A DNA stretch of 64,000 nucleotides from Trigonopsis variabilis (taxonomy: Eukaryota; Ascomycota; Trigonopsidomycetes; Trigonopsidales; Trigonopsidaceae): assembly GCA_003707065.3 (NCBI GenBank), contig PPXM03000008.1, positions 372,001 through 436,000 of the forward strand, read 5' to 3'. The notes below the pieces were generated by a model, which was given only the letters and a program-made list of their open reading frames with translations, was not told the DNA's origin and did not search any database. Shown piece after piece: positions 1 through 64,000 of the stretch (the first letter of the stretch is position 1; each line of letters opens with the position of its first letter). The translations under genes and the position numbers were made by a program.

Positions 1-215
1 CAACCAGTGTCACCGAAGGGCGGGCAAAGGATTTCGCAATGGCCTATTGGCTTATCAAGGAGATTGGTGTTGTGGGCATTCCTCCGTCAGAGTTCTACAT
101 TCCACAGCATGCTCACAACGCAGAGCAATTTCTTCGCTTTGCCGTCTGCAAGGATGATGACACGTTACGCGAGGCAGCAAAGAAACTCCTCAAGCTTAAA
201 GATTATATCATATAG
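1..215 (+). CDS. BNA3: Kynurenine aminotransferase-like class I PLP aminotransferase, 3' end only
   Basis: Reading from base 3 gives about 70 residues ending at TAG 213-215, so the gene begins left of the window. The segment contains EGRAKDFAMAYWLIKEIGV, IPPSEFYIPQH and FLRFAVCKDDDTL. These match the C-terminal small domain of fungal Bna3 / kynurenine-oxoglutarate transaminases, including the FAVCKDD block before the last helix. This enzyme family transaminates kynurenine to kynurenic acid using pyridoxal phosphate, and related enzymes accept alpha-aminoadipate. The catalytic lysine lies outside the window. The exact subfamily is inferred from a short tail, so a different class I aminotransferase of the same fold cannot be excluded. 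Confidence 0.75.
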   Translation, partial: TSVTEGRAKDFAMAYWLIKEIGVVGIPPSEFYIPQHAHNAEQFLRFAVCKDDDTLREAAKKLLKLKDYII

Positions 216-394
216 GAAAGACCCGGATAGAGTTGCAATGCTGGAAATGTGTATCATAGAAAATGCAGCAAATCGTTATGTTAGGCATCACGAGTAGTAC
301 CGCATGTATCTGCAAGGCAGCATAAAAGGAGGTTCAACTGTTCCACCGTGCTCAGTTCGAAAACATAAAAAAAAGATAAAACCTTGGTAGCCCA

Positions 395-1333
395 TTAACT
401 CTTAAAGACTTCACCTACTGGGCCATTAAGCCATAACTGAGGTACTCCCACTAGGCAGCCCTCTTTGGAACTCACCCAGCGTGTCATGGTCGCAGGCGGT
501 GGAGGAGCAGCAGATTTTTCCTCACCTTCAGAAGCATTACCGGAAGCAGGAACTCCACTAGCCGAAGAAACACCCGATGACCTAGCATTCTTGCGTTGCC
601 GAGCAGGCTGTCGTTTAAGTAAGCGGTTGAGAGTCTCAAGCTTTTCTTCCTCCAATCGTTTATTAGATAGGTTCTTGCGCTTTCGCGCTGATTCAGTTCT
701 CTTCAGAGCAATTTCTTCAGGCGTTAATACCCGCTTCTTATTTTTACCCTCATCGAGCAATTGGAACGAGGTGGTGACTCCCTCAACTCGAGACCGTTGT
801 CGCTCAGACATCCGACTGAGCTCACGGGCCGAGTATTTTGGAGTACTATCGGTTTCATCGGCTTCAACTTCACTTGTTTCTTCTTCAAAAGCGTCATCAA
901 TATCGGAATCTACTTCCACTTCGTCATCATTCACCCCTTCACTGTTGTCATCACTATCTTCCACGATTGCCTTTCGCTTCCTTGAACCTGTCGTATGAGG
1001 AGCTTCACTCCCTCGATCTGTAGATCGTTTTGATTTCGTCTTGCCATTATTCGCTTTCATGGCTTTAGCCGGTGCCTTTCTTCTGGAATTCTTGCTGCTT
1101 CGCGAGTTTTTCGAAGCGCTGGGCCGTTTTATCACTTCCTCGTCTGATATATTCAAGTCTTCCTCATCCGAGAAGTCCCCTTCCTCCTCATACCCTGTTT
1201 CAAAATCCCCGTCCTGGGTATCATCGACAAAATCAGAGTCTTCAGCATCCCCAGTACTCTCCTGGTCACTCTGGACTGCATCCAACTCGCTCATTGGATC
1301 AGACAACACGGAAGACGAATCTGATTGATCCAT
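395..1333 (-). CDS. IES2: INO80 chromatin-remodelling complex subunit Ies2
   Basis: A single exon encodes 312 aa, close to the budding yeast protein (about 320 aa), and starts at a true ATG (1333-1331). The first 160 residues are highly acidic and serine-rich with short basic patches. At about 180-250 lies the PAPA-1-like block: RVLTPEEIALKRTESARK followed by RKNLSNKRLEEEKLETLNR and a basic stretch ending in ARQRK. Ies2 sits at the Rvb1/Rvb2-Ino80 ATPase interface and stimulates nucleosome sliding. The tail keeps TRWVSSKEG and a hydrophobic end. The gene is divergent from TRP2, with 153 bp between start codons. The assignment rests mainly on the PAPA-1 block and the overall layout. Confidence 0.85.
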   Translation of the reverse strand: MDQSDSSSVLSDPMSELDAVQSDQESTGDAEDSDFVDDTQDGDFETGYEEEGDFSDEEDLNISDEEVIKRPSASKNSRSSKNSRRKAPAKAMKANNGKTKSKRSTDRGSEAPHTTGSRKRKAIVEDSDDNSEGVNDDEVEVDSDIDDAFEEETSEVEADETDSTPKYSARELSRMSERQRSRVEGVTTSFQLLDEGKNKKRVLTPEEIALKRTESARKRKNLSNKRLEEEKLETLNRLLKRQPARQRKNARSSGVSSASGVPASGNASEGEEKSAAPPPPATMTRWVSSKEGCLVGVPQLWLNGPVGEVFKS

Positions 1334-1427
1334 TGTTATGCTCTCTAAGATTCCTCTGGCGGAGACAGTGGCAGTTGATCTAGGATCGCAGCGTTACACG
1401 AAATTTCACTGTTGCAACCAGCAAAAC

Positions 1428-1434
1428 TGACTCA
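1428..1434. promoter_or_regulatory. Gcn4/CPC1-type site TGACTCA upstream of TRP2
   Basis: A perfect TGACTCA lies 53 bp before the TRP2 ATG, in the short divergent IES2-TRP2 intergenic region. This is the classical binding sequence of the bZIP activator of general amino-acid control (Gcn4/CpcA/Cpc1). Its position before an amino-acid biosynthesis gene makes a regulatory role likely, but no binding data are available from sequence. Confidence 0.55.
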
Positions 1435-1486
1435 CCAAGTCCCGGTGATAACTGCCTCTCGGTGAAGGCCTTTTTTATAATTGACA

Positions 1487-3054
1487 ATGACGCAGGTAAG
1501 TGATTGATGAGTGCGAAGAGCTTTTTCTCACCAATTTAGCCGATTCTTCAGCCGTCTTTTGAAGTGATCAAGGAAGCTCTGAGTGAGCAGGTCAATGGCA
1601 AGCGACCAAACTTGGTTCCTGTGTTTGCTTTCATTCCCGCTGATTCTCTTACTCCGGCATCTGCTTACTTAAAGCTAACGGGAGCTAAAAGTGGATATTC
1701 ATTTCTATTCGAAAGTACTTATCAGGGTGAGATGGTTGGCCGATACTCGGTTCTGGGTGTGAAACCTCGAAAGGTCTTCAAGACCGGCAATGGAGCAGGA
1801 CCTGATGTTGATCCTTTGCAGGTCCTCGAAAAAGAGCTTGATCAGTATCGACCGGCTGACATTCTTGGGATTCCCAACTTATCAGGTGGTGCGGTTGGGT
1901 ATGTTGCCTACGATTGTATAAAATACTTTGAGCCTCGAACTGCTAGGCCGTTAACAGATCCACTAGGAATTCCTGAGAGTGTCATGATGCTTTTTGATAC
2001 AGTGGTTGCTTTCGATCATGTCTATCAGAAAATCCAGGTGATCACCAACGTTTTTGTAGACGAGGACGAGATATCAGATGAGAAGCTAAAAGGGTTATTA
2101 AGTGAGGCCGATTCAGACATTCAACAAGTCATTGCTATTTTGAAATCCGATCATACTCCTCAATTCGAGCAGCCACCGATATCAGTTGATGAGCCGAGAG
2201 AGTATAAGTCGAATATCGGCCAGGAGGGTTATGAGAATCATGTCCGTCAATTAAAAAAGCATATTCTCAAGGGTGATATTTTTCAGGCGGTGCCATCTCA
2301 GCGGTTGGCGAGAAAAACTGACCTTCATCCTTTTAATGTTTATCGCCATCTCCGGAGTGTCAACCCGTCTCCATATCTCTTTTACATCGATTATATCTCA
2401 TTCCAGGTGGTCGGCGCCAGTCCAGAGCTTCTTGTCAAAGTCGATGGCAAAGGAAAAGTTATTACTCATCCGATAGCGGGGACGGTTAAGCGAGGTAAAA
2501 CGACAGAAGAGGATGATGCGCTAGCTCAGGAGCTTCTCTCCTCTCTCAAAGACCGGGCCGAGCATGTTATGTTGGTGGATCTAGCTAGGAATGATATCAA
2601 CCGTGTCTGTGATCCATTGACGACTAATGTTGATCGCCTGATGGTCATCGAACGGTTCAGTCACGTCATGCATTTGACATCACAGGTATCTGGTACCCTA
2701 CGAGAAGGCAAGACTCGCTTTGATGCCTTCAGGTCCATCTTTCCTGCCGGAACGGTGTCTGGCGCCCCCAAGGTTAGAGCCATGGAGTTGGTAAGTGAGC
2801 TTGAAGGTGAACGGAGAGGCGTTTATGCTGGAGCAGTTGGACACTGGGGTTATGACAAATGTTCAATGGATACATGTATAGCTCTTCGAACGATGGTCTT
2901 CAAGGACGGAACCGCATATTTGCAGGCGGGCGGAGGAATTGTTTATGATTCAGATCCCTACGATGAATATATCGAGACCCTCAATAAACTGGGAGCCAAC
3001 ATGAAATGTATAACAGAGGCTGAGAATCTCTACGCCTCGGGACTTTTGAATTGA
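1487..3054 (+). CDS. TRP2: Anthranilate synthase component I
   Basis: Exons are 1487-1495 and 1540-3054, with a 44-nt intron (GTAAGT to TTTAG). The first exon encodes only Met-Thr-Gln, and the spliced product is 507 aa, the same length as S. cerevisiae Trp2. The body reading frame has no ATG near its start, so the split start is needed; it restores the expected N-terminus ILQPSFEVIKEAL. The N-terminal regulatory half includes FLFESTYQGEMVGRYS. The chorismate-binding half carries ITHPIAGTVKRGKT, EHVMLVDLARND, GTVSGAPKVRAMELV and QAGGGIVYDSDP. The enzyme makes anthranilate from chorismate with the glutaminase Trp3 in the cytosol. It is about 5 kb from TRP5, and a Gcn4-type site lies just upstream. 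Confidence 0.97.
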
Positions 3055-3241
3055 ACTGTAAAAATGAGATATACTATCACTGTTTTGCGTAGCAGCATTC
3101 TGCACAGTTTAATTTCCGCAGCACGCAGAATAACAATAGAGCTAAGGCCTGTTCCTATGCAAGCAAACTCAATCGTACAGAGTTGAATGTCTTTGTCTCT
3201 GGGCTGTATCGCTGTGGGATGTCTACACATGCTCTTGGGCA

Positions 3242-4056
3242 ATGACTGCAACCGATATTCAAACGACTCCAATGTCGTCCATACCCAAGTTAACTTTTCC
3301 CGAGCCTGCTCAGATAAAACCACGAGTAAGATCACCTCTAGCGCAAGGTCTGCGAACGCTCTTACTTTGCGTGTATATCTATGGAGGAGCCTCTGCACTG
3401 TTGTACTTGGTGTCGATGCTGGTCATTCAGCCACTTCGAAATCAACTAATAAAGGACCGGGAGAGTTATTGTTTACGAGCTCTTGAATTAATTCGAGGAG
3501 CTAATAATAAACTATCGAAGATAGTGACCAAAGTTCCCGAGGTATCGATAAAGCCTTCGCCTAGAAATAGTAGAGTGAAGGAGATTTTCAAGAGTGTTGG
3601 GGTGCAAACGCAAGAGCCCGAAACATTGGCAGGGACGTTTGATAATGGTTATACATATACGGATGGATATACCATGGAGTGGGCACCTACCAGTCGGCAC
3701 TTGAGTGCTCAGAAACTGCAGCAGTTAGCTTACAATATGAGTTTATTGAATGATGAAATGACCAAAGAGGAGGATAATGCTGATAGTTCTGATGTGGGGG
3801 ACTCGCTAAAAGAGATTAGAATCTACTTGGAGCAGCCGATGTTCGTCAATTCTCCAAGATACGGCGGTAATCGACCTGAATATTTCAGCGATGGACAACA
3901 GGATCCCGTTTCTGGTGAAGGAAAAGCCTTAAAAGACATTCAGTCAGAAATCAAAGTCCTAAAAGGACAATTGTTGAGTTTGTATGTGTCTTTTACTCTG
4001 AATTGGAGCTAACGATTAGTCGAAATTTCCCTCGCCCGTCATATGACAAAAATTAA
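3242..4056 (+). CDS. Pex17-like peroxisomal membrane protein (tentative)
   Basis: Exons are 3242-3981 and 4020-4056. The 38-nt intron has donor GTATGT and branch GCTAAC followed by GATTAG; splicing replaces a premature end with a tail ending RNFPRPSYDKN, giving 258 aa. A hydrophobic segment (about residues 43-62, VYIYGGASALLYLVSMLVI) follows a short polar N-terminus. It is followed by a helical region rich in L, N and K (RALELIRGANNKLSKIVTKV), a polar middle and a final helix before the tail. This resembles fungal Pex17 and Pex14/17-type peroxins, which join the docking complex for PTS1 receptor import. Sequence similarity in that family is low, so it could also be another single-pass membrane protein. 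Confidence 0.5.
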
Positions 4057-4262
4057 TAAATACGAGGAGCTACAGATTTGGTCTTGCAGACCATTTTATA
4101 TGCTATACTTGAAAGAAATGGTGTGAGATGACATGTGAATTTGTACGCTCGACGACACTTAACCTTTCTAACCTACCACGTCCTTGAAAGCCGATTATAG
4201 GAGTGAATCGACTGCGGCTATCCTATTACAGAACTCTTCCCGTCACCTCTCTCCACACCGCA

Positions 4263-5285
4263 TTATGATCCTCGAGAAAAGGCCTCATAAGCCGGAGAAG
4301 TATTTTCGTATGTCGTCAAGAAAAGTGACTCCCGATTATTATCAAGATATCGAAGAATGCTTTCAATGTGTTGTCGAAGGACAGTAACACTTTGCTGATC
4401 CATGTTAGTTTGAGCAATAAGTTCCGGCAGCAGAACAAATAATCGTAGGAGGTGTTCAGCACCCCAGGCTTGCCGCGGGGGGATGTTCTTCTTATTGGAC
4501 TTTTTCCATAAAAGTAACTGCTGCCTTTCAAATCGATATAATAAAATACTCGGCAGGGCGCGATCAAAATAGAGCTTCAACCCAGCGATCACCTCTTCAA
4601 GGACCTCTCGCTCGCTCGATCCAGGAGCCATGTGATTGACTTGAGAGGGCTGGCTTTTCCGTCTTGCGGATTTCACGTCGGGAGGATTGACGATATACTC
4701 AAAGTAGTTGTCGAGGATCTGTTCCACCGTGGGATCTCTCGGCAAGGGAACAATTTGATGGTTTTTAGTCACATACTCCCAATCGTCGACTAATTGAGAT
4801 TTCAATGAATCAGGAATCGTTAAACTTATCTCTGGCCGTCTTGAATAGTCGGATTCCTTCTCAAGATCCGTGTTTGGTTGATGGCGCGCAGAATCACGAC
4901 TCCGTTTAGACTGCCGCGTAGAACTATCACCTGTCTCTGAACTTTCACGCTTCTGACCCGTAGAGGCATCCTTTGATGAATGCTTTCCTTTCTGGGCCTT
5001 GGCTTTGGCTTGGTTTTGAGCTTCCAGCGCCGCGCTTTTCAAATCTCGCTGCGTCTTTAGATTTTCTTCGGTCCATTCCAGAATTCGATCTTCAGGAACC
5101 CACTCATCCCACGTGCTTTTCCATCCTTTATAATGAATTAAATACGCTATCTTGTCTTTCAGTTCTTCCGAGAATCGATCATCATCTTTATCAACTTCTT
5201 CTCCAGGTTCGTGGACTTTAATGATCTTAGCTTCATACAAAAGAGGGCCATGGAAAGCCAAGCATCGAGAGTTGAGGCTAAACAT
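4263..5285 (-). CDS. EAF3: Chromatin reader Eaf3/MRG15 of NuA4 and Rpd3S
   Basis: The single exon encodes 340 aa from ATG 5285-5283. The N-terminal chromodomain begins RCLAFHGPLLYEAKIIKVHE and continues with YLIHYKGWKSTWDEWVPED, the aromatic cage region that reads H3K36 methylation. A basic, charged linker (about 90-160) leads into the MRG domain, seen as IPDSLKSQLVDDWEYVTK, LPRDPTVEQILDNYFEYI, GLKLYFDRALPSILLYRFER and AEHLLRLFVLLPELI. Eaf3 is shared by the NuA4 acetyltransferase and the Rpd3S deacetylase. It is convergent with the Pex17-like gene. Length is somewhat shorter than S. cerevisiae Eaf3 and close to other fungal MRG proteins. Confidence 0.95.
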   Translation of the reverse strand: MFSLNSRCLAFHGPLLYEAKIIKVHEPGEEVDKDDDRFSEELKDKIAYLIHYKGWKSTWDEWVPEDRILEWTEENLKTQRDLKSAALEAQNQAKAKAQKGKHSSKDASTGQKRESSETGDSSTRQSKRSRDSARHQPNTDLEKESDYSRRPEISLTIPDSLKSQLVDDWEYVTKNHQIVPLPRDPTVEQILDNYFEYIVNPPDVKSARRKSQPSQVNHMAPGSSEREVLEEVIAGLKLYFDRALPSILLYRFERQQLLLWKKSNKKNIPPRQAWGAEHLLRLFVLLPELIAQTNMDQQSVTVLRQHIESILRYLDNNRESLFLTTYENTSPAYEAFSRGS

Positions 5286-6112
5286 AAAGACAGGTAGCTT
5301 TTGGAAGAACCTTGGTCGTGAATAAACTGCGGTTGGATGTAACGCGTCGATGAAGGAGTCGTTAATCTAACGTCTAGAATCTGCAAGTACAGAGGTTCAA
5401 TTGATTATATATATATATATATCATTCTAGTACATGTGACTACGTAAAGATGAAAAAAGGTAAGCTGGTCCGAGAATCAAAACAAGAAGCCATGAGACAT
5501 AAGATCAAGCCATCCGCTCAACACCAAGATTATCAGACAGATGGGTATTTGGAAATGATTATCCATTGACATTAAAGTATATCAGTCTTTCGTGTATCTG
5601 TACAAAGGACCAGAAGCATCGATAGTAGAGGGCAGGCAGACAAGCTGCGTTTTCCAAAAATAATAGGCTGACTAGGACATTAAACACACAGATCCATACC
5701 AGCATCATTAAAGAGACTGGAACAACTGATGAACCATTGCAACCTGGTCGGTTGAGTATGAAATGGGGATATAGAGTCACGAAGTAGAATATTAGGACAC
5801 TGGGATGCTTTCTGATATCTTGCAAAGCAAAGCAACATTGTTCCAGCGAGATAAGGGAAAAATAAAAGAGTATCCACTGCTCTCACTGATTGCGGTATGC
5901 GTTCTACTGCTGATCAGAAATATCTCATCATCCTCTGTTCATTTTTCCTTCAGAACAAGACACTGCTCCTCATATCAGAGGAGAACACAAGTATATTTAT
6001 TACACGTATCTGAATAGATAGAGATCTTAACATTTCGGGGCTGTGTCAATGAGAAGACCTACAGGGAACGCGTCCGTGACAAGTGAGGTTGCGAGCTCAA
6101 TGAACCATAGCA
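5286..6112. other. Intergenic region between EAF3 and NKP2
   Basis: This 827-bp stretch separates two divergent genes and presumably holds both promoters. It contains a (TA)n microsatellite at 5406-5422. Short hydrophobic reading frames occur on both strands (about 5559-5825 minus and 5805-6017 plus), but neither has a recognisable family or splice-supported extension. I see no tRNA or snoRNA that I can defend. Confidence 0.5.
5406..5422. repeat. (TA)n dinucleotide microsatellite
   Basis: An uninterrupted alternating TA run of 17 bases lies about 120 bp upstream of the EAF3 start codon. It is the only simple dinucleotide run of this length I noticed in the window. Confidence 0.9.
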
Positions 6113-6762
6113 ATGAGCCAGGCCAAACAAACACAAGAGATTCTTGAGAATTTCCTGCTTAACCAGATCAATCTTCGGGAAATTATCAGTTTTCAGGATT
6201 TTGTGCGACTTTTCCCTAAAGACAAGCAAAATGATAAGGATAGTCTCAAGAGCCTATACTCTACTATATCTCGTGAAAGAAAAAGATTGACGGAATCAAT
6301 AAATGCCAATATTGAAATTGAGTCAAGACTAATTGAAATGAAGTTTCGGGAAGCATTGCGAAAGCAGCAAAACGAACTCCAGTCCAGGAATGACGCCCAG
6401 GACGTTGAAAGCGAGAGCTCTGAAGATGAATTTGAATCAAATGCTGCCAATGCCCTCTTTGGCGTCGTGAAATCTCACAATTATGACAGTCATTTGTCTA
6501 CAAAGCAAAAACTGGATGATGTCAATGCCGCTTTGGAACTGGCTATCACTAACCTTGAGAATGATATCAGCAACATGGAAAGTGAGCTTGAAGGGAAAAC
6601 TCAGGAAATCAGGTCGATGAATGAAGAACTGAGCAACATAACATATCCCAAGAACCCTGATCCGAGCAATGTTCAACAGACGATCAACACTCTCAAGGTA
6701 AGCGCTCCTCTCCCCTTTCTAACTCCAAGGCTACATACAAGAAAGCCAAGGCTAAGCAATAA
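6113..6762 (+). CDS. NKP2: Kinetochore protein of the Nkp2/Cnl2 family
   Basis: Exons are 6113-6697 and 6730-6762, giving 205 aa. The 32-nt intron (GTAAGC to CTAACTCCAAG) is among the shortest in the window; splicing gives the basic end ATYKKAKAKQ. The N-terminus EILENFLLNQINLREIIS, then QDFVRLFPKDKQND and LKSLYSTISRERKRL, fits the Cnl2/NKP2 family signature. A long coiled coil (about 120-190) follows. Nkp2/Cnl2 belongs to the inner kinetochore Ctf19/Mis6-Sim4 complex. Overall identity in this family is low, so the call depends on the N-terminal block and the coiled-coil architecture. It ends 158 bp from the convergent RRG9. Confidence 0.75.
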
Positions 6763-6920
6763 CGTTTCATTGGAGTCTTATGTACACTTTTACTTTCTCT
6801 TGGAAATGGCTTCTTGAGTCCACATGGATAAACAAACATAATCGCTATGAAATACGCGCTACTATATACCATTGAGTTATTCTAATATCCAGTAAATGAT
6901 GCTATGTACAATACTTGTCA

Positions 6921-7913
6921 TTATACTATTTGGCCTTCGTCCACGATCTCCTCTGATAGCCTAGCCTTTTTGAGAGCGTCAGCTCGGATTCGGGCCCGGA
7001 TTCCGGCAATAATGCTTCCTACTTCTTCTGTAAGGGCCGGCCTGTCTGAAAAATCTGACGATTTTGCATTTTGAGTTTGCTCTTTTGAAGACCTCTGGTA
7101 TTTCTCTGGATCCAAACTTTGGGCACTAGCTATTGCCCGGCCTTTTCTTTTCTCTATTTTTTCATTCAACTGTTCAAGCTTCTCCTGATATAGCGTCTCT
7201 TTTTCAAGAACATGAATTAAATTCGCGTCAACGATATCATCTTGATCGATGTCCAATAGGTCAAGGTCTCTGGCCATTTCATAGTCGCCGTCTTCCTCTA
7301 ACCCTAACCGTCGTCTTTTAATAACTTCACTTTTCTCTGGATACTTGTAGACTCCCATGCAATAGTTTAGAATGCGGTCCGCAGCTCTCTCCACTTTACC
7401 AACATTGATCAATGCTAATCTGTGCCGCTCTTGCCGCCGTTTCCATCGGGCCATTCGCTTCTCATGCTCTTCTTCCGTTGGTATCCAGTTGCTCTTCAAT
7501 ATACGCCGAATGGCATCTGGTGACACCTTGAAGATCCGAGCAAGGACTGATGTACTATACTCCTTATGATCTCGATGAAGAATCCGAATGCCCTCAACCA
7601 CGTCTGGTGATAAGCGCTTCATGGGATTCCATGCCTGCCCTCGTAATTTCTCTTTAGTAGCGTATTTCTGCACCTTCCACTCGGGCATATCCTCCTTATG
7701 TTCTCTCCACATCTTGGGTACTCTTATTTGCTCATGGTCAACCGGCTTCCCAGACTCAGGACTTCCTGACAAGGACCAGTCTTTTCGTCTTTTTCTTCGA
7801 CTGGATCCATCTTTTGCCGTCGTCGTCGCCAAAGATCTAACACAGATCCCATAGAAGAGTCCTGTTCCTCTTGTGTACAAACTGCAACAGGATCCTGGAC
7901 GAAGCATCTCCAT
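6921..7913 (-). CDS. RRG9: Mitochondrial Rrg9/neugrin-like protein
   Basis: The single exon encodes 330 aa from ATG 7913-7911. The first 35 residues are poor in acids and rich in R, S, T and C, a likely mitochondrial presequence. The Rrg9/neugrin core (about 90-150) reads RGQAWNPMKRLSPDVVEGIR, then STSVLARIFKVSPDAIRRIL and SNWIPTEEEHEKRMARWKRR, a helix-turn-helix-like unit with a basic tail. Rrg9 is required for respiratory growth and mitochondrial genome maintenance; neugrin binds mitochondrial 16S rRNA in animals. The C-terminal half is charged and coiled-coil-prone. It is divergent from TRP5 with about 220 bp between starts. Confidence 0.9.
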   Translation of the reverse strand: MEMLRPGSCCSLYTRGTGLFYGICVRSLATTTAKDGSSRRKRRKDWSLSGSPESGKPVDHEQIRVPKMWREHKEDMPEWKVQKYATKEKLRGQAWNPMKRLSPDVVEGIRILHRDHKEYSTSVLARIFKVSPDAIRRILKSNWIPTEEEHEKRMARWKRRQERHRLALINVGKVERAADRILNYCMGVYKYPEKSEVIKRRRLGLEEDGDYEMARDLDLLDIDQDDIVDANLIHVLEKETLYQEKLEQLNEKIEKRKGRAIASAQSLDPEKYQRSSKEQTQNAKSSDFSDRPALTEEVGSIIAGIRARIRADALKKARLSEEIVDEGQIV

Positions 7914-8054
7914 ATAAAGCTGCTATTCTTTTGATCCTTGCTCTTTGTCAAATGTCAGCTGCACAACTCAGAAAGCGATCGAGGCTAGCCTTTGTCCAAA
8001 TGTCAACTTTCTGGTAACAAGCGTTACAGTGACCTTTGTGCGTTACACCAGCGA

Positions 8055-8061
8055 TGACTCT
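8055..8061. promoter_or_regulatory. Gcn4-like half-consensus TGACTCT upstream of TRP5
   Basis: TGACTCT lies 77 bp before the TRP5 ATG. It differs from the optimal TGACTCA by one base and is a known weaker Gcn4-type variant. Together with the TRP2 site it fits co-regulation under amino-acid limitation, but a single 7-mer is weak evidence. Confidence 0.3.
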
Positions 8062-8137
8062 TCTACCACCCACACTTATCTTTCCATCCTTTCTCCTCTT
8101 TGGTCCGATTGTCTTATCAGTTATATATTGATCGACC

Positions 8138-10315
8138 ATGTCCAAGGAACTTAGGCAAGCGTTTGACAATGCCAAAGCTCAAGGTAGGTTTTATTCCGGG
8201 ATCAATGGATCCACATATGGATAAGCCTTCTGACTCATTCTAGGCCGTGCCGCCTTAGTTACTTTCATTACCGCTGGTTATCCTACTGTAGATGATACAG
8301 TTGGAATCATGAAGAGTTTACAGGCTAGCGGAGTTGACGTTATCGAGCTGGGCTTTCCATTCACGGATCCCATCGCTGACGGCCCAGTCATCCAACAAGC
8401 TAATGTGGTAAGTGTACCGAAGCATAGATCCATCTAACGAGAGTAGACTGCTCTTAAAAACGGTGTCAATATCGATACATGTCTGGAAATTGTTCGGAAA
8501 GCCCGAAAGGAAAACGTCACGATTCCGATTATCTTCATGGGTTACTATAACCCCATTCTTATATACGGGGAGCGGACATTTTCAGAAAGAGCCAAGAAGG
8601 CAGGGGTAAATGGTGCTATTATAGTCGATCTGCCTCCCAGGGAAGCAGACAAAATCAGGGAATTCTTCACATCAGAGGGAATTAGCTATGTCCCTTTAAT
8701 TGCTCCATCTACGCCTGACTCTAGGATCAAGTACCTTGCCTCTATTGCCGACTCTTTTGTTTATGTGGTTTCTAGAATGGGTACTACTGGTGCCTCTGCC
8801 TCTTTGAACACCAATCTTCCAGCATTCTGTGCTCATATTAAGAACCTGGTTGGCGATGTCCCCTATGCAGTTGGTTTTGGCGTGAGCACTCCCGAGCATT
8901 TCCAGATGGTCTCTGACTTGGCTGACGGAGTGGTCATTGGGTCCAAGTTAATTACTGTCATCGCTGAATCCCAAAAAGACCAAATCTTTGAAAATGTTGA
9001 GCTCTTTATCAAGAACATTCTTGCAGGTGCTAAACACAGAAAGGAAAACAAGGTCGACCTAGCCAACGATCAGGGCTCGGCTGCCCTTGCTGAGAAAAAC
9101 CCTCCTAAGCGGGAGTTTACGGATCGATTTGGCGAATTCGGAGGCCAATATGTTCCTGAAGTCTTGTACGACTGCCTCAGTGAACTTGAACGAGGCTTCG
9201 AGGACGCAGTCAACGATCCTGCATTCTGGGAGGAATTCCGCTCCTACTATGATTATATGGGACGCCCCAGTCATCTACATAGAGCTGAGCGATTGACTGA
9301 GTATGCGGGTGGAGCCTCGATCTGGCTCAAACGAGAAGATCTCAACCACACGGGATCGCACAAAATCAACAATGCCATCGGCCAAATGCTTCTTGCTAAG
9401 CGGTTAGGCAAGACTAAGGTCATTGCTGAGACGGGTGCTGGACAGCACGGCGTGGCCACGGCCACGGTGGCTGCCAAATTCGGTCTGCAGTGCAAGGTCT
9501 TCATGGGCGCTGAAGATGTCCGCCGCCAAGCCTTGAATGTGTTTCGGATGCGAATTCTTGGAGCTGAAGTTGTGCCGGTCACCAGCGGATCGCAAACTTT
9601 GCGTGACGCAGTAAACGAAGCTCTCCGCTACTGGGTGACTGAACTTGACACTACACATTATATTATTGGCTCGACAATCGGACCTCATCCTTATCCTACC
9701 ATTGTACGGACGTTCCAAAGCGTCATTGGGGAGGAGACCAAGAAGCAGATGATAGAGAAAACTGGACGCCTGCCTGACGCAGTTGTTGCTTGCGTTGGAG
9801 GTGGGTCCAATGCTACAGGAATGTTTTATCCGTTTTCCAAAGACCTTTCTGTGCGAATCTTGGGCTGTGAGGCTGGAGGTGATGGTGTTGACACTCCTCG
9901 TACCGCTGCTTCTCTTGTCGCTGGACGCAAGGGCGTTCTGCATGGCAACAAGACCTATGTTCTGCAGGATGAGTACGGCCAAGTCATTGAGACCCATTCC
10001 GTCTCGGCTGGATTGGATTACCCTGCTGTTGGGCCCGAGCTTGCAAACTGGCGAGATACCGGAAGAGCAGAATTCGTGGCTGTTACCGATGCGCAAGCCT
10101 TTGAAGGTTTCCGTCTCTTGTCTCAGCTTGAAGGTATCATCCCTGCTCTCGAGTCCTCCCATGCCATCTACGGGGCCGTGCAGTTGGCCAAGAAGATGAA
10201 GCCCGAAGAGAACTTGGTCATATGTGTCTCTGGTCGCGGTGACAAGGACGTCGAAAACATCGCAGAAAACCTGCCCAAGATTGGCCCTCAAATTGGCTGG
10301 GATCTTCGATTCTAA
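8138..10315 (+). CDS. TRP5: Bifunctional tryptophan synthase (alpha-beta fusion)
   Basis: Exons are 8138-8183, 8244-8407 and 8447-10315, with introns of 60 and 39 nt; the product is 692 aa. The alpha domain starts [20 protein letters not shown] and includes [23 protein letters not shown] and [14 protein letters not shown]. After a linker near residue 270, the beta domain starts [17 protein letters not shown]. It carries the PLP lysine in [14 protein letters not shown] and the phosphate loop [12 protein letters not shown]. Alpha makes indole from indole-3-glycerol phosphate, and beta condenses it with serine; the intermediate is channelled. This fused form is the fungal arrangement. CTG encodes a conserved Leu in the IELGFP motif, supporting the standard code. 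Confidence 0.98.
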
Positions 10316-10612
10316 AAAAGATGTAGAATATTCATGGAACGTTCCTGAGTAACGGCTTTTATCATGTATAGCTTCCTTGCTAGAAAGGAGGCCTATTCAG
10401 TTCTTAAGGGATGTTAAATATTATACGCTCACTGTATTAATCCTTGCTTCTTTTGCTTCATTAAGAGGCTCCCTGTAACACGTTGGGACCGGCTACGTGA
10501 TACCTACCAGCCATGTCCCACATGAGCTCCTTCCCGTAGCAACGACGATTTGATCAAAAACATTTCATCCGCCACTTTTGAGACAGCAAATATATAATTT
10601 GTGATTGCAAAA

Positions 10613-12130
10613 ATGGCCGATAGTTCGGCTATTGCTTCTTTACTAGCTGCTTTGTGTACGTTGCTTCTTCTTTCGGGAGTCTCGCCGGTCAATCGTCTCA
10701 CAGGCCATGCTGTTATCACTCGCTCTCTTTTCATTTCTTTCCTTTTATGTCCAATTGATATTGCTGATGAATTATTCGAGATGCCTGACTGGTGCTGTTT
10801 TCTGGGATGATACTCTTGAGATTTGTACGTGATCTAACCTTTAGCTCGAGCTCAAGCGCAGCAAGCTCCTCCTACCGATTCTGGACAAACGACCACCGGT
10901 ACGCAAGCTGGTTTGGTTGGTGCCGATCAATCTGCCACGCTGAACTCGATTTTATCTGCCATCCAAGGAAGTCAGGCAGCAGTTCCCCAGGCGACGTCTT
11001 TACCTGTCCAGTCTTCTAATGTAGTCGATATATCTTCCATCAGACCGACGTCGACCGGGTATATTGATCTCAGTGATGATAACCGGCGGCGCCCAAGGTC
11101 AAGATCGCGTTCGCCTCGAGGAAGAGGGGGTCGGGGCGAACGACAGCGATCTCCACCTGGTTCTTCAGATTTTGTATCTGAAACTATGCATGTTGATTCT
11201 GCATATGTCGGAATGATTATAGGCCGGGGAGGAGATACTTTGAAGAACGTTGAACAACAGACAGGGGCCAAGGTGCAGTTTGTGGTTTCGGAAGACACTG
11301 GAGAGCGGGTGTGTAATATTTCTGGGACCATGCGACAAGTTGATGACACTCGAGCTTTGATCACCAGGCTCATCGAAAACCATAGTATGCAAAGACGAGG
11401 GATCAATCCTGAGCGACCTCCCTCAGGACTGAACGACCGGAACTCGCAAATGACTATTCCAGAGTCTGCGGTTGGTATGATCATTGGCCGCGGAGGTGAG
11501 AACATCCGAGATTTACAAGATCGAACAAATTGTCACATTAGTATTGCAGGCGAGCCCAATTCATCAGGATACCGGATCGTTTATCTTTCTGGTGCTCCTG
11601 ATGCCATCAAGCGAGCCAGACGGAAGCTTCAAGATATCATTGACAGTGACGAACGGCATCATGATGTCGGCCGCAGACCTCCAGAGCCTCCTTTGAACCC
11701 GGCATCAGCTACCGACCGCGTGTCTATTCCCACTGAGAGCGTGGGAGCTGTCATTGGCCGAGGTGGCGAAATCATCCGCGATATCTCCCAATCTACAAAC
11801 TGCAAGATCAGCATCTCGACCGGCGGCGAGATCGAGCGAGAAGTGAGCTTCCACGGGACCCCCCAAGATGTCGCCAAGGCCAAAGAAATCGTGTTGGGTC
11901 GAGTCGAATGGTATCTTACTTCTCGACAAGAACGCAAGGCTGGCATCACCGAACCTCAGACTTATATTCCTCCTCAAATGCAGCAGATATCTTCTACAGC
12001 CGCTGGCGTCACTCAGAACTCGCAGCAGCCAGCCGCTTCGGGTGACCCTTACGCTCCCTACGGCGGTTACGACAACTACGTGAAACTATGGCAGCTTTAC
12101 CAAGGCCAGCTCCAACAACCCCCTCAATAA
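10613..12130 (+). CDS. RNA-binding protein with three KH domains (FUBP-like)
   Basis: Exons are 10613-10655 and 10845-12130. The 189-nt intron has donor GTACGT and ends CTAACCTTTAG; the product is 442 aa. The main frame lacks an early ATG, and the first exon supplies MADSSAIASLLAAL. A basic RS-type patch (about 85-110, RPRSRSRSPRGRGG) precedes three KH domains, each with a good GxxG loop: VGMIIGRGGDTLKN, VGMIIGRGGENIRD and VGAVIGRGGEIIRD. The tail is rich in Q and P. The architecture resembles fungal relatives of far-upstream-element-binding and KSRP proteins, which bind single-stranded RNA or DNA. The specific target cannot be read from sequence. Confidence 0.9.
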
Positions 12131-12310
12131 GTCCTTAGGGAACATCCCTCCATGTATTCTAGAAGTTGAGCTGTTTATGTTGTAGAAGATTAGGGATGGA
12201 CGCCTCTGCGTGGCCGCCTGTAGCACAAAGTAAAGCTGTGTAACGGTCCTACCTGCCCGAGTTAGTCATTTTCCGGCCTAGTAACCGAGTCGAAAAATCT
12301 CACTCTCCTC

Positions 12311-15300
12311 ATGTCTGACCGCCTAGAGAAATGGGAGAAGCGGCTCCAAAGCCCAACTCTTTCCTCTCTGCCTACGGATTTCGTCCGTCCTTCTCCTCCG
12401 CGAGTCGTCGAAGCGACCTACTCGGAGCGGCTGTCAGAAAATGCCATTGAGCTTTTATCAGGATCTACCAGCCAACCCTATGCAATTGCGTTAACAGCAT
12501 TTGCCATTCTCGTCTCACGGTTGACTGGGAATGAGGATATTATCTTGGGCGCTAATGGATCTGCAAACCAACCATTTGTGTCGAGAACCCGACTCACTCC
12601 TGCGTCCACCTTTGGAGAGCTTTTAGCTGAATCAAATGAGGTAGGGCGTTATTGATCGAGCTGTTATGACTGACCATACTAGGACATCGAGTTTGGTAGT
12701 ACCAACTCGGTCGATTACGTCGATCTGGTGAGGTTCTTGGAGAAGCGACGTCAGTCGCCCGACAAGTTGACTCTTTTCCGACTTTATTTCCTCCAGACGT
12801 CTGATAGCTCAGAGCGTCATTTCCTTTCGGCTTCTGACGAGATCATTAGTGACATTACAGTATTCTTTGCTGAACCCTCGCACACAATCTACGTGCACTA
12901 CAACTCTCTTCTTTTCACGAGGGCAAGAATTGTAATTCTGGTGGACCAGCTATCTCAGATCATTGCTTCTGGTCTGGCTAGCCCCGATGTCGCTTTCAGC
13001 CATCAATCCTTGATTACTTCTCGGCAAAAGCCAGTCCTCCCCGATCCTACGTGTGATCTTCACTGGAACCAGTTCCGCGGTCCTATTCATGAGATTTTTG
13101 CTGCAAACGCAACCAAGTTCCCTGACCGTGAATGCGTGATTGAAACGAAGAATTTTCTTTTCCCTGAAAGCAAGGATCGGGTCTTCACTTATAAGCACAT
13201 CAATGAGACTTCTAATATCGTTGCCCACCGTCTCATTGCAGCAGGGCTAGGCCGGGACGACGTGGTGATGATCTACGCTTATCGAGGTGTAGACTTGGTT
13301 GTGGCTGTCATGGGAGTCTTGAAAGCAGGATGCACCTTTTCAGTTATTGACCCTGCTTATCCTCCTTCTAGACAGCAAATCTACCTCAGTGTTGCTAGAC
13401 CACGAGGTCTGATTGTTCTCAAAAAGGCTGGCGAATTGGCTCCTCCTGTCGTCGACTATATTGAGAAGGAGCTAGAAATCAAGCTTACCATTCCCGCACT
13501 GGTCCTGAATGACGATGCCAGTCTCTCGGGAGGTCTAGTCGCTGGAACAGATGTCTTGGACGAAGTCCAATCTCTTGGATCCAAGTTTCCCGGAATTCTG
13601 ATTGGCCCTGACAGCATCCCCACGCTATCTTTCACTTCGGGTAGCGAAGGCATTCCCAAGGGAGTGCGCGGTCGTCACTTCTCATTGACGTATTATTTCC
13701 CTTGGATGGCTGAGAGATTTGGGTTGTCTGATAAGGACAAGTTCACCATGTTGAGCGGCATTGCCCACGATCCTATCCAACGAGACATTTTCACTCCTCT
13801 CTTTCTCGGTGCGAAATTGCTTGTCCCTACTCAAGACGATATCGGCACCCCAGGGAGATTGGCCGACTGGATGGCCCAGTATGGAGCTAGTGTCACTCAT
13901 TTAACTCCAGCAATGGGCCAATTGTTGTCTGCCCAAGCGAGTGCTGACATTCCTTCTCTTCATCATGCCTTCTTTGTTGGTGATGTTCTCACCAAACGTG
14001 ATTGTTTACGTCTACAGTCCTTGGCTCGAAACGTGTTCATCGTCAATATGTATGGTACCACCGAAACCCAGCGATCGGTATCTTATTATGAAATCGCATC
14101 CATTTCTAAAGATGCCACTTTCCTCCAATCTCAAAAGGACGTCATGCCCGCTGGCCAAGGTATGCTTGATGTTCAGCTTCTTGTCGTCAACCGGAATGAT
14201 CGCACCCAACTATGTGGAGTCGGTGAGATCGGTGAAATCTACGTCCGAGCAGGAGGTCTAGCGGAAGGATACTTGAAACTTCCTGAATTGACTGCTGAAA
14301 AGTTCCTTACGAATTGGTACGTTGACCCTCAAACCTGGATAGCGCGAGACAAAGATAATGGTGAGCCGTGGAGGAGGTTCTGGAAGGGCCCGAGGGATCG
14401 AATGTATCGAACAGGCGACTTGGGACGCTACAGGCCCGATGGAAACGTCGAGTGCAGCGGACGCGCTGATGATCAAGTCAAGATTCGAGGGTTCCGAATT
14501 GAACTGGGCGAGATTGATACTCATTTATCGCAGCATCCTTGTGTTCGTGAAAATATTACTCTTGTTCGTCGTGACAAGGATGAAGAGCCTACGTTGGTCT
14601 CATACATTGTCCCCCACCCTAACAAGATCGGAGACTTCTTGTCTGGCAACGAAAGCGTCGACGAGGATGATCCAATCATCAAGGGTCTATTTAAGTACCG
14701 CCGTTTGTTGACCAATGTCAGGGACTATCTCAAGAAGAAACTGCCGTCCTACGCCGTCCCCACCGTCATTGTTCCCCTTACGAAAATGCCTCTCAATCCT
14801 AATGGCAAGGTCGATAAACCAGCGCTGCCATTCCCCGATACGGCCAAGCTTGCAGCCATAGCCAAGAAGCACTCCAAGAATGAATCTACCTTCACTCCTT
14901 TGGAGGCCACCATCCGAGATATTTGGCTAGGCATTCTTCCCCAGCAGCCAGTTGCCATCACCCCTCAAGACAACTTCTTCGATCTAGGTGGACATTCGAT
15001 TCTTGCGACCAGGATGATTTTCGAAGTGCGCCAAAAGTGCGTGGTCGATCTTCCTCTCAGTATCATCTTCTCTAATCCCACAATTGCCTCGCTTGCTCAT
15101 GCCATCGAGGAGATCAAGAATTCCAACCTGAACGTTCCAACTGGTGACCACAAAGAAGAAGAGGAAGCCAGTCCCGAGGCTGGATACGCCAAAGATGCGG
15201 AATCCCTTGCTCAGTCAATGCTATCCAAGACTTTCGTCAACAATGGCAAGGATTTTGGACCTAAAGACAACGTGGTTGCTTTTGTGACCGGTGTGACGGG

Positions 15301-16522
15301 ATTCTTGGGTGCCTTTCTTCTTAGAGATCTTCTTTCTCGCCCTGGTGTCTCCAAGGTTTATGCTCACGTCCGAGCCCGATCTCCTGAGGTCGGTTTTGGA
15401 CGCGTACGAGATAGCTGTAATGCCTATGGCGTGTGGAACGATGAGTTTGAGAAGCGGATTGAGGTGGTCACTGGATCGCTTGAGACTCCAAAACTGGGAA
15501 TAGCAGACGATGCATGGAACAAACTGGTGAATGAAGTCGATGTCGTCATTCACAATGGTGCTCAGGTCCATTGGGTCTATCCTTATTCAACCCTACGGGG
15601 CCCTAACGTTCTTGGAACGATTTACGCCTTGGAACTCTGCGCTTCTGGTCGACCAAAGAACTTTACGTTTGTTTCTTCCACTTCAGCTATTGATACGGAT
15701 TATTATGTTCGATTGTCCGATGCCAGTCTCGAAAAAGGCGGCAAAGGTGTCCTTGAATCCGATGATCTGTCAGGTTCAGCCACTGGACTGCAGAATGGAT
15801 ACGGACAGTCTAAATGGGCATCTGAATATTTGATCCGGGAAGCAGGAAAGCGCGGACTGAGCGGATGTATTGTGCGACCAGGCTACATTGTTGGAGATAG
15901 CGATTCTGGTGTGACTAACACGGACGACTTTTTGATTCGCATGCTTAAGGGATGCGCACAGCTCGGTTTAACCCCTGATATCTACAACACGGTCAACATG
16001 GTCCCTGTCAACCATGTTGCCCGGGTCGTCACGGCCTGTGCCTTGAGCCCGCCAGATGACGCTGCTCTTACCGTTGCTCACGTAAACGCCCATCCCCGGC
16101 CGCGATTCAATGGCTTTTTGGGCACTCTTTCGACCTACGGATGGGTGACCAAGGAAGTTGACTATATTCCCTGGCGCAAGCAATTGGAGACTTACGTGTT
16201 GACTGAATCTAAGGACAATGCTTTATTTCCCTTGTTACATTTCGTCCTAGACAATCTTCCTCAGAGTACAAAGGCCCCCGAACTGGACGATCGCAATGCC
16301 CAAGCTTCGTTGAAAAAAGACATTGAATGGACTGGACAAGATTTCTCTGCTGGTAGGGGCGTAAATTCGCCGCAGATGGGCATCTATCTTGCCTATCTGT
16401 TAGCCATAGGCTTCCTGCCCAAGCCCAATGGACACGCAACTCATGAGCTGCCGCGGATCGTTGTGAAGCAGTCGGTACTTGATTCGTTGGAAAAAGTTGG
16501 AGGACGAGGCACTAAGAATTAA
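12311..16522 (+). CDS. LYS2: L-2-aminoadipate reductase
   Basis: Exons are 12311-12640 and 12683-16522, with a 42-nt intron; the product is 1389 aa, nearly identical in length to S. cerevisiae Lys2 (1392). An NRPS-like adenylation domain has the P-loop-like SFTSGSEGIPKGVRG (about residue 426), MYGTTETQRSVSYYE and YRTGDLGRY. A carrier domain carries the phosphopantetheine serine in NFFDLGGHSILATR (about 880). The C-terminal NADPH reductase starts VTGVTGFLGAFLLRDLL (about 978). The enzyme reduces alpha-aminoadipate to its semialdehyde in fungal lysine synthesis and needs activation by the transferase Lys5. A weak TGACTAA-type site lies at 12262-12268 on the reverse strand. Confidence 0.98.
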
Positions 16523-16606
16523 CGAATTGGATAGTTGAATGACGAGTTTTCTTCTTTGTAACCAACAGCTATCATCGTAATGCCCATAGTTAATAATATA
16601 TACAGA

Positions 16607-17747
16607 TTAAGGGATGAATATGCTGCTTGATGCTTTGTCTGCATTTTTGTAGAGATTGAGGACTCCGTCTTTGATTGCAGAATTCATTTTGTGTTCATCT
16701 CCAAGGAGAACCTCGACGGAAGGGGAAAGAGAGTGAGATTGCGACACAACATCGGGGACCCCACGGTCAAAGAGCTCTTTACGAAGGATTTTGACCTTTG
16801 GGACGCGACAAGAGCGAATAATAAGATTGTAGATATCGTCAGTTTGAAGTTCGAATGGGAAGTCAGAAGGGCCAGATATGAGGATCAGGATTTGGGGGGA
16901 AGAGAGTCTAGAGGGATGATCTTTTGTTTCCAATGCAATGAGACGGCGGGATATACTCAAGAGATTGTAAAGAAAGGCAAAAGGGGCTGTATTTTTGAAA
17001 CTTTTTAGCCTTGACCCTAGAGCCGAGGTGAATTCGTTGACATAAGTCGCGTCTTCGAGGACTTGCCCATCCAGGTGGTCTCTTACAAAAGCCTAAGGTC
17101 ATGTTAGCGCAGCCAAGGGTGAATCTAGATAACTTACATCAACTATGCGCCTATCAAATGGTCGGAGAAGAAGCGCCGTCACAGAAAGGACCTCGTCTAT
17201 ATATTGCGGAGAATAGATATTATTCTGAAAGAGCAGGGATCTAGAGATCGGCTGATCTCTGCCAGTCTGTAACCGATTAGTGAATAGCGTAAATATATAA
17301 TCTCGGTAGAGGATATCTTTGACAAACTTCCCAAGAGGCCTGAACAATCGTTTTGTTGGACGGCCACCCGTCCGATTCACTAGTTCTATAAAAGTTTCCA
17401 GACAGTCATTCAGTCCATAGAGAAGATATTTATCCATGAAAGGTAATCCCGAAAACCCTTTCTTCTGCCGCTCCAGTCGTCGAGGGCGGGGCTTGGAACT
17501 GCGCTCAACTAACCGCTTGATCCGCGAAAGAATCACCAAAATCGTCTCTAATTCTTCAGTCCTCACAGCCTATCGTTAGATCCCAACAAAGGGCATATCT
17601 TACCTGGCTCCTACTCTCCGTGCTATAGCTATATGACACGGGACTCCCGGTGGAATGCCATGATAGTAACCTAGGTCCCCTGGCACCAACTGCTCGTAAT
17701 GTATAGCCGCTTATACTGGCACCTTGCAGGCGTATCAACCTTACCAT
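16607..17747 (-). CDS. Uncharacterised protein with a likely mitochondrial presequence
   Basis: Three exons are needed: 17747-17604, 17569-17138 and 17092-16607. The introns are 34 and 45 nt, both with CTAAC branch sites, and the product is 353 aa in one continuous frame. The N-terminus (MVRLIRLQGASISGYTLRAV) is arginine-rich without acids and looks like a mitochondrial targeting signal. The middle has FMDKYLLYGLNDCLETF and RPLGKFVKDILYRDYIF; the C-terminal half has LILISGPSDFPFEL and a conserved-looking KILRKELFDRG. I do not recognise a family. The repeated splice consistency makes the gene itself convincing. It is convergent with LYS2 (84 bp apart) and divergent from PKR1. Confidence 0.7.
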
Positions 17748-17894
17748 GTACGGTAAGAACTATTTAACTAAAATATTCTGTAGCCTTTTGGGATATCTGA
17801 CATCGAGCAGTAGCGCTGGAGCTTAAGAACCTCGTAACGGTTACTCGCTGTAACAAAGAAACTGGCAAACGCAGCAACTACTCTAACCAAGACG

Positions 17895-18161
17895 ATGGCT
17901 TTCATTAAAGACTTGACTGATTCGATCTTTACTCCAGGGACTACACCCGTTCTGGTGAAAGCGACGAACTACTCATTTGCTGGACTGTTGGTTGTGCTTC
18001 TTCTTCTTCTGATTGTCACCAAAAGCATTCATTTTGTAATCATGTCTGTCCTCGCGGGAGGACTGTGGATTGGAGTCAATTGGTTTGTACGAGAGCTTGA
18101 AAACGTCAAGAGAGAGCAAGCCAAGGAGACGTCTAAGGAGGAAGACAAAAAAAATCTCTAA
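17895..18161 (+). CDS. PKR1: V-ATPase assembly factor Pkr1
   Basis: A single short exon encodes 88 aa. The N-terminus SIFTPGTTPVLVKATNYSF matches the family signature (FTPGxTPxL, ATNxxF). Two hydrophobic segments follow: about residues 28-45, rich in L and V, then about 47-65, seen as SIHFVIMSVLAGGLWIGVNW. The end is a charged tail rich in K and E. Pkr1 resides in the ER membrane and helps assemble the Vo sector of the vacuolar ATPase. Size agrees with fungal Pkr1 proteins (about 85-125 aa). It is convergent with the helicase gene, 54 bp apart. Confidence 0.9.
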   Translation: MAFIKDLTDSIFTPGTTPVLVKATNYSFAGLLVVLLLLLIVTKSIHFVIMSVLAGGLWIGVNWFVRELENVKREQAKETSKEEDKKNL

Positions 18162-18215
18162 GAATGTTCATCAAGTCAGTCGTCGCTAGTATACATGAAA
18201 TGAAATGAAATGAGA

Positions 18216-21200
18216 TCAGGGCATGGCTGCAAATGTAGGCCGTCTGCTTGTTGATGCTGCCTTTGGTTTGGTTGCTTTGGATGACGATCGACCGCCTCTC
18301 GACTTTCGTCCTCCATTGCTGGCTCCAAACCGTCCCTGGGAACGCCCTGCCGCTGACCATCCTCCCCCTCTTTTGGATCCGGCTCTGGTACCATTCACAC
18401 CGGGAGCAGATGGTGCGCTAGATCTTTTATTGTATGTTTTGGTGCCTTGCTCATCTTGAGTTAGAAGAAGCCGAGATTACTGTGTCTCTCTCACCTGCTC
18501 GCGGGTCCGTCTTGTAATTTACCACCATATTTTCTTTGTCTTGATTCGAACCACTGTATAATTAGCTTTCTTATTTCACTCCAAGCGTGATCAGCTCACC
18601 TGTAATTCATATCGTGTTCATCTTGAAGCCGTTTGATCGTCGCCGCAAATCGCTTGTAGAATTTAAGTTGGCGGGCTTCTAGACCTGGAATCTCTGAGAA
18701 ACTTTCTTCATCTATTGCATTAGAGGCATGTTTATTCTAGACTCACCTTTCGGCAGTTCTTGGGCCATATACTGTAAGACATCGTCACTGCAGATTGTCT
18801 CGCGAGCAAAGACATTACGCTCGTTCATGATCTTGCGGTTAGTGCCTCATTGTCGATGCCTTAAACAACTTACGTCTTTGCGGACATTCTCTAGCTCGGA
18901 ATAAGCGTAGATCGCAAACTGACCAGCATCCACCGCACGCGATGGCAGTACAATGGGAGTAAAAGTAGAAACTGCAGGAGCTCTGAGCCTAGCTGAGTTC
19001 GGATCATAACCAAACCGATTCAGATCTGGGACAGCAAGAGCCGCTTTAGCCTTTTTCGGAGCTGCACGATTTTTTGCGGTAGTCGAAGAAGATAACAGTC
19101 TGGATGCCCGAGCAGGTCTCGATTCTATCACAGGTTCTTCACCAGCATCATCATCATCAATACCACCGCTTTTACTGGCTTTATTCACTGCCAAACGGAC
19201 GACCTCCTTCCCAGAGAGAACGTTTTGAGCTTTACTACCTGGGCGGACATAAGATGAAGCAAATCCAGCCCGATTGAAGATGGAATATTCTTCGAGGATG
19301 TTTTCTCCAACTAGATGATGAAACAGGCGTTCCATGGTGGTGCGATGCATCCGGGATCCTTTACCATATCCTTGGACTGTATCATAGCCAGCATTAACAA
19401 CCTTTGAGCTTTTCGATCCGCGGAATACATCCATACACTGAAGCATGGTGATATTGTTATTCATCCGGTGGATCTCGCTAGCAATTTTCACGACATTTAT
19501 CGCTTCTTGGGTAAAGTCTCGTACTTCATAAGTGTCCGAGCCTTGCTTGCGACAGTTATCGCAGGAATGATTGCAATCTTTTGCGTCAAATGCTTCATTG
19601 AAATAGCGAAGAACCTGCACTCGGCGACAGTCGGTCCGATTCTCGCAGTACTGAATCACCTGTCTCAAGAAGTCTTTATGCTTCTCTCGCTGCTCATAAC
19701 TTATGTCATTATCACGTTCAATCATGGTCATCATCGACGAAGCGTCTCGATAATTGTAGAACAAGACACACAGAGAGCCCAACCCATCGCGGCCAGCTCT
19801 CCCGGTTTCCTGGTAATACCCTTCGAGATTCCTCGGCAAATAATGATGGACCACAAATCTTACATCTGGTTTATCGATACCCATTCCAAATGCAATGGTA
19901 GCACAGATCGCTTGGTATTTGCCTCGCTGCCATTCTTCTTGAATCTTGATCCTAGTCTCTGGGACCATTCCAGCATGATAAAATGTAACCCGCAAGCCAA
20001 AATTACAGAGCTGCTGAGCAACTTTCTCGCATGAGATCTTTGAGTGGCAGTATATAATCCCACTTTTACCCTTGAATCGTTTGGCCATCAAATCGTAGAT
20101 TTCTTGGAGGGTATTCTTGTCCTTGGGGCGCACTTCGTAAAATAGATTGGCTCGATTGAAACTTTGTTTGAAGAACTCGCAATTCACAATCTCCAAGTTG
20201 TGCTTGATGTCCAATTGTACCCGGTTGTTGGCAGTCGCAGTCAGCGCCATTACTGGGATATCAGGGTATTCTCGTCGCAGAGTGCCCAATTGCTTATAGT
20301 CCGGTCGAAAGTCATGGCCCCAAGAACTCACGCAATGAGCTTCGTCAATCACAATTCTGGCCAGTTTCTTCTGATAGTAAAGATTGCTGATAGCTCGCTT
20401 AAGCATGCTGTTAGTGTTAACCATCTCTGGCGAAACATAAAGCAACGCTAAATCTCCTTGTTCAAATTGTTTGAAAATAGACCGCCGCGAATTTAGATCA
20501 CCTCGAGAACTGATCGTCTCCGCCTCAATACCTTTCTTCTTCAGAGCTGATACCTGGTCCTGCATCAGCGATATCAATGGCGAAACCACAATGGTAGTTC
20601 CTTTAGTCTTTCCACTCGACACAAGCGCAGGTAATTGGTAACAAAGCGATTTACCGCCGCCAGTCGGCATCAAGACGAAGACATCTTTACCAGCCAGAGT
20701 AGCGTTGATGGCCTCCAGTTGGTTTTTCCGAAACCCTGGCAGTTTGAACACGTCCTGCAAGACGCGGAGGACATCCTTCGACCAGGGATAAGATACATCG
20801 GCTGGATTCTGAGGCATTTCCGACACTTGGATTTGAGACGAAAGAAGCTCATCATCGTTAAACTCATCACTCGAAGAAAGATCAATCGGTTCAAATGTCT
20901 CATCTAAGAATCCATCATCAAACTCGTCCATAATGTCGTTCTCTACCCGCTGGATTCTCTGGGTGTTGTCTTGTTGCTCATTCGGTCGATCGTCTTCATT
21001 TAACGGTCTCTCATCAACGGAATTCTTCACAGCTTGATAATCCTCGTCAATAACCATAACATCAGGAGTAGGATCGAAATCGGATCCAATATCCAGATCG
21101 GATCCAATCATTATACTGTCAAACGGATCTCCAGGATCCATGTTTTCTGGGCCATCTTTGAAAGATGAAGCAACATGATCTTGTCCGGTTTGTCGCACAG

Positions 21201-22299
21201 GAGAGGATGATGGCAATGTCTCCCATACAGGTTCATCTCGTGCCGTCAGACGGACTTCAGGAGACGCAAAGATAGTATTGCTTGCATTTTGAGCACTTTG
21301 TGAACCATCAAGTCTCGGGACATCAGCTTTTGGCAGCCTTGGGAGCTCGACTCTTGACTGAGCGGGAGACTGCGTCAGAGGAATATAATCAGTATCTTGA
21401 GTGTCTTGGATTTCCGTCTCGCCATTCAATTCGTGTTTGAAGATCTCCTGGATAGTTTTGTCATATTCACACCATTTCTTTTTCGATTCATCCCATATAT
21501 TCTCCTTGGCCTCACATTCCTGTCTCTTCTTGGCTAAGCTAAGCTCTGGACTCTCCAGAATCTGTAATTTAAGCTCTAGTGCCTTGATGCGTTCAGCAGA
21601 AGCTTTATATAGCTTCAGCAGTAGATGGTTCGATTCGTTCGCTGGCGTCCTAGGGCTTTGAAACAAACTAGGCAGAGGGCTAAATTCGCAGTGATCCAAT
21701 TTGTTTGCTGGAGGGTCACTACTACTGTCGAATGGCCCGGATTTGGTATCAGAACCATCTCCAGATTGTATCTTAGGACGCTTAGGCAGCCTTTCAAGTT
21801 CACCCGTATATTCATGGCTGCGCTTATTCGCAATTCCCCCATTCTCTGTTCGTCCAAGAGCTCTGTTTTTAATCAGCGAACCATCTTCTGTTAAATCAAT
21901 GACCTGGGAGCCACTAGACGAGTACTCGACGGTGGCACTTATGTCGGGTTTCCGAGATCCTGGAGCCGATGATAGTGGACCACAAGTCGATATGAAGGAA
22001 TCAGTCGGATGGTTGTTTCTTGTGTTATCAGGATTTCCAGGACGGCTCAGAAAAGATCGTGAGGACGCTGGCACGGTCTCTGACAGAGCAGCATCTGAGT
22101 TGGGAGCGCCAGCCAAGGTCCTAGGCCCTCCAAAAGCAGCTTTGTTTATCAACGACTGTATAGAATCAATCTCGATTGGCGGATAATTGTCTTTACAAGA
22201 CTGTCTATCTAGATAATCTCGATCACTCTGACCTGGAAACTTGTACGACTTGCGCAACCAAAGAACGTGCGTTCGTAGATTTGTCTTGCAGTTAGTCAT
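18216..22299 (-). CDS. SGS1: RecQ-family DNA helicase, Sgs1/Rqh1/BLM orthologue
   Basis: Five exons: 22299-18874, 18831-18747, 18711-18600, 18553-18495 and 18454-18216. The introns are 42, 35, 46 and 40 nt and the product is 1306 aa. The N-terminus NLRTHVLWLRKSYKFPG resembles the short motif that binds Top3-Rmi1. A long acidic, disordered region leads to the helicase core: FVLMPTGGGKSLCYQLPAL (Walker A), VIDEAHCVSSWGHDFRP (DEAH box) and ETGRAGRDG. The RQC zinc cysteines lie in YCENRTDCRR and CNHSCDNCRKQ. The HRDC domain is completed only by splicing, continuing ELENVRKDIMNERNVFA and then IPGLEARQLKFYKRFAATI. The tail is basic and rich in R, G and S. It unwinds recombination intermediates and stalled forks. 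Confidence 0.96.
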
Positions 22300-23089
22300 T
22301 ACCAGGCATTCAGAGCCTGGGTATATTTATCAATCTAAGGGTAAAATGAGCGATAGAGTCCCCGTGGCTGTTGTTGTTCTGCGTGTAACAAAATAATAAA
22401 CGCGCTCTCCCAACTACCGTCGTGATACCTCAAAGCGACAAGGGCAAAAAAAAAGGTCTAGTCAACGGATCTGCCAGCCTATAAACCAGTTGTCATTATT
22501 AGATCTACGTATATAGGAGACTTGTTCAACAGAAGGAATGAATTTTATGAACGAGAGTTGTTTATGGAGTCTGTTTCTCCATGATATCATCTAGATTCTT
22601 CGCACAGCAAAGATAGGAAAGGGTCTGGTATAAGAAGAGCTGGCTCTCAAACTTATAACTGAAAAGGAAACATGGAATGAGTTACGATCTGAAGCAGTTG
22701 GACTTGAACGTTTGCTGTTGTTCCATCAGAAAGGCACAAACCAGAAACAAGGGCCCACTTAATGTTAATGTTTCCATAGAAATAGGTCCTATTCTATTTC
22801 TGGAGAGCACTAATGAAGAGGTAGCTTTGTTAATCTCGCTGCGTGAGAGACACTCGATCTGCACTTTATCGCTTTCTTGCTCGGCGTTTCGTTCATTGGG
22901 GAGCCATTACCATCAGTGATTATGGATCGTATTGACGATTACAAGTGAATCTTATACGTGACTGCATTTGAAGCGCAAGACTTTTGAGACACGCGAGTGA
23001 GATCTGGAACGCAGTTCGATAGTATACACATGTAAATAGTCTAAGCCTATTAGAAATACCTCAAAGAGGACTCTAAAATAGTCTCGGGC
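22300..23089. other. Intergenic region: SGS1 promoter and BolA-gene 3' flank
   Basis: About 790 bp between two genes on the minus strand. It is rather AT-rich, with an ACGCG (MCB-like core) near 22398 that could serve S-phase expression of SGS1. An 80-codon plus-strand reading frame from ATG 22677 has no recognisable features. I see no RNA gene. Confidence 0.4.
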
Positions 23090-23422
23090 TTATTGTTGGA
23101 GACGCTGCCATTCTTCAGGCGTGAGATCCTTCTATTCATTAGTAATCCGTAACGTAACCAGGCGTACCTGAGTAAAAGCATGAATAGAAGCAATAATCTC
23201 TTTAAGAGCTGAATTCACCATTCTGTGTCGAGCGAGAGTATTTTTTCCTTGAAAGATCTGGCTAACAATCAGGACTTGGAAGTTCTGTCCGCATCCGCCT
23301 TGACGTTAGTTTGATCACCCTGTGTCCAACCAACCTGATAGATCTTCTACAGACACATGTTCAGCTTGCAACTTCTCTCGAATAACACGAGCAAGTCCCT
23401 CACTAGTGACCTGACCATCCAT
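23090..23422 (-). CDS. BolA-family protein (Fra2/Bol2-like)
   Basis: Three exons, 23422-23335, 23298-23168 and 23131-23090, give 86 aa. Introns are 36 nt each; the first uses a weak GTTGGT donor but keeps the frame across [16 protein letters not shown]. The BolA signature is clear: [20 protein letters not shown], then [20 protein letters not shown], with the conserved histidine near [13 protein letters not shown]. BolA proteins bind monothiol glutaredoxins and take part in iron-sulfur cluster trafficking and iron sensing. The lack of a presequence and the GGCGQ motif suggest the cytosolic Fra2/Bol2 branch, but assignment among paralogues is an inference. It is divergent from NIF3 with 112 bp between starts. 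Confidence 0.88.
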
Positions 23423-23534
23423 AACCCGTAACCAACGATATCTGATAAATCTGATAAGAAAAGTTTTGCGTAGCGTTGCCAGCTGGTGTTGGGATCAACT
23501 CGACACCTGATTCCCATCACCAAAGCGACTTAGC

Positions 23535-24491
23535 ATGCTCGGTTACAGGAACTCTTTCCCTGCTATTGCGCCTCTCGCCAGACTTGGCGTAAGTGCCAGT
23601 GAGTGAGATCTGTTCCGAAACCTGCTAATTACAAGTGCAAAAACTTTACCCTGAAGCTCTGGCAGACAGATCATGGGATAATACAGGCCTCCTCCTCGAG
23701 TCTCCAGCAGTTAAAGCAAGCGAGGGCTCTATATTACTCGCAATTGATTTGACTTCCTCTGTAATGGAAGAAGCTTTGAATAATAATGTCGATCTTGTGA
23801 TTGCCTATCGTACGTGGTGCCGCTACTCTGCTTTGATCTAACCCTTTTTCAAGATCCGATTATTTTTCGAGGTTTAAAGTCGCTACGCCTAGGTGACACT
23901 CAACAGGCCTCTTTACTTCGTCTTGCACAAGCTGGGTGTAGCGTCTATTGTCCTCATACGGCCATCGATGCGGCAGTGGGAGGGGTCAATGACTGGATAG
24001 CAGAAGGGCTATCAAAAGGAAAAGAGAATGAGGAGAGTCGGACAGCTATAACCCCACTCTCGGTCTCAATAGAGGGTCATGAAAACGGAGGAATGGGTAG
24101 AAAAGTTGTCTTGAAGGAACCGATCAGTCCCCTCGATCTCATCCACCGAGCCAAGCAACTCTTCAATCTAAGTCACCTTCAAGTGGCACTGAATGATAAA
24201 CATAAGCAAGATCTTAATGGAAAGAGTATCAGCACAATTGCTCTCTGTGCCGGTTCAGGAATCTCGATCCTGCGAGGAGTCGTTGCCGACATCTATGTCA
24301 CTGGGGAGCTGGGCCATCACGAGGCCCTTGCCATTCGAGAGTCAGGAATCAGTGCTCTTGTATGCGGACATTCAAACACTGAGCGTGGTTTTCTTGCAGA
24401 TGTGTTGAAGAACCAATTGCAAGGTGAGCTTGGTAACGATGTGAGGATCATTGTCAGCCGAACCGACAGAGATCCACTAGAGGTCGCTTGA
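23535..24491 (+). CDS. NIF3: NIF3-family metal-binding protein
   Basis: Three exons, 23535-23598, 23636-23809 and 23854-24491, give 291 aa, close to yeast Nif3 (288). The first intron (37 nt) uses GTGAGT; the ATG-looking codon at the junction is made by splicing. Motifs are ALADRSWDNTGLLLESP near the N-terminus, DLVIAYHPIIFRG, VYCPHTAIDAAVGGVNDW, and near the end ALCAGSGISIL, TGELGHHEALAIRESGISAL and CGHSNTERGFL. The His and Glu residues in these blocks are the di-metal ligands of the family. The biochemical function is still unclear; relatives were misnamed GTP cyclohydrolase type 2. It is convergent with CMR1, 26 bp apart. Confidence 0.95.
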
Positions 24492-24517
24492 TCTGTCTCA
24501 TGTCAAGTCTGTATCAT

Positions 24518-26008
24518 TCAATAATAAAGAGAGATTTTACCACTCGCAGTTCCTCCCACAAACCAGTTCTCTGTAGGGTGCACATTACAGGCAGCTGGGA
24601 CAGCTGTAGTCTCAGGATCACTAAGCCTGGCAACTAGTTGTCCTTTGGCACTATAAATGTCCATACTCCGGTTCATATTACCAATGACGAATTTCTCTAC
24701 GCCATCACGAGGATGCTGCTGCCACTGAGCTCTAAGAATAGTCACCCATTTCCCAGTCTGACAGTTATGCTTGATCCTGGCAACAGGAGTCATTTCACCG
24801 GGGCCGTCATCTTTTGCGGAAAATCCCTTGAGATTGAAGATATTTATAGAGTCGTCATAGCCATTGCACACTGCCTGTTGAGATCCATTCCAAGAAGCAC
24901 AGCTGACACTTAGTCTACTTTCATATATACCCAATTCCAAGGGAGATGTGCCCTCATCCGTTTTAGATACCTTTCGCAGATCCCACAGACGCATCGTCCT
25001 ATCCAAGGACGAAGTGAGGGCTAAATTATGCTGAACTGGATTGAGCGAGAAGCCACCGATTTTCTTCTCGTGACACGCCAATCGAGACGCTTTTTTCTCT
25101 CGCAGGTCTTTATGATATACATTACCCCAAAGAGTGGAGAAGTAGATTATGTTGGGATCGACCGAGTCAACGATTGTTACTCCTTCATCGTTATAGTCGG
25201 ACGTCGGCGGATAATATACTTCTGTACTCGTTCCAGCGATCAAGTCCACACACCGGACACTGCCGTCATAGCTCGACGTCAGGACTTTTTGAGGGCTACC
25301 TAGCTCAAAGATAAACGATGATATGGTGGCAGGGTGGATCTTTAATTGAATAATCTGAGGTTCGTCTTCATCTCCTTCACCTTTCACCTGGTCAGGGTCC
25401 CAGATAGCCAATGTCCCCACTTTGTCACCCGCTAGAATCAACTTTTTGTCCTTTTTGGGGTGAAATTTCATGCAGAAGATTCTTTCAGGGGTCATTTTGA
25501 TTTCGCTGGGTTCGAACTTTTCGTACAGTTTCAACTTTGACAGCTCGTCTCGCACCTCTTTGACTGCCGGGTCTTTGATCTCTTGTGTTCCCTGTAATTT
25601 CGCCCACTCGCTCTGAGCATCAGGGTCATCTCCCAGCATAGACAGAATATGTTGGGCATCTTTCCAGCTAGAACCCTCGATAAGACTTGTTAAATCCATG
25701 TCGCCATCGACCCGTGCTCGTTTCAATTGCTCAATTTGTTTCTGCTTTGCTTCATTCTCCCGTATCTTTGACTCTTCTATGTCATATTCTGCCGGTATTC
25801 CCCTTAGTCGCGCAGATGCACGCCTTGGTGGTAGTTCTCGTGGCTCTACCTTTACTCTCTTCCTTGCCGGTCTCTTGTGCTCTGTTTTCGGTCGATGCCG
25901 TCCAAATTCAAGCTCTGCTTGGCTCGCAAAATCATTTAACTCGAGGTCTCGTAATAACTTTTTGTTCCTTTCTATATTAGCCTGCCGTTGGGCCTCATAA
26001 TCCGTCAT
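24518..26008 (-). CDS. CMR1: WD-repeat protein Cmr1 (WDR76-like)
   Basis: The single exon encodes 496 aa. The ATG at 26008-26006 gives MTDYEAQRQANIERNKKLL, which matches Cmr1 N-termini. An in-frame GTG further upstream is not used because this is a eukaryote. A basic region with RKRVKVEPRELPPRRASARL precedes the beta-propeller. Propeller blocks include FCMKFHPKKDKKLILAGDKV, VGTLAIWDPDQ, LTSSYDGSVRCVDL, LTSSLDRTMRLWDLRK and NWFVGGTASGKISLYY. Cmr1 binds DNA, goes to intranuclear quality-control sites under replication stress and associates with histones and chaperonin. The length matches fungal orthologues (about 500-530 aa). Confidence 0.95.
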   Translation of the reverse strand: MTDYEAQRQANIERNKKLLRDLELNDFASQAELEFGRHRPKTEHKRPARKRVKVEPRELPPRRASARLRGIPAEYDIEESKIRENEAKQKQIEQLKRARVDGDMDLTSLIEGSSWKDAQHILSMLGDDPDAQSEWAKLQGTQEIKDPAVKEVRDELSKLKLYEKFEPSEIKMTPERIFCMKFHPKKDKKLILAGDKVGTLAIWDPDQVKGEGDEDEPQIIQLKIHPATISSFIFELGSPQKVLTSSYDGSVRCVDLIAGTSTEVYYPPTSDYNDEGVTIVDSVDPNIIYFSTLWGNVYHKDLREKKASRLACHEKKIGGFSLNPVQHNLALTSSLDRTMRLWDLRKVSKTDEGTSPLELGIYESRLSVSCASWNGSQQAVCNGYDDSINIFNLKGFSAKDDGPGEMTPVARIKHNCQTGKWVTILRAQWQQHPRDGVEKFVIGNMNRSMDIYSAKGQLVARLSDPETTAVPAACNVHPTENWFVGGTASGKISLYY

Positions 26009-26319
26009 CAGAAGGCTGTATCGCGCGTTCACCGTGATGGATCGTTCCTCCCAATAAATAGGTAGCGTGCATGCCGCGGCCCTGGCCAGCTTTGTTATCC
26101 GTCAGTAAACAGATAAGCTGAATAGTTCATCGCTTATCTTTGAAATAGAACTTTCCCATGTAAATGATTTTATGGTGTAGATAGGAGAGCGAGGGCGGAA
26201 TCCTCGGATTGTGTGACTTCAACTAGCGACAAGTCCTATCTGGGAGTGACCACTTTCCACTCGGCCCTTGTCATTCTATTGGACTGTATTATCAGCCTTT
26301 CACCTGTATGCCGTCTAGA

Positions 26320-27159
26320 ATGTCTCATCGAGCATTCATAATTGCTATCGGAGGACCTTCGTCATCAGGGAAAAGTGTCAGTCTAATTGCTCCTCTTTTA
26401 CTGATCTCAGAGCGTTGCCAGGATTTTACGTAATATCCTTCCCAAATCTCTCATATTGTATCAGGATGATTTCTATAAGGTCTGGTGATGTTTGTTTTAT
26501 GTCCTAACTCTTAGCCAGAGACACAGATCCCATTGAAGAATGGCGAGAAGGACTGGGAATGCCCGGAAGCACTTGATTTAAAGAGAATGTACAAAACGTT
26601 GGATTACTGTGCCGATAATGGCAAGCTGCCGGATCATTACGAATCTATTGAAGAGGAAAGTGCTGTCCATAGGCCTTCCGGGATCAGCGAGGAAGAATTG
26701 GGGAAACTCAGACAGCATGCATCAAAAGTCCTCAGTAAGGTGGATGGTAGACGGTTTCTGATCCTGGATGGGTTCTTGCTTTATTCCAATGAGGAGATTT
26801 TCCGCCATATTGACACGGCCATCTTGTTCAGAGGGCCCAAAAAAGTTCTTCGAGAGAGAAGGGAAGCGAGAGGTGGATATCGGACGGCTGATTCATATTG
26901 GAACGACCCCCCAGGGTATTTTGATGAGTTTGTATGGCCAGCCTATGAGCATTCGCATTCTTGGCTATTCGAGAACCACGATCTCAACGCTAGACTTACT
27001 GATAAAGCCATTAAGCTGGGGCTACGGACACCTAAGGACTTGCAGCCAACAATATACGGTGCTGCCAAATTCGCAATAGATGCGATTGCAGAAACGCTAG
27101 ATAAACAAGGGCAACCAAAGTCAAATGGGACATTGAATGGGACAAATGGGCGGGTTTAG
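26320..27159 (+). CDS. NRK1: Nicotinamide riboside kinase
   Basis: Three exons, 26320-26376, 26411-26479 and 26515-27159, give 256 aa; the introns are only 34 and 35 nt. The Walker A motif IGGPSSSGKSSV is assembled across the first intron, and LYQDDFYKPETQIPLKN, with the catalytic Asp, across the second. Further family motifs are DWECPEALDL, FLILDGFLLYSN and the lid-like RREARGGYRTADSYW. The enzyme phosphorylates nicotinamide riboside to NMN for NAD salvage. The tail after about residue 235 is low complexity in N, G and T. The product is slightly longer than S. cerevisiae Nrk1 (240). Confidence 0.95.
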
Positions 27160-27298
27160 ATAGAGAATGCCTCTACTAGGTAGGGTATACGCTCATTGAA
27201 CATAATATATAGAGTAGTTTTGATATGAGGATCTAAAATGTAGCAAGTTATAGAGTTCTTCGGAGAGACAGCCCATGTCACCATCAAAATATCATCAA

Positions 27299-27825
27299 TT
27301 AATACAAATCTTCTTGAACCACATCGACGACAAACCCAAGCTTTCTCATTTTCTCGGCCTTGATCTTTTCTCGCGCCTTTCTTTCGTCCATAGCCTTATT
27401 ACTTAAGGCTAAGACTTGCGCCTCAGATGCTTTGGTTCCTGGTATTTCGTCCTCTCTATCCATATCTAATGATCCCACAAGTACCACATTTTCTCCTCGG
27501 ATAAGAAATAGACCTCTTCGAATGTCTGCGTAAGAATCTCCACTCCACACCCGTTCCACGGTATCCTGCAGAACCAAATTTCCTTAGATTAGGAAAAGTA
27601 AAAAACAAAATTCATACCGTACTGATCAAATGATCTCATTATTCCGAATAATTTCCGTCCATCTCGAAGAGGAATGACAACGGGGCCTGGTGTTAAACAA
27701 AAACTTCAAACCCTCGTACGGTCAACTGATTCCACAAGCGACGCAGCAGTTGTAAATATCTGTGATGGTAAAAGATTAGGATCGATCTGCTGCTGCTGAG
27801 ATGACGGCTCCACCGACTCTGTCAT
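27299..27825 (-). CDS. LSM1: Lsm1, subunit of the cytoplasmic Lsm1-7 decapping activator
   Basis: Three exons, 27825-27720, 27686-27618 and 27582-27299, give 152 aa; introns are 33 and 35 nt. After a Q-rich N-terminus, the Sm1 motif reads RPVVIPLRDGRKLFGIMRSF, then DQYGNLVLQDTVERVW, and the Sm2 motif RRGLFLIRGENVVLVGSLD. Lsm1 frequently has FDQFANLVLQD; here a glycine replaces the alanine at the splice junction. The C-terminal extension (ERKAREKIKAEKMRKLGF) is the Lsm1-specific long helix. The protein acts in P-bodies with Pat1 to start 5'-3' mRNA decay. The frame is consistent across both junctions. Confidence 0.93.
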
Positions 27826-28595
27826 TCTGGTAGAGACGGGTTCGTTGATGAGGAGCGTTTCTTGATGTAATGATTGTGTTACACACTACTAAGATTGTCT
27901 TTATCTCACTGTGGAAAGAGCACCGAAACTCTAGGTACTTGTTCCTGTTTTAATCGGTTGAACATCACAGAGAAATCAATGAAATACCGTGTATGTTGAC
28001 CAAGAGCCATCTTTGTTCAAGAGCACTGGCAAACACAGGGATCGTGAATCTATTGCATGAGCTAGACTCGATCCTTGCGCTACTATATGGCCAAAAAAAA
28101 GCAAGCCTATCTTGAGGATTGCTTGGGAGGTCTGATTGTACATCTCGTGCTTAGCCGGGTGAAGATGTTCCAGACTACTCAATGCAATGCGTCAAAGTCT
28201 GTGAATGGAGTCCGACGATCAGAAACGTCAAATAACTCTTGATCTGTTGATCCTATAGTCCACAGAGTAGATATTCTCGGGTGTCGTATAGACTTGTCCG
28301 TTGAACTGGTGACTCATCAAATGCAAAGCTGTAACCGAAGAGGAGATTGGATCATAGCGTAAGTTCTTGTAACCAAAAGCCTTTTCGAGGATGTTAACTC
28401 TCTTCGGGAAAGAAATTATTTTGAAACGAGTGAATTATAAATCTATTCCGTTGAACCGGCTTGCAAGCACGCAGTCACGAGCAAGCTCCAGGGTCGATCC
28501 GGCCTTCACGTGACTGAGCGTGGGGTACGACCTTCCCCGGATTCTCGTTTTCACTGTCAGTCATCAACGCGCCATAAGATCAAACTGTCACAACC
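27826..28595. other. Divergent promoter region LSM1 / PDK-family kinase
   Basis: About 770 bp between divergent starts. It contains a palindromic TCACGTGA at 28506-28513, about 83 bp before the kinase ATG, an E-box of the Cbf1/bHLH type. Otherwise I see no reading frame or RNA gene that can be supported. Confidence 0.45.
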
Positions 28596-30130
28596 ATGTC
28601 ATGGCGTATGACAGAAAAGCTGTCGGAAAAAATCATGCACTACTCCAAGTTTCCTGCTACTGGAGTTAGTCTTGCCCAGATGGTAAGTGGATCTTGCGAG
28701 GATGATGACAAGACTTAATCGGCACAAGTTAAGTCGTCAAACTTTTGCGACATGTGGCCAAAGTCTAGATCAAACCGGGTTGAAAGGTATCATGCTAATT
28801 ACAGGTAAAATTTGGACAAAATCCCTCTGCAGGTAAGGTTTCGCGTGATTTGGGAAAAAGAATCAACGCTAAGATTAGGCACAATATTCAGAGCATCGCA
28901 GTTTATAAAAGAAGAGCTCCCGATCCGTCTAGCTCATCGAGTCAAAGAACTGAATGAACTACCTGATGGATTAAGCGAGATGCCTTCAATAATCCGGGTC
29001 CGGAACTGGTATGCCCAATCTTTCGAAGTAAGCCCTTGATTATCACTTGAGCCTAACTCGTCCAGGATCTGATCGATTTTCCCACGTTACCGCTATCGCC
29101 CGAATTACGGCAGGCTCTCAAAGGAACACCCTCTAATAAGCATCATTACGCTCTAAGCTCCCAACAAAATGGAAACGGCCGTCCTCATGGATTAAAAAAT
29201 GGTAATGAAAATGAAAACGGAAATGGAAATGGGAATGGAAATGGAAATGGAAACGGATCGTTATTACAAAAGTTTGCCAAACGGTACTACGCCAAAGTAG
29301 ATAGCGACATGCAATGGCCTCCCGAGATATATGACTATAATAAGAAATTCACCCAATGTCTGACCAAGATCAAGCAGCGCCACGATGCAGTTGTTACGAC
29401 TGTGGCTCAAGGCATTAATGAATACAAGCATTCAAGGCAAAGAAGCCAAATTGACAACTCGATCCAGTCGTTCTTGGACCGGTTTTACATGTCAAGAATA
29501 GGCATTCGTATGCTTATTGGACAACATATAGCCCTCACATCGGAGCCACGGCGGCCAGACTATGTTGGAATCATCTGCACAAAGACGAACGTGCACGACC
29601 TTGCCCAGGAGGCCATAGAAAGCGCTCGGTTTATCTGTGAGGATTATTATGGGTTTTACGAGGCTCCTAAAGTTCAACTTATATGTGACCCCAAGATAAA
29701 CTTCATGTATGTTCCTGGCCACCTAAGCCATATGCTCTTTGAGACTCTAAAGAACTCTTTACGGGCAGTCGTCGAGTTCCACGGAGTAGATGCGGATGAA
29801 TTTCCCCCTATTAAGCTCATAGTAGCCGAAGGCAGGGAAGATATCACCATCAAGGTCTCGGATGAAGGTGGGGGAATTCCTCGAAGTGCAATTCCTTATG
29901 TCTGGACGTATATGTATACGACGGTGGAAGACACGCCGTCTCTTGAGCCTGATTTCGACAAAAGTGACTTCAAAGCTCCAATGGCTGGCTTTGGCTACGG
30001 CTTGCCTATTTCAAGACTCTATGCGCGATACTTTGGCGGAGATCTCAAACTGATTAGTATGGAAGGTTATGGTACCGATGTCTATTTGCATCTCAACCGG
30101 CTCAGCAGCTCCTCTGAGCCTCTCCAATAG
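28596..30130 (+). CDS. Mitochondrial pyruvate dehydrogenase kinase family protein (PKP/BCKD kinase)
   Basis: Four exons, 28596-28682, 28805-28832, 28879-29027 and 29066-30130, give 442 aa. The second exon is only 28 nt; introns are 122, 46 and 38 nt. N-terminal helices include MHYSKFPATGVSLAQM and FIKEELPIRLAHRVKEL. The C-terminal GHKL ATPase has the N-box LFETLKNSLRAVVEF, the G1 box VSDEGGGIPRSA, and the G2 region GFGYGLPISRLYARYFGGDL. Such kinases inactivate the E1 subunit of pyruvate (or branched-chain) dehydrogenase in the matrix. A 20-residue Asn-Gly/Glu tract (29198-29257) is inserted between helices. I cannot decide between the Pkp1 and Pkp2 branches. Confidence 0.93.
29198..29257 (+). 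repeat. Coding hexanucleotide repeat, Asn-Gly tract
   Basis: Twenty codons alternate AAT/AAC with GGA/GGT/GGG, plus two GAA, in the kinase gene. The nucleotide pattern is a degenerate AATGGA repeat. It lies in a loop between the N-terminal helical bundle and the rest of the kinase, so it is probably tolerated and may vary in length between strains. Confidence 0.85.
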
Positions 30131-30340
30131 ATCTCTAGTGAGCTCTGATCTCTATCTTAGACCGGTTCTCCTGTTCATCGCCGGACGGATTCCCCACAAA
30201 CGACTCTCCTCTTACGATATCACATTTTGCTCTGTTTCGAAGGTTATATATAACATCATTACTTATTCGTATCTTGTTCTACACCCGTCACCAGCTCCAA
30301 CGATGAGATATTGCGTTGTTGACTCAAGCTGACCTTCCGA

Positions 30341-30586
30341 TTAGTTTCGTTTGTAATATCTTCTCACCCTGCTCGATCCTTGCATAGACTGTAGAGCAAG
30401 GTTGTCCCAAGACGCCAGAACCCGTTTAGCATGCTGACGGTTCATCAGCTTGACGTAGGCATCATCGTCCCCTCCCGGGTGATCCTGTAAAGAAGGGGTG
30501 TCCACGAATTCGCCGACGTCGAAATCTGCATAGTAATCTTCTTCTTCTTCTCTCACAGTTTCCGTTGTTTCATTGGTCTCCGCCAT
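30341..30586 (-). CDS. Small acidic protein of unknown function
   Basis: The ATG at 30586-30584 gives 81 aa; an upstream in-frame GTG is not a eukaryotic start. The N-terminal half is acidic (VREEEEDYYADFDVGEF), and the C-terminal half is helical and basic (MNRQHAKRVLASWDNLALQS, then RVRRYYKRN). I do not recognise a family, but the acidic-then-basic order and clean codon use look like a real small gene. It starts 84 bp from the divergent RBM5-like gene, so the two share a promoter. Confidence 0.5.
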   Translation of the reverse strand: MAETNETTETVREEEEDYYADFDVGEFVDTPSLQDHPGGDDDAYVKLMNRQHAKRVLASWDNLALQSMQGSSRVRRYYKRN

Positions 30587-30670
30587 TCCATCAACCCTAG
30601 TGAGGATCTCGTGGTCGTCGAAATCCACGCCAGAGCGTTACCATCCCAAGACATATCACGTCTCATCTTG

Positions 30671-32504
30671 ATGGACTCTGGCAGGCGTGGTCGAAACGAG
30701 ACGTATCGTGGGACTGATGAATATGACGATAGGAGGGATTTCGGGAGCATGGACCGCAGAAACACTCGGCCTTGGGGGCGGAGGAGTCGCAGTCGGTCAC
30801 CCATAGAGAGCAGAGACGAGGAAGAATGGCGAAATGATTCAAGATATCGACGACCGAGAAAGGAGAAAGGCGAGATATCAGAGAGTGTTATCTTACGAGG
30901 GCTCCCTCCTGAAGTAACGGAAGAAGACGTACTTTGCTTATTGGGATAGCTAGCTAAGTTCAGATCATTGAAGATTTATTGGCCAAGGATGTGTGGTTTG
31001 ATCGGGTTATATTGATCCGTGATAGGGATACGCGTACGCTTGTGGGAGAAATACCTGTTAACTTCTTTTTAGGTGTGAGCCGAGGATTTTGCTTTATTAG
31101 GTTCCCGTCTTGCGAAGAAGCAGGCTACTTTTTGGACAAGTATGCCTATGATTACCAACTGAAAGATCATCAAATTAGTCTCTCATATGCTCGCGACTCT
31201 AAAGCTCAAGCTGATCAGTGGATATGCAGTTTTGTAAGAATGCGCTAGGTTCTTGGACTGACTTGAGTGTAATAATAAGAATTTCTCTCATAGGATAGAG
31301 TGTTTTAAGTGTGGTTACGAGAAAGGAGGTAAGTTGGACGGAATAACCTTTTAGCCTTGTTTTCTAATAAAAAGTGACTGGTGCTCGAGACGAGCGAAAT
31401 CTTGAAGATGGCAGTCAAGACATCAGTGACGTGCCATCTCCTTATCTTCTTTTGCGAAAACTGAAACCTAAAGTGGAAACGAAAGACATATTTGAAGCGT
31501 TTAATGGTCAATCTGATTTCCAAGTGAAGCGTGTCCTTGGCATCCGAGATAAAGTATCCCAAGATAGCTGGAAAATAGCTTTTGTGGAGCTGTCAACCAT
31601 TCAAGAAGCTTTAGGAATCAAAGCATGGGCTCAAGAGGACAAAAAGGTGAAACTACTCTTTAAAGGAGAGCCCTTGATTGATTTTGCCCATTCAGGTGTT
31701 TTTTTGCCCTCTGAGCCTGGCCAAAACCCGTTGATGGAGTTCCAGGTCATCAATGGTGCAAAGCTATCTTATTGGAATACTAAAGCGTATGTAAAAGAGT
31801 TCCGAAATCCAGATTTGAGTCCCAGTGAGTTTGTGAATCTCCAGGTGTCTGCAGAACCTTCGAAGACGTCGAAATCCAAAAAGAGACCAGTGATCGAGCT
31901 AGCCTCTGTGCCATCGAAAGCCGTTGACAGTCAGTTGAAGCAGTGGCAGGTCAAACAAGAAGAGCTACGGACAGACAGTAAGGAGGAAGATTTATACGAA
32001 GAAAACTTTTCCGACGACCTTCGCTTATCTTGTCTGCTATGTCTTCGCAAGTTTGACTCGGCCGATTTTCTCCTCCGGCACGCAAGGCTTTCTAAGCTCC
32101 ACAAAGGGAACTTGGGCGATAGGAACAAAATCAAAGAAGCTAGGAAATTGGTTGAAAAGATCAAGGAAAGAAATAATTACCGTGATCGGGCTAAAGAGAG
32201 AAGGAAGTTCACATTTAAAATTGCTCCATCCTCTGTCGAGCAATCAGAGCCCGAGCCGGCGCCTTCCCAGGTTAGCAGCGGCACCTCGATTGGCAGCAAG
32301 ATGCTTGCAAAGATGGGCTGGGAGCAAGGCTCAGCACTTGGGGCCAGTGGAGAAGGATTAAAGGAAGCTATTGTTCCCCAGGTTTACTTACCTGGAGCAG
32401 GACTCGGGTCTGGGGAGACAGCGTCGGCAGAGTCGTACGGACAGCCAAAGTCGTACAAGGAGCACGTCAAAGAGGCGAGTTTCCAGCGCATGCAGGACAA
32501 GTGA
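30671..32504 (+). CDS. RBM5/RBM10-like splicing factor (RRM, RanBP2 finger, RRM, C2H2, G-patch)
   Basis: Five exons, 30671-30928, 30964-31033, 31073-31233, 31268-31328 and 31375-32504, give 559 aa; introns are 35, 39, 34 and 46 nt. An RS/RD-rich N-terminus precedes RRM1 (SVILRGLPPEVTEED, then RGFCFIRFPS). The third intron splits the RanBP2 zinc finger, rebuilt as WICSFC...NFSHRIECFKCG with correct Cys and Asn spacing. RRM2 (PSPYLLLRKLKPKVETKDIF), a C2H2 finger (LSCLLCLRKFDSADFLLRHA) and a G-patch (SKMLAKMGWEQGSALG) follow. This domain order is that of RBM5/6/10, regulators of 3' splice-site choice. The canonical OCRE repeat is not evident. Confidence 0.92.
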
Positions 32505-32582
32505 CGTTCGAGCGGTGTATACTAGAATTTGAACTACGAATAAATCATATCCCACATTTTTTAGACAATGTACATACACAAA

Positions 32583-33788
32583 CTAGGCAAGATCCTTCTT
32601 GAGAGTACCCAAAAAGGCATGCTTTTCGGCAGGGGTTTGGAATCGACCCTTTCCGAATTTGGACGAGGTATCGATCCATTTGAGGTTGCCTTTCTCGAGA
32701 GCCTTTCGGGATGTGTGAGGTTGAAGCGATTTGCGGAGAGTGACGACACGCTTCTTGACACCGGGAATGGAGCCCTTGATGAGAACAAAGTCATTCTTGA
32801 CCTCACCGTATCGGACAAAGCCACCCAAAGGAGTGATAGCTTTAGGAGTGGGGTCGAATTCAGTAGATCCGTTACCCTCATCACCGGCCTTTCCAACTCG
32901 GTAGATCTTGTGGTTGATGGAAGTTCGGTGGTGATAACCGTTTTGACCGGCACGGGCAACAGTCCATTGAACGTGGGCAGGATGCCAAGCACCAATACAG
33001 GCGACCTTTCGGGAACCACGATGGGTCTTTCGGGGAAGCTTCTTGGTACCCCAACGGTGGGTGACACCTTCGAATCCGTGACCCTTGGTGACAGCAATGA
33101 CATCAACAAACTCATCCTCCTCGAAAACAGACGAGATCTCGACTTCCTTCTCGAAGTGAGATCGGGCCCATTCAAGCTTGTCGGCAATGGAGCCGCCGTT
33201 GATCTGGACCTCCATCAAGTGGGCCTTCTTTTGACCAATAGGGACCTTTCGGACCTGGGTGTGAGCAAGAACTCGGACGACGGAAGCGTATTTCTTGAGA
33301 CGCTCGAATTCTCGGTCAATGGCAGCGCCATTGTCACTGGCGTACTTCTTGGAGTACTTAGTGAAAGCCTTCTTCTTGCTCTTGTACCAGTTCTTGTAGA
33401 ATCGACGCTTGACTTCGTCGTTCAGGTGCTCGGCCCAGACGGTAGTGAGCGATCGGAGACCTCGAGGGGTCTCGACGTAGCCAACAACACCGACAACAAC
33501 CATGGGGGGAGTATCGACCACAGTAGCAGCCTCAACGATTTCTCGCTTGTGTAACTTGGAACCGGGACGGTCGAGATCTCGGACAACGGTGGTCATACCA
33601 GCCTTGTAGCCGAGGAAAGCAGTCAAGCCAACAGGCTTGGTCTTGTCATCGGTAGGGAATGACTTGACCTTACCTCTGTGTCGGGCGGCGCGCTTGCGGG
33701 GAACTGGAGTTAGAATTGACAAACTTCATAATAACTTACGGAAACCCAAGGAACCGTGGCGGGGTTCTTCGTATTTTCGATGAGACAT
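32583..33788 (-). CDS. RPL3: Ribosomal protein uL3 (L3)
   Basis: Exons are 33788-33740 and 33703-32583, with a 36-nt intron; the product is 389 aa, as in other eukaryotic L3 (387-403). It starts [20 protein letters not shown]. Characteristic blocks are [59 protein letters not shown] and [20 protein letters not shown], the last containing the histidine that is methylated (His243) in yeast. L3 lies near the peptidyl-transferase centre of the 60S subunit. A CACGTG box lies 65 bp upstream of the start. Codon use is strongly biased, as expected for a highly expressed gene. Confidence 0.99.
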
Positions 33789-34229
33789 GTCGACTGGATG
33801 GTGAAGTGTGCGTTGCTCAACCAAAGCGTCTACGGACGGTACAGTCACACATCACGTGGAGTCAAACCCTGGTCAGCCCTGCCGTCACGGGCCCACAGTG
33901 ACAACCAGTGCGGCCCTCGGCGGCAACAGTAAGGGCACAAAAACTTAGTAAGGCTTTCACTGGGGAGACCAATGGGCTTACAATAAGGAGGTGCACATTC
34001 TTTGGGGCAATTCATACAACGCTCAGTTCTAGTGTTTTTGCTCACAGATACGAATGGAAAATTGTAAATATTTTCAGTCAATTAGACTCGTAAAACATAA
34101 GTATTTAGTATCGTCTGCGAGCCAATGATGAGAGTGCATCGATGTGCTGTTGGGATGCTACGCTGGGAGAATAAGTGGTTACCCTGATTGAAAATTTCCT
34201 CATCACCATTAGGCCTTCAAAGAATCTAC
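33789..34229. other. Divergent promoter region RPL3 / UPF0390 gene
   Basis: About 440 bp between divergent starts. CACGTG occurs at 33853-33858. A C-box-like ATGATGA (34125-34131) and CTGA (34184-34187) are spaced as in a small box C/D RNA, but the flanks do not form a clear terminal stem and I see no rRNA complement, so I do not call an RNA. Confidence 0.4.
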
Positions 34230-34598
34230 ATGCCTCAAGGAGTGTTAAAACAGCGAAAACCCGCTCCCAAAGTGTAAGTGAGTGGTGTTAAGGTATCTTG
34301 GTGAATGACTATGTGTGAAATAGCTGATACTCTTGCCCAGATTGACAGAAGAGAGGCTAATTTCAGAAACGCCGTCAAGGTCAAGAAGGCAGCTCCTCGC
34401 CAGATAGCGGCGAAACGAGCAGATGCCAAGAAGACCGAGCAGATTCGACGGAAGCATTCGGCGGCTCTGGCCTCTGCGACGGAGAAACTGATTGCTTCTC
34501 GAGTCGGTCATTTGGAGCTCCTGAAAGGATCTCGTCGAGAGGTAGCCAAGAAAGAAGCGGCCAAGGAAGCAGCCAAGGGAGCTTCCAAGGGCAAGTGA
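34230..34598 (+). CDS. UPF0390 / DUF2462 family small basic protein
   Basis: Exons are 34230-34273 and 34367-34598, with a 93-nt intron ending GGCTAATTTCAG; the product is 91 aa. The N-terminus MPQGVLKQRKPAPK and the block TEKLIASRVGHLELLKG fit fungal members of the UPF0390/DUF2462 family. The remainder is rich in Lys and Ala, with a tail of KEAAKEAAKG type. Its highly basic composition suggests a nucleolar or ribosome-biogenesis role, but the family has no firm function. It is divergent from RPL3, which fits co-expression with ribosome production. Confidence 0.75.
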
Positions 34599-35153
34599 GC
34601 CTGGAGGCTGGTTCACTACGGCGAGCGGGGCTTCCTGGTCGATTTTGTATTCGGCCATCCGATACTCGTGTCTATCGGCTATCCCGAGGACCCAGACGGT
34701 TCAATCTGGTGAATGAGCATTTGAATGCCCATTTTATTCGATCCATGCCTGAATTACCGTGTCTCTGTACGGATATCTTCGATCTCGACGCCTTTTCTCC
34801 TGCCCAGTCGTCCCCGAGTAAGAGCTATTCCAGACCGAATTCTGAGAAACCGTCTAGGCAGACAGATCACGAGAAGACACGGTTTAAACGACCAAACAGC
34901 AACAAGAGACAGAAAAGGTAACGAGTGCCTGGCTGGGGAGATATGGTGGAAGGATAATTATATGGCTGCGTTTGGAATGCCCAGTAAAGGGCTCATATGT
35001 ATATGTAGAATATTATGGAATACACTGGAAGCAATCTTGTCACTGGTAGTTATTCACAATAACCTAATGACGGTGACTACCGTCGTGTGCGCAGGTGCTT
35101 GGGACGTTGTCACTTTGCCACAGTAACGACTCGACGGCCTTTCTACATTAGCG
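34599..35153. other. Intergenic region between UPF0390 gene and RPN11
   Basis: About 555 bp. A plus-strand open frame runs to 34921 with a basic end (RFKRPNSNKRQKR) and coding-like pyrimidine third bases, but it has no early ATG (first at 34745) and no recognised family. It may be a 59-aa protein, 3' UTR, or an alternative exon of the preceding gene, whose last codons contain a possible GTGAGC donor. Confidence 0.3.
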
Positions 35154-36353
35154 ATGGATCGGCTTCAACAATTACTGGCGTCTGGAGTGCTAGGAAGTCA
35201 AGGAGGACAAGGATCATGGGTAAGTAATAAATAGATGCTGTCAATGGATCCTGCAGTGACGATGGAGTGATCTTTCCATGGATGATCATGGTCAGAGCGC
35301 TCTCATCTCGCTGGCGGCCAATGGCCAAGCTTTGGAACAAGCTAATAACAACCAGGATTCGGCGGTTATCGATAATTCGGAATGTGTATATATATCATCG
35401 TTAGCGTTACTCAAGATGCTCAAGCATGGACGGTAAGGAGTTGTTCAATCTACGGCGAGCTGACAGTAATAGGGCAGGAGTACCGATGGAAGTGGTAAGC
35501 ACGGTCTTGGAAAGCGATTTGGCTGATTATATCTAGATGGGCTTAATGCTTGGGGAGTTTGTCGATGATTACACCGTTCGAGTGATCGATGTATTTGCCA
35601 TGCCTCAGAGCGGGTGAGAATCTAAAAGTCTACGAGTGGGTGGCTAACTGAACTAGAACTGGCGTTAGTGTCGAGGCTGTTGATCCAGTCTTTCAGACCA
35701 AAATGATGGATATGTTGAAGCAGACAGGAAGAGGAGAGATGGTCGTAGGATGGTATCACTCGCATCCAGGCTTTGGATGTTGGCTATCTTCGGTTGATAT
35801 CAATACCCAGCAGTCGTTTGAGAAATTAAACCCTCGAGCAGTTGCTGTTGTCATCGATCCAATCCAGTCTGTCAAGGGTAAAGTAGTCATTGACGCTTTC
35901 CGGTTGATCAATACTGCGTCTGCCATGCTAGGACAAGAACCCCGTCAGACCACATCCAACATCGGCCATCTCAACAAACCTTCTATTCAGGCCCTGATCC
36001 ATGGCTTGAATCGTCACTACTATTCAATTGGCATCAACTATCGAAAGACGCCTTTGGAAGAAAAGATGTTGCTCAACCTGCACAAGAGCGGCTGGAGTGT
36101 AGGTCTACAGCTCAAGGATTACGAAGAGAAGGATCATGAAAGTCTGGAAGCAGTCGAGCAAATGGTGAAGCTTGCGGAGCAATACACCGCGCGCGTCAAA
36201 GAAGAACAAGATCTCACTCCCGAGCAGCTCAATACTCGATACGTCGGAAAACAAGATCCTAAAAAGCATCTCGAGGATACGGTCGACAAACAGCTCGAAG
36301 AGAATGTCACCTCTCTGTTGGCCGGCAGCATCGACAGCGTGGCTTTTAAATAA
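35154..36353 (+). CDS. RPN11: 26S proteasome lid deubiquitinase Rpn11
   Basis: Five exons, 35154-35219, 35356-35432, 35473-35494, 35537-35613 and 35657-36353, give 312 aa (yeast 306). The third exon is only 22 nt. The first intron (136 nt) could also end at 35295, which would add 20 residues; the chosen acceptor follows a GCTAAT branch and fits the usual short N-terminus. The JAMM metalloprotease motif is [18 protein letters not shown] (about 110-127) with the upstream Glu in [13 protein letters not shown]. Other blocks are [20 protein letters not shown] and [20 protein letters not shown]. Rpn11 removes ubiquitin chains from substrates being degraded. Confidence 0.98.
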
Positions 36354-36723
36354 CTTCCTCGCGTGTCAACTAGACGATTTTGCTAATTTGTAACGCTACT
36401 CCCCTCAAATTGATCTAGACTCTGTTCATTTTAATATCGTTGTAATGCTGCCGCAGTCCCTCCCATCGATACCTTGTAGTGCTGCCATAATCACCTTGTC
36501 ACCTTGCCGTTGCTGCCCATCTCCACAGCTATCACTCGACTCACCTTCCCAGCTTTCTTAGGCTCATTTCATAACATGTAGCAAGCATATTCCAACGGAA
36601 AGCCTCGTAGAGAGGCACGTAATCTTAGATGCAAATCGTTTCTTTTCACTTGCATTTGGCTCCTCATCTCTTGTTTAGTCCCGCTCGTCTTGTCTCCTGG
36701 TAACATCATCCTGATCGTCCAAA
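36354..36723. other. Intergenic region RPN11 / MTC1
   Basis: About 370 bp, RPN11 3' flank and MTC1 promoter. It is C+T-rich toward the MTC1 start. I see no further gene. No PACE-type proteasome element (GGTGGCAAA) is visible in the RPN11 upstream region either. Confidence 0.4.
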
Positions 36724-37917
36724 ATGTCCAAGGATGATGATGTGATGCAATTGCTTGACTCTTTGGGAGGCTCATCTGAGCCAACAAATTCGGACAAACC
36801 TGCACCCGATGAGAAGGAGATCCTGGGGTTTTTGGATGAGCTAACGAAGCCTTCAAAGGATCCGGCCAAGGAACCGGCCAAGCCAGTAGCTTCTGTCGAA
36901 GAAAAGCAGGAATCCAAAGAAGCTCGTCCTCCCCAGACTTCAAAAGCTTCCCGATCGGAAACTAAGACGAAAGCTTTACCAACGGAAGCCAAGGCTTCAG
37001 TGAGTAAACCTGCCACCTCAACTGAGCCTGCAGTGAGTAAAGAGGCAGAGACAGATAAGACCCCAGATACAGTTCATGAAAGCCTTTCGGTTGACAAATT
37101 GAGCTCATGGATCTCCCAGTCGTCTCTGTGGGGGACTGCTCAGGCGGCCCTGCAGTCAGCAGAAGCTCGAGTGAAGGAATTACAGCAGAATGAAGAAGCC
37201 AAACGATGGGAGGAACATGTCCGTCGGTTGGATCTAAAATCGACCTTGTTGAACTCGTTCAATTCGGTGTTGAGCACCATTGTGCCCCCAATCGAGGTGC
37301 ATGAACAGCTACGGTTACATATCTACCACGATTTGGTTGGATATCCGGCCGTGGATCAAATTGTCTATGCTGTCTTTGAGCGAGTGATGCAGCAGGTCGA
37401 GGGTGGAGACTTGGTCGTTGTCCAAAAGGGTCAGGATCATCAATTCAGAGACGCTGAGACTGCCACCCGGCGGGATTTGGGTTTACTCGAAGGCTCGATC
37501 AGTGACGCTGAGAAACTCGCCAAGGCTAATGCCGAGGCCGTCGACAAATCACCTGAACAGTCCACTGAGCTTGAAGGGGTGTTCCGCACCGATCTCAAGG
37601 TCTCGATCGTGGCTTGCTCCACAGACGATAACTTTGCGTTTGTGGTCTATCTCAATGACCCATCTCATGACCTCTCCTTCACTGCTCATTCCCAGCTTTT
37701 CCCTAAAACCTGGGCTGATTGGCTTAACAATGATCAAATTACAGATGAAGATGCCTTTGATCCGGCCGATGTGGTGATCGACTGGGTCGAAGAAGGACTT
37801 GGCCTGTGTCTGGGAGTGGTGGCTCAACAATACATTGCTGCACGGATGGCTTTTGGCACAAGCCCTGGAACTGGCGCTCCCGGGAAACAAGCATCGTCTG
37901 CCGAGGCTTCCCGATGA
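36724..37917 (+). CDS. MTC1: Mtc1-like protein (DUF5427 family)
   Basis: A single exon of 397 aa starts MSKDDDVMQLLDSLGGSSEP, a typical family N-terminus with short acidic LDSL and FLDEL motifs. A Lys/Pro/Glu-rich linker follows. The folded part begins SWISQSSLWGTAQAALQSAE and contains NSFNSVLSTIVPPIEVHEQL, RLHIYHDLVGYPAVDQIVYA and VMQQVEGGDLVVVQKG, then a C-terminal DVVIDWVEEGLGLCLGVVAQ. S. cerevisiae Mtc1 was found in a telomere-capping screen and localises to Golgi or COPI vesicles. The molecular role is unknown. Confidence 0.88.
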   Translation: MSKDDDVMQLLDSLGGSSEPTNSDKPAPDEKEILGFLDELTKPSKDPAKEPAKPVASVEEKQESKEARPPQTSKASRSETKTKALPTEAKASVSKPATSTEPAVSKEAETDKTPDTVHESLSVDKLSSWISQSSLWGTAQAALQSAEARVKELQQNEEAKRWEEHVRRLDLKSTLLNSFNSVLSTIVPPIEVHEQLRLHIYHDLVGYPAVDQIVYAVFERVMQQVEGGDLVVVQKGQDHQFRDAETATRRDLGLLEGSISDAEKLAKANAEAVDKSPEQSTELEGVFRTDLKVSIVACSTDDNFAFVVYLNDPSHDLSFTAHSQLFPKTWADWLNNDQITDEDAFDPADVVIDWVEEGLGLCLGVVAQQYIAARMAFGTSPGTGAPGKQASSAEASR

Positions 37918-38126
37918 GCTGGATGCTTTTATTCGGATTACAAACACTTATTTAGTCTTTTTAACCCTTTGTCAATGCAAAACATGCCCGGTATTAGTCA
38001 TCCCTGTAGAACTTTCGGAAGATCAGCTGTAACAACATGTCGGTGTCCATCCTTGCCTTTCCATCAAATAGCTCGATGTATTGCTTGTTATTGTACCTTG
38101 CTGTCAGTTCGTCTTCTCACCTCTAC

Positions 38127-41100
38127 TTACTGCTCGTTTAGAAGTTTGTCCAATGTCAACCTTTCAGAGGCCCCGGGGAGAGAAACGGAGCCATAGGAAG
38201 CTTCAATGTGAAACGCTGCCACTTCGTCTGATGAGAACGTGAAGCGTACCTTATCAAGCTGTCGCTCGTTATAACCCACCAGGTGATGAAGGACACCGCG
38301 CTCGTACAGTGTACTCGCCGAGTACTTGAACGATCCAAACTTTGGCGTTCTCTCATTCTTTCCAGCACTTCGCTGGTGGAAAATGTGAAGAAACGGCTTC
38401 TTCTTGGCTTTCCGTGACTGGAGGGTCGCCATGGCTTGTTCGATATAGTCGTTGTAGCTCTTTAGTCTTGTCTTCAAGTAAGTCTTTTTCTGATCTAAGC
38501 TCTTGAGTGTCTGCTTAAGCTGGCCCAACTCTCGCGATCGAACCATCCGTGTGTTATTTTTGTTCTTGATATCTCGACCAATCGAGTTCACTATATCTTG
38601 ATAGTTATTGGCCCTCGATAACGTTCCCGCTTGCTCAAGAGCCAAAACACGTTCCAAACAGGTCGCCTTGAGCTGTCTATACGACAATCTTGATAAATCT
38701 CCCATGGCTCCAACGTGATAAGCAGCCTTGGTCTGGTCTTGTTGGCTCTTCTCTTGGCTCAATAACAAAGCAAACTTTTCCTCGTCTTCTGGCCGCACCG
38801 GCTTTAAAAGAACTTGGAGAAGATTAGGGCCAGTTTGGACTTTGATCACGTAGAGAATGCACCTCTTTGTCTCCATCATCATGGCTTTCGTTCCCGATTC
38901 TGCATCATTCAAATCACAAAAGCTAGGATTGAGTTCCAGACGGATATCAGAAAACCTGGCAACGTTCAACAATTCCTGAGAGTTCTTTGGCAAGGGGCCC
39001 AGTTTCTTCACTAGCGACGACAGCGAGTCGTCGTTAGCGACGGTCATAAAATCAAGGGAATCGTATGTCAATGTATGAACGGAGTAGATCTCAGCCAATT
39101 TGAGGTTAAGACAAGGACGATGCATTCCTGTAATGTCATCCAAGACTGAAAAACCGAAATGATCCTCAAGGGCTCGCACATCGACTGCTTGGACCAAGCA
39201 CTCGTATAAACGTTGAATGGATGGACGAATAAACTCATTCAATGGCTGAAGATAGACATCAGACGTGCTAAAGATCTCTCCTCGAGCAATTTGGTTCATC
39301 ACCCGTGCGATCTCTGAAAGGTTGCGGCGCTGGGTTGGACTCAGCGCTATATCATAGATTCCAGACACATCGGGCGCGACTAAGGCAGGACAGATCCATT
39401 TCTGGAAGATAACAAAGCCAATGGCACCCAAAACGTCGTTGTCAGACTCCGTAGTATAGATCTTTCGGGCTATGCTAAACGCTTGTCTGGCAATGAATCG
39501 CACCACAAAAGGAAGCTGGTCCACCATTTGTTCGAAATTACTTAATAGCATGGCTGACAGCTCGCGGAGCTTTTGGAGATTTCGGACAAACACTTTCCGC
39601 ACCAAAGGGTCCTGAATAGCCTCTTCGACTGAGATATTTCGCGGTCGAGTACTAGGATAGCCAGTATTAAGCTCTTCCTCGTCCAAAATAGCATTATACA
39701 GTATTAACGGATCTCCTTCCAGGGACATTTGGGGATCATCTGCGATCTCCTGGACAATAGGCAACAATAACGATTTCAAAAACTCCCGGCTCTCGCTTTT
39801 CCTTGCCCAGACTGAGAGCAAAAACCAAGCGAGGCTTGGATACTTGCAGAATTGGTCAAATGTATAGTGACTCTGCATGTCTTCCAGTAATAGTCGATCC
39901 ACGAGACGAACATAAAAGTATTCCTCTCGATTGCTCTTTAAAGAGCCAAATATAGTGAGAAGGTACTGTTCCACGGACTTGAGGTCGTGCTCATTAATGT
40001 TGTTCTCGGCATGATGATGGAGATAACGCGCCAAATACTCAGGACGAGTCTGGAGGATATAAAATAAGCCCTGGTACAGCTCAACCTGCTGCCTTGATTC
40101 TTTGTTGAGAGCTTTAAAGTGGAAGGAATCGCTGTGTCTAACTTGTCCTGACGACAGAGTGCTCTTCAGTCCTTTATGCTGGTGACGGACCACTTCATCC
40201 AGCGTAGCCTTATTTTTAACAAGCAAGGCAATCTTGGCATCCATCTCGTCGATGTACTGCTCTAAATGTTCGTTTTCATGCACTCCGTCGGTGACCTTCT
40301 TGCGTAGAGTTTCCACCAGCATTTCTTGCTCAAAGTCGTTCTCGCCGTCATTCAGCAGTCCCAAGAAGTTGCACACTACCGGAAGAGGGGGGTTCTCTGA
40401 CTGCGTCAGGGCTTTGAATGCGTCGTTTTGGCGTTTCGCTCTAAAGAGGCTCTGCAGCCTCATGATCTTTTCGAGATGCCGTTCATAGTAGCTCATCTTG
40501 GCATTGATGTTCCGCCTCACTAAATGGCCACGAGCGACTGTCTGGAGAGCGTAGATGGACATTTCCTCGTCGGCCAGCTCATCGAGTAAGACAGATATCT
40601 GGTAGCGGACAAGCTCTCCCTTGATTAGAGCTTGGAATCGGCATAGCGAGATATTGGTAATACTTTTATCGGAATCGAATCGATTGCAATGCTTCCGGAC
40701 GATGTATCCATGACAGCGAGCAACCAGGTCACTCAGCTCCTCCTCATAGGTATCCATGTGCTGTTCTATCCGGCGCTTTGGTCTCCGTGCTCGCATTCCT
40801 CTCGACCGGCTTTGAAGAAGAGTAATGACGGTGGCCTGTTTGTTCAAGGCCGTAACAATTGCGTGGGTTCGAGCTCGGACGAGATGCCCCCTTGCCAGGG
40901 CTTGGATCTTGATAATATTCGATTCCTGGGTGCCAAAGGACATGGACGTCGACTTGAGATTCTTTTTCACCAGCCAGCTTCGACACAAGGCTTGGATCTC
41001 AACCAGACTCGCCAGAGACTCTAGCATTACCCGTTCGATCGCTCGTCGATCTCGGCGAACAAGATAGCTTCGGCAGTGAGCTTGGAAGTCGACAATAAAC

Positions 41101-42568
41101 GGATTAGCATCCGATAAAGTGTGTGCCGTGCTGTTCATGGCCTTGAGCAAGAGTCGCTTTCGAAGAATTGACTGTAGTCGAATCAGTGAGTGTACCGTTC
41201 CAAACTGTTCCAACGTCTGCTGAGTAGTGCGCATTTTGGAACGGACCAAATGCCCTCTTATTAAGCTTTGCAGGGACGTTGGGTCGTGACGGGTCAAGCC
41301 GTGATATATCTGAGACATTCGGGATCTTACTAGATTGCCTCGAGCATAGGCTTGGACTTCGGTGGCGGCTGCTGCCAGTCGGGTATGATTGTAAAATTCC
41401 TCGTGGAAGCGAGTTCTCGCCACCATTCCTCGAGCGCAGGCTTGCAGGCCAATCATGAGAGGTTTATTTTTAATCAGGACACGATTCTGTTCCCTTATAG
41501 AGAACCTCAGCAAGGCGCCTCGGCAGCAGGTTTGCAAATCTACAACTTCACTCTCCATAGCCTTTAGCCGACGGTCGTTGATCTCTTGCTGGGTCAGATG
41601 GACTGGAGGAAGGTTTAACGAAGATAGAAGCTGGTCATTCGAGGTGGAATTAGCAGCGGAGACGCCAAATTGGTTTCCCATTCCTCCAAAAGTTGACATT
41701 TTCACTCCACTCCGTTCCAGGCCTCGCTGGATGGTCGACAGGTCCTCGTCCTCGAACTCGAGCTGCCCCTCGAGGTTCCCAATCATAGGAGCCAGGCCCC
41801 TGCTGTAGACCATATAACTAAGAGCGTGCAAGCAAAGAATGACCCTGGGTATGTTTTTGCGGTCGTAAAGGTCGGTGGTGGTGAACATAAACAGGTCAGG
41901 CATCTCGACCTCATTAAGGAATTTCAGAAAATAGTCGATGTTGTCGATGTGACGCCATTGCAGTTTAGGATTCTCAAAAATAGGCCCTACCAAGTGAGGA
42001 GCAAACACTCGAGCCAGCTTGGCTAGGATGACACCGTCTCTCAGCGCTTCTTCGAACTTCATCACTGGACCGAGCTCCTCTCCAATACAGCTCTCAATCC
42101 ACTCTTTGGCTTCGGCCACTCGACAGAGATACTCGTATGCTTGCACTGCTTTTCGAGACTTGTCCATCCAGTTGTTGGGGTTCTTTGAAGCCAGCTGAGA
42201 GTCGATTTTCTGTTGCAGTTTCAGCCGATCAATCCGGCCACTAAGATCCTCAATATCGGCCGCAACATCTTGAGGCAGTCCTGGAATGTCGAGATCTTCG
42301 ACACTGTATTGCTTCAGCGACGGTAGGTCGTCAACATAGCGTTTCCCTTTAGTGGGCGAGCCTAAAAGGTCAGTTTTGGATGATTCTATAGCTCAGAAAT
42401 ACCTGGACGGCTCAGCATCCGGGTCGGACTCGGGCTCCTCGACGAAGGAGTCGAGCCTAGCCCAGCCCGCGAGTAAGACGATAGCCCATAAGGCGAGACC
42501 TTTTGGTGTTCCTGATAACCAGACGAGAAGTTTGGCTTAGCCAAAGAATCTAATGGGTTGTTTACCAT
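38127..42568 (-). CDS. IQG1: IQGAP family cytokinesis scaffold (Iqg1/Rng2)
   Basis: Exons are 42568-42403 and 42361-38127 (41-nt intron), giving 1466 aa, near yeast Iqg1 (1495) and Rng2 (1489). After a serine- and proline-rich N-terminus, a calponin-homology domain (about 135-240) reads WIESCIGEELGPVMKFEEAL, then ALRDGVILAKLARVFAPH. About ten IQ-type repeats (340-680) follow, for example RLQSLFRAKRQNDAF. The RasGAP-related domain includes QVVGFVIFQKW-like FVIFQKWICPALVAPD and MNQIARGEIFSTSDVYLQPL. A RasGAP C-terminal domain ends the protein. It links actin, myosin light chains and small GTPases in the contractile ring. Only one early intron is seen. Confidence 0.97.
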
Positions 42569-42777
42569 CGAAACTTGGAGCCAACAGCCTTGCTAGATAA
42601 CAAAAGTGACGCGACAAGAATTGATTCCGAGGCTTGTGACGGATCGTAACGAAGGTTAGTAAACAAACCATTTCCGGTTGGGACTAGGTTTCCTAGCCAA
42701 CCCGCCGCACGGCGAAATTTTTTTTCCTCGTCGTGGCGGCCGACAAGGACTTTTTTTTCTGGCACACATTTTAGAAA

Positions 42778-44603
42778 ATGGTGGCCCCTTCAGTACTTGA
42801 TTGTTCTAAAGCTTTGGAATACTTGAACGAATACAAAGAAAAAGATGGTATTGATGTCCACACTCTTATGAATTCCAAGACCAACGGTGGTCTGACTTAT
42901 AACGACTTTTTGCTTCTTCCAGGAAAAGTTGGTACGTGAGGGCACACAAAGAGGTGGCTAATATACAAGAGTTTGATGCGAATTCAGTCAGCCTTGAAAG
43001 CAAAGTCACAAAGCGGATTACTTTGAAGACTCCGTTTTTGTCTTCGCCCATGGATACCGTGACTGAGACTGATATGGCTATTCATATGGCTGTAAGTAGT
43101 GTGTGTCATTGAGCTTTCTCACATTTTCAAGCTTCTCGGTGGATTGGGGATCATCCATCACAACTGTTCTCCCGAGGAGCAAGCGGAGATGGTGCGAAAA
43201 GTCAAGAAATACGAGAATGGGTTTATCACCGATCCTGTCTGTGTCAAGCCCTCTGCTACTGTTGGAGAGATCAAGGGTCTTCAGAAGCACCTAGGATTCT
43301 CTGGATTTCCTGTCACTGGTAAGTCGCTAGTGATGTACAATCGCCAGACAAGGATATGATGCTACTTTTTTATTTATTAACTTTCGTTCTACTGATGTGG
43401 CGTAACGGCCTTGTGGAAACCTAATTTGACTGATCCTGTTTCTGTGTGAAGATTGCATCTTGCATTACAAGATTGACTAACGCTTCAGATACCGGCAAGA
43501 TCTCTGGCAAACTCCTTGGCATTATCACTTCTCGAGATGTCCAGTTTGTTGAAGATGACAGCACTCTTGTCTCGGAAGTCATGACTGCCGAGATGTTGAC
43601 TGCTCACTCCGGCATCTCCCTCACTGAGGCCAATGACATCCTTCGCAAGTCCAAAAAGGGCAAACTGCCCATTGTCGATTCTGAAGGTCACCTCACTGCC
43701 TTGCTTTCGCGAACTGATCTTAAAAAGAATCTCAATTTCCCATTGGCTAGCAAACTGCCTCAATCTAAGCAGCTCCTTTGTGGTGCAGCCATTGGAACCC
43801 GTCCTGCTGATAAAGAGCGTCTGCGTCTCTTGTCTGACGCCGGTCTTGACGTTGTTGTGATTGACTCTTCTCAGGGCAACTCCATCTACCAGCTCGAGAT
43901 GCTCCAGTGGATCAAGACTGAGCTTCCTCACCTTGAAGTCATTGCTGGTAACGTCGTGACCAGAGAACAGGCTGCCAGTTTAATTGCTGCTGGCGCTGAT
44001 GGCCTTCGAATTGGTATGGGTAGCGGAAGTATCTGTATCACTCAAGAAGTTATGGCTGTCGGCAGACCTCAAGGTACCGCCGTCTATTCGGTCTCGGCCT
44101 TTGCTCGTCGTTTTGGCGTCCCTACCATTGCTGACGGTGGCATTGGCAACGTCGGTCACATCACTAAAGCCCTTGCTCTCGGCGCCTCGGCAGTCATGAT
44201 GGGCGGTCTCTTGGCCGGCACTTCAGAGTCTCCTGGTAGCTATTTCTACCGAGACGGACAGCGAGTCAAAGCCTATCGAGGAATGGGCTCGATCGACGCC
44301 ATGGAGCGAACTGGCAACAACGATAATGCTGCCACTTCTCGTTACTTTTCTGAGGAGGACAAGGTCCTTGTTGCCCAAGGTGTGTCTGGCTCGGTTATTG
44401 ATAAGGGTTCCATCACCAAATTCATCCCCTATCTCATGACCGGCTTGCAACACGGGCTCCAGGATATCGGCGTGCGAAGCGTGAACGACTTGCGCGAGAA
44501 AACTGCCTCTGGAGAGGTTCGATTCGAACTTCGTACTGCCTCTGCCCAACTCGAAGGCGGCGTCCACGGTCTCTTCTCGTACGAGAAGCGTCTCTATAAC
44601 TAA
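42778..44603 (+). CDS. IMD: Inosine-5'-monophosphate dehydrogenase
   Basis: Four exons, 42778-42931, 42970-43091, 43132-43318 and 43489-44603, give 525 aa. Introns are 38, 40 and 170 nt; the last contains an snoRNA. Blocks are [52 protein letters not shown], and a CBS pair (about 165-225, [20 protein letters not shown]). The active-site loop [13 protein letters not shown] carries the catalytic cysteine near residue 336, and [14 protein letters not shown] follows. The enzyme converts IMP to XMP with NAD+, the committed step to GTP. It has no paralogue in this window. The start is divergent from IQG1, with 209 bp between. Confidence 0.98.
43345..43444 (+). ncRNA. snR54: Intronic box C/D snoRNA, snR54-like (18S rRNA methylation guide)
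   Basis: It lies in the 170-nt third intron of the IMP dehydrogenase gene. Box C-like ATGATGC is at 43356-43362 and box D CTGA at 43430-43433, 78 nt apart. Flanking stem halves pair: CAGA (43345-43348) with TCTG (43441-43444), and AGGA (43351-43354) with TCCT (43434-43437). An internal D' CTGA (43392-43395) follows TAACTTTCGTTCT (43378-43390), which is complementary over 13 nt to the conserved 18S segment AGAACGAAAGTTA. By the D+5 rule it targets the second A of GAA, as snR54 does at A974 in yeast. S. cerevisiae snR54 also resides in an IMD gene intron (IMD4). Confidence 0.85.
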
Positions 44604-44636
44604 AAGTCGGTTTGGAGTTGTACATGTACATTTAAT

Positions 44637-44672
44637 AAAAAAGGATTTCTGTGCAAAAAAGGATTTCTGTGC
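44637..44672. repeat. Perfect 18-bp tandem duplication in the IMPDH 3' flank
   Basis: The unit AAAAAAGGATTTCTGTGC occurs twice head to tail, starting 34 bp after the stop codon. The first copy overlaps an AATAAA-like poly(A) signal (TTTAATAAAA). It looks like a recent slippage event. Confidence 0.9.
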
Positions 44673-44840
44673 TGACATGGTTGTAGTCTAACTTGTAGTT
44701 ATCCTATACTCATGTAGTTGTGCCACACATCTAGTTGTTAGATATGTAGGCCGTTTGCACAAGTGAGTTCTTTGGAAGATGTTCCATGTAAAGCTACAGT
44801 AGTTTCAGGTGCCAACTTTTAACATTACAGTACACACATC

Positions 44841-45444
44841 CTACTCATCGTCGGAGGCCAAGGTCTGAGCAGCAATTCGGTCAAGATCCCGTTGGCCGTT
44901 CTCGGTGATCTTTCGGCCACCGTTGGGTGATTCCTCGAGGATACCAATCTTCTCAAGGGCCTGGACGACCTTTCGGTTGACTGATCCAGAGGCATCTTTG
45001 TGGTGAGAGGGTCGGGTGCCCCGGTTCTTGGCGCCACCGTAAAGTTTGTTGAGCTTGCCAATACCAACTTGTTTTCGGAGATAGATGTGTCGGGCGATAG
45101 AGGCAGCGCGGTAGTACCACCAGTTGTCGGAATCCTGGGGAGGAAGTTCATTGCCGGCTGAGGTCTTGACGAGCTCGACATAACCGGGAACAGGGAGTTT
45201 ACCTGCGAGTTAGACGATGAAGGAGAAACAGCGTGGCATGGAATAGCGGCAGGGATAAAATCAGATACCCAGTCCTGGCGATATAAGTGAATTCAGACCA
45301 AGTCAAATCACTCTTCTTTATATCGACAGCCATCCGTCTAATACCACGATTGAACCAAAATAACATACCCTGTCGCTTTAAGAACTCGGCATAAGCTTTG
45401 ATGAAAGTTTGAGCATCAACGTCTCTAACGCTATAGCCGACCAT
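44841..45444 (-). CDS. RPS19: Ribosomal protein eS19 (S19)
   Basis: Exons are 45444-45369 and 45202-44841, with a 166-nt intron; the product is 145 aa (yeast 144). The spliced N-terminus is MVGYSVRDVDAQTFIKAYAE, then FLKRQGKLPVPGYVELVKTS. Later blocks are WWYYRAASIARHIYLRKQVG, GKLNKLYGGAKNRGTRPSHH and ITENGQRDLDRIAAQTLASD. S19 is needed for 40S head assembly. The intron is one of the long class and contains an 8-bp perfect inverted repeat (45279-45286 with 45318-45325). A CACGTG box lies at 45511-45516, about 67 bp upstream of the start. Confidence 0.99.
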
Positions 45445-45510
45445 TATTTGGAGAGTGAACGTCGGCCGGTGCGTTGTTACGATGGTGAAGCGTGACTGTG
45501 GCTTTCCTGT

Positions 45511-45582
45511 CACGTGGTATGTGAACCCTGATGGCCCGTGGGGACCTGCGGTAACGCCTTTGATGGAATATGGCATCACGTG
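45511..45582. promoter_or_regulatory. Two CACGTG boxes between RPS19 and BXI1
   Basis: CACGTG occurs at 45511-45516 and 45577-45582 within the 205-bp divergent promoter of RPS19 and the TMBIM gene. This is the core site of Cbf1-type bHLH factors, which control ribosomal protein genes in several non-Saccharomyces ascomycetes. Function here is inferred. Confidence 0.4.
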
Positions 45583-45649
45583 CCTGCATTCCCGTTAATA
45601 AAGTCGCCGTTGGGACACATCATCGCCACATCGCCTTCCTTCTAGAACA

Positions 45650-46420
45650 ATGTCAGCTGCAGATATCCCTGTTCCGCCTCCTCAATACGAAGAAGAACGC
45701 TCTCGCGAGGGTCTCTTAGGAGACCGAGACGCGGATTTACCGGACGACTTTAAATATTCCAGCTCGGTCTCTCAGTGCTCGCTTTCTATTCGCCATGGTT
45801 TTGTCCGCAAGGTCTACACGATTCTCTCAATACAGATTCTCATTACATCTCTGGTGACTTATGGTCTACGCAGTTCCCCTGCAGCCAGCGTGTGGTTGCT
45901 TGAAAATTACTGGTTGACTATTGTCAGTGCGATTGCTTCGTTTGGTCTAGTGATTGCGGTGACCTTCAAGAGCCGCGACTATCCTTGGAATATGATTCTT
46001 CTGGGAGCATTTACTTTATGCGAAACATACATGTTGTCTAGCATTGCCATCTTCTTTGAGCGAGAAATCCTGTTGCAGGCATTTATGTTGACAACGTTGG
46101 TGTTTATTGGTCTTTCCTTGTTTGCTATCCAGACAAAGTACGACTTTTCGAGCTGGGCGCCCTATGCATTGTCGGTTCTCATGGTGATGATCGGCTCGGG
46201 TTTGGTGATGGCCTTCTTTCCCTATTCGCGCTCGGTTGATATGGTCTACTCGGCAATTGGCGTCGCCGTGTTTAGCTTTTTTATATTATACGATACTCAG
46301 ATGGTCATGAATAAGTATCATCCCGAGCAAGAGGTGGAAGCCGCCCTATCGCTCTATCTCGATTTCATCAACCTCTTTATCTATATCCTCCGACTTCTCC
46401 ACAGGAGCGACAACAATTAG
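45650..46420 (+). CDS. BXI1: Bax inhibitor-1 / TMBIM family membrane protein
   Basis: A single exon encodes 256 aa. A cytosolic proline- and acid-rich N-terminus (VPPPQYEEERSREGLL) precedes SIRHGFVRKVYTILSIQILI, the family's typical entry to the first membrane helix. Seven hydrophobic segments follow. The signature VAVFSFFILYDTQMVMNKYH and the end EAALSLYLDFINLFIYILRL with LLHRSDNN are clear BI-1/Lifeguard features, including the conserved aspartates of the pH-sensing pair. These proteins are ER or vacuolar calcium-leak channels linked to stress tolerance. Length is in line with yeast Bxi1 (297) minus part of the N-terminus. Confidence 0.93.
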   Translation: MSAADIPVPPPQYEEERSREGLLGDRDADLPDDFKYSSSVSQCSLSIRHGFVRKVYTILSIQILITSLVTYGLRSSPAASVWLLENYWLTIVSAIASFGLVIAVTFKSRDYPWNMILLGAFTLCETYMLSSIAIFFEREILLQAFMLTTLVFIGLSLFAIQTKYDFSSWAPYALSVLMVMIGSGLVMAFFPYSRSVDMVYSAIGVAVFSFFILYDTQMVMNKYHPEQEVEAALSLYLDFINLFIYILRLLHRSDNN

Positions 46421-46661
46421 GCTCGCCTGTCGTCGTTTGAATAAATACGGACCTGATGATCGTTGTCGCGATCTCGTCAGCTGGTGGGCATAAACGAAAT
46501 GCAAAATCTATGTAAGGTTATTTAAAGATTCTGGGTTTGTTGGGTTACTCTAAACTAAATTATGTAGCTCCATCGGTCACGGTGGCTGCTGGCGTCATAG
46601 CGCACGGCGGTACGGCAGGCAAGCTGCTGGCGTAGAAGATTGAGTATTTTACAGACAGTCG

Positions 46662-47142
46662 TCATTCGTCATCATCCTCACCCTCATCTTCCGCTGGATT
46701 GATGTAAGAAAACGGTTGTTTCTGGTCTATTTTGAACGACAATACCGCAAAGTTGGACAGATTCAAGTCTGAGATATACTTTGCCTCGGATGATATCTCT
46801 GAAAACCCGGCCTCTGGATTCGAGCTATCGACTGGGAGAGCCAGCAGGATCCGGTGGGGTTCGATTTTGCCCTGGCTAGCAGGTTCCTTGGTATCTTTGG
46901 TGTCTTTGGACGTCGTCTCGAACGACGGGGTAGGAATGTCCATCTCCATCTCGCTGGCCGCTTCGTCATTCTCCAGCATCTCGTTCAGAGCAAGAGCCAG
47001 CTCTTCCTTGACTTTCTTCACTGTCATCGACGGAGGCACATTAAGGAAAATAGTCTTCTTTTTGCTCTTGAACTTGAGAATCAAATTCGAAGATGTTTTA
47101 GGAGGCTGCAATTAGTTGACTGGTGCTCGTCGCGCTTACCAT
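46662..47142 (-). CDS. Uncharacterised acidic protein with a ubiquitin-like fold pattern
   Basis: Exons are 47142-47140, the ATG alone, and 47105-46662; the 34-nt intron has donor GTAAGC and ends CAACTAATTGCAG. The product is 148 aa starting MPPKTSSNLILKFKSKKKTI. The body frame has no usable ATG, so this split start is the best model. The N-terminal half (LILKFKSKKKTIFLNVPP, then TVKKVKEELALALNEML) has the strand-strand-helix order of ubiquitin-like domains. An acidic insert, then YISDLNLSNFAVLSFKI, could be the last strands. The tail is acidic. I recognise no named family, and the fold is an inference. Confidence 0.6.
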
Positions 47143-47775
47143 CTTTGCCGGCGCTTCTCAACTGATCGAGTGATACCGTTCTGATCCTAGAATCGACTTT
47201 TACTCGTCTCACCGTCCAAGCCACTAATTCCAAGACTTGCGTAATGTAGAACTCCTCTTTATTGCTGGGAGTGACAATTGGTTCGGGCGAGATAAGACAC
47301 TGGCTGGCAGATTATATGATATTACGAGCTGGCGCTGGGAGTTAGCGACTTTTGAATGTAACATTGATGTGATCATACAATTTTGGGTCACGGGGTTCAC
47401 TGGCGATCGATGTCATAGCTGACGATACAGAAGGCTTGAACAGAGACAAAAAGGGTCGGGACAAAACGTAAACCAGAGATTTTTTCACTGCGACGGTGTA
47501 TTTAAAGAAGTCTAATGTAAGACGTCGTTGTCTTTTGGGGCACTGCCACTGCCTTGTCCGTAGCATTTTCTGATTATTTCAGACGGTTACGACAATCGAG
47601 ATGGCTACCCGGAGCAACAGCAAGTAAATTAAAAACGTTAGAAAAGCTCAATGACATATTTATATAAAATTAGCTAGGGTATCAGTCCTTCAAATACACG
47701 GATGGACAGCAATCAAGTGAATACGTCGTGTTCTCTATTGACGGCTCTTGTGTCATATATACAAAACTTTGATCA
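47143..47775. other. Intergenic region with a possible small minus-strand gene
   Basis: About 630 bp. On the minus strand, ATG 47565 opens a 74-codon frame (to 47342). Downstream a second open frame without ATG (for example FYITQVLELVAWTVRRVKVD and SLDQLRSAGKDG) runs to about 47087, overlapping the start of the next gene. Joining them needs a poor donor and an uncertain acceptor, so I do not call a gene, but a short spliced gene is possible here. Confidence 0.25.
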
Positions 47776-48464
47776 TCACCGTCGATAAGCCTTGACCAAA
47801 GGGCTCTGGCTTAGTTTCTTATGCTTCCATTCTTTTGTCGGTACTCTTTCGAGTTTCTTAAAGATGTTCTCCTGGGACGGTTGAGACACGGTCTGGAAGC
47901 CAAGCTTGGGTTTAGTGTTTGCATCGATGAACTCCATGACGCCAGGAAGCTTGTCACAGACCTTGCGGAGAATCTCTTTGGCAACATCACGATGAACAGG
48001 AGGAGACCCAGGAGAAGCCTTTAGTTCGTAGAGCACTCTGCCAGTGGGAACTCTCATAGCCCAATAATCGAATGATCCTTTACCTTTACCCATACGCACC
48101 TCATTTCCCTTTGTGCATACTGCGACATTGGTGCAGAACCGCTCGTAAGCTCGAAGACTTCCACCAATTGCCCTCAGCTCTTGAGCAAGAACCTTGTTAG
48201 CAACTCCAAACTGGTTCGCCGTGATGCGGGTCCCTTCCGACTTCAACCGCACTCCGTATTCCCCAAACGCCAGCGTCGTCGCTCGAACTGATCCTCCAGT
48301 CGTCACTGGCACTCGTCCTTTGTGCTTCTTGTCCGCCTCCATTCTCGGCGATAAGTTGAATGCCGCTCCCCGCATCGAGATATACGGCCGAAACAACCGG
48401 AACGCTTGAAGAGCTGACGTTAGATGGCTTGCCTTGTCTCCTTCTTACCTGGCCGGTGCATCAT
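47776..48464 (-). CDS. MRPL16: Mitochondrial ribosomal protein uL16m
   Basis: Exons are 48464-48449 and 48404-47776, with a 44-nt intron; the product is 214 aa. The start MMHRPAFRLFRPYISMRGAA is basic and hydrophobic, a mitochondrial presequence. The L16 core reads RVPVTTGGSVRATTLAFGEY, LKSEGTRITANQFGVANKVL, VAVCTKGNEVRMGKGKGSFD and YWAMRVPTGRVLYELK. It lines the A-site region of the mitochondrial large subunit. The length is close to yeast Mrpl16 (232). A CACGTG box lies 47 bp upstream of the start, shared with the divergent membrane-protein gene. Confidence 0.95.
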
Positions 48465-48510
48465 CTTGGCTGGTGAAGATTCAAATTCGTTCCTCTTCAT
48501 AGCAACAGGT

Positions 48511-48516
48511 CACGTG
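48511..48516. promoter_or_regulatory. CACGTG box between MRPL16 and the Tim17-like gene
   Basis: CACGTG at 48511-48516 in the sequence AGGTCACGTGTTGG lies 47 bp upstream of MRPL16. It is another case of this E-box beside a ribosomal protein gene in the window. Confidence 0.35.
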
Positions 48517-48728
48517 TTGGATCCAGCTTGCTCTTTCACGTTTGCAGATTAAGATTAAGTCCTTGGTGGATTATTTTCTTTAATTACATCTGTTTTGCAG
48601 TAATCAATTCTGCTGTCCAATCCTGCGTGGTAAGAACTACTGGACCATTGCTAGTCGGGATCGCTGGATCAAGTTTTAGACGTGCAACCACCCCAAGCAA
48701 TCCTCTACGCTCCGTGAGACAAGTCGCC

Positions 48729-49331
48729 ATGAGCCAAGATTCCAAGTCTCAAGAAGTGAGTGCTGCCGAGGACATTCGGTCTTCTCTCCGTCAGATGAAT
48801 CACGACCAGCGATTCTCTCTTCACCCGGCGCTTCGAATTCCCCTTATTATGACAGTCACCGGGGTCGGTGCGTTTTTCTCTGGCTTTTCGAGCAGTTACA
48901 AGGCGGCGTCTTTGCGGTACTTTGCCGAGAATTTCCATCGCCTGCCCAAGAAAAAGGTGGGATGGTACTACTATCACAAAATGAAGAACTACGTTGTTCT
49001 GAAAGAAGGCATGCTTGGAGGACTGAGCAAGTCGATTCGATACAGCTCTTTCATGGGCATATACTTTGGTCTCGAAGCCTTGTTCGATTCATATAAACAA
49101 AAGATCGATTTCTCGTCGACGCTGCTCTCGACCGTCATCTGTGGAGCGCTCTACTCTGCCTCCACTCAAGCATCGTACGTTCAGACATCCAAAAACATGC
49201 GGTTTGCGCTTGTCTTTGGTCTCTTGAGTGGCCTCACCCAAGACGGGCTCCGCTACCTCAAAGGAGATACGGTGTGGTACGCTGACGAGGTGAAAAGGTC
49301 GTTCCATCGAGCTGAGGAGTCGATTTCATGA
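48729..49331 (+). CDS. Putative mitochondrial membrane protein, Tim17/22-like
   Basis: The first ATG in the open frame is 48729-48731, giving 200 aa; earlier in-frame codons are non-ATG and may be 5' UTR. Hydrophobic segments rich in glycine and small residues occur at about 37-55 (LIMTVTGVGAFFSGFSSSY), 88-115 and 128-165 (STLLSTVICGALYSASTQAS, then ALVFGLLSGLTQDGL). Such Gly/Ser-rich helices are typical of the Tim17/22/23 superfamily. The basic VGWYYYHKMKNYVVLKEG loop between them looks conserved. I cannot name the orthologue. It is convergent with DOM34 (24 bp apart). Confidence 0.6.
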   Translation: MSQDSKSQEVSAAEDIRSSLRQMNHDQRFSLHPALRIPLIMTVTGVGAFFSGFSSSYKAASLRYFAENFHRLPKKKVGWYYYHKMKNYVVLKEGMLGGLSKSIRYSSFMGIYFGLEALFDSYKQKIDFSSTLLSTVICGALYSASTQASYVQTSKNMRFALVFGLLSGLTQDGLRYLKGDTVWYADEVKRSFHRAEESIS

Positions 49332-49355
49332 TGGTTTATGCAAAATGGTTGGTGA

Positions 49356-50516
49356 TCATTCCGGTTTGTCTTCTTGGTCTTTATCTTCGAGGTCTTCGAG
49401 CTCGGGGAGAGGAAATTTGAGAATCGCAGCGATGCCGGTGAACTGGTCGAGCTGCTTGCCAGATTCATGTAGCGACGAGAAGATATAGACTTGGCCTCCT
49501 GTCGCCTTGACGCTGTTGACGAGATCGATATATTTCTTTCGTATTTTGATAGTGTTACTTCTAAACAGGGTATCCGAAATGAGCAACACTGCAATTGCTC
49601 CCTGTTCAGCAGCAGCCTCAACTTCTTTTGTTCCGTACCAAGCCTTTGCCTCGTCGTCGTTGAGCATTTGGAAAAACCGGTCCAATGCTGCCGATTCCTG
49701 CGCAAACTTTGTATCGGCCAGCTGAGCGGTGACTTGAGGAGAGCGCAGGACTTCGTTTAGGGAATGGACGTGCCCCGAGGAGCAGTGGACAAGGAGGAAC
49801 TTGGACTTTGCTTTTATCCACTCCTGATTGCCCGTCTTGAGCGCTTGGTTAAAGATGTAGGACTGCAGCCCGTCTCCGGTGAAGCCTGGCGAAGCGATGA
49901 TGACCGCCTTTAATTTCGACAAATCAAAGTGGTTGAGCATTGCCTGGTAGACTGCCTCATAGAATTTCGCCATTCCTTTTTCATAATTGGTCGAGCTTCC
50001 TCGCTGTTTCCGGGGCACAGTCACATCGATCCGCTGCCTGACCAGCGTTGCATGGTCCGTGATCAAGCAGATGTTTGCCAGCCCTTCCTGAAGAACAACC
50101 GCTCCCACCTCGGCCTTGGACGCGGGATTGGCCGCTTCCTTGACGATATCTAAAGCCATCGAGTCCCATACCTCTTTCTCAAGCGTAAACTGCCGGTTCA
50201 GCTCCAAATCAATCGTATGAAAGGCACCCATTCGAACGTATTCGTTCTCTTTGATCACCGGGCCGCTGATGTGTAGTTCTCCTCCTTGAGCGTCAAAGTT
50301 GATCTTCTCCACCGAGATCTTTAACCGAATAAGCATCTTCTTGCTCGTCACACTTCCTGTCGCCGACTCGTTCACCACTTTTCGCATCGTCCGGGCGCTA
50401 ATATGATCGCCTTTCTGGATCAGATTGTACAGATGCCACATGTCCGTGCTGTCTTCAGGTACTAGCTCCAAAGACCCGGGGCCATCTTCCTCAATGTGAC
50501 GTCGCAAGATCTTCAT
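49356..50516 (-). CDS. DOM34: Ribosome rescue factor Dom34/Pelota
   Basis: A single exon of 386 aa, the normal family length, starts MKILRRHIEEDGPGSLELVP. The N-terminal Sm-like domain has DMWHLYNLIQKGDHISARTM. The central domain holds VGAVVLQEGLANICLITDHA and the start of the eRF1-like middle (VPRKQRG), and lacks the GGQ motif of eRF1, as expected. The C-terminal domain has KAWYGTKEVEAAAEQGAIAV, LLISDTLFRSN and VYIFSSLHESGKQLDQFTG. With Hbs1 it splits stalled ribosomes in no-go decay. The end is acidic. Confidence 0.97.
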   Translation of the reverse strand: MKILRRHIEEDGPGSLELVPEDSTDMWHLYNLIQKGDHISARTMRKVVNESATGSVTSKKMLIRLKISVEKINFDAQGGELHISGPVIKENEYVRMGAFHTIDLELNRQFTLEKEVWDSMALDIVKEAANPASKAEVGAVVLQEGLANICLITDHATLVRQRIDVTVPRKQRGSSTNYEKGMAKFYEAVYQAMLNHFDLSKLKAVIIASPGFTGDGLQSYIFNQALKTGNQEWIKAKSKFLLVHCSSGHVHSLNEVLRSPQVTAQLADTKFAQESAALDRFFQMLNDDEAKAWYGTKEVEAAAEQGAIAVLLISDTLFRSNTIKIRKKYIDLVNSVKATGGQVYIFSSLHESGKQLDQFTGIAAILKFPLPELEDLEDKDQEDKPE

Positions 50517-51430
50517 GTTCTTCCCTCGAGATATCGGCCGCCTGTCGAGGTGGGGTCCGAGCTAATTTGTAATGTCAAGTTTCTGAGTGGGTCTCCTGTC
50601 CCTCTCTAATTTTAACCGATACTTGGTCTCGAGGCTTTGCTCCCACGCCTGAACAGCACCGCCTGAGCAGCACCAATGATGCCTGAACAACAGTTGAGAC
50701 TGTCTATTTACTCGATTCAAATAGTGGAACCAATCACTCTATAAAGTAATGCAATACAGACTGACATTTCAAGTAACTTACGATTATAACGTGCAAAATG
50801 AGAGTCCTGATCGAGAAGCAAAGGTCTGACGTAACTCTGCTATGAATCATCGGGAATGGAACCTCTTTGAGTAACAATATTCTCAGTCAGTAGACCACAT
50901 GACGCCGTTTACAGCGTTTACCAGCCAAGTTTGTGACTGGCATGAAAGAAATGTGTCAAGATTCCTACGACGATCAGTAGAATACCGTACTGTTCATTAG
51001 CTAGATGATGTTCTCCGTTCGTGTGCAAACAAGTCCTGCTTTTGAGCATCTAGGACCTCTAAACCACGGTCTATTCACTATATAACGGATTCTAGTTCTC
51101 TCTCTCTAGTGCCCTTTTGCTCGATTCTATGCTTCTCAGTACGCTGCCTGGTCCCTCCCCAGTGACTGCACTCGTACACCAACTCCCATGACGACAGACT
51201 ACTTGCGAATTAGTGCCGCCATTCTACTAAAACGTGATCATCTTCTATTCAGGCACGTTCATTCATCTCGATTCAACGACTGTTACGGTTTGGCCACGTG
51301 ACTTACCCGGACTGGAAATGCTTCTAGTCATGAGTGCATGATGACTCGTTTGCAATCAACCAGTCAGTCTTGGTTCGTCAATTATATCAGGGCATTGGGC
51401 GCTCTGGACGGTATAATTGGCCGCTAATTA
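50517..51430. other. Largest intergenic region, DOM34 / hydrolase-phosphatase divergent promoters
   Basis: About 910 bp with no reading frame of note on either strand and no tRNA or snoRNA that I can defend. It contains three imperfect copies of GCCTGAACAGCACC (50647-50693), a CT-rich tract near 51098-51108 and CACGTGAC at 51295-51302, 129 bp before the next start. It may include long 5' leaders. Confidence 0.45.
50647..50693. repeat. Three imperfect 14-bp direct repeats
   Basis: GCCTGAACAGCACC (50647-50660), GCCTGAGCAGCACC (50661-50674) and GCCTGAACAACAG (50681-50693) lie in tandem, the third after a 6-bp spacer. They sit in the DOM34 upstream region and could be a protein-binding array or a slippage remnant. 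Confidence 0.8.
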
Positions 51431-52975
51431 ATGCTCGCTGTTGTCTTAGCAGCGCTTTGCCTGTCTTCCGCCGGCTTGACGCTCTATTATCTTCGGCGGC
51501 CGTCGAGGCCTCCAAGATGCTTGGATCCACCGTTGGTGCAGAAATATTCCTCCATCTTGAACCTGCAAGTCAATGGTAGCAATGTCGTGCTCCGGACGTT
51601 TTATATGGACCACCCCCAGCAGCAAAAAATGCCTGCTGATCTTCCAACCGTGGTCTTTATTCACGGTCTGGGCGGGCAACTAGGACAATTTTACCCACTC
51701 ATAGACTTCTTTACCCACTTCTCGTCCGTTTTGGCTCTTGATCTGCCGGGCTGTGGCAGCTCACCTGTGCCTGACAGTTCGGTTGGCCTGTCTAGTAGTG
51801 GATTAAGCCAGATCGTCGTCGATACTATAAACCATTATGTCCCAGAGAAAAAGGTGCTCCTGATTGGTCATTCTATGGGTGCCTGTTTGGCAGTAATGGC
51901 CGGAAATCAGCTGGGAACTAGACTTTGCGGGCTCATTGCTGTCACTCCTCCGTCGAGTCTGTCGCCCGCTCTATACAAACTAAAATCCAAAGCAGATTCA
52001 GCCTTTGTCCCGCTATTCTTTGACGTTTTTAGAAGATTCGATCGCATAGGAGGCCCAAACTCGGCCTCTGTAAATAGAATGGTAGGTCCAAACGCCTCGA
52101 AACAAGTTCGCCAGCTCCAGTTGTCGTGGAATTGTGATGTCCAAACTCCTACCTGGCTTCGAATGGCCGCCGGCTTCACTCCGCCCACAAAGCAGCAGTG
52201 GGCCGCCCTGAGTGCCCCGATCTATATCATCACTGCCGAATACGATCAAGTATGTGAGCCCCAGCAGGGCTATGAAATAGCCACGTGGCTCAAGGAGGCC
52301 GGCGTGGAGTCGGAATATAGTGAGATTCGCGACGCCGGCCACTGCTGTATTTCTGAAAAGCCAGAGCTCGTCTGTGGCCTCGTGGGAGGGTTTGTCAAAA
52401 CAAAAGTAGATATTCGACTCGACCTTGGATGGCAGCTGTCATATCTGGCTGAACGCCAGGATAAGTGGAGTTTGAAGAACGAAGAGAAATGGAGAAAAGT
52501 CGATCCTGTATCACCGCGCTTAGAAGTGGGCCCGTTCCGTGCCCTCAAGACCCTCCGGCAGTCTGATCCTATACACAGCCCGCCTGAATTAGAAAAACGG
52601 TATCCGGACATCTCTATCATCATAGACATCTCCCGTGACCGCCCTGCCTACGACCCTACGACTTTCCGGCGGATCGAATATGTCAAGTTCCCCACCGTTT
52701 CCAAACTGCCTCCCGGGAAAGACGAGGTCGAGCGCTTCATCTCCTTGGTCGACCAAAAGATCCTGGAAGCCAAAGACAAGGGCATTGCCGATCCAGTGGT
52801 GGCCGTCCACTGCCATTACGGCTTCAATCGAACAGGCTTCTTCATCGTCAGTTACCTGGTCGAGCGACTAGGGCTTGCCGTGCCCGATGCCCTTCAGGTC
52901 TTTGCTCGTGCCCGTCCTCCGGGGATTAAACATCCTCATTTTATTGATGAACTTTATGTGCGTTATGGGAGTTAA
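51431..52975 (+). CDS. Alpha/beta-hydrolase fused to a dual-specificity-type tyrosine phosphatase
   Basis: A single exon of 514 aa starts at a true ATG. Residues 1-20 form a signal anchor (MLAVVLAALCLSSAGLTLYY). The hydrolase part has the oxyanion motif VVFIHGLGGQLGQFYPL, the nucleophile elbow LLIGHSMGACLA (Ser near 147), an acid candidate in TAEYDQVCEP and the histidine in IRDAGHCCISEKP. After about residue 320 a second domain begins. It has SIIIDISRDRPAYDP and the phosphatase signature VAVHCHYGFNRTGFFIV (Cys near 461), the CX5R motif. There is no stop or splice signal between the halves, so this is one protein. The substrates are unknown; a membrane-tethered lipid or phosphoester role is possible. 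Confidence 0.85.
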   Translation: MLAVVLAALCLSSAGLTLYYLRRPSRPPRCLDPPLVQKYSSILNLQVNGSNVVLRTFYMDHPQQQKMPADLPTVVFIHGLGGQLGQFYPLIDFFTHFSSVLALDLPGCGSSPVPDSSVGLSSSGLSQIVVDTINHYVPEKKVLLIGHSMGACLAVMAGNQLGTRLCGLIAVTPPSSLSPALYKLKSKADSAFVPLFFDVFRRFDRIGGPNSASVNRMVGPNASKQVRQLQLSWNCDVQTPTWLRMAAGFTPPTKQQWAALSAPIYIITAEYDQVCEPQQGYEIATWLKEAGVESEYSEIRDAGHCCISEKPELVCGLVGGFVKTKVDIRLDLGWQLSYLAERQDKWSLKNEEKWRKVDPVSPRLEVGPFRALKTLRQSDPIHSPPELEKRYPDISIIIDISRDRPAYDPTTFRRIEYVKFPTVSKLPPGKDEVERFISLVDQKILEAKDKGIADPVVAVHCHYGFNRTGFFIVSYLVERLGLAVPDALQVFARARPPGIKHPHFIDELYVRYGS

Positions 52976-53048
52976 TGTATAGTGACCTATTTATGTTTCC
53001 TTTCTTCCTTTATTTTTCGCCGCGCGAATCTATTTTACACACTCCTCC

Positions 53049-56000
53049 CTAATTCATCGCCGTCCCGCAGCCTCCTGGGCACTTGTCCATCCCCATGCCG
53101 ACACACCACTCTCTCAGACAGGACTCGTGTCCTGAATGGCCGCAGATAAGAGAATAAGTAATCAGTCCTTTGATGGGCGCTCGGCATATAATGCAGTATC
53201 CTATGATCTTGCGACATCGTTCGCAGTACCATGAGCCTTCGTGAGAGGTCTCGTTGGCCACTGGCTTGCCGCAGTTCTGGCACAGCGTGTAGACGACGAT
53301 ATCCGCATCGAACATCCTCTGGACTGATTTGACATCGGTAGTCTTTGCAATAGCAGCCGCCTCGAAAATCAGCCTGTATCGTTGCAGCAAGATCATGTAC
53401 TCGAGCGCCCATTCTTCCTTCATTTGCTCGGGCAAGAACGCTCCTAAAAGTAAAGCCAACGTTCCAACCATCTGCAGGTTTCCTTCTTGACTGTAGTATT
53501 CCGCAACTTTTCTGATTAGTGTCTGAAAATCCCACGGCTTGGCCCGCTCAAACTCGCTCAGAGTCACCGGAGGTGATGAAATCAAATAATCGTCCTCGTC
53601 CAGTTCTTCCTCGTCTTGCTCTTCTTTCGCGTCATCTTTTGTCTCGACTTCTGTTCCTTCTGTCTCGGCGCTGTCGTCCCCTGTCTGTTGATCATCTCCG
53701 TCTACACGCTCAGCTGTAATAGTCGTGTCGCCTGGGTCCAGATCAAGCGGTGCACTGGGAAAAGAGGAATGTGAGCTCTTGTAGGAATCAATGAGAGGCG
53801 CTTCACTTTCGGCGGAGACCGACAACAAAGCTGTTGGCTCTTTAACGGACGCAGGGTCCAAGGTCGAAGACATCTTGGAGATGAAAATAGGCTGGGCGCC
53901 GGTGCGAGATGAACCAACGTGGTCAGATATGATGCTCTTTTGAGGTGAATGGGCTATCAAATCAAGATCTTCATCGGGAGAGTGATAGTCTTCGGCGACC
54001 GGATGTTCTATTCTAGTAGACGGAGAGCTCATAGGTAAGGATCCAGAGCCTGTGCTGATGGCTCTACTCAACAAAGAGGTTTCACGCTCGGGCTTGGGTC
54101 TTTCGGGGACGGCGTCGTTAAGCTTTGCCTGCGACATTTTCTTTATACAGCCAGACAGCTTGGCCTTTGCAAGTACCGCTTCACACTCCCACTCCAATGA
54201 GGCAGCAAGCGCTTTCCATGTTTGACTGACTTTGGGGTCTCTCTGGGCACTGACTGCCGCGTTTTCTTTACAGGCGGCAATGACCTTTCTCATGGTTACC
54301 TTTCCGGGAATGGAGGCGCGATAGGAAGACGCAAAGTAGCGGAAGTTTGCGGGATTGAAGATCGGCAGGAGGATCTGACCTTCGGCTTGGCCGTGAGGAT
54401 TAAAGAAGTAGTCGCATGGTCCGGTCGAAGAATCCAAAAGGCTTTCGCGGACAGTCTGATGAGCGGTAGGATCGAGGTTAAAGGAGGCGTTTCGACGTTT
54501 TGAAATTGTAGGATTGGAACTAGGAGCACTCAGTTTTGCGGGTTCGGGAACAAGGGGCGCCTTTTCAAGTATGGCGCTGCTTTTCATTCGCTGCTGGATC
54601 GCGAATGTGAATTCGTTTGTGTGCGACCAGCCAAAAGCCTCCAGACTGAGACGGTCGATTGGGCGAAGGGCAGAATCGACGGAGTTGAGCATAAAAGACT
54701 TGTCCTTGGAGGACGTATAGATCCACTTGTCATCTCTCCACAGCAAGTCGGTGACCGACGCGCTGTGAGCGCTGATCACATAGCGGGCGATATATTTCCT
54801 CCGCAGACTCCACACGCGGACCTTGTAATCGCCCACGCTCAGGTTGCAACTTGCGATTTCAGACGACGCCACGTCTCGTGAGCCTGGTCGCCACCGCACG
54901 GTCGACACAGCGCTGGGAGTCAAGATGGTGCACTCTGGAGTCCGGCGGTCGATGCCCATATTCCACACTTGAATTAACCGGTCTCGTCCGCCCGACACGA
55001 TGTAGTCTTGCTCAGGGTGCCAGTGAATGGAGAACCCAGGGCCATTATGCGCCGAGATTTTGCGATCAGGAGGAGTGGGATAGCGCAAGTCCCAACGGCA
55101 GATGATTCCCGAATCATTGATGCTAGCCGTCTTGTTGAAATCGAGTGGACTGAACTTGACGTCTCTTATTGCATCGCCGTTTCCTTCGATAGTAACAATT
55201 GGTTTATACTGCTTTTGCCGCAGATCCCAGTACTTGATCAACCCGTCCTGGCTTCCACTGACTAGCAATTGAGGCTGTCCCAGGTTGTAGTCGAGGGCAT
55301 TCACCGTACGCGAGTGGGCTCGAATACTAAACACAAGACGGCGCCGTGAGCCCAGGCTGTCTGCATTATAGATCAGAATGGACCCGTTCGTCCCTGCCAC
55401 GGCGATATGGTTCCCCAAAGGCGCATTTTCCCACTTGATTGCCGAGCTGTAAAACAACTTTTCATCTTCAAGCAAGTCAGAGTTCTCACGCAAGTTCTTG
55501 TACAGAGAAATATTATCATCCACGTTCAAAATCTGTAGCAACTCCCGTCCAGCAATCACGACTTTGGTTTTATCGGGAGAGGGCGAAAACGCAACAATTT
55601 CAGTGTCTGAATTATAGCAAAGATCCTGTCCACGGACACTCCCCGTGCTGATCGTCAGTTTTCCACTCGAAATGCGCTCACCTCTTGTCGGAAGCAAGAT
55701 TGGCCGCCGACGCTCGAGACCCCCCTGACCCGCCGATAAAAGCTTGGCCAAATCTCGTCAGAGCATCCGTCGCAAGCGTCGTATAGTAATTCTGACGCTG
55801 GTTGCCTCCAGTGCCGTGATCATGCTCCATTCCCTCATGGTCGAGTCCAATGTGCGTCGTGCTGGAAGACGTACTTCGCTGCCCGCTGCGATTACTAGGA
55901 GGGCTCCAATTGCTCACCGGAGGCGATGACGCCCATCCTCCATGATGATTATTATTCATGATCTCGGCTTGGCCATAAATCCATCCGTGGTCTTGTGCGC

Positions 56001-56208
56001 TCTGCTCGACGTTGCAAACACCGTTACGACCAAGGTTGTCGCGGGGAGGCCTAGTCATGACTGCATCAGTGCATTCTACAACAAGAGCAGATATCAAAAA
56101 CCAAATAGAGAGATACATATCAGGGCATTCACAGATATACAAATGCATTCTTGTCATGGAAAGAGCGACATGCCTTGTCGAGGCTCACCTTCTCTCCAGC
56201 AACTTCAT
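53049..56208 (-). CDS. RTC1: SEACIT/GATOR2 subunit Rtc1/Sea2 (WDR24-like)
   Basis: Model: 56208-56189, 56050-55682 and 55647-53049, about 995 aa. The 34-nt second intron is certain, because it moves the frame so that ASAANLASDKS joins TGSVRGQDLCYNSDTEIVAF. The first intron (138 nt) is likelier than not; starts at 56058 or 55959 are alternatives. The WD40 propeller has RTVNALDYNLGQPQLLVSGS, GLIKYWDLRQ, GPGFSIHWHPEQDYIVSGGR and YTSSKDKSFML. A long acidic linker leads to a RING-like C-terminus with VYTLCQNCGKPVANETSHEG, CIICRAPIKGL and CGHSGHESCLREWC. The SEA complex controls TORC1 at the vacuole. Confidence 0.92.
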
Positions 56209-56398
56209 CGTTGGCAAGTTTTCTAGAAAGACGAGTATAGCGACCTATAACCTTTTCACCTTACAAAGTTGTTGACTGTCTACTCACCTCTTCACGTCGT
56301 ACGTCAGTGCAATTTACCCAATTCTTTAAAAATACATAACGGCTCGATAGCCTATTTCTGGCTCGAGCCTAGACATCACACTCACATTTCGTAACCCA

Positions 56399-59300
56399 TC
56401 AGTGCATTCCCCGACTATTTGAGCCATGCTCGCCCCAGTCGTTCCGCCGCGACCGCGGCGACTGGAACGTAAGCAGCGAGTAGACGTTATCAGTCGACGA
56501 TCGAGGCCGGCGGTGAGACGAAGACGAGGCTGGCGACTCTAGATCCGGGCCAGGGCTCGACTCAAACGTAGCAACATACTCTGGGCCGGGAGAGTGGATG
56601 GGAGAGTTGGCAAACGACTCGCCAAGGGAGTTGCGGAAGGAGTTGATCGACGTGCTGCGGGCGAGACTCTGGTTGAGAATAAAAGAGACCTTTTTGTCGT
56701 AAAGATGGGGAACAGACTCGCCGTGGTCGACACTGAGCTCGGTGTCAGTCCTCGACAGCGAGTGCGAATGATGGATATGACCCCGTCCATGGCCTGCTCG
56801 CCCCAGCCCCGCGACGGGACTGGCTGGCTGGTCGTCCTCGCCAAAGAAACTGTCGAGGTTGTCGAGTTCGTCAAACAGCTGCTTGAGCGAGTCGTCCTGG
56901 TCGCCAGCGCCTTCGTTGAGCGACAGAATCGTGTTGGCTCTAGTGCCCAGGAACGAGTACGCCACCCCATCGGCCTGGAACCGCTCCTCCAAGGGCTCTT
57001 CCTCGCTGACGACGGGCTCCTGCGGAGCGCACGTGTAGAAAACGGCATGGACGTTGCTTCTTGTGATAGAGGAGCGGATAGCAGGCATGGGAATGCACCA
57101 GCCGCTGCTGTCAGGGATGCCAAATAGCGTGGCTGTCGCCTCGTACTCCTTGCGGATCGACCGGTTGCCGAGACTCATGCGAAGGACGTGCTTATCCATT
57201 TGGTTTCCCGATATGCCAGCCGCCTCGTCGAGCACAGAGAGCGCCTGCTCAGCGTATTCGGTCTGGAGCAGCCGCAGCAGGGGCGAAATGAGATCAGCGC
57301 CAATGCCAGAGAACTCGCCTGAGCGCATGTCAATCAACGGCAAGAGCAGTTTGAGAAAGTTCATGGTCTCCACTCGCATCCAGCGGAACCGGTTGAAGAG
57401 CATGCCCAGCAGCAGCACCAGAGTCTTGGACTCCCACGTGGGGAAGAAGCTGCTCTGGATGGCAGACACGGTTTGGCGCAGAAAGTCGTTCTTGGTGCGA
57501 AACCGAGACCGCGCGACCGACGTCATGATCTTGGACAAGGCGCTCATGTTTTCCTCGTCTGCCAAAACGGCCAGCTGCTCGGCTGACGACGCCACCGCCT
57601 CCGACACCGAGTGTTCCTCAAGCGCATGGGAGAACCTCGGCAGATTGGCCAGCACTCCAAACAGGACACGAAGCTGGCTCGAAGGAGCAATGATCGGGTT
57701 GAAATTCATGCGATTCAGCTTGTCGAGAAGTCGCATCGACAACGGGTACGTATTAGACGATCGAAGACCAATCAGAACGAGCTGCTGGATGCCTTCAAAC
57801 TGGCCCTCCCACTGGTCAGGGAAGGCCTTGAGCATGTAATTGGCGACGTCTGGCTTGTTGAAATCGATCTTGTCGAGGATTCGTTCCAAGATCGCCAGCA
57901 GCTCGATATACTCCTGCTCATGCATCGTCTCCATGGCAGCAATCGTCGACCAGAAGATCTGGGGATACTTTAGTATCTCGGTTGCGTCGCATTCTTCGGC
58001 AATCGCATTCAGCGTCATGAGAATCTGCATCGACAACACCTGGGTCTCTGGCACCGTGTCTGAGATGGTTTCAGATAACCGCGCCAGCATATCAGAGATC
58101 ATGTGCTCGTTGACAAAGCACAGCAGGCTGCGAAAGAGCTGGAACGAGCGACAGGCGATGTGGCGAGAGGGGCACGTCGTGGCCCACGAGAGCGCAAGGA
58201 CACTCCATTCCTTCTGAAAATCGGGATAGGCTGAAGAAAAGATCGCCAGGGTGGTCTTGACCATCCTGTCCATCGACCGCGGAGTGCGTCCGCCAGCCTT
58301 ATCGCTCTTTAGATCGTCGTAAGTCCAAAACGTCTTGGGGTTCGGCCGCCGCAGCGAATCTATGAATTCCGACGTTTCCGCGTCTCCCCGTCCCTCGACG
58401 ATCACCAGTTCGTAGATAAGATGGATCAAGAGCTCGCGAGCCTGCTCTTGGATGAGAGGCACATAGTGGTCCATCAGCACCAGCACAACATGGACGAGCA
58501 GGGGCAGTTTGAGGCCCATTACGGGATCGGGCTTGACAAACAAGTCGACCAAAAGGACCATGGCCAGCTGTCCATAGGCAAAACCAAACGATTTGCTGGG
58601 GCGAGGGAGAACTTCCGACAGATCGACCGTATATGGATAGGGGAAGTCTGCAGCATTAAACGGCCGTGGAGTCTTGTACTGAGGCAGCATTGAACGTGGC
58701 TGGATGTAGCTAACCAACGTTTCAATGAGCTTGCTTCCCGCAGGCGTGGTCACCAGGTAGACAATTACCTGCTTGCCGTACTCGACAAACTGGGGATCAC
58801 ACCGCTCCATGCTGTTATTTATTATAAAATCAAGCACAACCTGGACATTCGACGGATGGCGACCTGATCCCAGCGCGACCCACAGAGCCTCCACTTCGTT
58901 CTGGATCGACTCGCTGAACCGGACTGTGATTTCAAACAGGTTATTCATCACCATGGTCGCCGACGGGCTGGGCTCTTTCCCGGTCGCATCCATCTGGAGC
59001 TCGATTGTTTGCACCCACGGCAGGAGGACGGCGAGGATGTCTCTGCGGGACCGCGCGCTGACGACGTTGAAAAACATGGTCAGTTCAGAAAATATCATAA
59101 AAGTCTCTTCAGAATGCTCGTTTGCCAGCCGAGTAGACAAGTTGAACTGAGCGCGCTTATATACAGCAACCGTGCGGTCAGTGATGCCTATCTCGCTATC
59201 TTGCAACGACGTCTTTGAGTAGAACCGCAGCTCGATCGCTTTGAGAAGATCCGCCGCAATGGCTCGAGTCTCTTGGTCCTCGCTGCCAATCTTGAACATT

Positions 59301-62300
59301 CCCAACGCCAGCGCCTGGTGAGCAGTACAGGGGTAGTCCGAGACTGAACACAAGACATCAGAGACCACGTCGAAATAGCCTTTGGCGGCTTTGGGCAGTA
59401 GCGAATCCGCGTAGCAGTGCGCAATAGCCTTCTCCAACAAAGCTGACCCGGTATCTTTGTTGTAAACTAGCAGATTCTTGAGCGACCGCTTCCCAATGTC
59501 GTGAAGTCTGTCATTTGTTGATGCAAAAATAGAGTCGATCCAGCTAAAGAGCCCATCGATGTTGAAAGCACGCACGACTCGGGGGCCCTTGTCGCGATCG
59601 TCTTTGACTTCTTTTACAGGTCCACACTAGCCAGTTAGAATAGCCACAACGTCAAACTTACACAGAGAGTCGCCAAACATGACAGCGCAGCCAATTCCAA
59701 GTTTCGCCGCTCGACTTCCATCGAGGCAGCCAAGACACCCGTGTCATAGCCATACTTGTACTGCTCAAAGAGAATCTTTTGCATCTGGTGGTCTCTTTTA
59801 AGGTTAGAAGATTCCATACTAGACTACTCACCTTTCCTTTATCGAGGTGAAACTCGACCCGTGGCCCGACCACTCCTCGATCAAGGTAAAGCACTGAATT
59901 CGGAAATCAAATGGCATCCATTTGTAAGCATTCTCAGACAAAAGAAGCCCCTCGTACAACTGTTCAAGCAACCCACAGAAATATTGCCGCAATTTCTGAT
60001 ATTCCCAGTCAGCCTGGACTTCCTCCTGACTCAGCAGGCTTTTGATATCCTTAACGTAGTCGCTGAGACTCGTCAGAATCACATTGTCATTGTATAGACT
60101 CTCGTCGCGGAGATAGTGCGACGTGAGCATCAGCACGCGGGTGACTTCAGTCATAAACAGGTTCTGTCGTCGTTCCAGCCGTCTTCCTGACGAAGCCGTG
60201 CGCTGGTGCATTCTAAACCGGCCCAGAACCTCAGAGTTTGAAGAGACCGCCGACAGCAAGCCTTCAACCAGCGATTTGTAGAGGTTGATGTTTATACAGC
60301 TGAGGCCTGTGATGACGGACTCCCTGATCAGAGGATGCTCGCACTTCAGCAAGGGTATTATCATTTTAAACACGCTCTTAGCCGACGTGATCTTGAGATT
60401 ATGAGAGTTTTTGGGCACCGATCGCTTGCGATTGTGACTCAGGAATGAGCGCACAGGAACAAGCTCTGAACTCTTCTCCTGGTCGATGGAAGTCAGAATA
60501 GAGCACACGACAATCAAATAGAGCTTCCACTGTTCAACAAAGATTTCAGATTGAGCCTGCATGGGATGCTTGGTCGAGAACTCGTGGCTGGACACGCTGC
60601 CTTTTTGATACGAGTCGGCAATGTCAAGAATCAGCGGATGCATTTGAGTCAGCCGGATACAGACGTCATTTCGACACAGGGCAACCGGCATTGGGAACTT
60701 GTTGAAGCAGATCGTCATGACTCGAGGAAAGATTCGAAGCCAGAGAGCAGAGTCGACTCCGTGATCAGATTCAGCCAAGTGCAACAAGACGTACTTTTGT
60801 TTTCCCTGCTTGAGCGACGCCAGTCGTGACTTCTCGGCAGCGCTGAGCGAAAACGTGTCTTCGAGATGAAGGCCATCGAGGATCTCGGATGACTCTAGGA
60901 CCTGGATCAAGCGGGTAATCTCAACAGGCGACGCTGCTGCCGCGCTCGGGCCAGCTGAACTTTTAGGACCTTCTGAACACTCTTTGAGAGCGTTGTCGAA
61001 GCCCAGAACAAGCTTCAGAATCACAACCGCAAAGCGCCGTATAATGACGTCTTGAGAACACAAGAAAAACAGTCCCGATCCCTCGATCTCGTCTACAACG
61101 GTCAACACGCTCGCAGTGTTGATTTCGTTTTTCTTTTCGTCGGTCGATCGCTTCGTGTCGTCTTCGTCGGGGCTGGACAGCTGCTTGATATTAGAAATCC
61201 AGATCCGCAGCAGCTCCAGATACAGCACCAGGTTCGAGACTGTCTTTTCTGCGCTGATAACGCCTCCATCAAACACACTCAAATACCGCTCGTCGGAGCC
61301 AAACAGGAATTTCATCAGAACAGTCACCACAGTCTGCGTTCGATTGGTCCGCGTTAAGACCTTGAGAGCGTTTTTCGCGGCCGCGGACACTTGGTCGTCA
61401 GCGTGGACGGTGCTGCGACAGAGCATCTCGACAATTCGCGGAAACGTTATATTCGAAGGAGGGCATATGGCAATTGCTTCAAAGATCGTGGCGAGAAGCT
61501 CATAGTAAGACTGACGTTGAGTTTGAGCAACGCTCTCATTATTGAACGAAAACGTGGCAGCCACTGGGGTCTTTGGCTGGACCTGAGTCGGCTGCTGTTC
61601 CTCCAGAGTCGTGTTGCTGCCAAACTCTGCATCGCACGCAACGGCTATCTTGCCCACAATTTGACTAAACAGGTTATAGAAATCGCCCAGTATCGTCCCA
61701 GACTTGACTTTGGTTAGCTTGGAGGCGATGTCCATGGGCCTCTCTGATCCATGCGAGCCTCCAAACTTCTCAGGGAAGCCTGGCCGCTCGCCAGAGTTCT
61801 CGATGTCAGACAGAATGGCCAGGAAGGCTTTCAACCCGATAGTCATTTTCTCAGGCGATAAGACGTCGACCGTAAGCGGCACCGAACTCGTAGGAGATAA
61901 AACGTCGCCGTTTAGAAGAGGAAGGATGATGTTTTTGAAGCTGTATTCGAGGTGGCTTGCCCCGATGAACCGGATTATGGCAACGACAGGCTCAATCACA
62001 GACACGTCTGATCCAGATAGCCACGCTCGCTTGCCGCCGGGGAGGAGTATGCGGGTGATTATCTCGAGCTTCTTCATCGTATTGTTGAGGGATTCAGTGC
62101 ATCGAAACATGTAGACCCAGACTAATCTGGCCATTCCCGCGAGATAGGTTGTCCTCAGCGACCTGTCTTTTAACTTTGATTGGTTTGATTCGATAAGATT
62201 GACCCAGTGCTTTGCAAAAAAGTCAGAGGGCGAGACGCAGATGGTGGTGCAGAGCAATGAGTACGCCGTCGTCCAGTATCGCTGTTTGCCGACCATGGTT

Positions 62301-63653
62301 AAGCTTCGAGGGTAGATCAGTTCGATGGCACTGACCCACGTAGGATTGTTGACTTCTACCGTGACCCTTCCAGCGATGGGAAGAAGGAGGATGTTTAGGA
62401 TCTCTGCGTAGGCTTGTTTGACCCGCTGGCCGTGAGACATGGCGAAGAATCGGCTCAGAGATTCCAGGAATTCGGCTGACTCCTCCAACGCGTTCATCGG
62501 GTATACCTTTAGTCGAAGGTACTTCATGCCATGGATAAGCATCTGCACGTTTGGCTCTTTATCTCGAGGCACGTTCTTGGAGATTTTCTCGAGAGCCGCG
62601 ATGAACTGGTCGCTCACGCTGGAAAAGCGGTTCTCAGACATGTATCCCAAAAGTCGCGCGAAGAGATTCCAGTTTGCGCTGCGAATGCGACTGCTGCTGA
62701 TCACCTCAGGGTCTGCCAGTCGCAGCTGCTTAAACACCATCTCCTCGATCTTCTCTGTCAACTCTTCGTCCATGGACTCTGGAGGAGACTGCTTGATGAC
62801 TTCGATCAGGACCCGGCACAGGAGGTATATGCTGATCAGAATCCGTCGATCGGCAATGACATATCGTGCTTTGGCAGAGGTCTCATGGGATCCGTCTGAA
62901 GATGCAGAAGTCTGGCCATTCGAAGCCGAGCGGTCGCTGAGCTCCTTGGCTTTCATCTCGCTCTTGGTCTTTCTCCAAAACATCACAGAGTCGATCACCG
63001 GGGCGGGCTCCCGTTTGGCGATATGCCCCAGCGAGACCAAGATCCGATCAAACGAGGGGTCCACTCCTTCGCCTAGGATCTCTGTGATATCGATTTCTTT
63101 GTCGACTGGCAGTTTCAGACAGTAGTTGAGCTTTCTCTCTGCGTATCGGACAAACTGACGTTAAAACCATCCACAACAGCATTCTTACCTGAGTAAACAC
63201 TATATGCAATGCGTACTCTGCCGGGGTCTTGGGCTCAACCGAGTACGAAGGCTCGGCGGGCTGGTCTGAGGGCGAAGTCTTCATAGGCGAGGGGGTATGC
63301 GAAGAGAGCGAGAGGGTGTTTTGGCGGCGGGCTTTGTCGCTATAATCGATGGAATGAATGGGGGGTAAGAGCTTTTTGTGGGCCGAGGAGAAATACTCGT
63401 TCGACCGCCCGTCGAGGTTGATAGCAGGAGTGCCCGCCGCCGATTTGTCGAGTTTCAGCGGCTCTGGGATGTCCTTTGACCGGGAAGTCGATTTGTTGCG
63501 TCTGAAGATGTCGGTGCGGACTCCACTGAAAGTGTCCTGGCCGCCAGACGACGTCTTGGATCTATCCGCCGATTTCTGGGATCGCTGCGAGTTCCGACGG
63601 ATCAGAGACGACATGCTCACTCCATTGCCAGGGCTGTCGGTAATCGAAACCAT
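56399..63653 (-). CDS. TAO3: Cell morphogenesis scaffold Tao3/Mor2 (Furry family)
   Basis: Four exons, 63653-63189, 63154-59832, 59794-59662 and 59626-56399, give 2382 aa, essentially the length of S. cerevisiae Tao3 (2376). Introns are 34, 37 and 35 nt. The ATG at 63653 is the first in frame after a stop. The N-terminal domain includes QFVRYAERKLNYCLKLP and GVDPSFDRILVSLGHIAKRE. Furry-type HEAT-like helices run through the middle, for example FEQYKYGYDTGVLAASMEVE and RAFNIDGLFSWIDSIF. Near the C-terminus are SLLRSTSINSFRNSL-like low-complexity Ser segments. Tao3 is the RAM network scaffold that brings Cbk1 together with its activator Kic1 for polarised growth and cell separation. Confidence 0.96.
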
Positions 63654-64000
63654 TGAAGCCTGGGACACGCGCTAGTCGCGCACTCGAGACGCTGCTGCGG
63701 ACTCTACAGGCCAGGGAGATCAGGATTAGCTGCCGTTGTCGGAGTGGATTCGTCCAAACTAGTATTAGAATCAGTAATATAATCCGATCGCAACTGATCA
63801 GGCCTTGGATACCACACCCGATCTCTGTCTTGGTCGTGCAGTCTCCAAAGGGGACCACCGTCAAAGACATCGAAGAGTCGCCGTACAAGACTCACTTACC
63901 AAAGACTGACTCTAAAAATTCGCCTGTCCGAATAAAATATACTTATCTTCTAACGGCCTTCACGAGAGTTCGCAGCCAGGAGTCGATACCAGTTCTTTTT
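63654..64000. other. TAO3 upstream region at the right edge
   Basis: On the minus strand a GTAAGTGAG donor near 63899 and a CTAATACTAG acceptor near 63755 suggest a 5' UTR intron or an extra first exon of TAO3. At the extreme edge (64000-63951) the minus strand can be read as a short C-terminus such as GIDSWLRTLVKAVRR then stop, so a neighbouring gene may end here. Neither is certain. Confidence 0.3.

Follow-up and report, generated by a model that had tools for sequence, protein, structure and literature searches.

A predicted snR54-type box C/D snoRNA in the third intron of the IMP dehydrogenase gene of Trigonopsis variabilis

The third intron of the IMP dehydrogenase (IMPDH) gene of the budding yeast Trigonopsis variabilis raises two questions, namely whether it encodes a snoRNA of the snR54 family, and whether such a guest and its host intron were inherited together from an ancestor shared with Saccharomyces cerevisiae. 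We examined the window, by which we mean the whole 64-kb stretch of T. variabilis DNA that was analysed, and extended selected searches to the assembly of 15 contigs (11.35 Mb). On the first question, intron 3 very probably encodes an snR54 (U59-type) box C/D snoRNA, which is predicted from its sequence to guide 2'-O-methylation of the equivalent of A974 in 18S rRNA. The features on which both answers draw are collected in Table 1.

Table 1. Coordinates of the IMPDH gene, the predicted snoRNA and other features of the window
Feature	Position	Strand	Details
IMPDH gene	42778..44603	+	4 exons, 525 aa; spliced frame open
IMPDH intron 1	42932-42969	+	38 nt
IMPDH intron 2	43092-43131	+	40 nt
IMPDH intron 3, candidate snoRNA host	43319..43488	+	170 nt, phase 1, codon 155
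Terminal stem, 5' side (CAGA and AGGA segments)	43345..43354	+	predicted duplex with 43434-43444
Predicted snR54 C/D snoRNA (Rfam RF00473)	43352..43435	+	50.7 bits; model positions 1-87 of 87
Candidate box C, ATGATGC	43356..43362	+	sequence
D' guide, TAACTTTCGTTCT	43378..43390	+	13 Watson-Crick pairs to 18S AGAACGAAAGTTA
Box D', CTGA	43392..43395	+	sequence
Box D, CTGA	43430..43433	+	sequence
Terminal stem, 3' side	43434..43444	+	predicted duplex with 43345-43354
GACTAAC, probable branch point of intron 3	43475..43481	+	sequence; 7 nt upstream of the CAG end
13-nt 18S complement	CTGA 43874	minus	antisense inside the IMPDH coding sequence
13-nt 18S complement	3943-3947 (CTGA 3943)	minus	two bases before CTGA; second CTGA follows
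RPS19 intron	45203-45368	minus	166 nt; CTAAC branch-like motif near the acceptor

The host gene and its third intron

Once introns 1-3 are taken out, the IMPDH frame runs uninterrupted from the ATG at 42778 to the stop codon at 44601-44603. The interval 43319-43488, which a sequence-only reading of this DNA had described as a long IMPDH intron, coincides exactly with intron 3, and its bounds are made exact by the intact 525-aa frame. Intron 3 has a GTAAGT donor, a GACTAAC element and a CAG acceptor, and the reading frame is continuous across it. The same GACTAAC motif is named as the branch site of a Candida snoRNA intron in a passage of earlier work. In a protein search, the best-scoring relative of the T. 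variabilis IMPDH was that of Tortispora caseinolytica (77% identity, 99% coverage, E 8.6e-268), with those of Lipomycetaceae-type and other budding yeasts coming next. When the exons were scanned as separate pieces, exons 3 and 4 matched NCBIfam TIGR01302, IMP dehydrogenase, with the exon-4 piece scoring 456.8 bits, below the cut-off of 481.5 that is set for the whole protein. The gene model and the homology together place the candidate snoRNA in an IMPDH intron, as in the known snR54-IMPDH pair.

Two further observations were made here. A six-bp hairpin (ATCTTG/CAAGAT) occupies 43457-43473, directly ahead of the probable intron 3 branch point, although the 55-nt 3' tail of the intron shows no folding advantage over shuffled sequence. 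Elsewhere in the window, a Bax-inhibitor-like protein is without a near relative, the best matches listed for it having 43-50% identity.

Family assignment, boxes and predicted processing

The snR54 model RF00473 matched the window with 50.7 bits against a curated cut-off of 50 (E 0.00057, calculated over 64 kb and 4227 families), and this was the sole match above any curated Rfam cut-off in the window. At looser Rfam thresholds, intron 3 alone gave other matches that lie far below their own cut-offs. A second search method, applied to all 15 contigs with RF00473, returned a single place at E <= 0.001, that in intron 3, where the alignment covered model positions 4-86 with an E-value of 7.0e-9 and a score of 38.3 bits, which is under the cut-off. 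With a margin of 0.7 bit in the window and 38.3 bits genome-wide, the family call is solid rather than high-scoring; the covariance-model check nevertheless bears out the snR54-like identity that had been proposed for this intron.

A candidate box C/D snoRNA should be judged against its class, whose members are stable small RNAs bound by Snu13, Nop56, Nop58 and Nop1, and whose box C has the consensus RUGAUGA. The intron 3 sequence has boxes C and D with a terminal stem, and departs from this pattern at the last base of box C, where C stands in place of A. The sequence-only reading had reported boxes C and D 78 nt apart, a terminal stem made of two parts, and a D' guide with 13 nt of complementarity to 18S, and all three were recovered: the distance is 78 nt when counted from the first base of C to the last base of D; the stem would form from CAGA/UCUG and AGGA/UCCU at -8.1 kcal/mol; and the guide TAACTTTCGTTCT lies at 43378-43390, ending one base ahead of box D'. 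Stems as stable as -8.1 kcal/mol were found in 54 of 4162 random pairs within intron 3 and in 151 of 5000 window pairs of equal spacing, so that the terminal stem alone lends modest support. No canonical C' box was identified in the candidate, and in the relevant passage of PMC8413462 the C'/D' motif of yeast snR54 is likewise described as non-canonical and without Snu13 binding.

The borderline Rfam score and the off-consensus base of box C are also what would be expected if intron 3 kept a decayed or silent copy, i.e., an snR54-like sequence that is left unprocessed while another gene supplies the guide. However, the genome holds no second RF00473 match at E <= 0.001, and the guide and the D' and D boxes are intact in the intron 3 copy. 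We therefore consider a decayed copy quite improbable, and a functional snoRNA gene remains the preferred reading.

For such a gene, the pathway of intronic snoRNAs (splicing, debranching and exonucleolytic trimming) most likely applies; the guide, the boxes and the geometry of the target are read from sequence, and the remaining steps are extrapolated from the family. The IMPDH pre-mRNA would be spliced, after which the debranching enzyme would open the intron 3 lariat. Exonucleases would then trim the opened lariat to a snoRNP shielded by the C/D k-turn and the terminal stem. Finally, the D' guide would pair with 18S, and fibrillarin (Nop1) would be expected to methylate the 2'-O of the equivalent of yeast A974. 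Processing of intronic snoRNAs by debranching and exonucleases is described in the part of PMC5033589 that deals with it.

The 18S target and tests against chance

The predicted pairing was assessed on eight records (L006-L013) that contain eukaryotic rDNA inside prokaryote genome records, evidently as contamination. Since these records were picked by the 18S segment AGAACGAAAGTTA itself, they are uninformative on how universal that segment is. In seven of them the D' guide forms 13 Watson-Crick pairs and one G-U pair with 18S, and the eighth (L008) ends shortly beyond the segment and is not scorable. In L013, whose 18S is 1,800 nt long by its Rfam bounds (2050-3849), the base facing D'+5 is A974, which we take to be the 18S target (Am974) of yeast snR54. 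The earlier assertion that D+5 points to the adenosine methylated by snR54 is thereby corroborated, with the 18S of another organism as the template. In a table of PMC3511168 the target is printed as Am975 for both yeast snR54 and Arabidopsis, and as Am1031 for human U59. As a separate observation, L013 is a Planomonospora record, and its 5S lies on the strand opposite 18S, as in yeasts.

The T. variabilis assembly contains no forward copy of AGAACGAAAGTTA in its 15 contigs, which suggests that rDNA may be absent from it. The one reverse match is the snoRNA itself, and a control pattern read backwards gave 1 and 3 matches.

Is a guide of this kind likely to arise by chance in an intron that carries no snoRNA at all? 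In favour of such a resemblance, the window has further 13-nt rRNA complements that precede a CTGA, and intron 3 does not fold better than its shuffled versions, either as a whole (z -0.27) or in its 55-nt tail (z 0.13). On each strand we looked for 18S complements whose end lies 0-2 nt ahead of a CTGA and which are flanked by an upstream TGATG and a second, downstream CTGA. A 13-nt complement with both boxes was found at one place in the window, the intron 3 locus, and nowhere in 60 random sequences, each of 128 kb, drawn from a first-order Markov model. Sites with the guide only, at 13 nt, numbered three in the window and three in all 60 Markov sequences together. At shorter lengths the Markov sequences gave 16 guide-only sites of 12 nt and 61 of 11 nt, neither set including a site with both boxes, and 257 sites of 10 nt, three of which carried both. 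None of the random sequences thus brings a 13-nt guide together with the C, D' and D boxes in the correct spacing, and the covariance-model E-value, which already accounts for the window length and the number of families, points the same way. These results make chance resemblance an extremely improbable account of the intron 3 locus.

The two other 13-nt complements in the window (Table 1) were rejected as snoRNAs, having no Rfam match above cut-off and no TGATG within 45 nt upstream; the one at 3943-3947 is probably a product of chance. The guide with the D' pattern was also found at three loci in viral contigs, which we regard as chance resemblances because none reaches an Rfam cut-off. A search of the viral contigs for the 18S segment found no match.

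The D guide was compared with the same eight rDNA records, among which a near-complete LSU is present in L010 only, so that LSU coverage is poor. The longest unbroken Watson-Crick run was 10 nt, in the LSU of L010 only. With no more than one mismatch and two G-U pairs tolerated over guide positions 2-12, a search of four of the eight records found no site, and 100 of 300 shuffled D guides found at least one such site in the L010 LSU. At this LSU coverage, an LSU target like that described for Neurospora is not supported, and no convincing rRNA target for the D guide emerged. Taken together, and as far as the sequence allows, the first reading is supported in the snoRNA family and the host gene that it named, and in its boxes, its guide and its target base.

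Age of the host-guest pair and length of the intron

Intron 3 lies in phase 1 in the codon following FPVT, i.e., FPVT(D/E). An alignment to eight IMPDHs, gap-free ahead of the intron site except at the N-terminus, puts the site opposite nt 460 in the frame that encodes a 524-aa S. cerevisiae IMPDH. Exon 1 of S. cerevisiae IMD4 is, we presume, 460 nt long; if so, the two introns share position and phase, and a single intron inherited together with its guest is favoured. The IMD4 intron is 408 nt long, against 170 nt for the host intron of T. variabilis. A passage of PMC4937481 describes it as 'the only intron' of its gene, whereas the T. variabilis IMPDH has two extra introns, 38 and 40 nt long.

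The proposal that S. cerevisiae snR54 also resides in an IMD gene intron is borne out for IMD4 by the passages of PMC4937481 and PMC10592967 that name it, and an excerpt of PMC5393171 likewise states that IMD4 holds an intronic snoRNA. The S. cerevisiae and T. variabilis loci share the Rfam model, the D' guide, the base that is targeted and an IMPDH gene as host. Beyond PMC4937481, we found no literature on the IMD4 intron site. A table in the same paper gives the distribution of snR54 as 'Saccharomycetales and Diptera'. A study that followed eight intronic snoRNAs across the Saccharomycetaceae (PMC4202332) contains neither 'snR54' nor 'IMD' in its main text. Our literature search returned no paper on the T. 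variabilis snR54 locus, from which we do not claim that it is absent from print.

Related snoRNAs are described from other organisms. Candida parapsilosis snR54 is also intronic, in a protein-coding gene that the source passage leaves unnamed. Like the T. variabilis candidate, Neurospora crassa CD49 is intronic and has a 13-nt D' guide for 18S, there listed for Am971; it differs in an additional 12-nt D guide for 26S-Um2682 (PMC2780460). The table of PMC3511168 gives vertebrate U59 (SNORD59) and plant snoR59 as the counterpart family, aimed at the same 18S adenosine, and places the origin of the snR54/U59/snoR59 family in the last eukaryotic common ancestor. The chicken homologue of U59/snR54, in contrast to the present case, resides in intron 2 of ATP5B, and the snR54-IMPDH pairing is thus not general in eukaryotes.

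That snoRNAs switch hosts, as the chicken homologue illustrates, and that snoRNA relocation in fungi is described in parts of the literature, leave room for a separate entry of snR54 into IMPDH in the T. variabilis and S. cerevisiae lineages. The phase-1 site at nt 460 argues against this, as it agrees with the presumed IMD4 site, and we consider two separate entries unlikely. On that presumption, sequence comparison would favour one host-guest arrangement kept from a common ancestor. The stronger proposal is that the FPVT intron and its snR54 guest have been inherited as one unit since the budding-yeast common ancestor; while introns were being lost on a large scale, this one position would have survived because its guest is sufficiently essential to shield it. 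In our estimation this proposal has an even chance of being correct.

An snR54 in an IMPDH intron of T. variabilis would be a further example of a known host-guest pair, and it looks like a real, expected and ordinary feature. It would extend the pairing to a lineage for which the protein search shows no closely related sequenced species, the highest IMPDH identity being 78% among the 120 matches listed, and the snR54 annotation supplied here is of a sort missed by gene finders. The locus also offers a test case for the shielding of introns from loss by intronic snoRNAs, a protection that has already been argued for fungal NOG2 and RPL7 introns in passages of previous work.

The first reading had further taken the snoRNA as the explanation for the length of intron 3. 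This fits the contrast with the short introns 1 and 2 of the same gene, but it is at odds with RPS19, 600 bases downstream of IMPDH, whose 166-nt intron has no Rfam match at E <= 1. Long introns at this locus evidently need no snoRNA, and the guest is a weak explanation for the length of intron 3. The RPS19 intron also contains an inverted repeat, CGATATAA / TTATATCG, which was spotted by eye.
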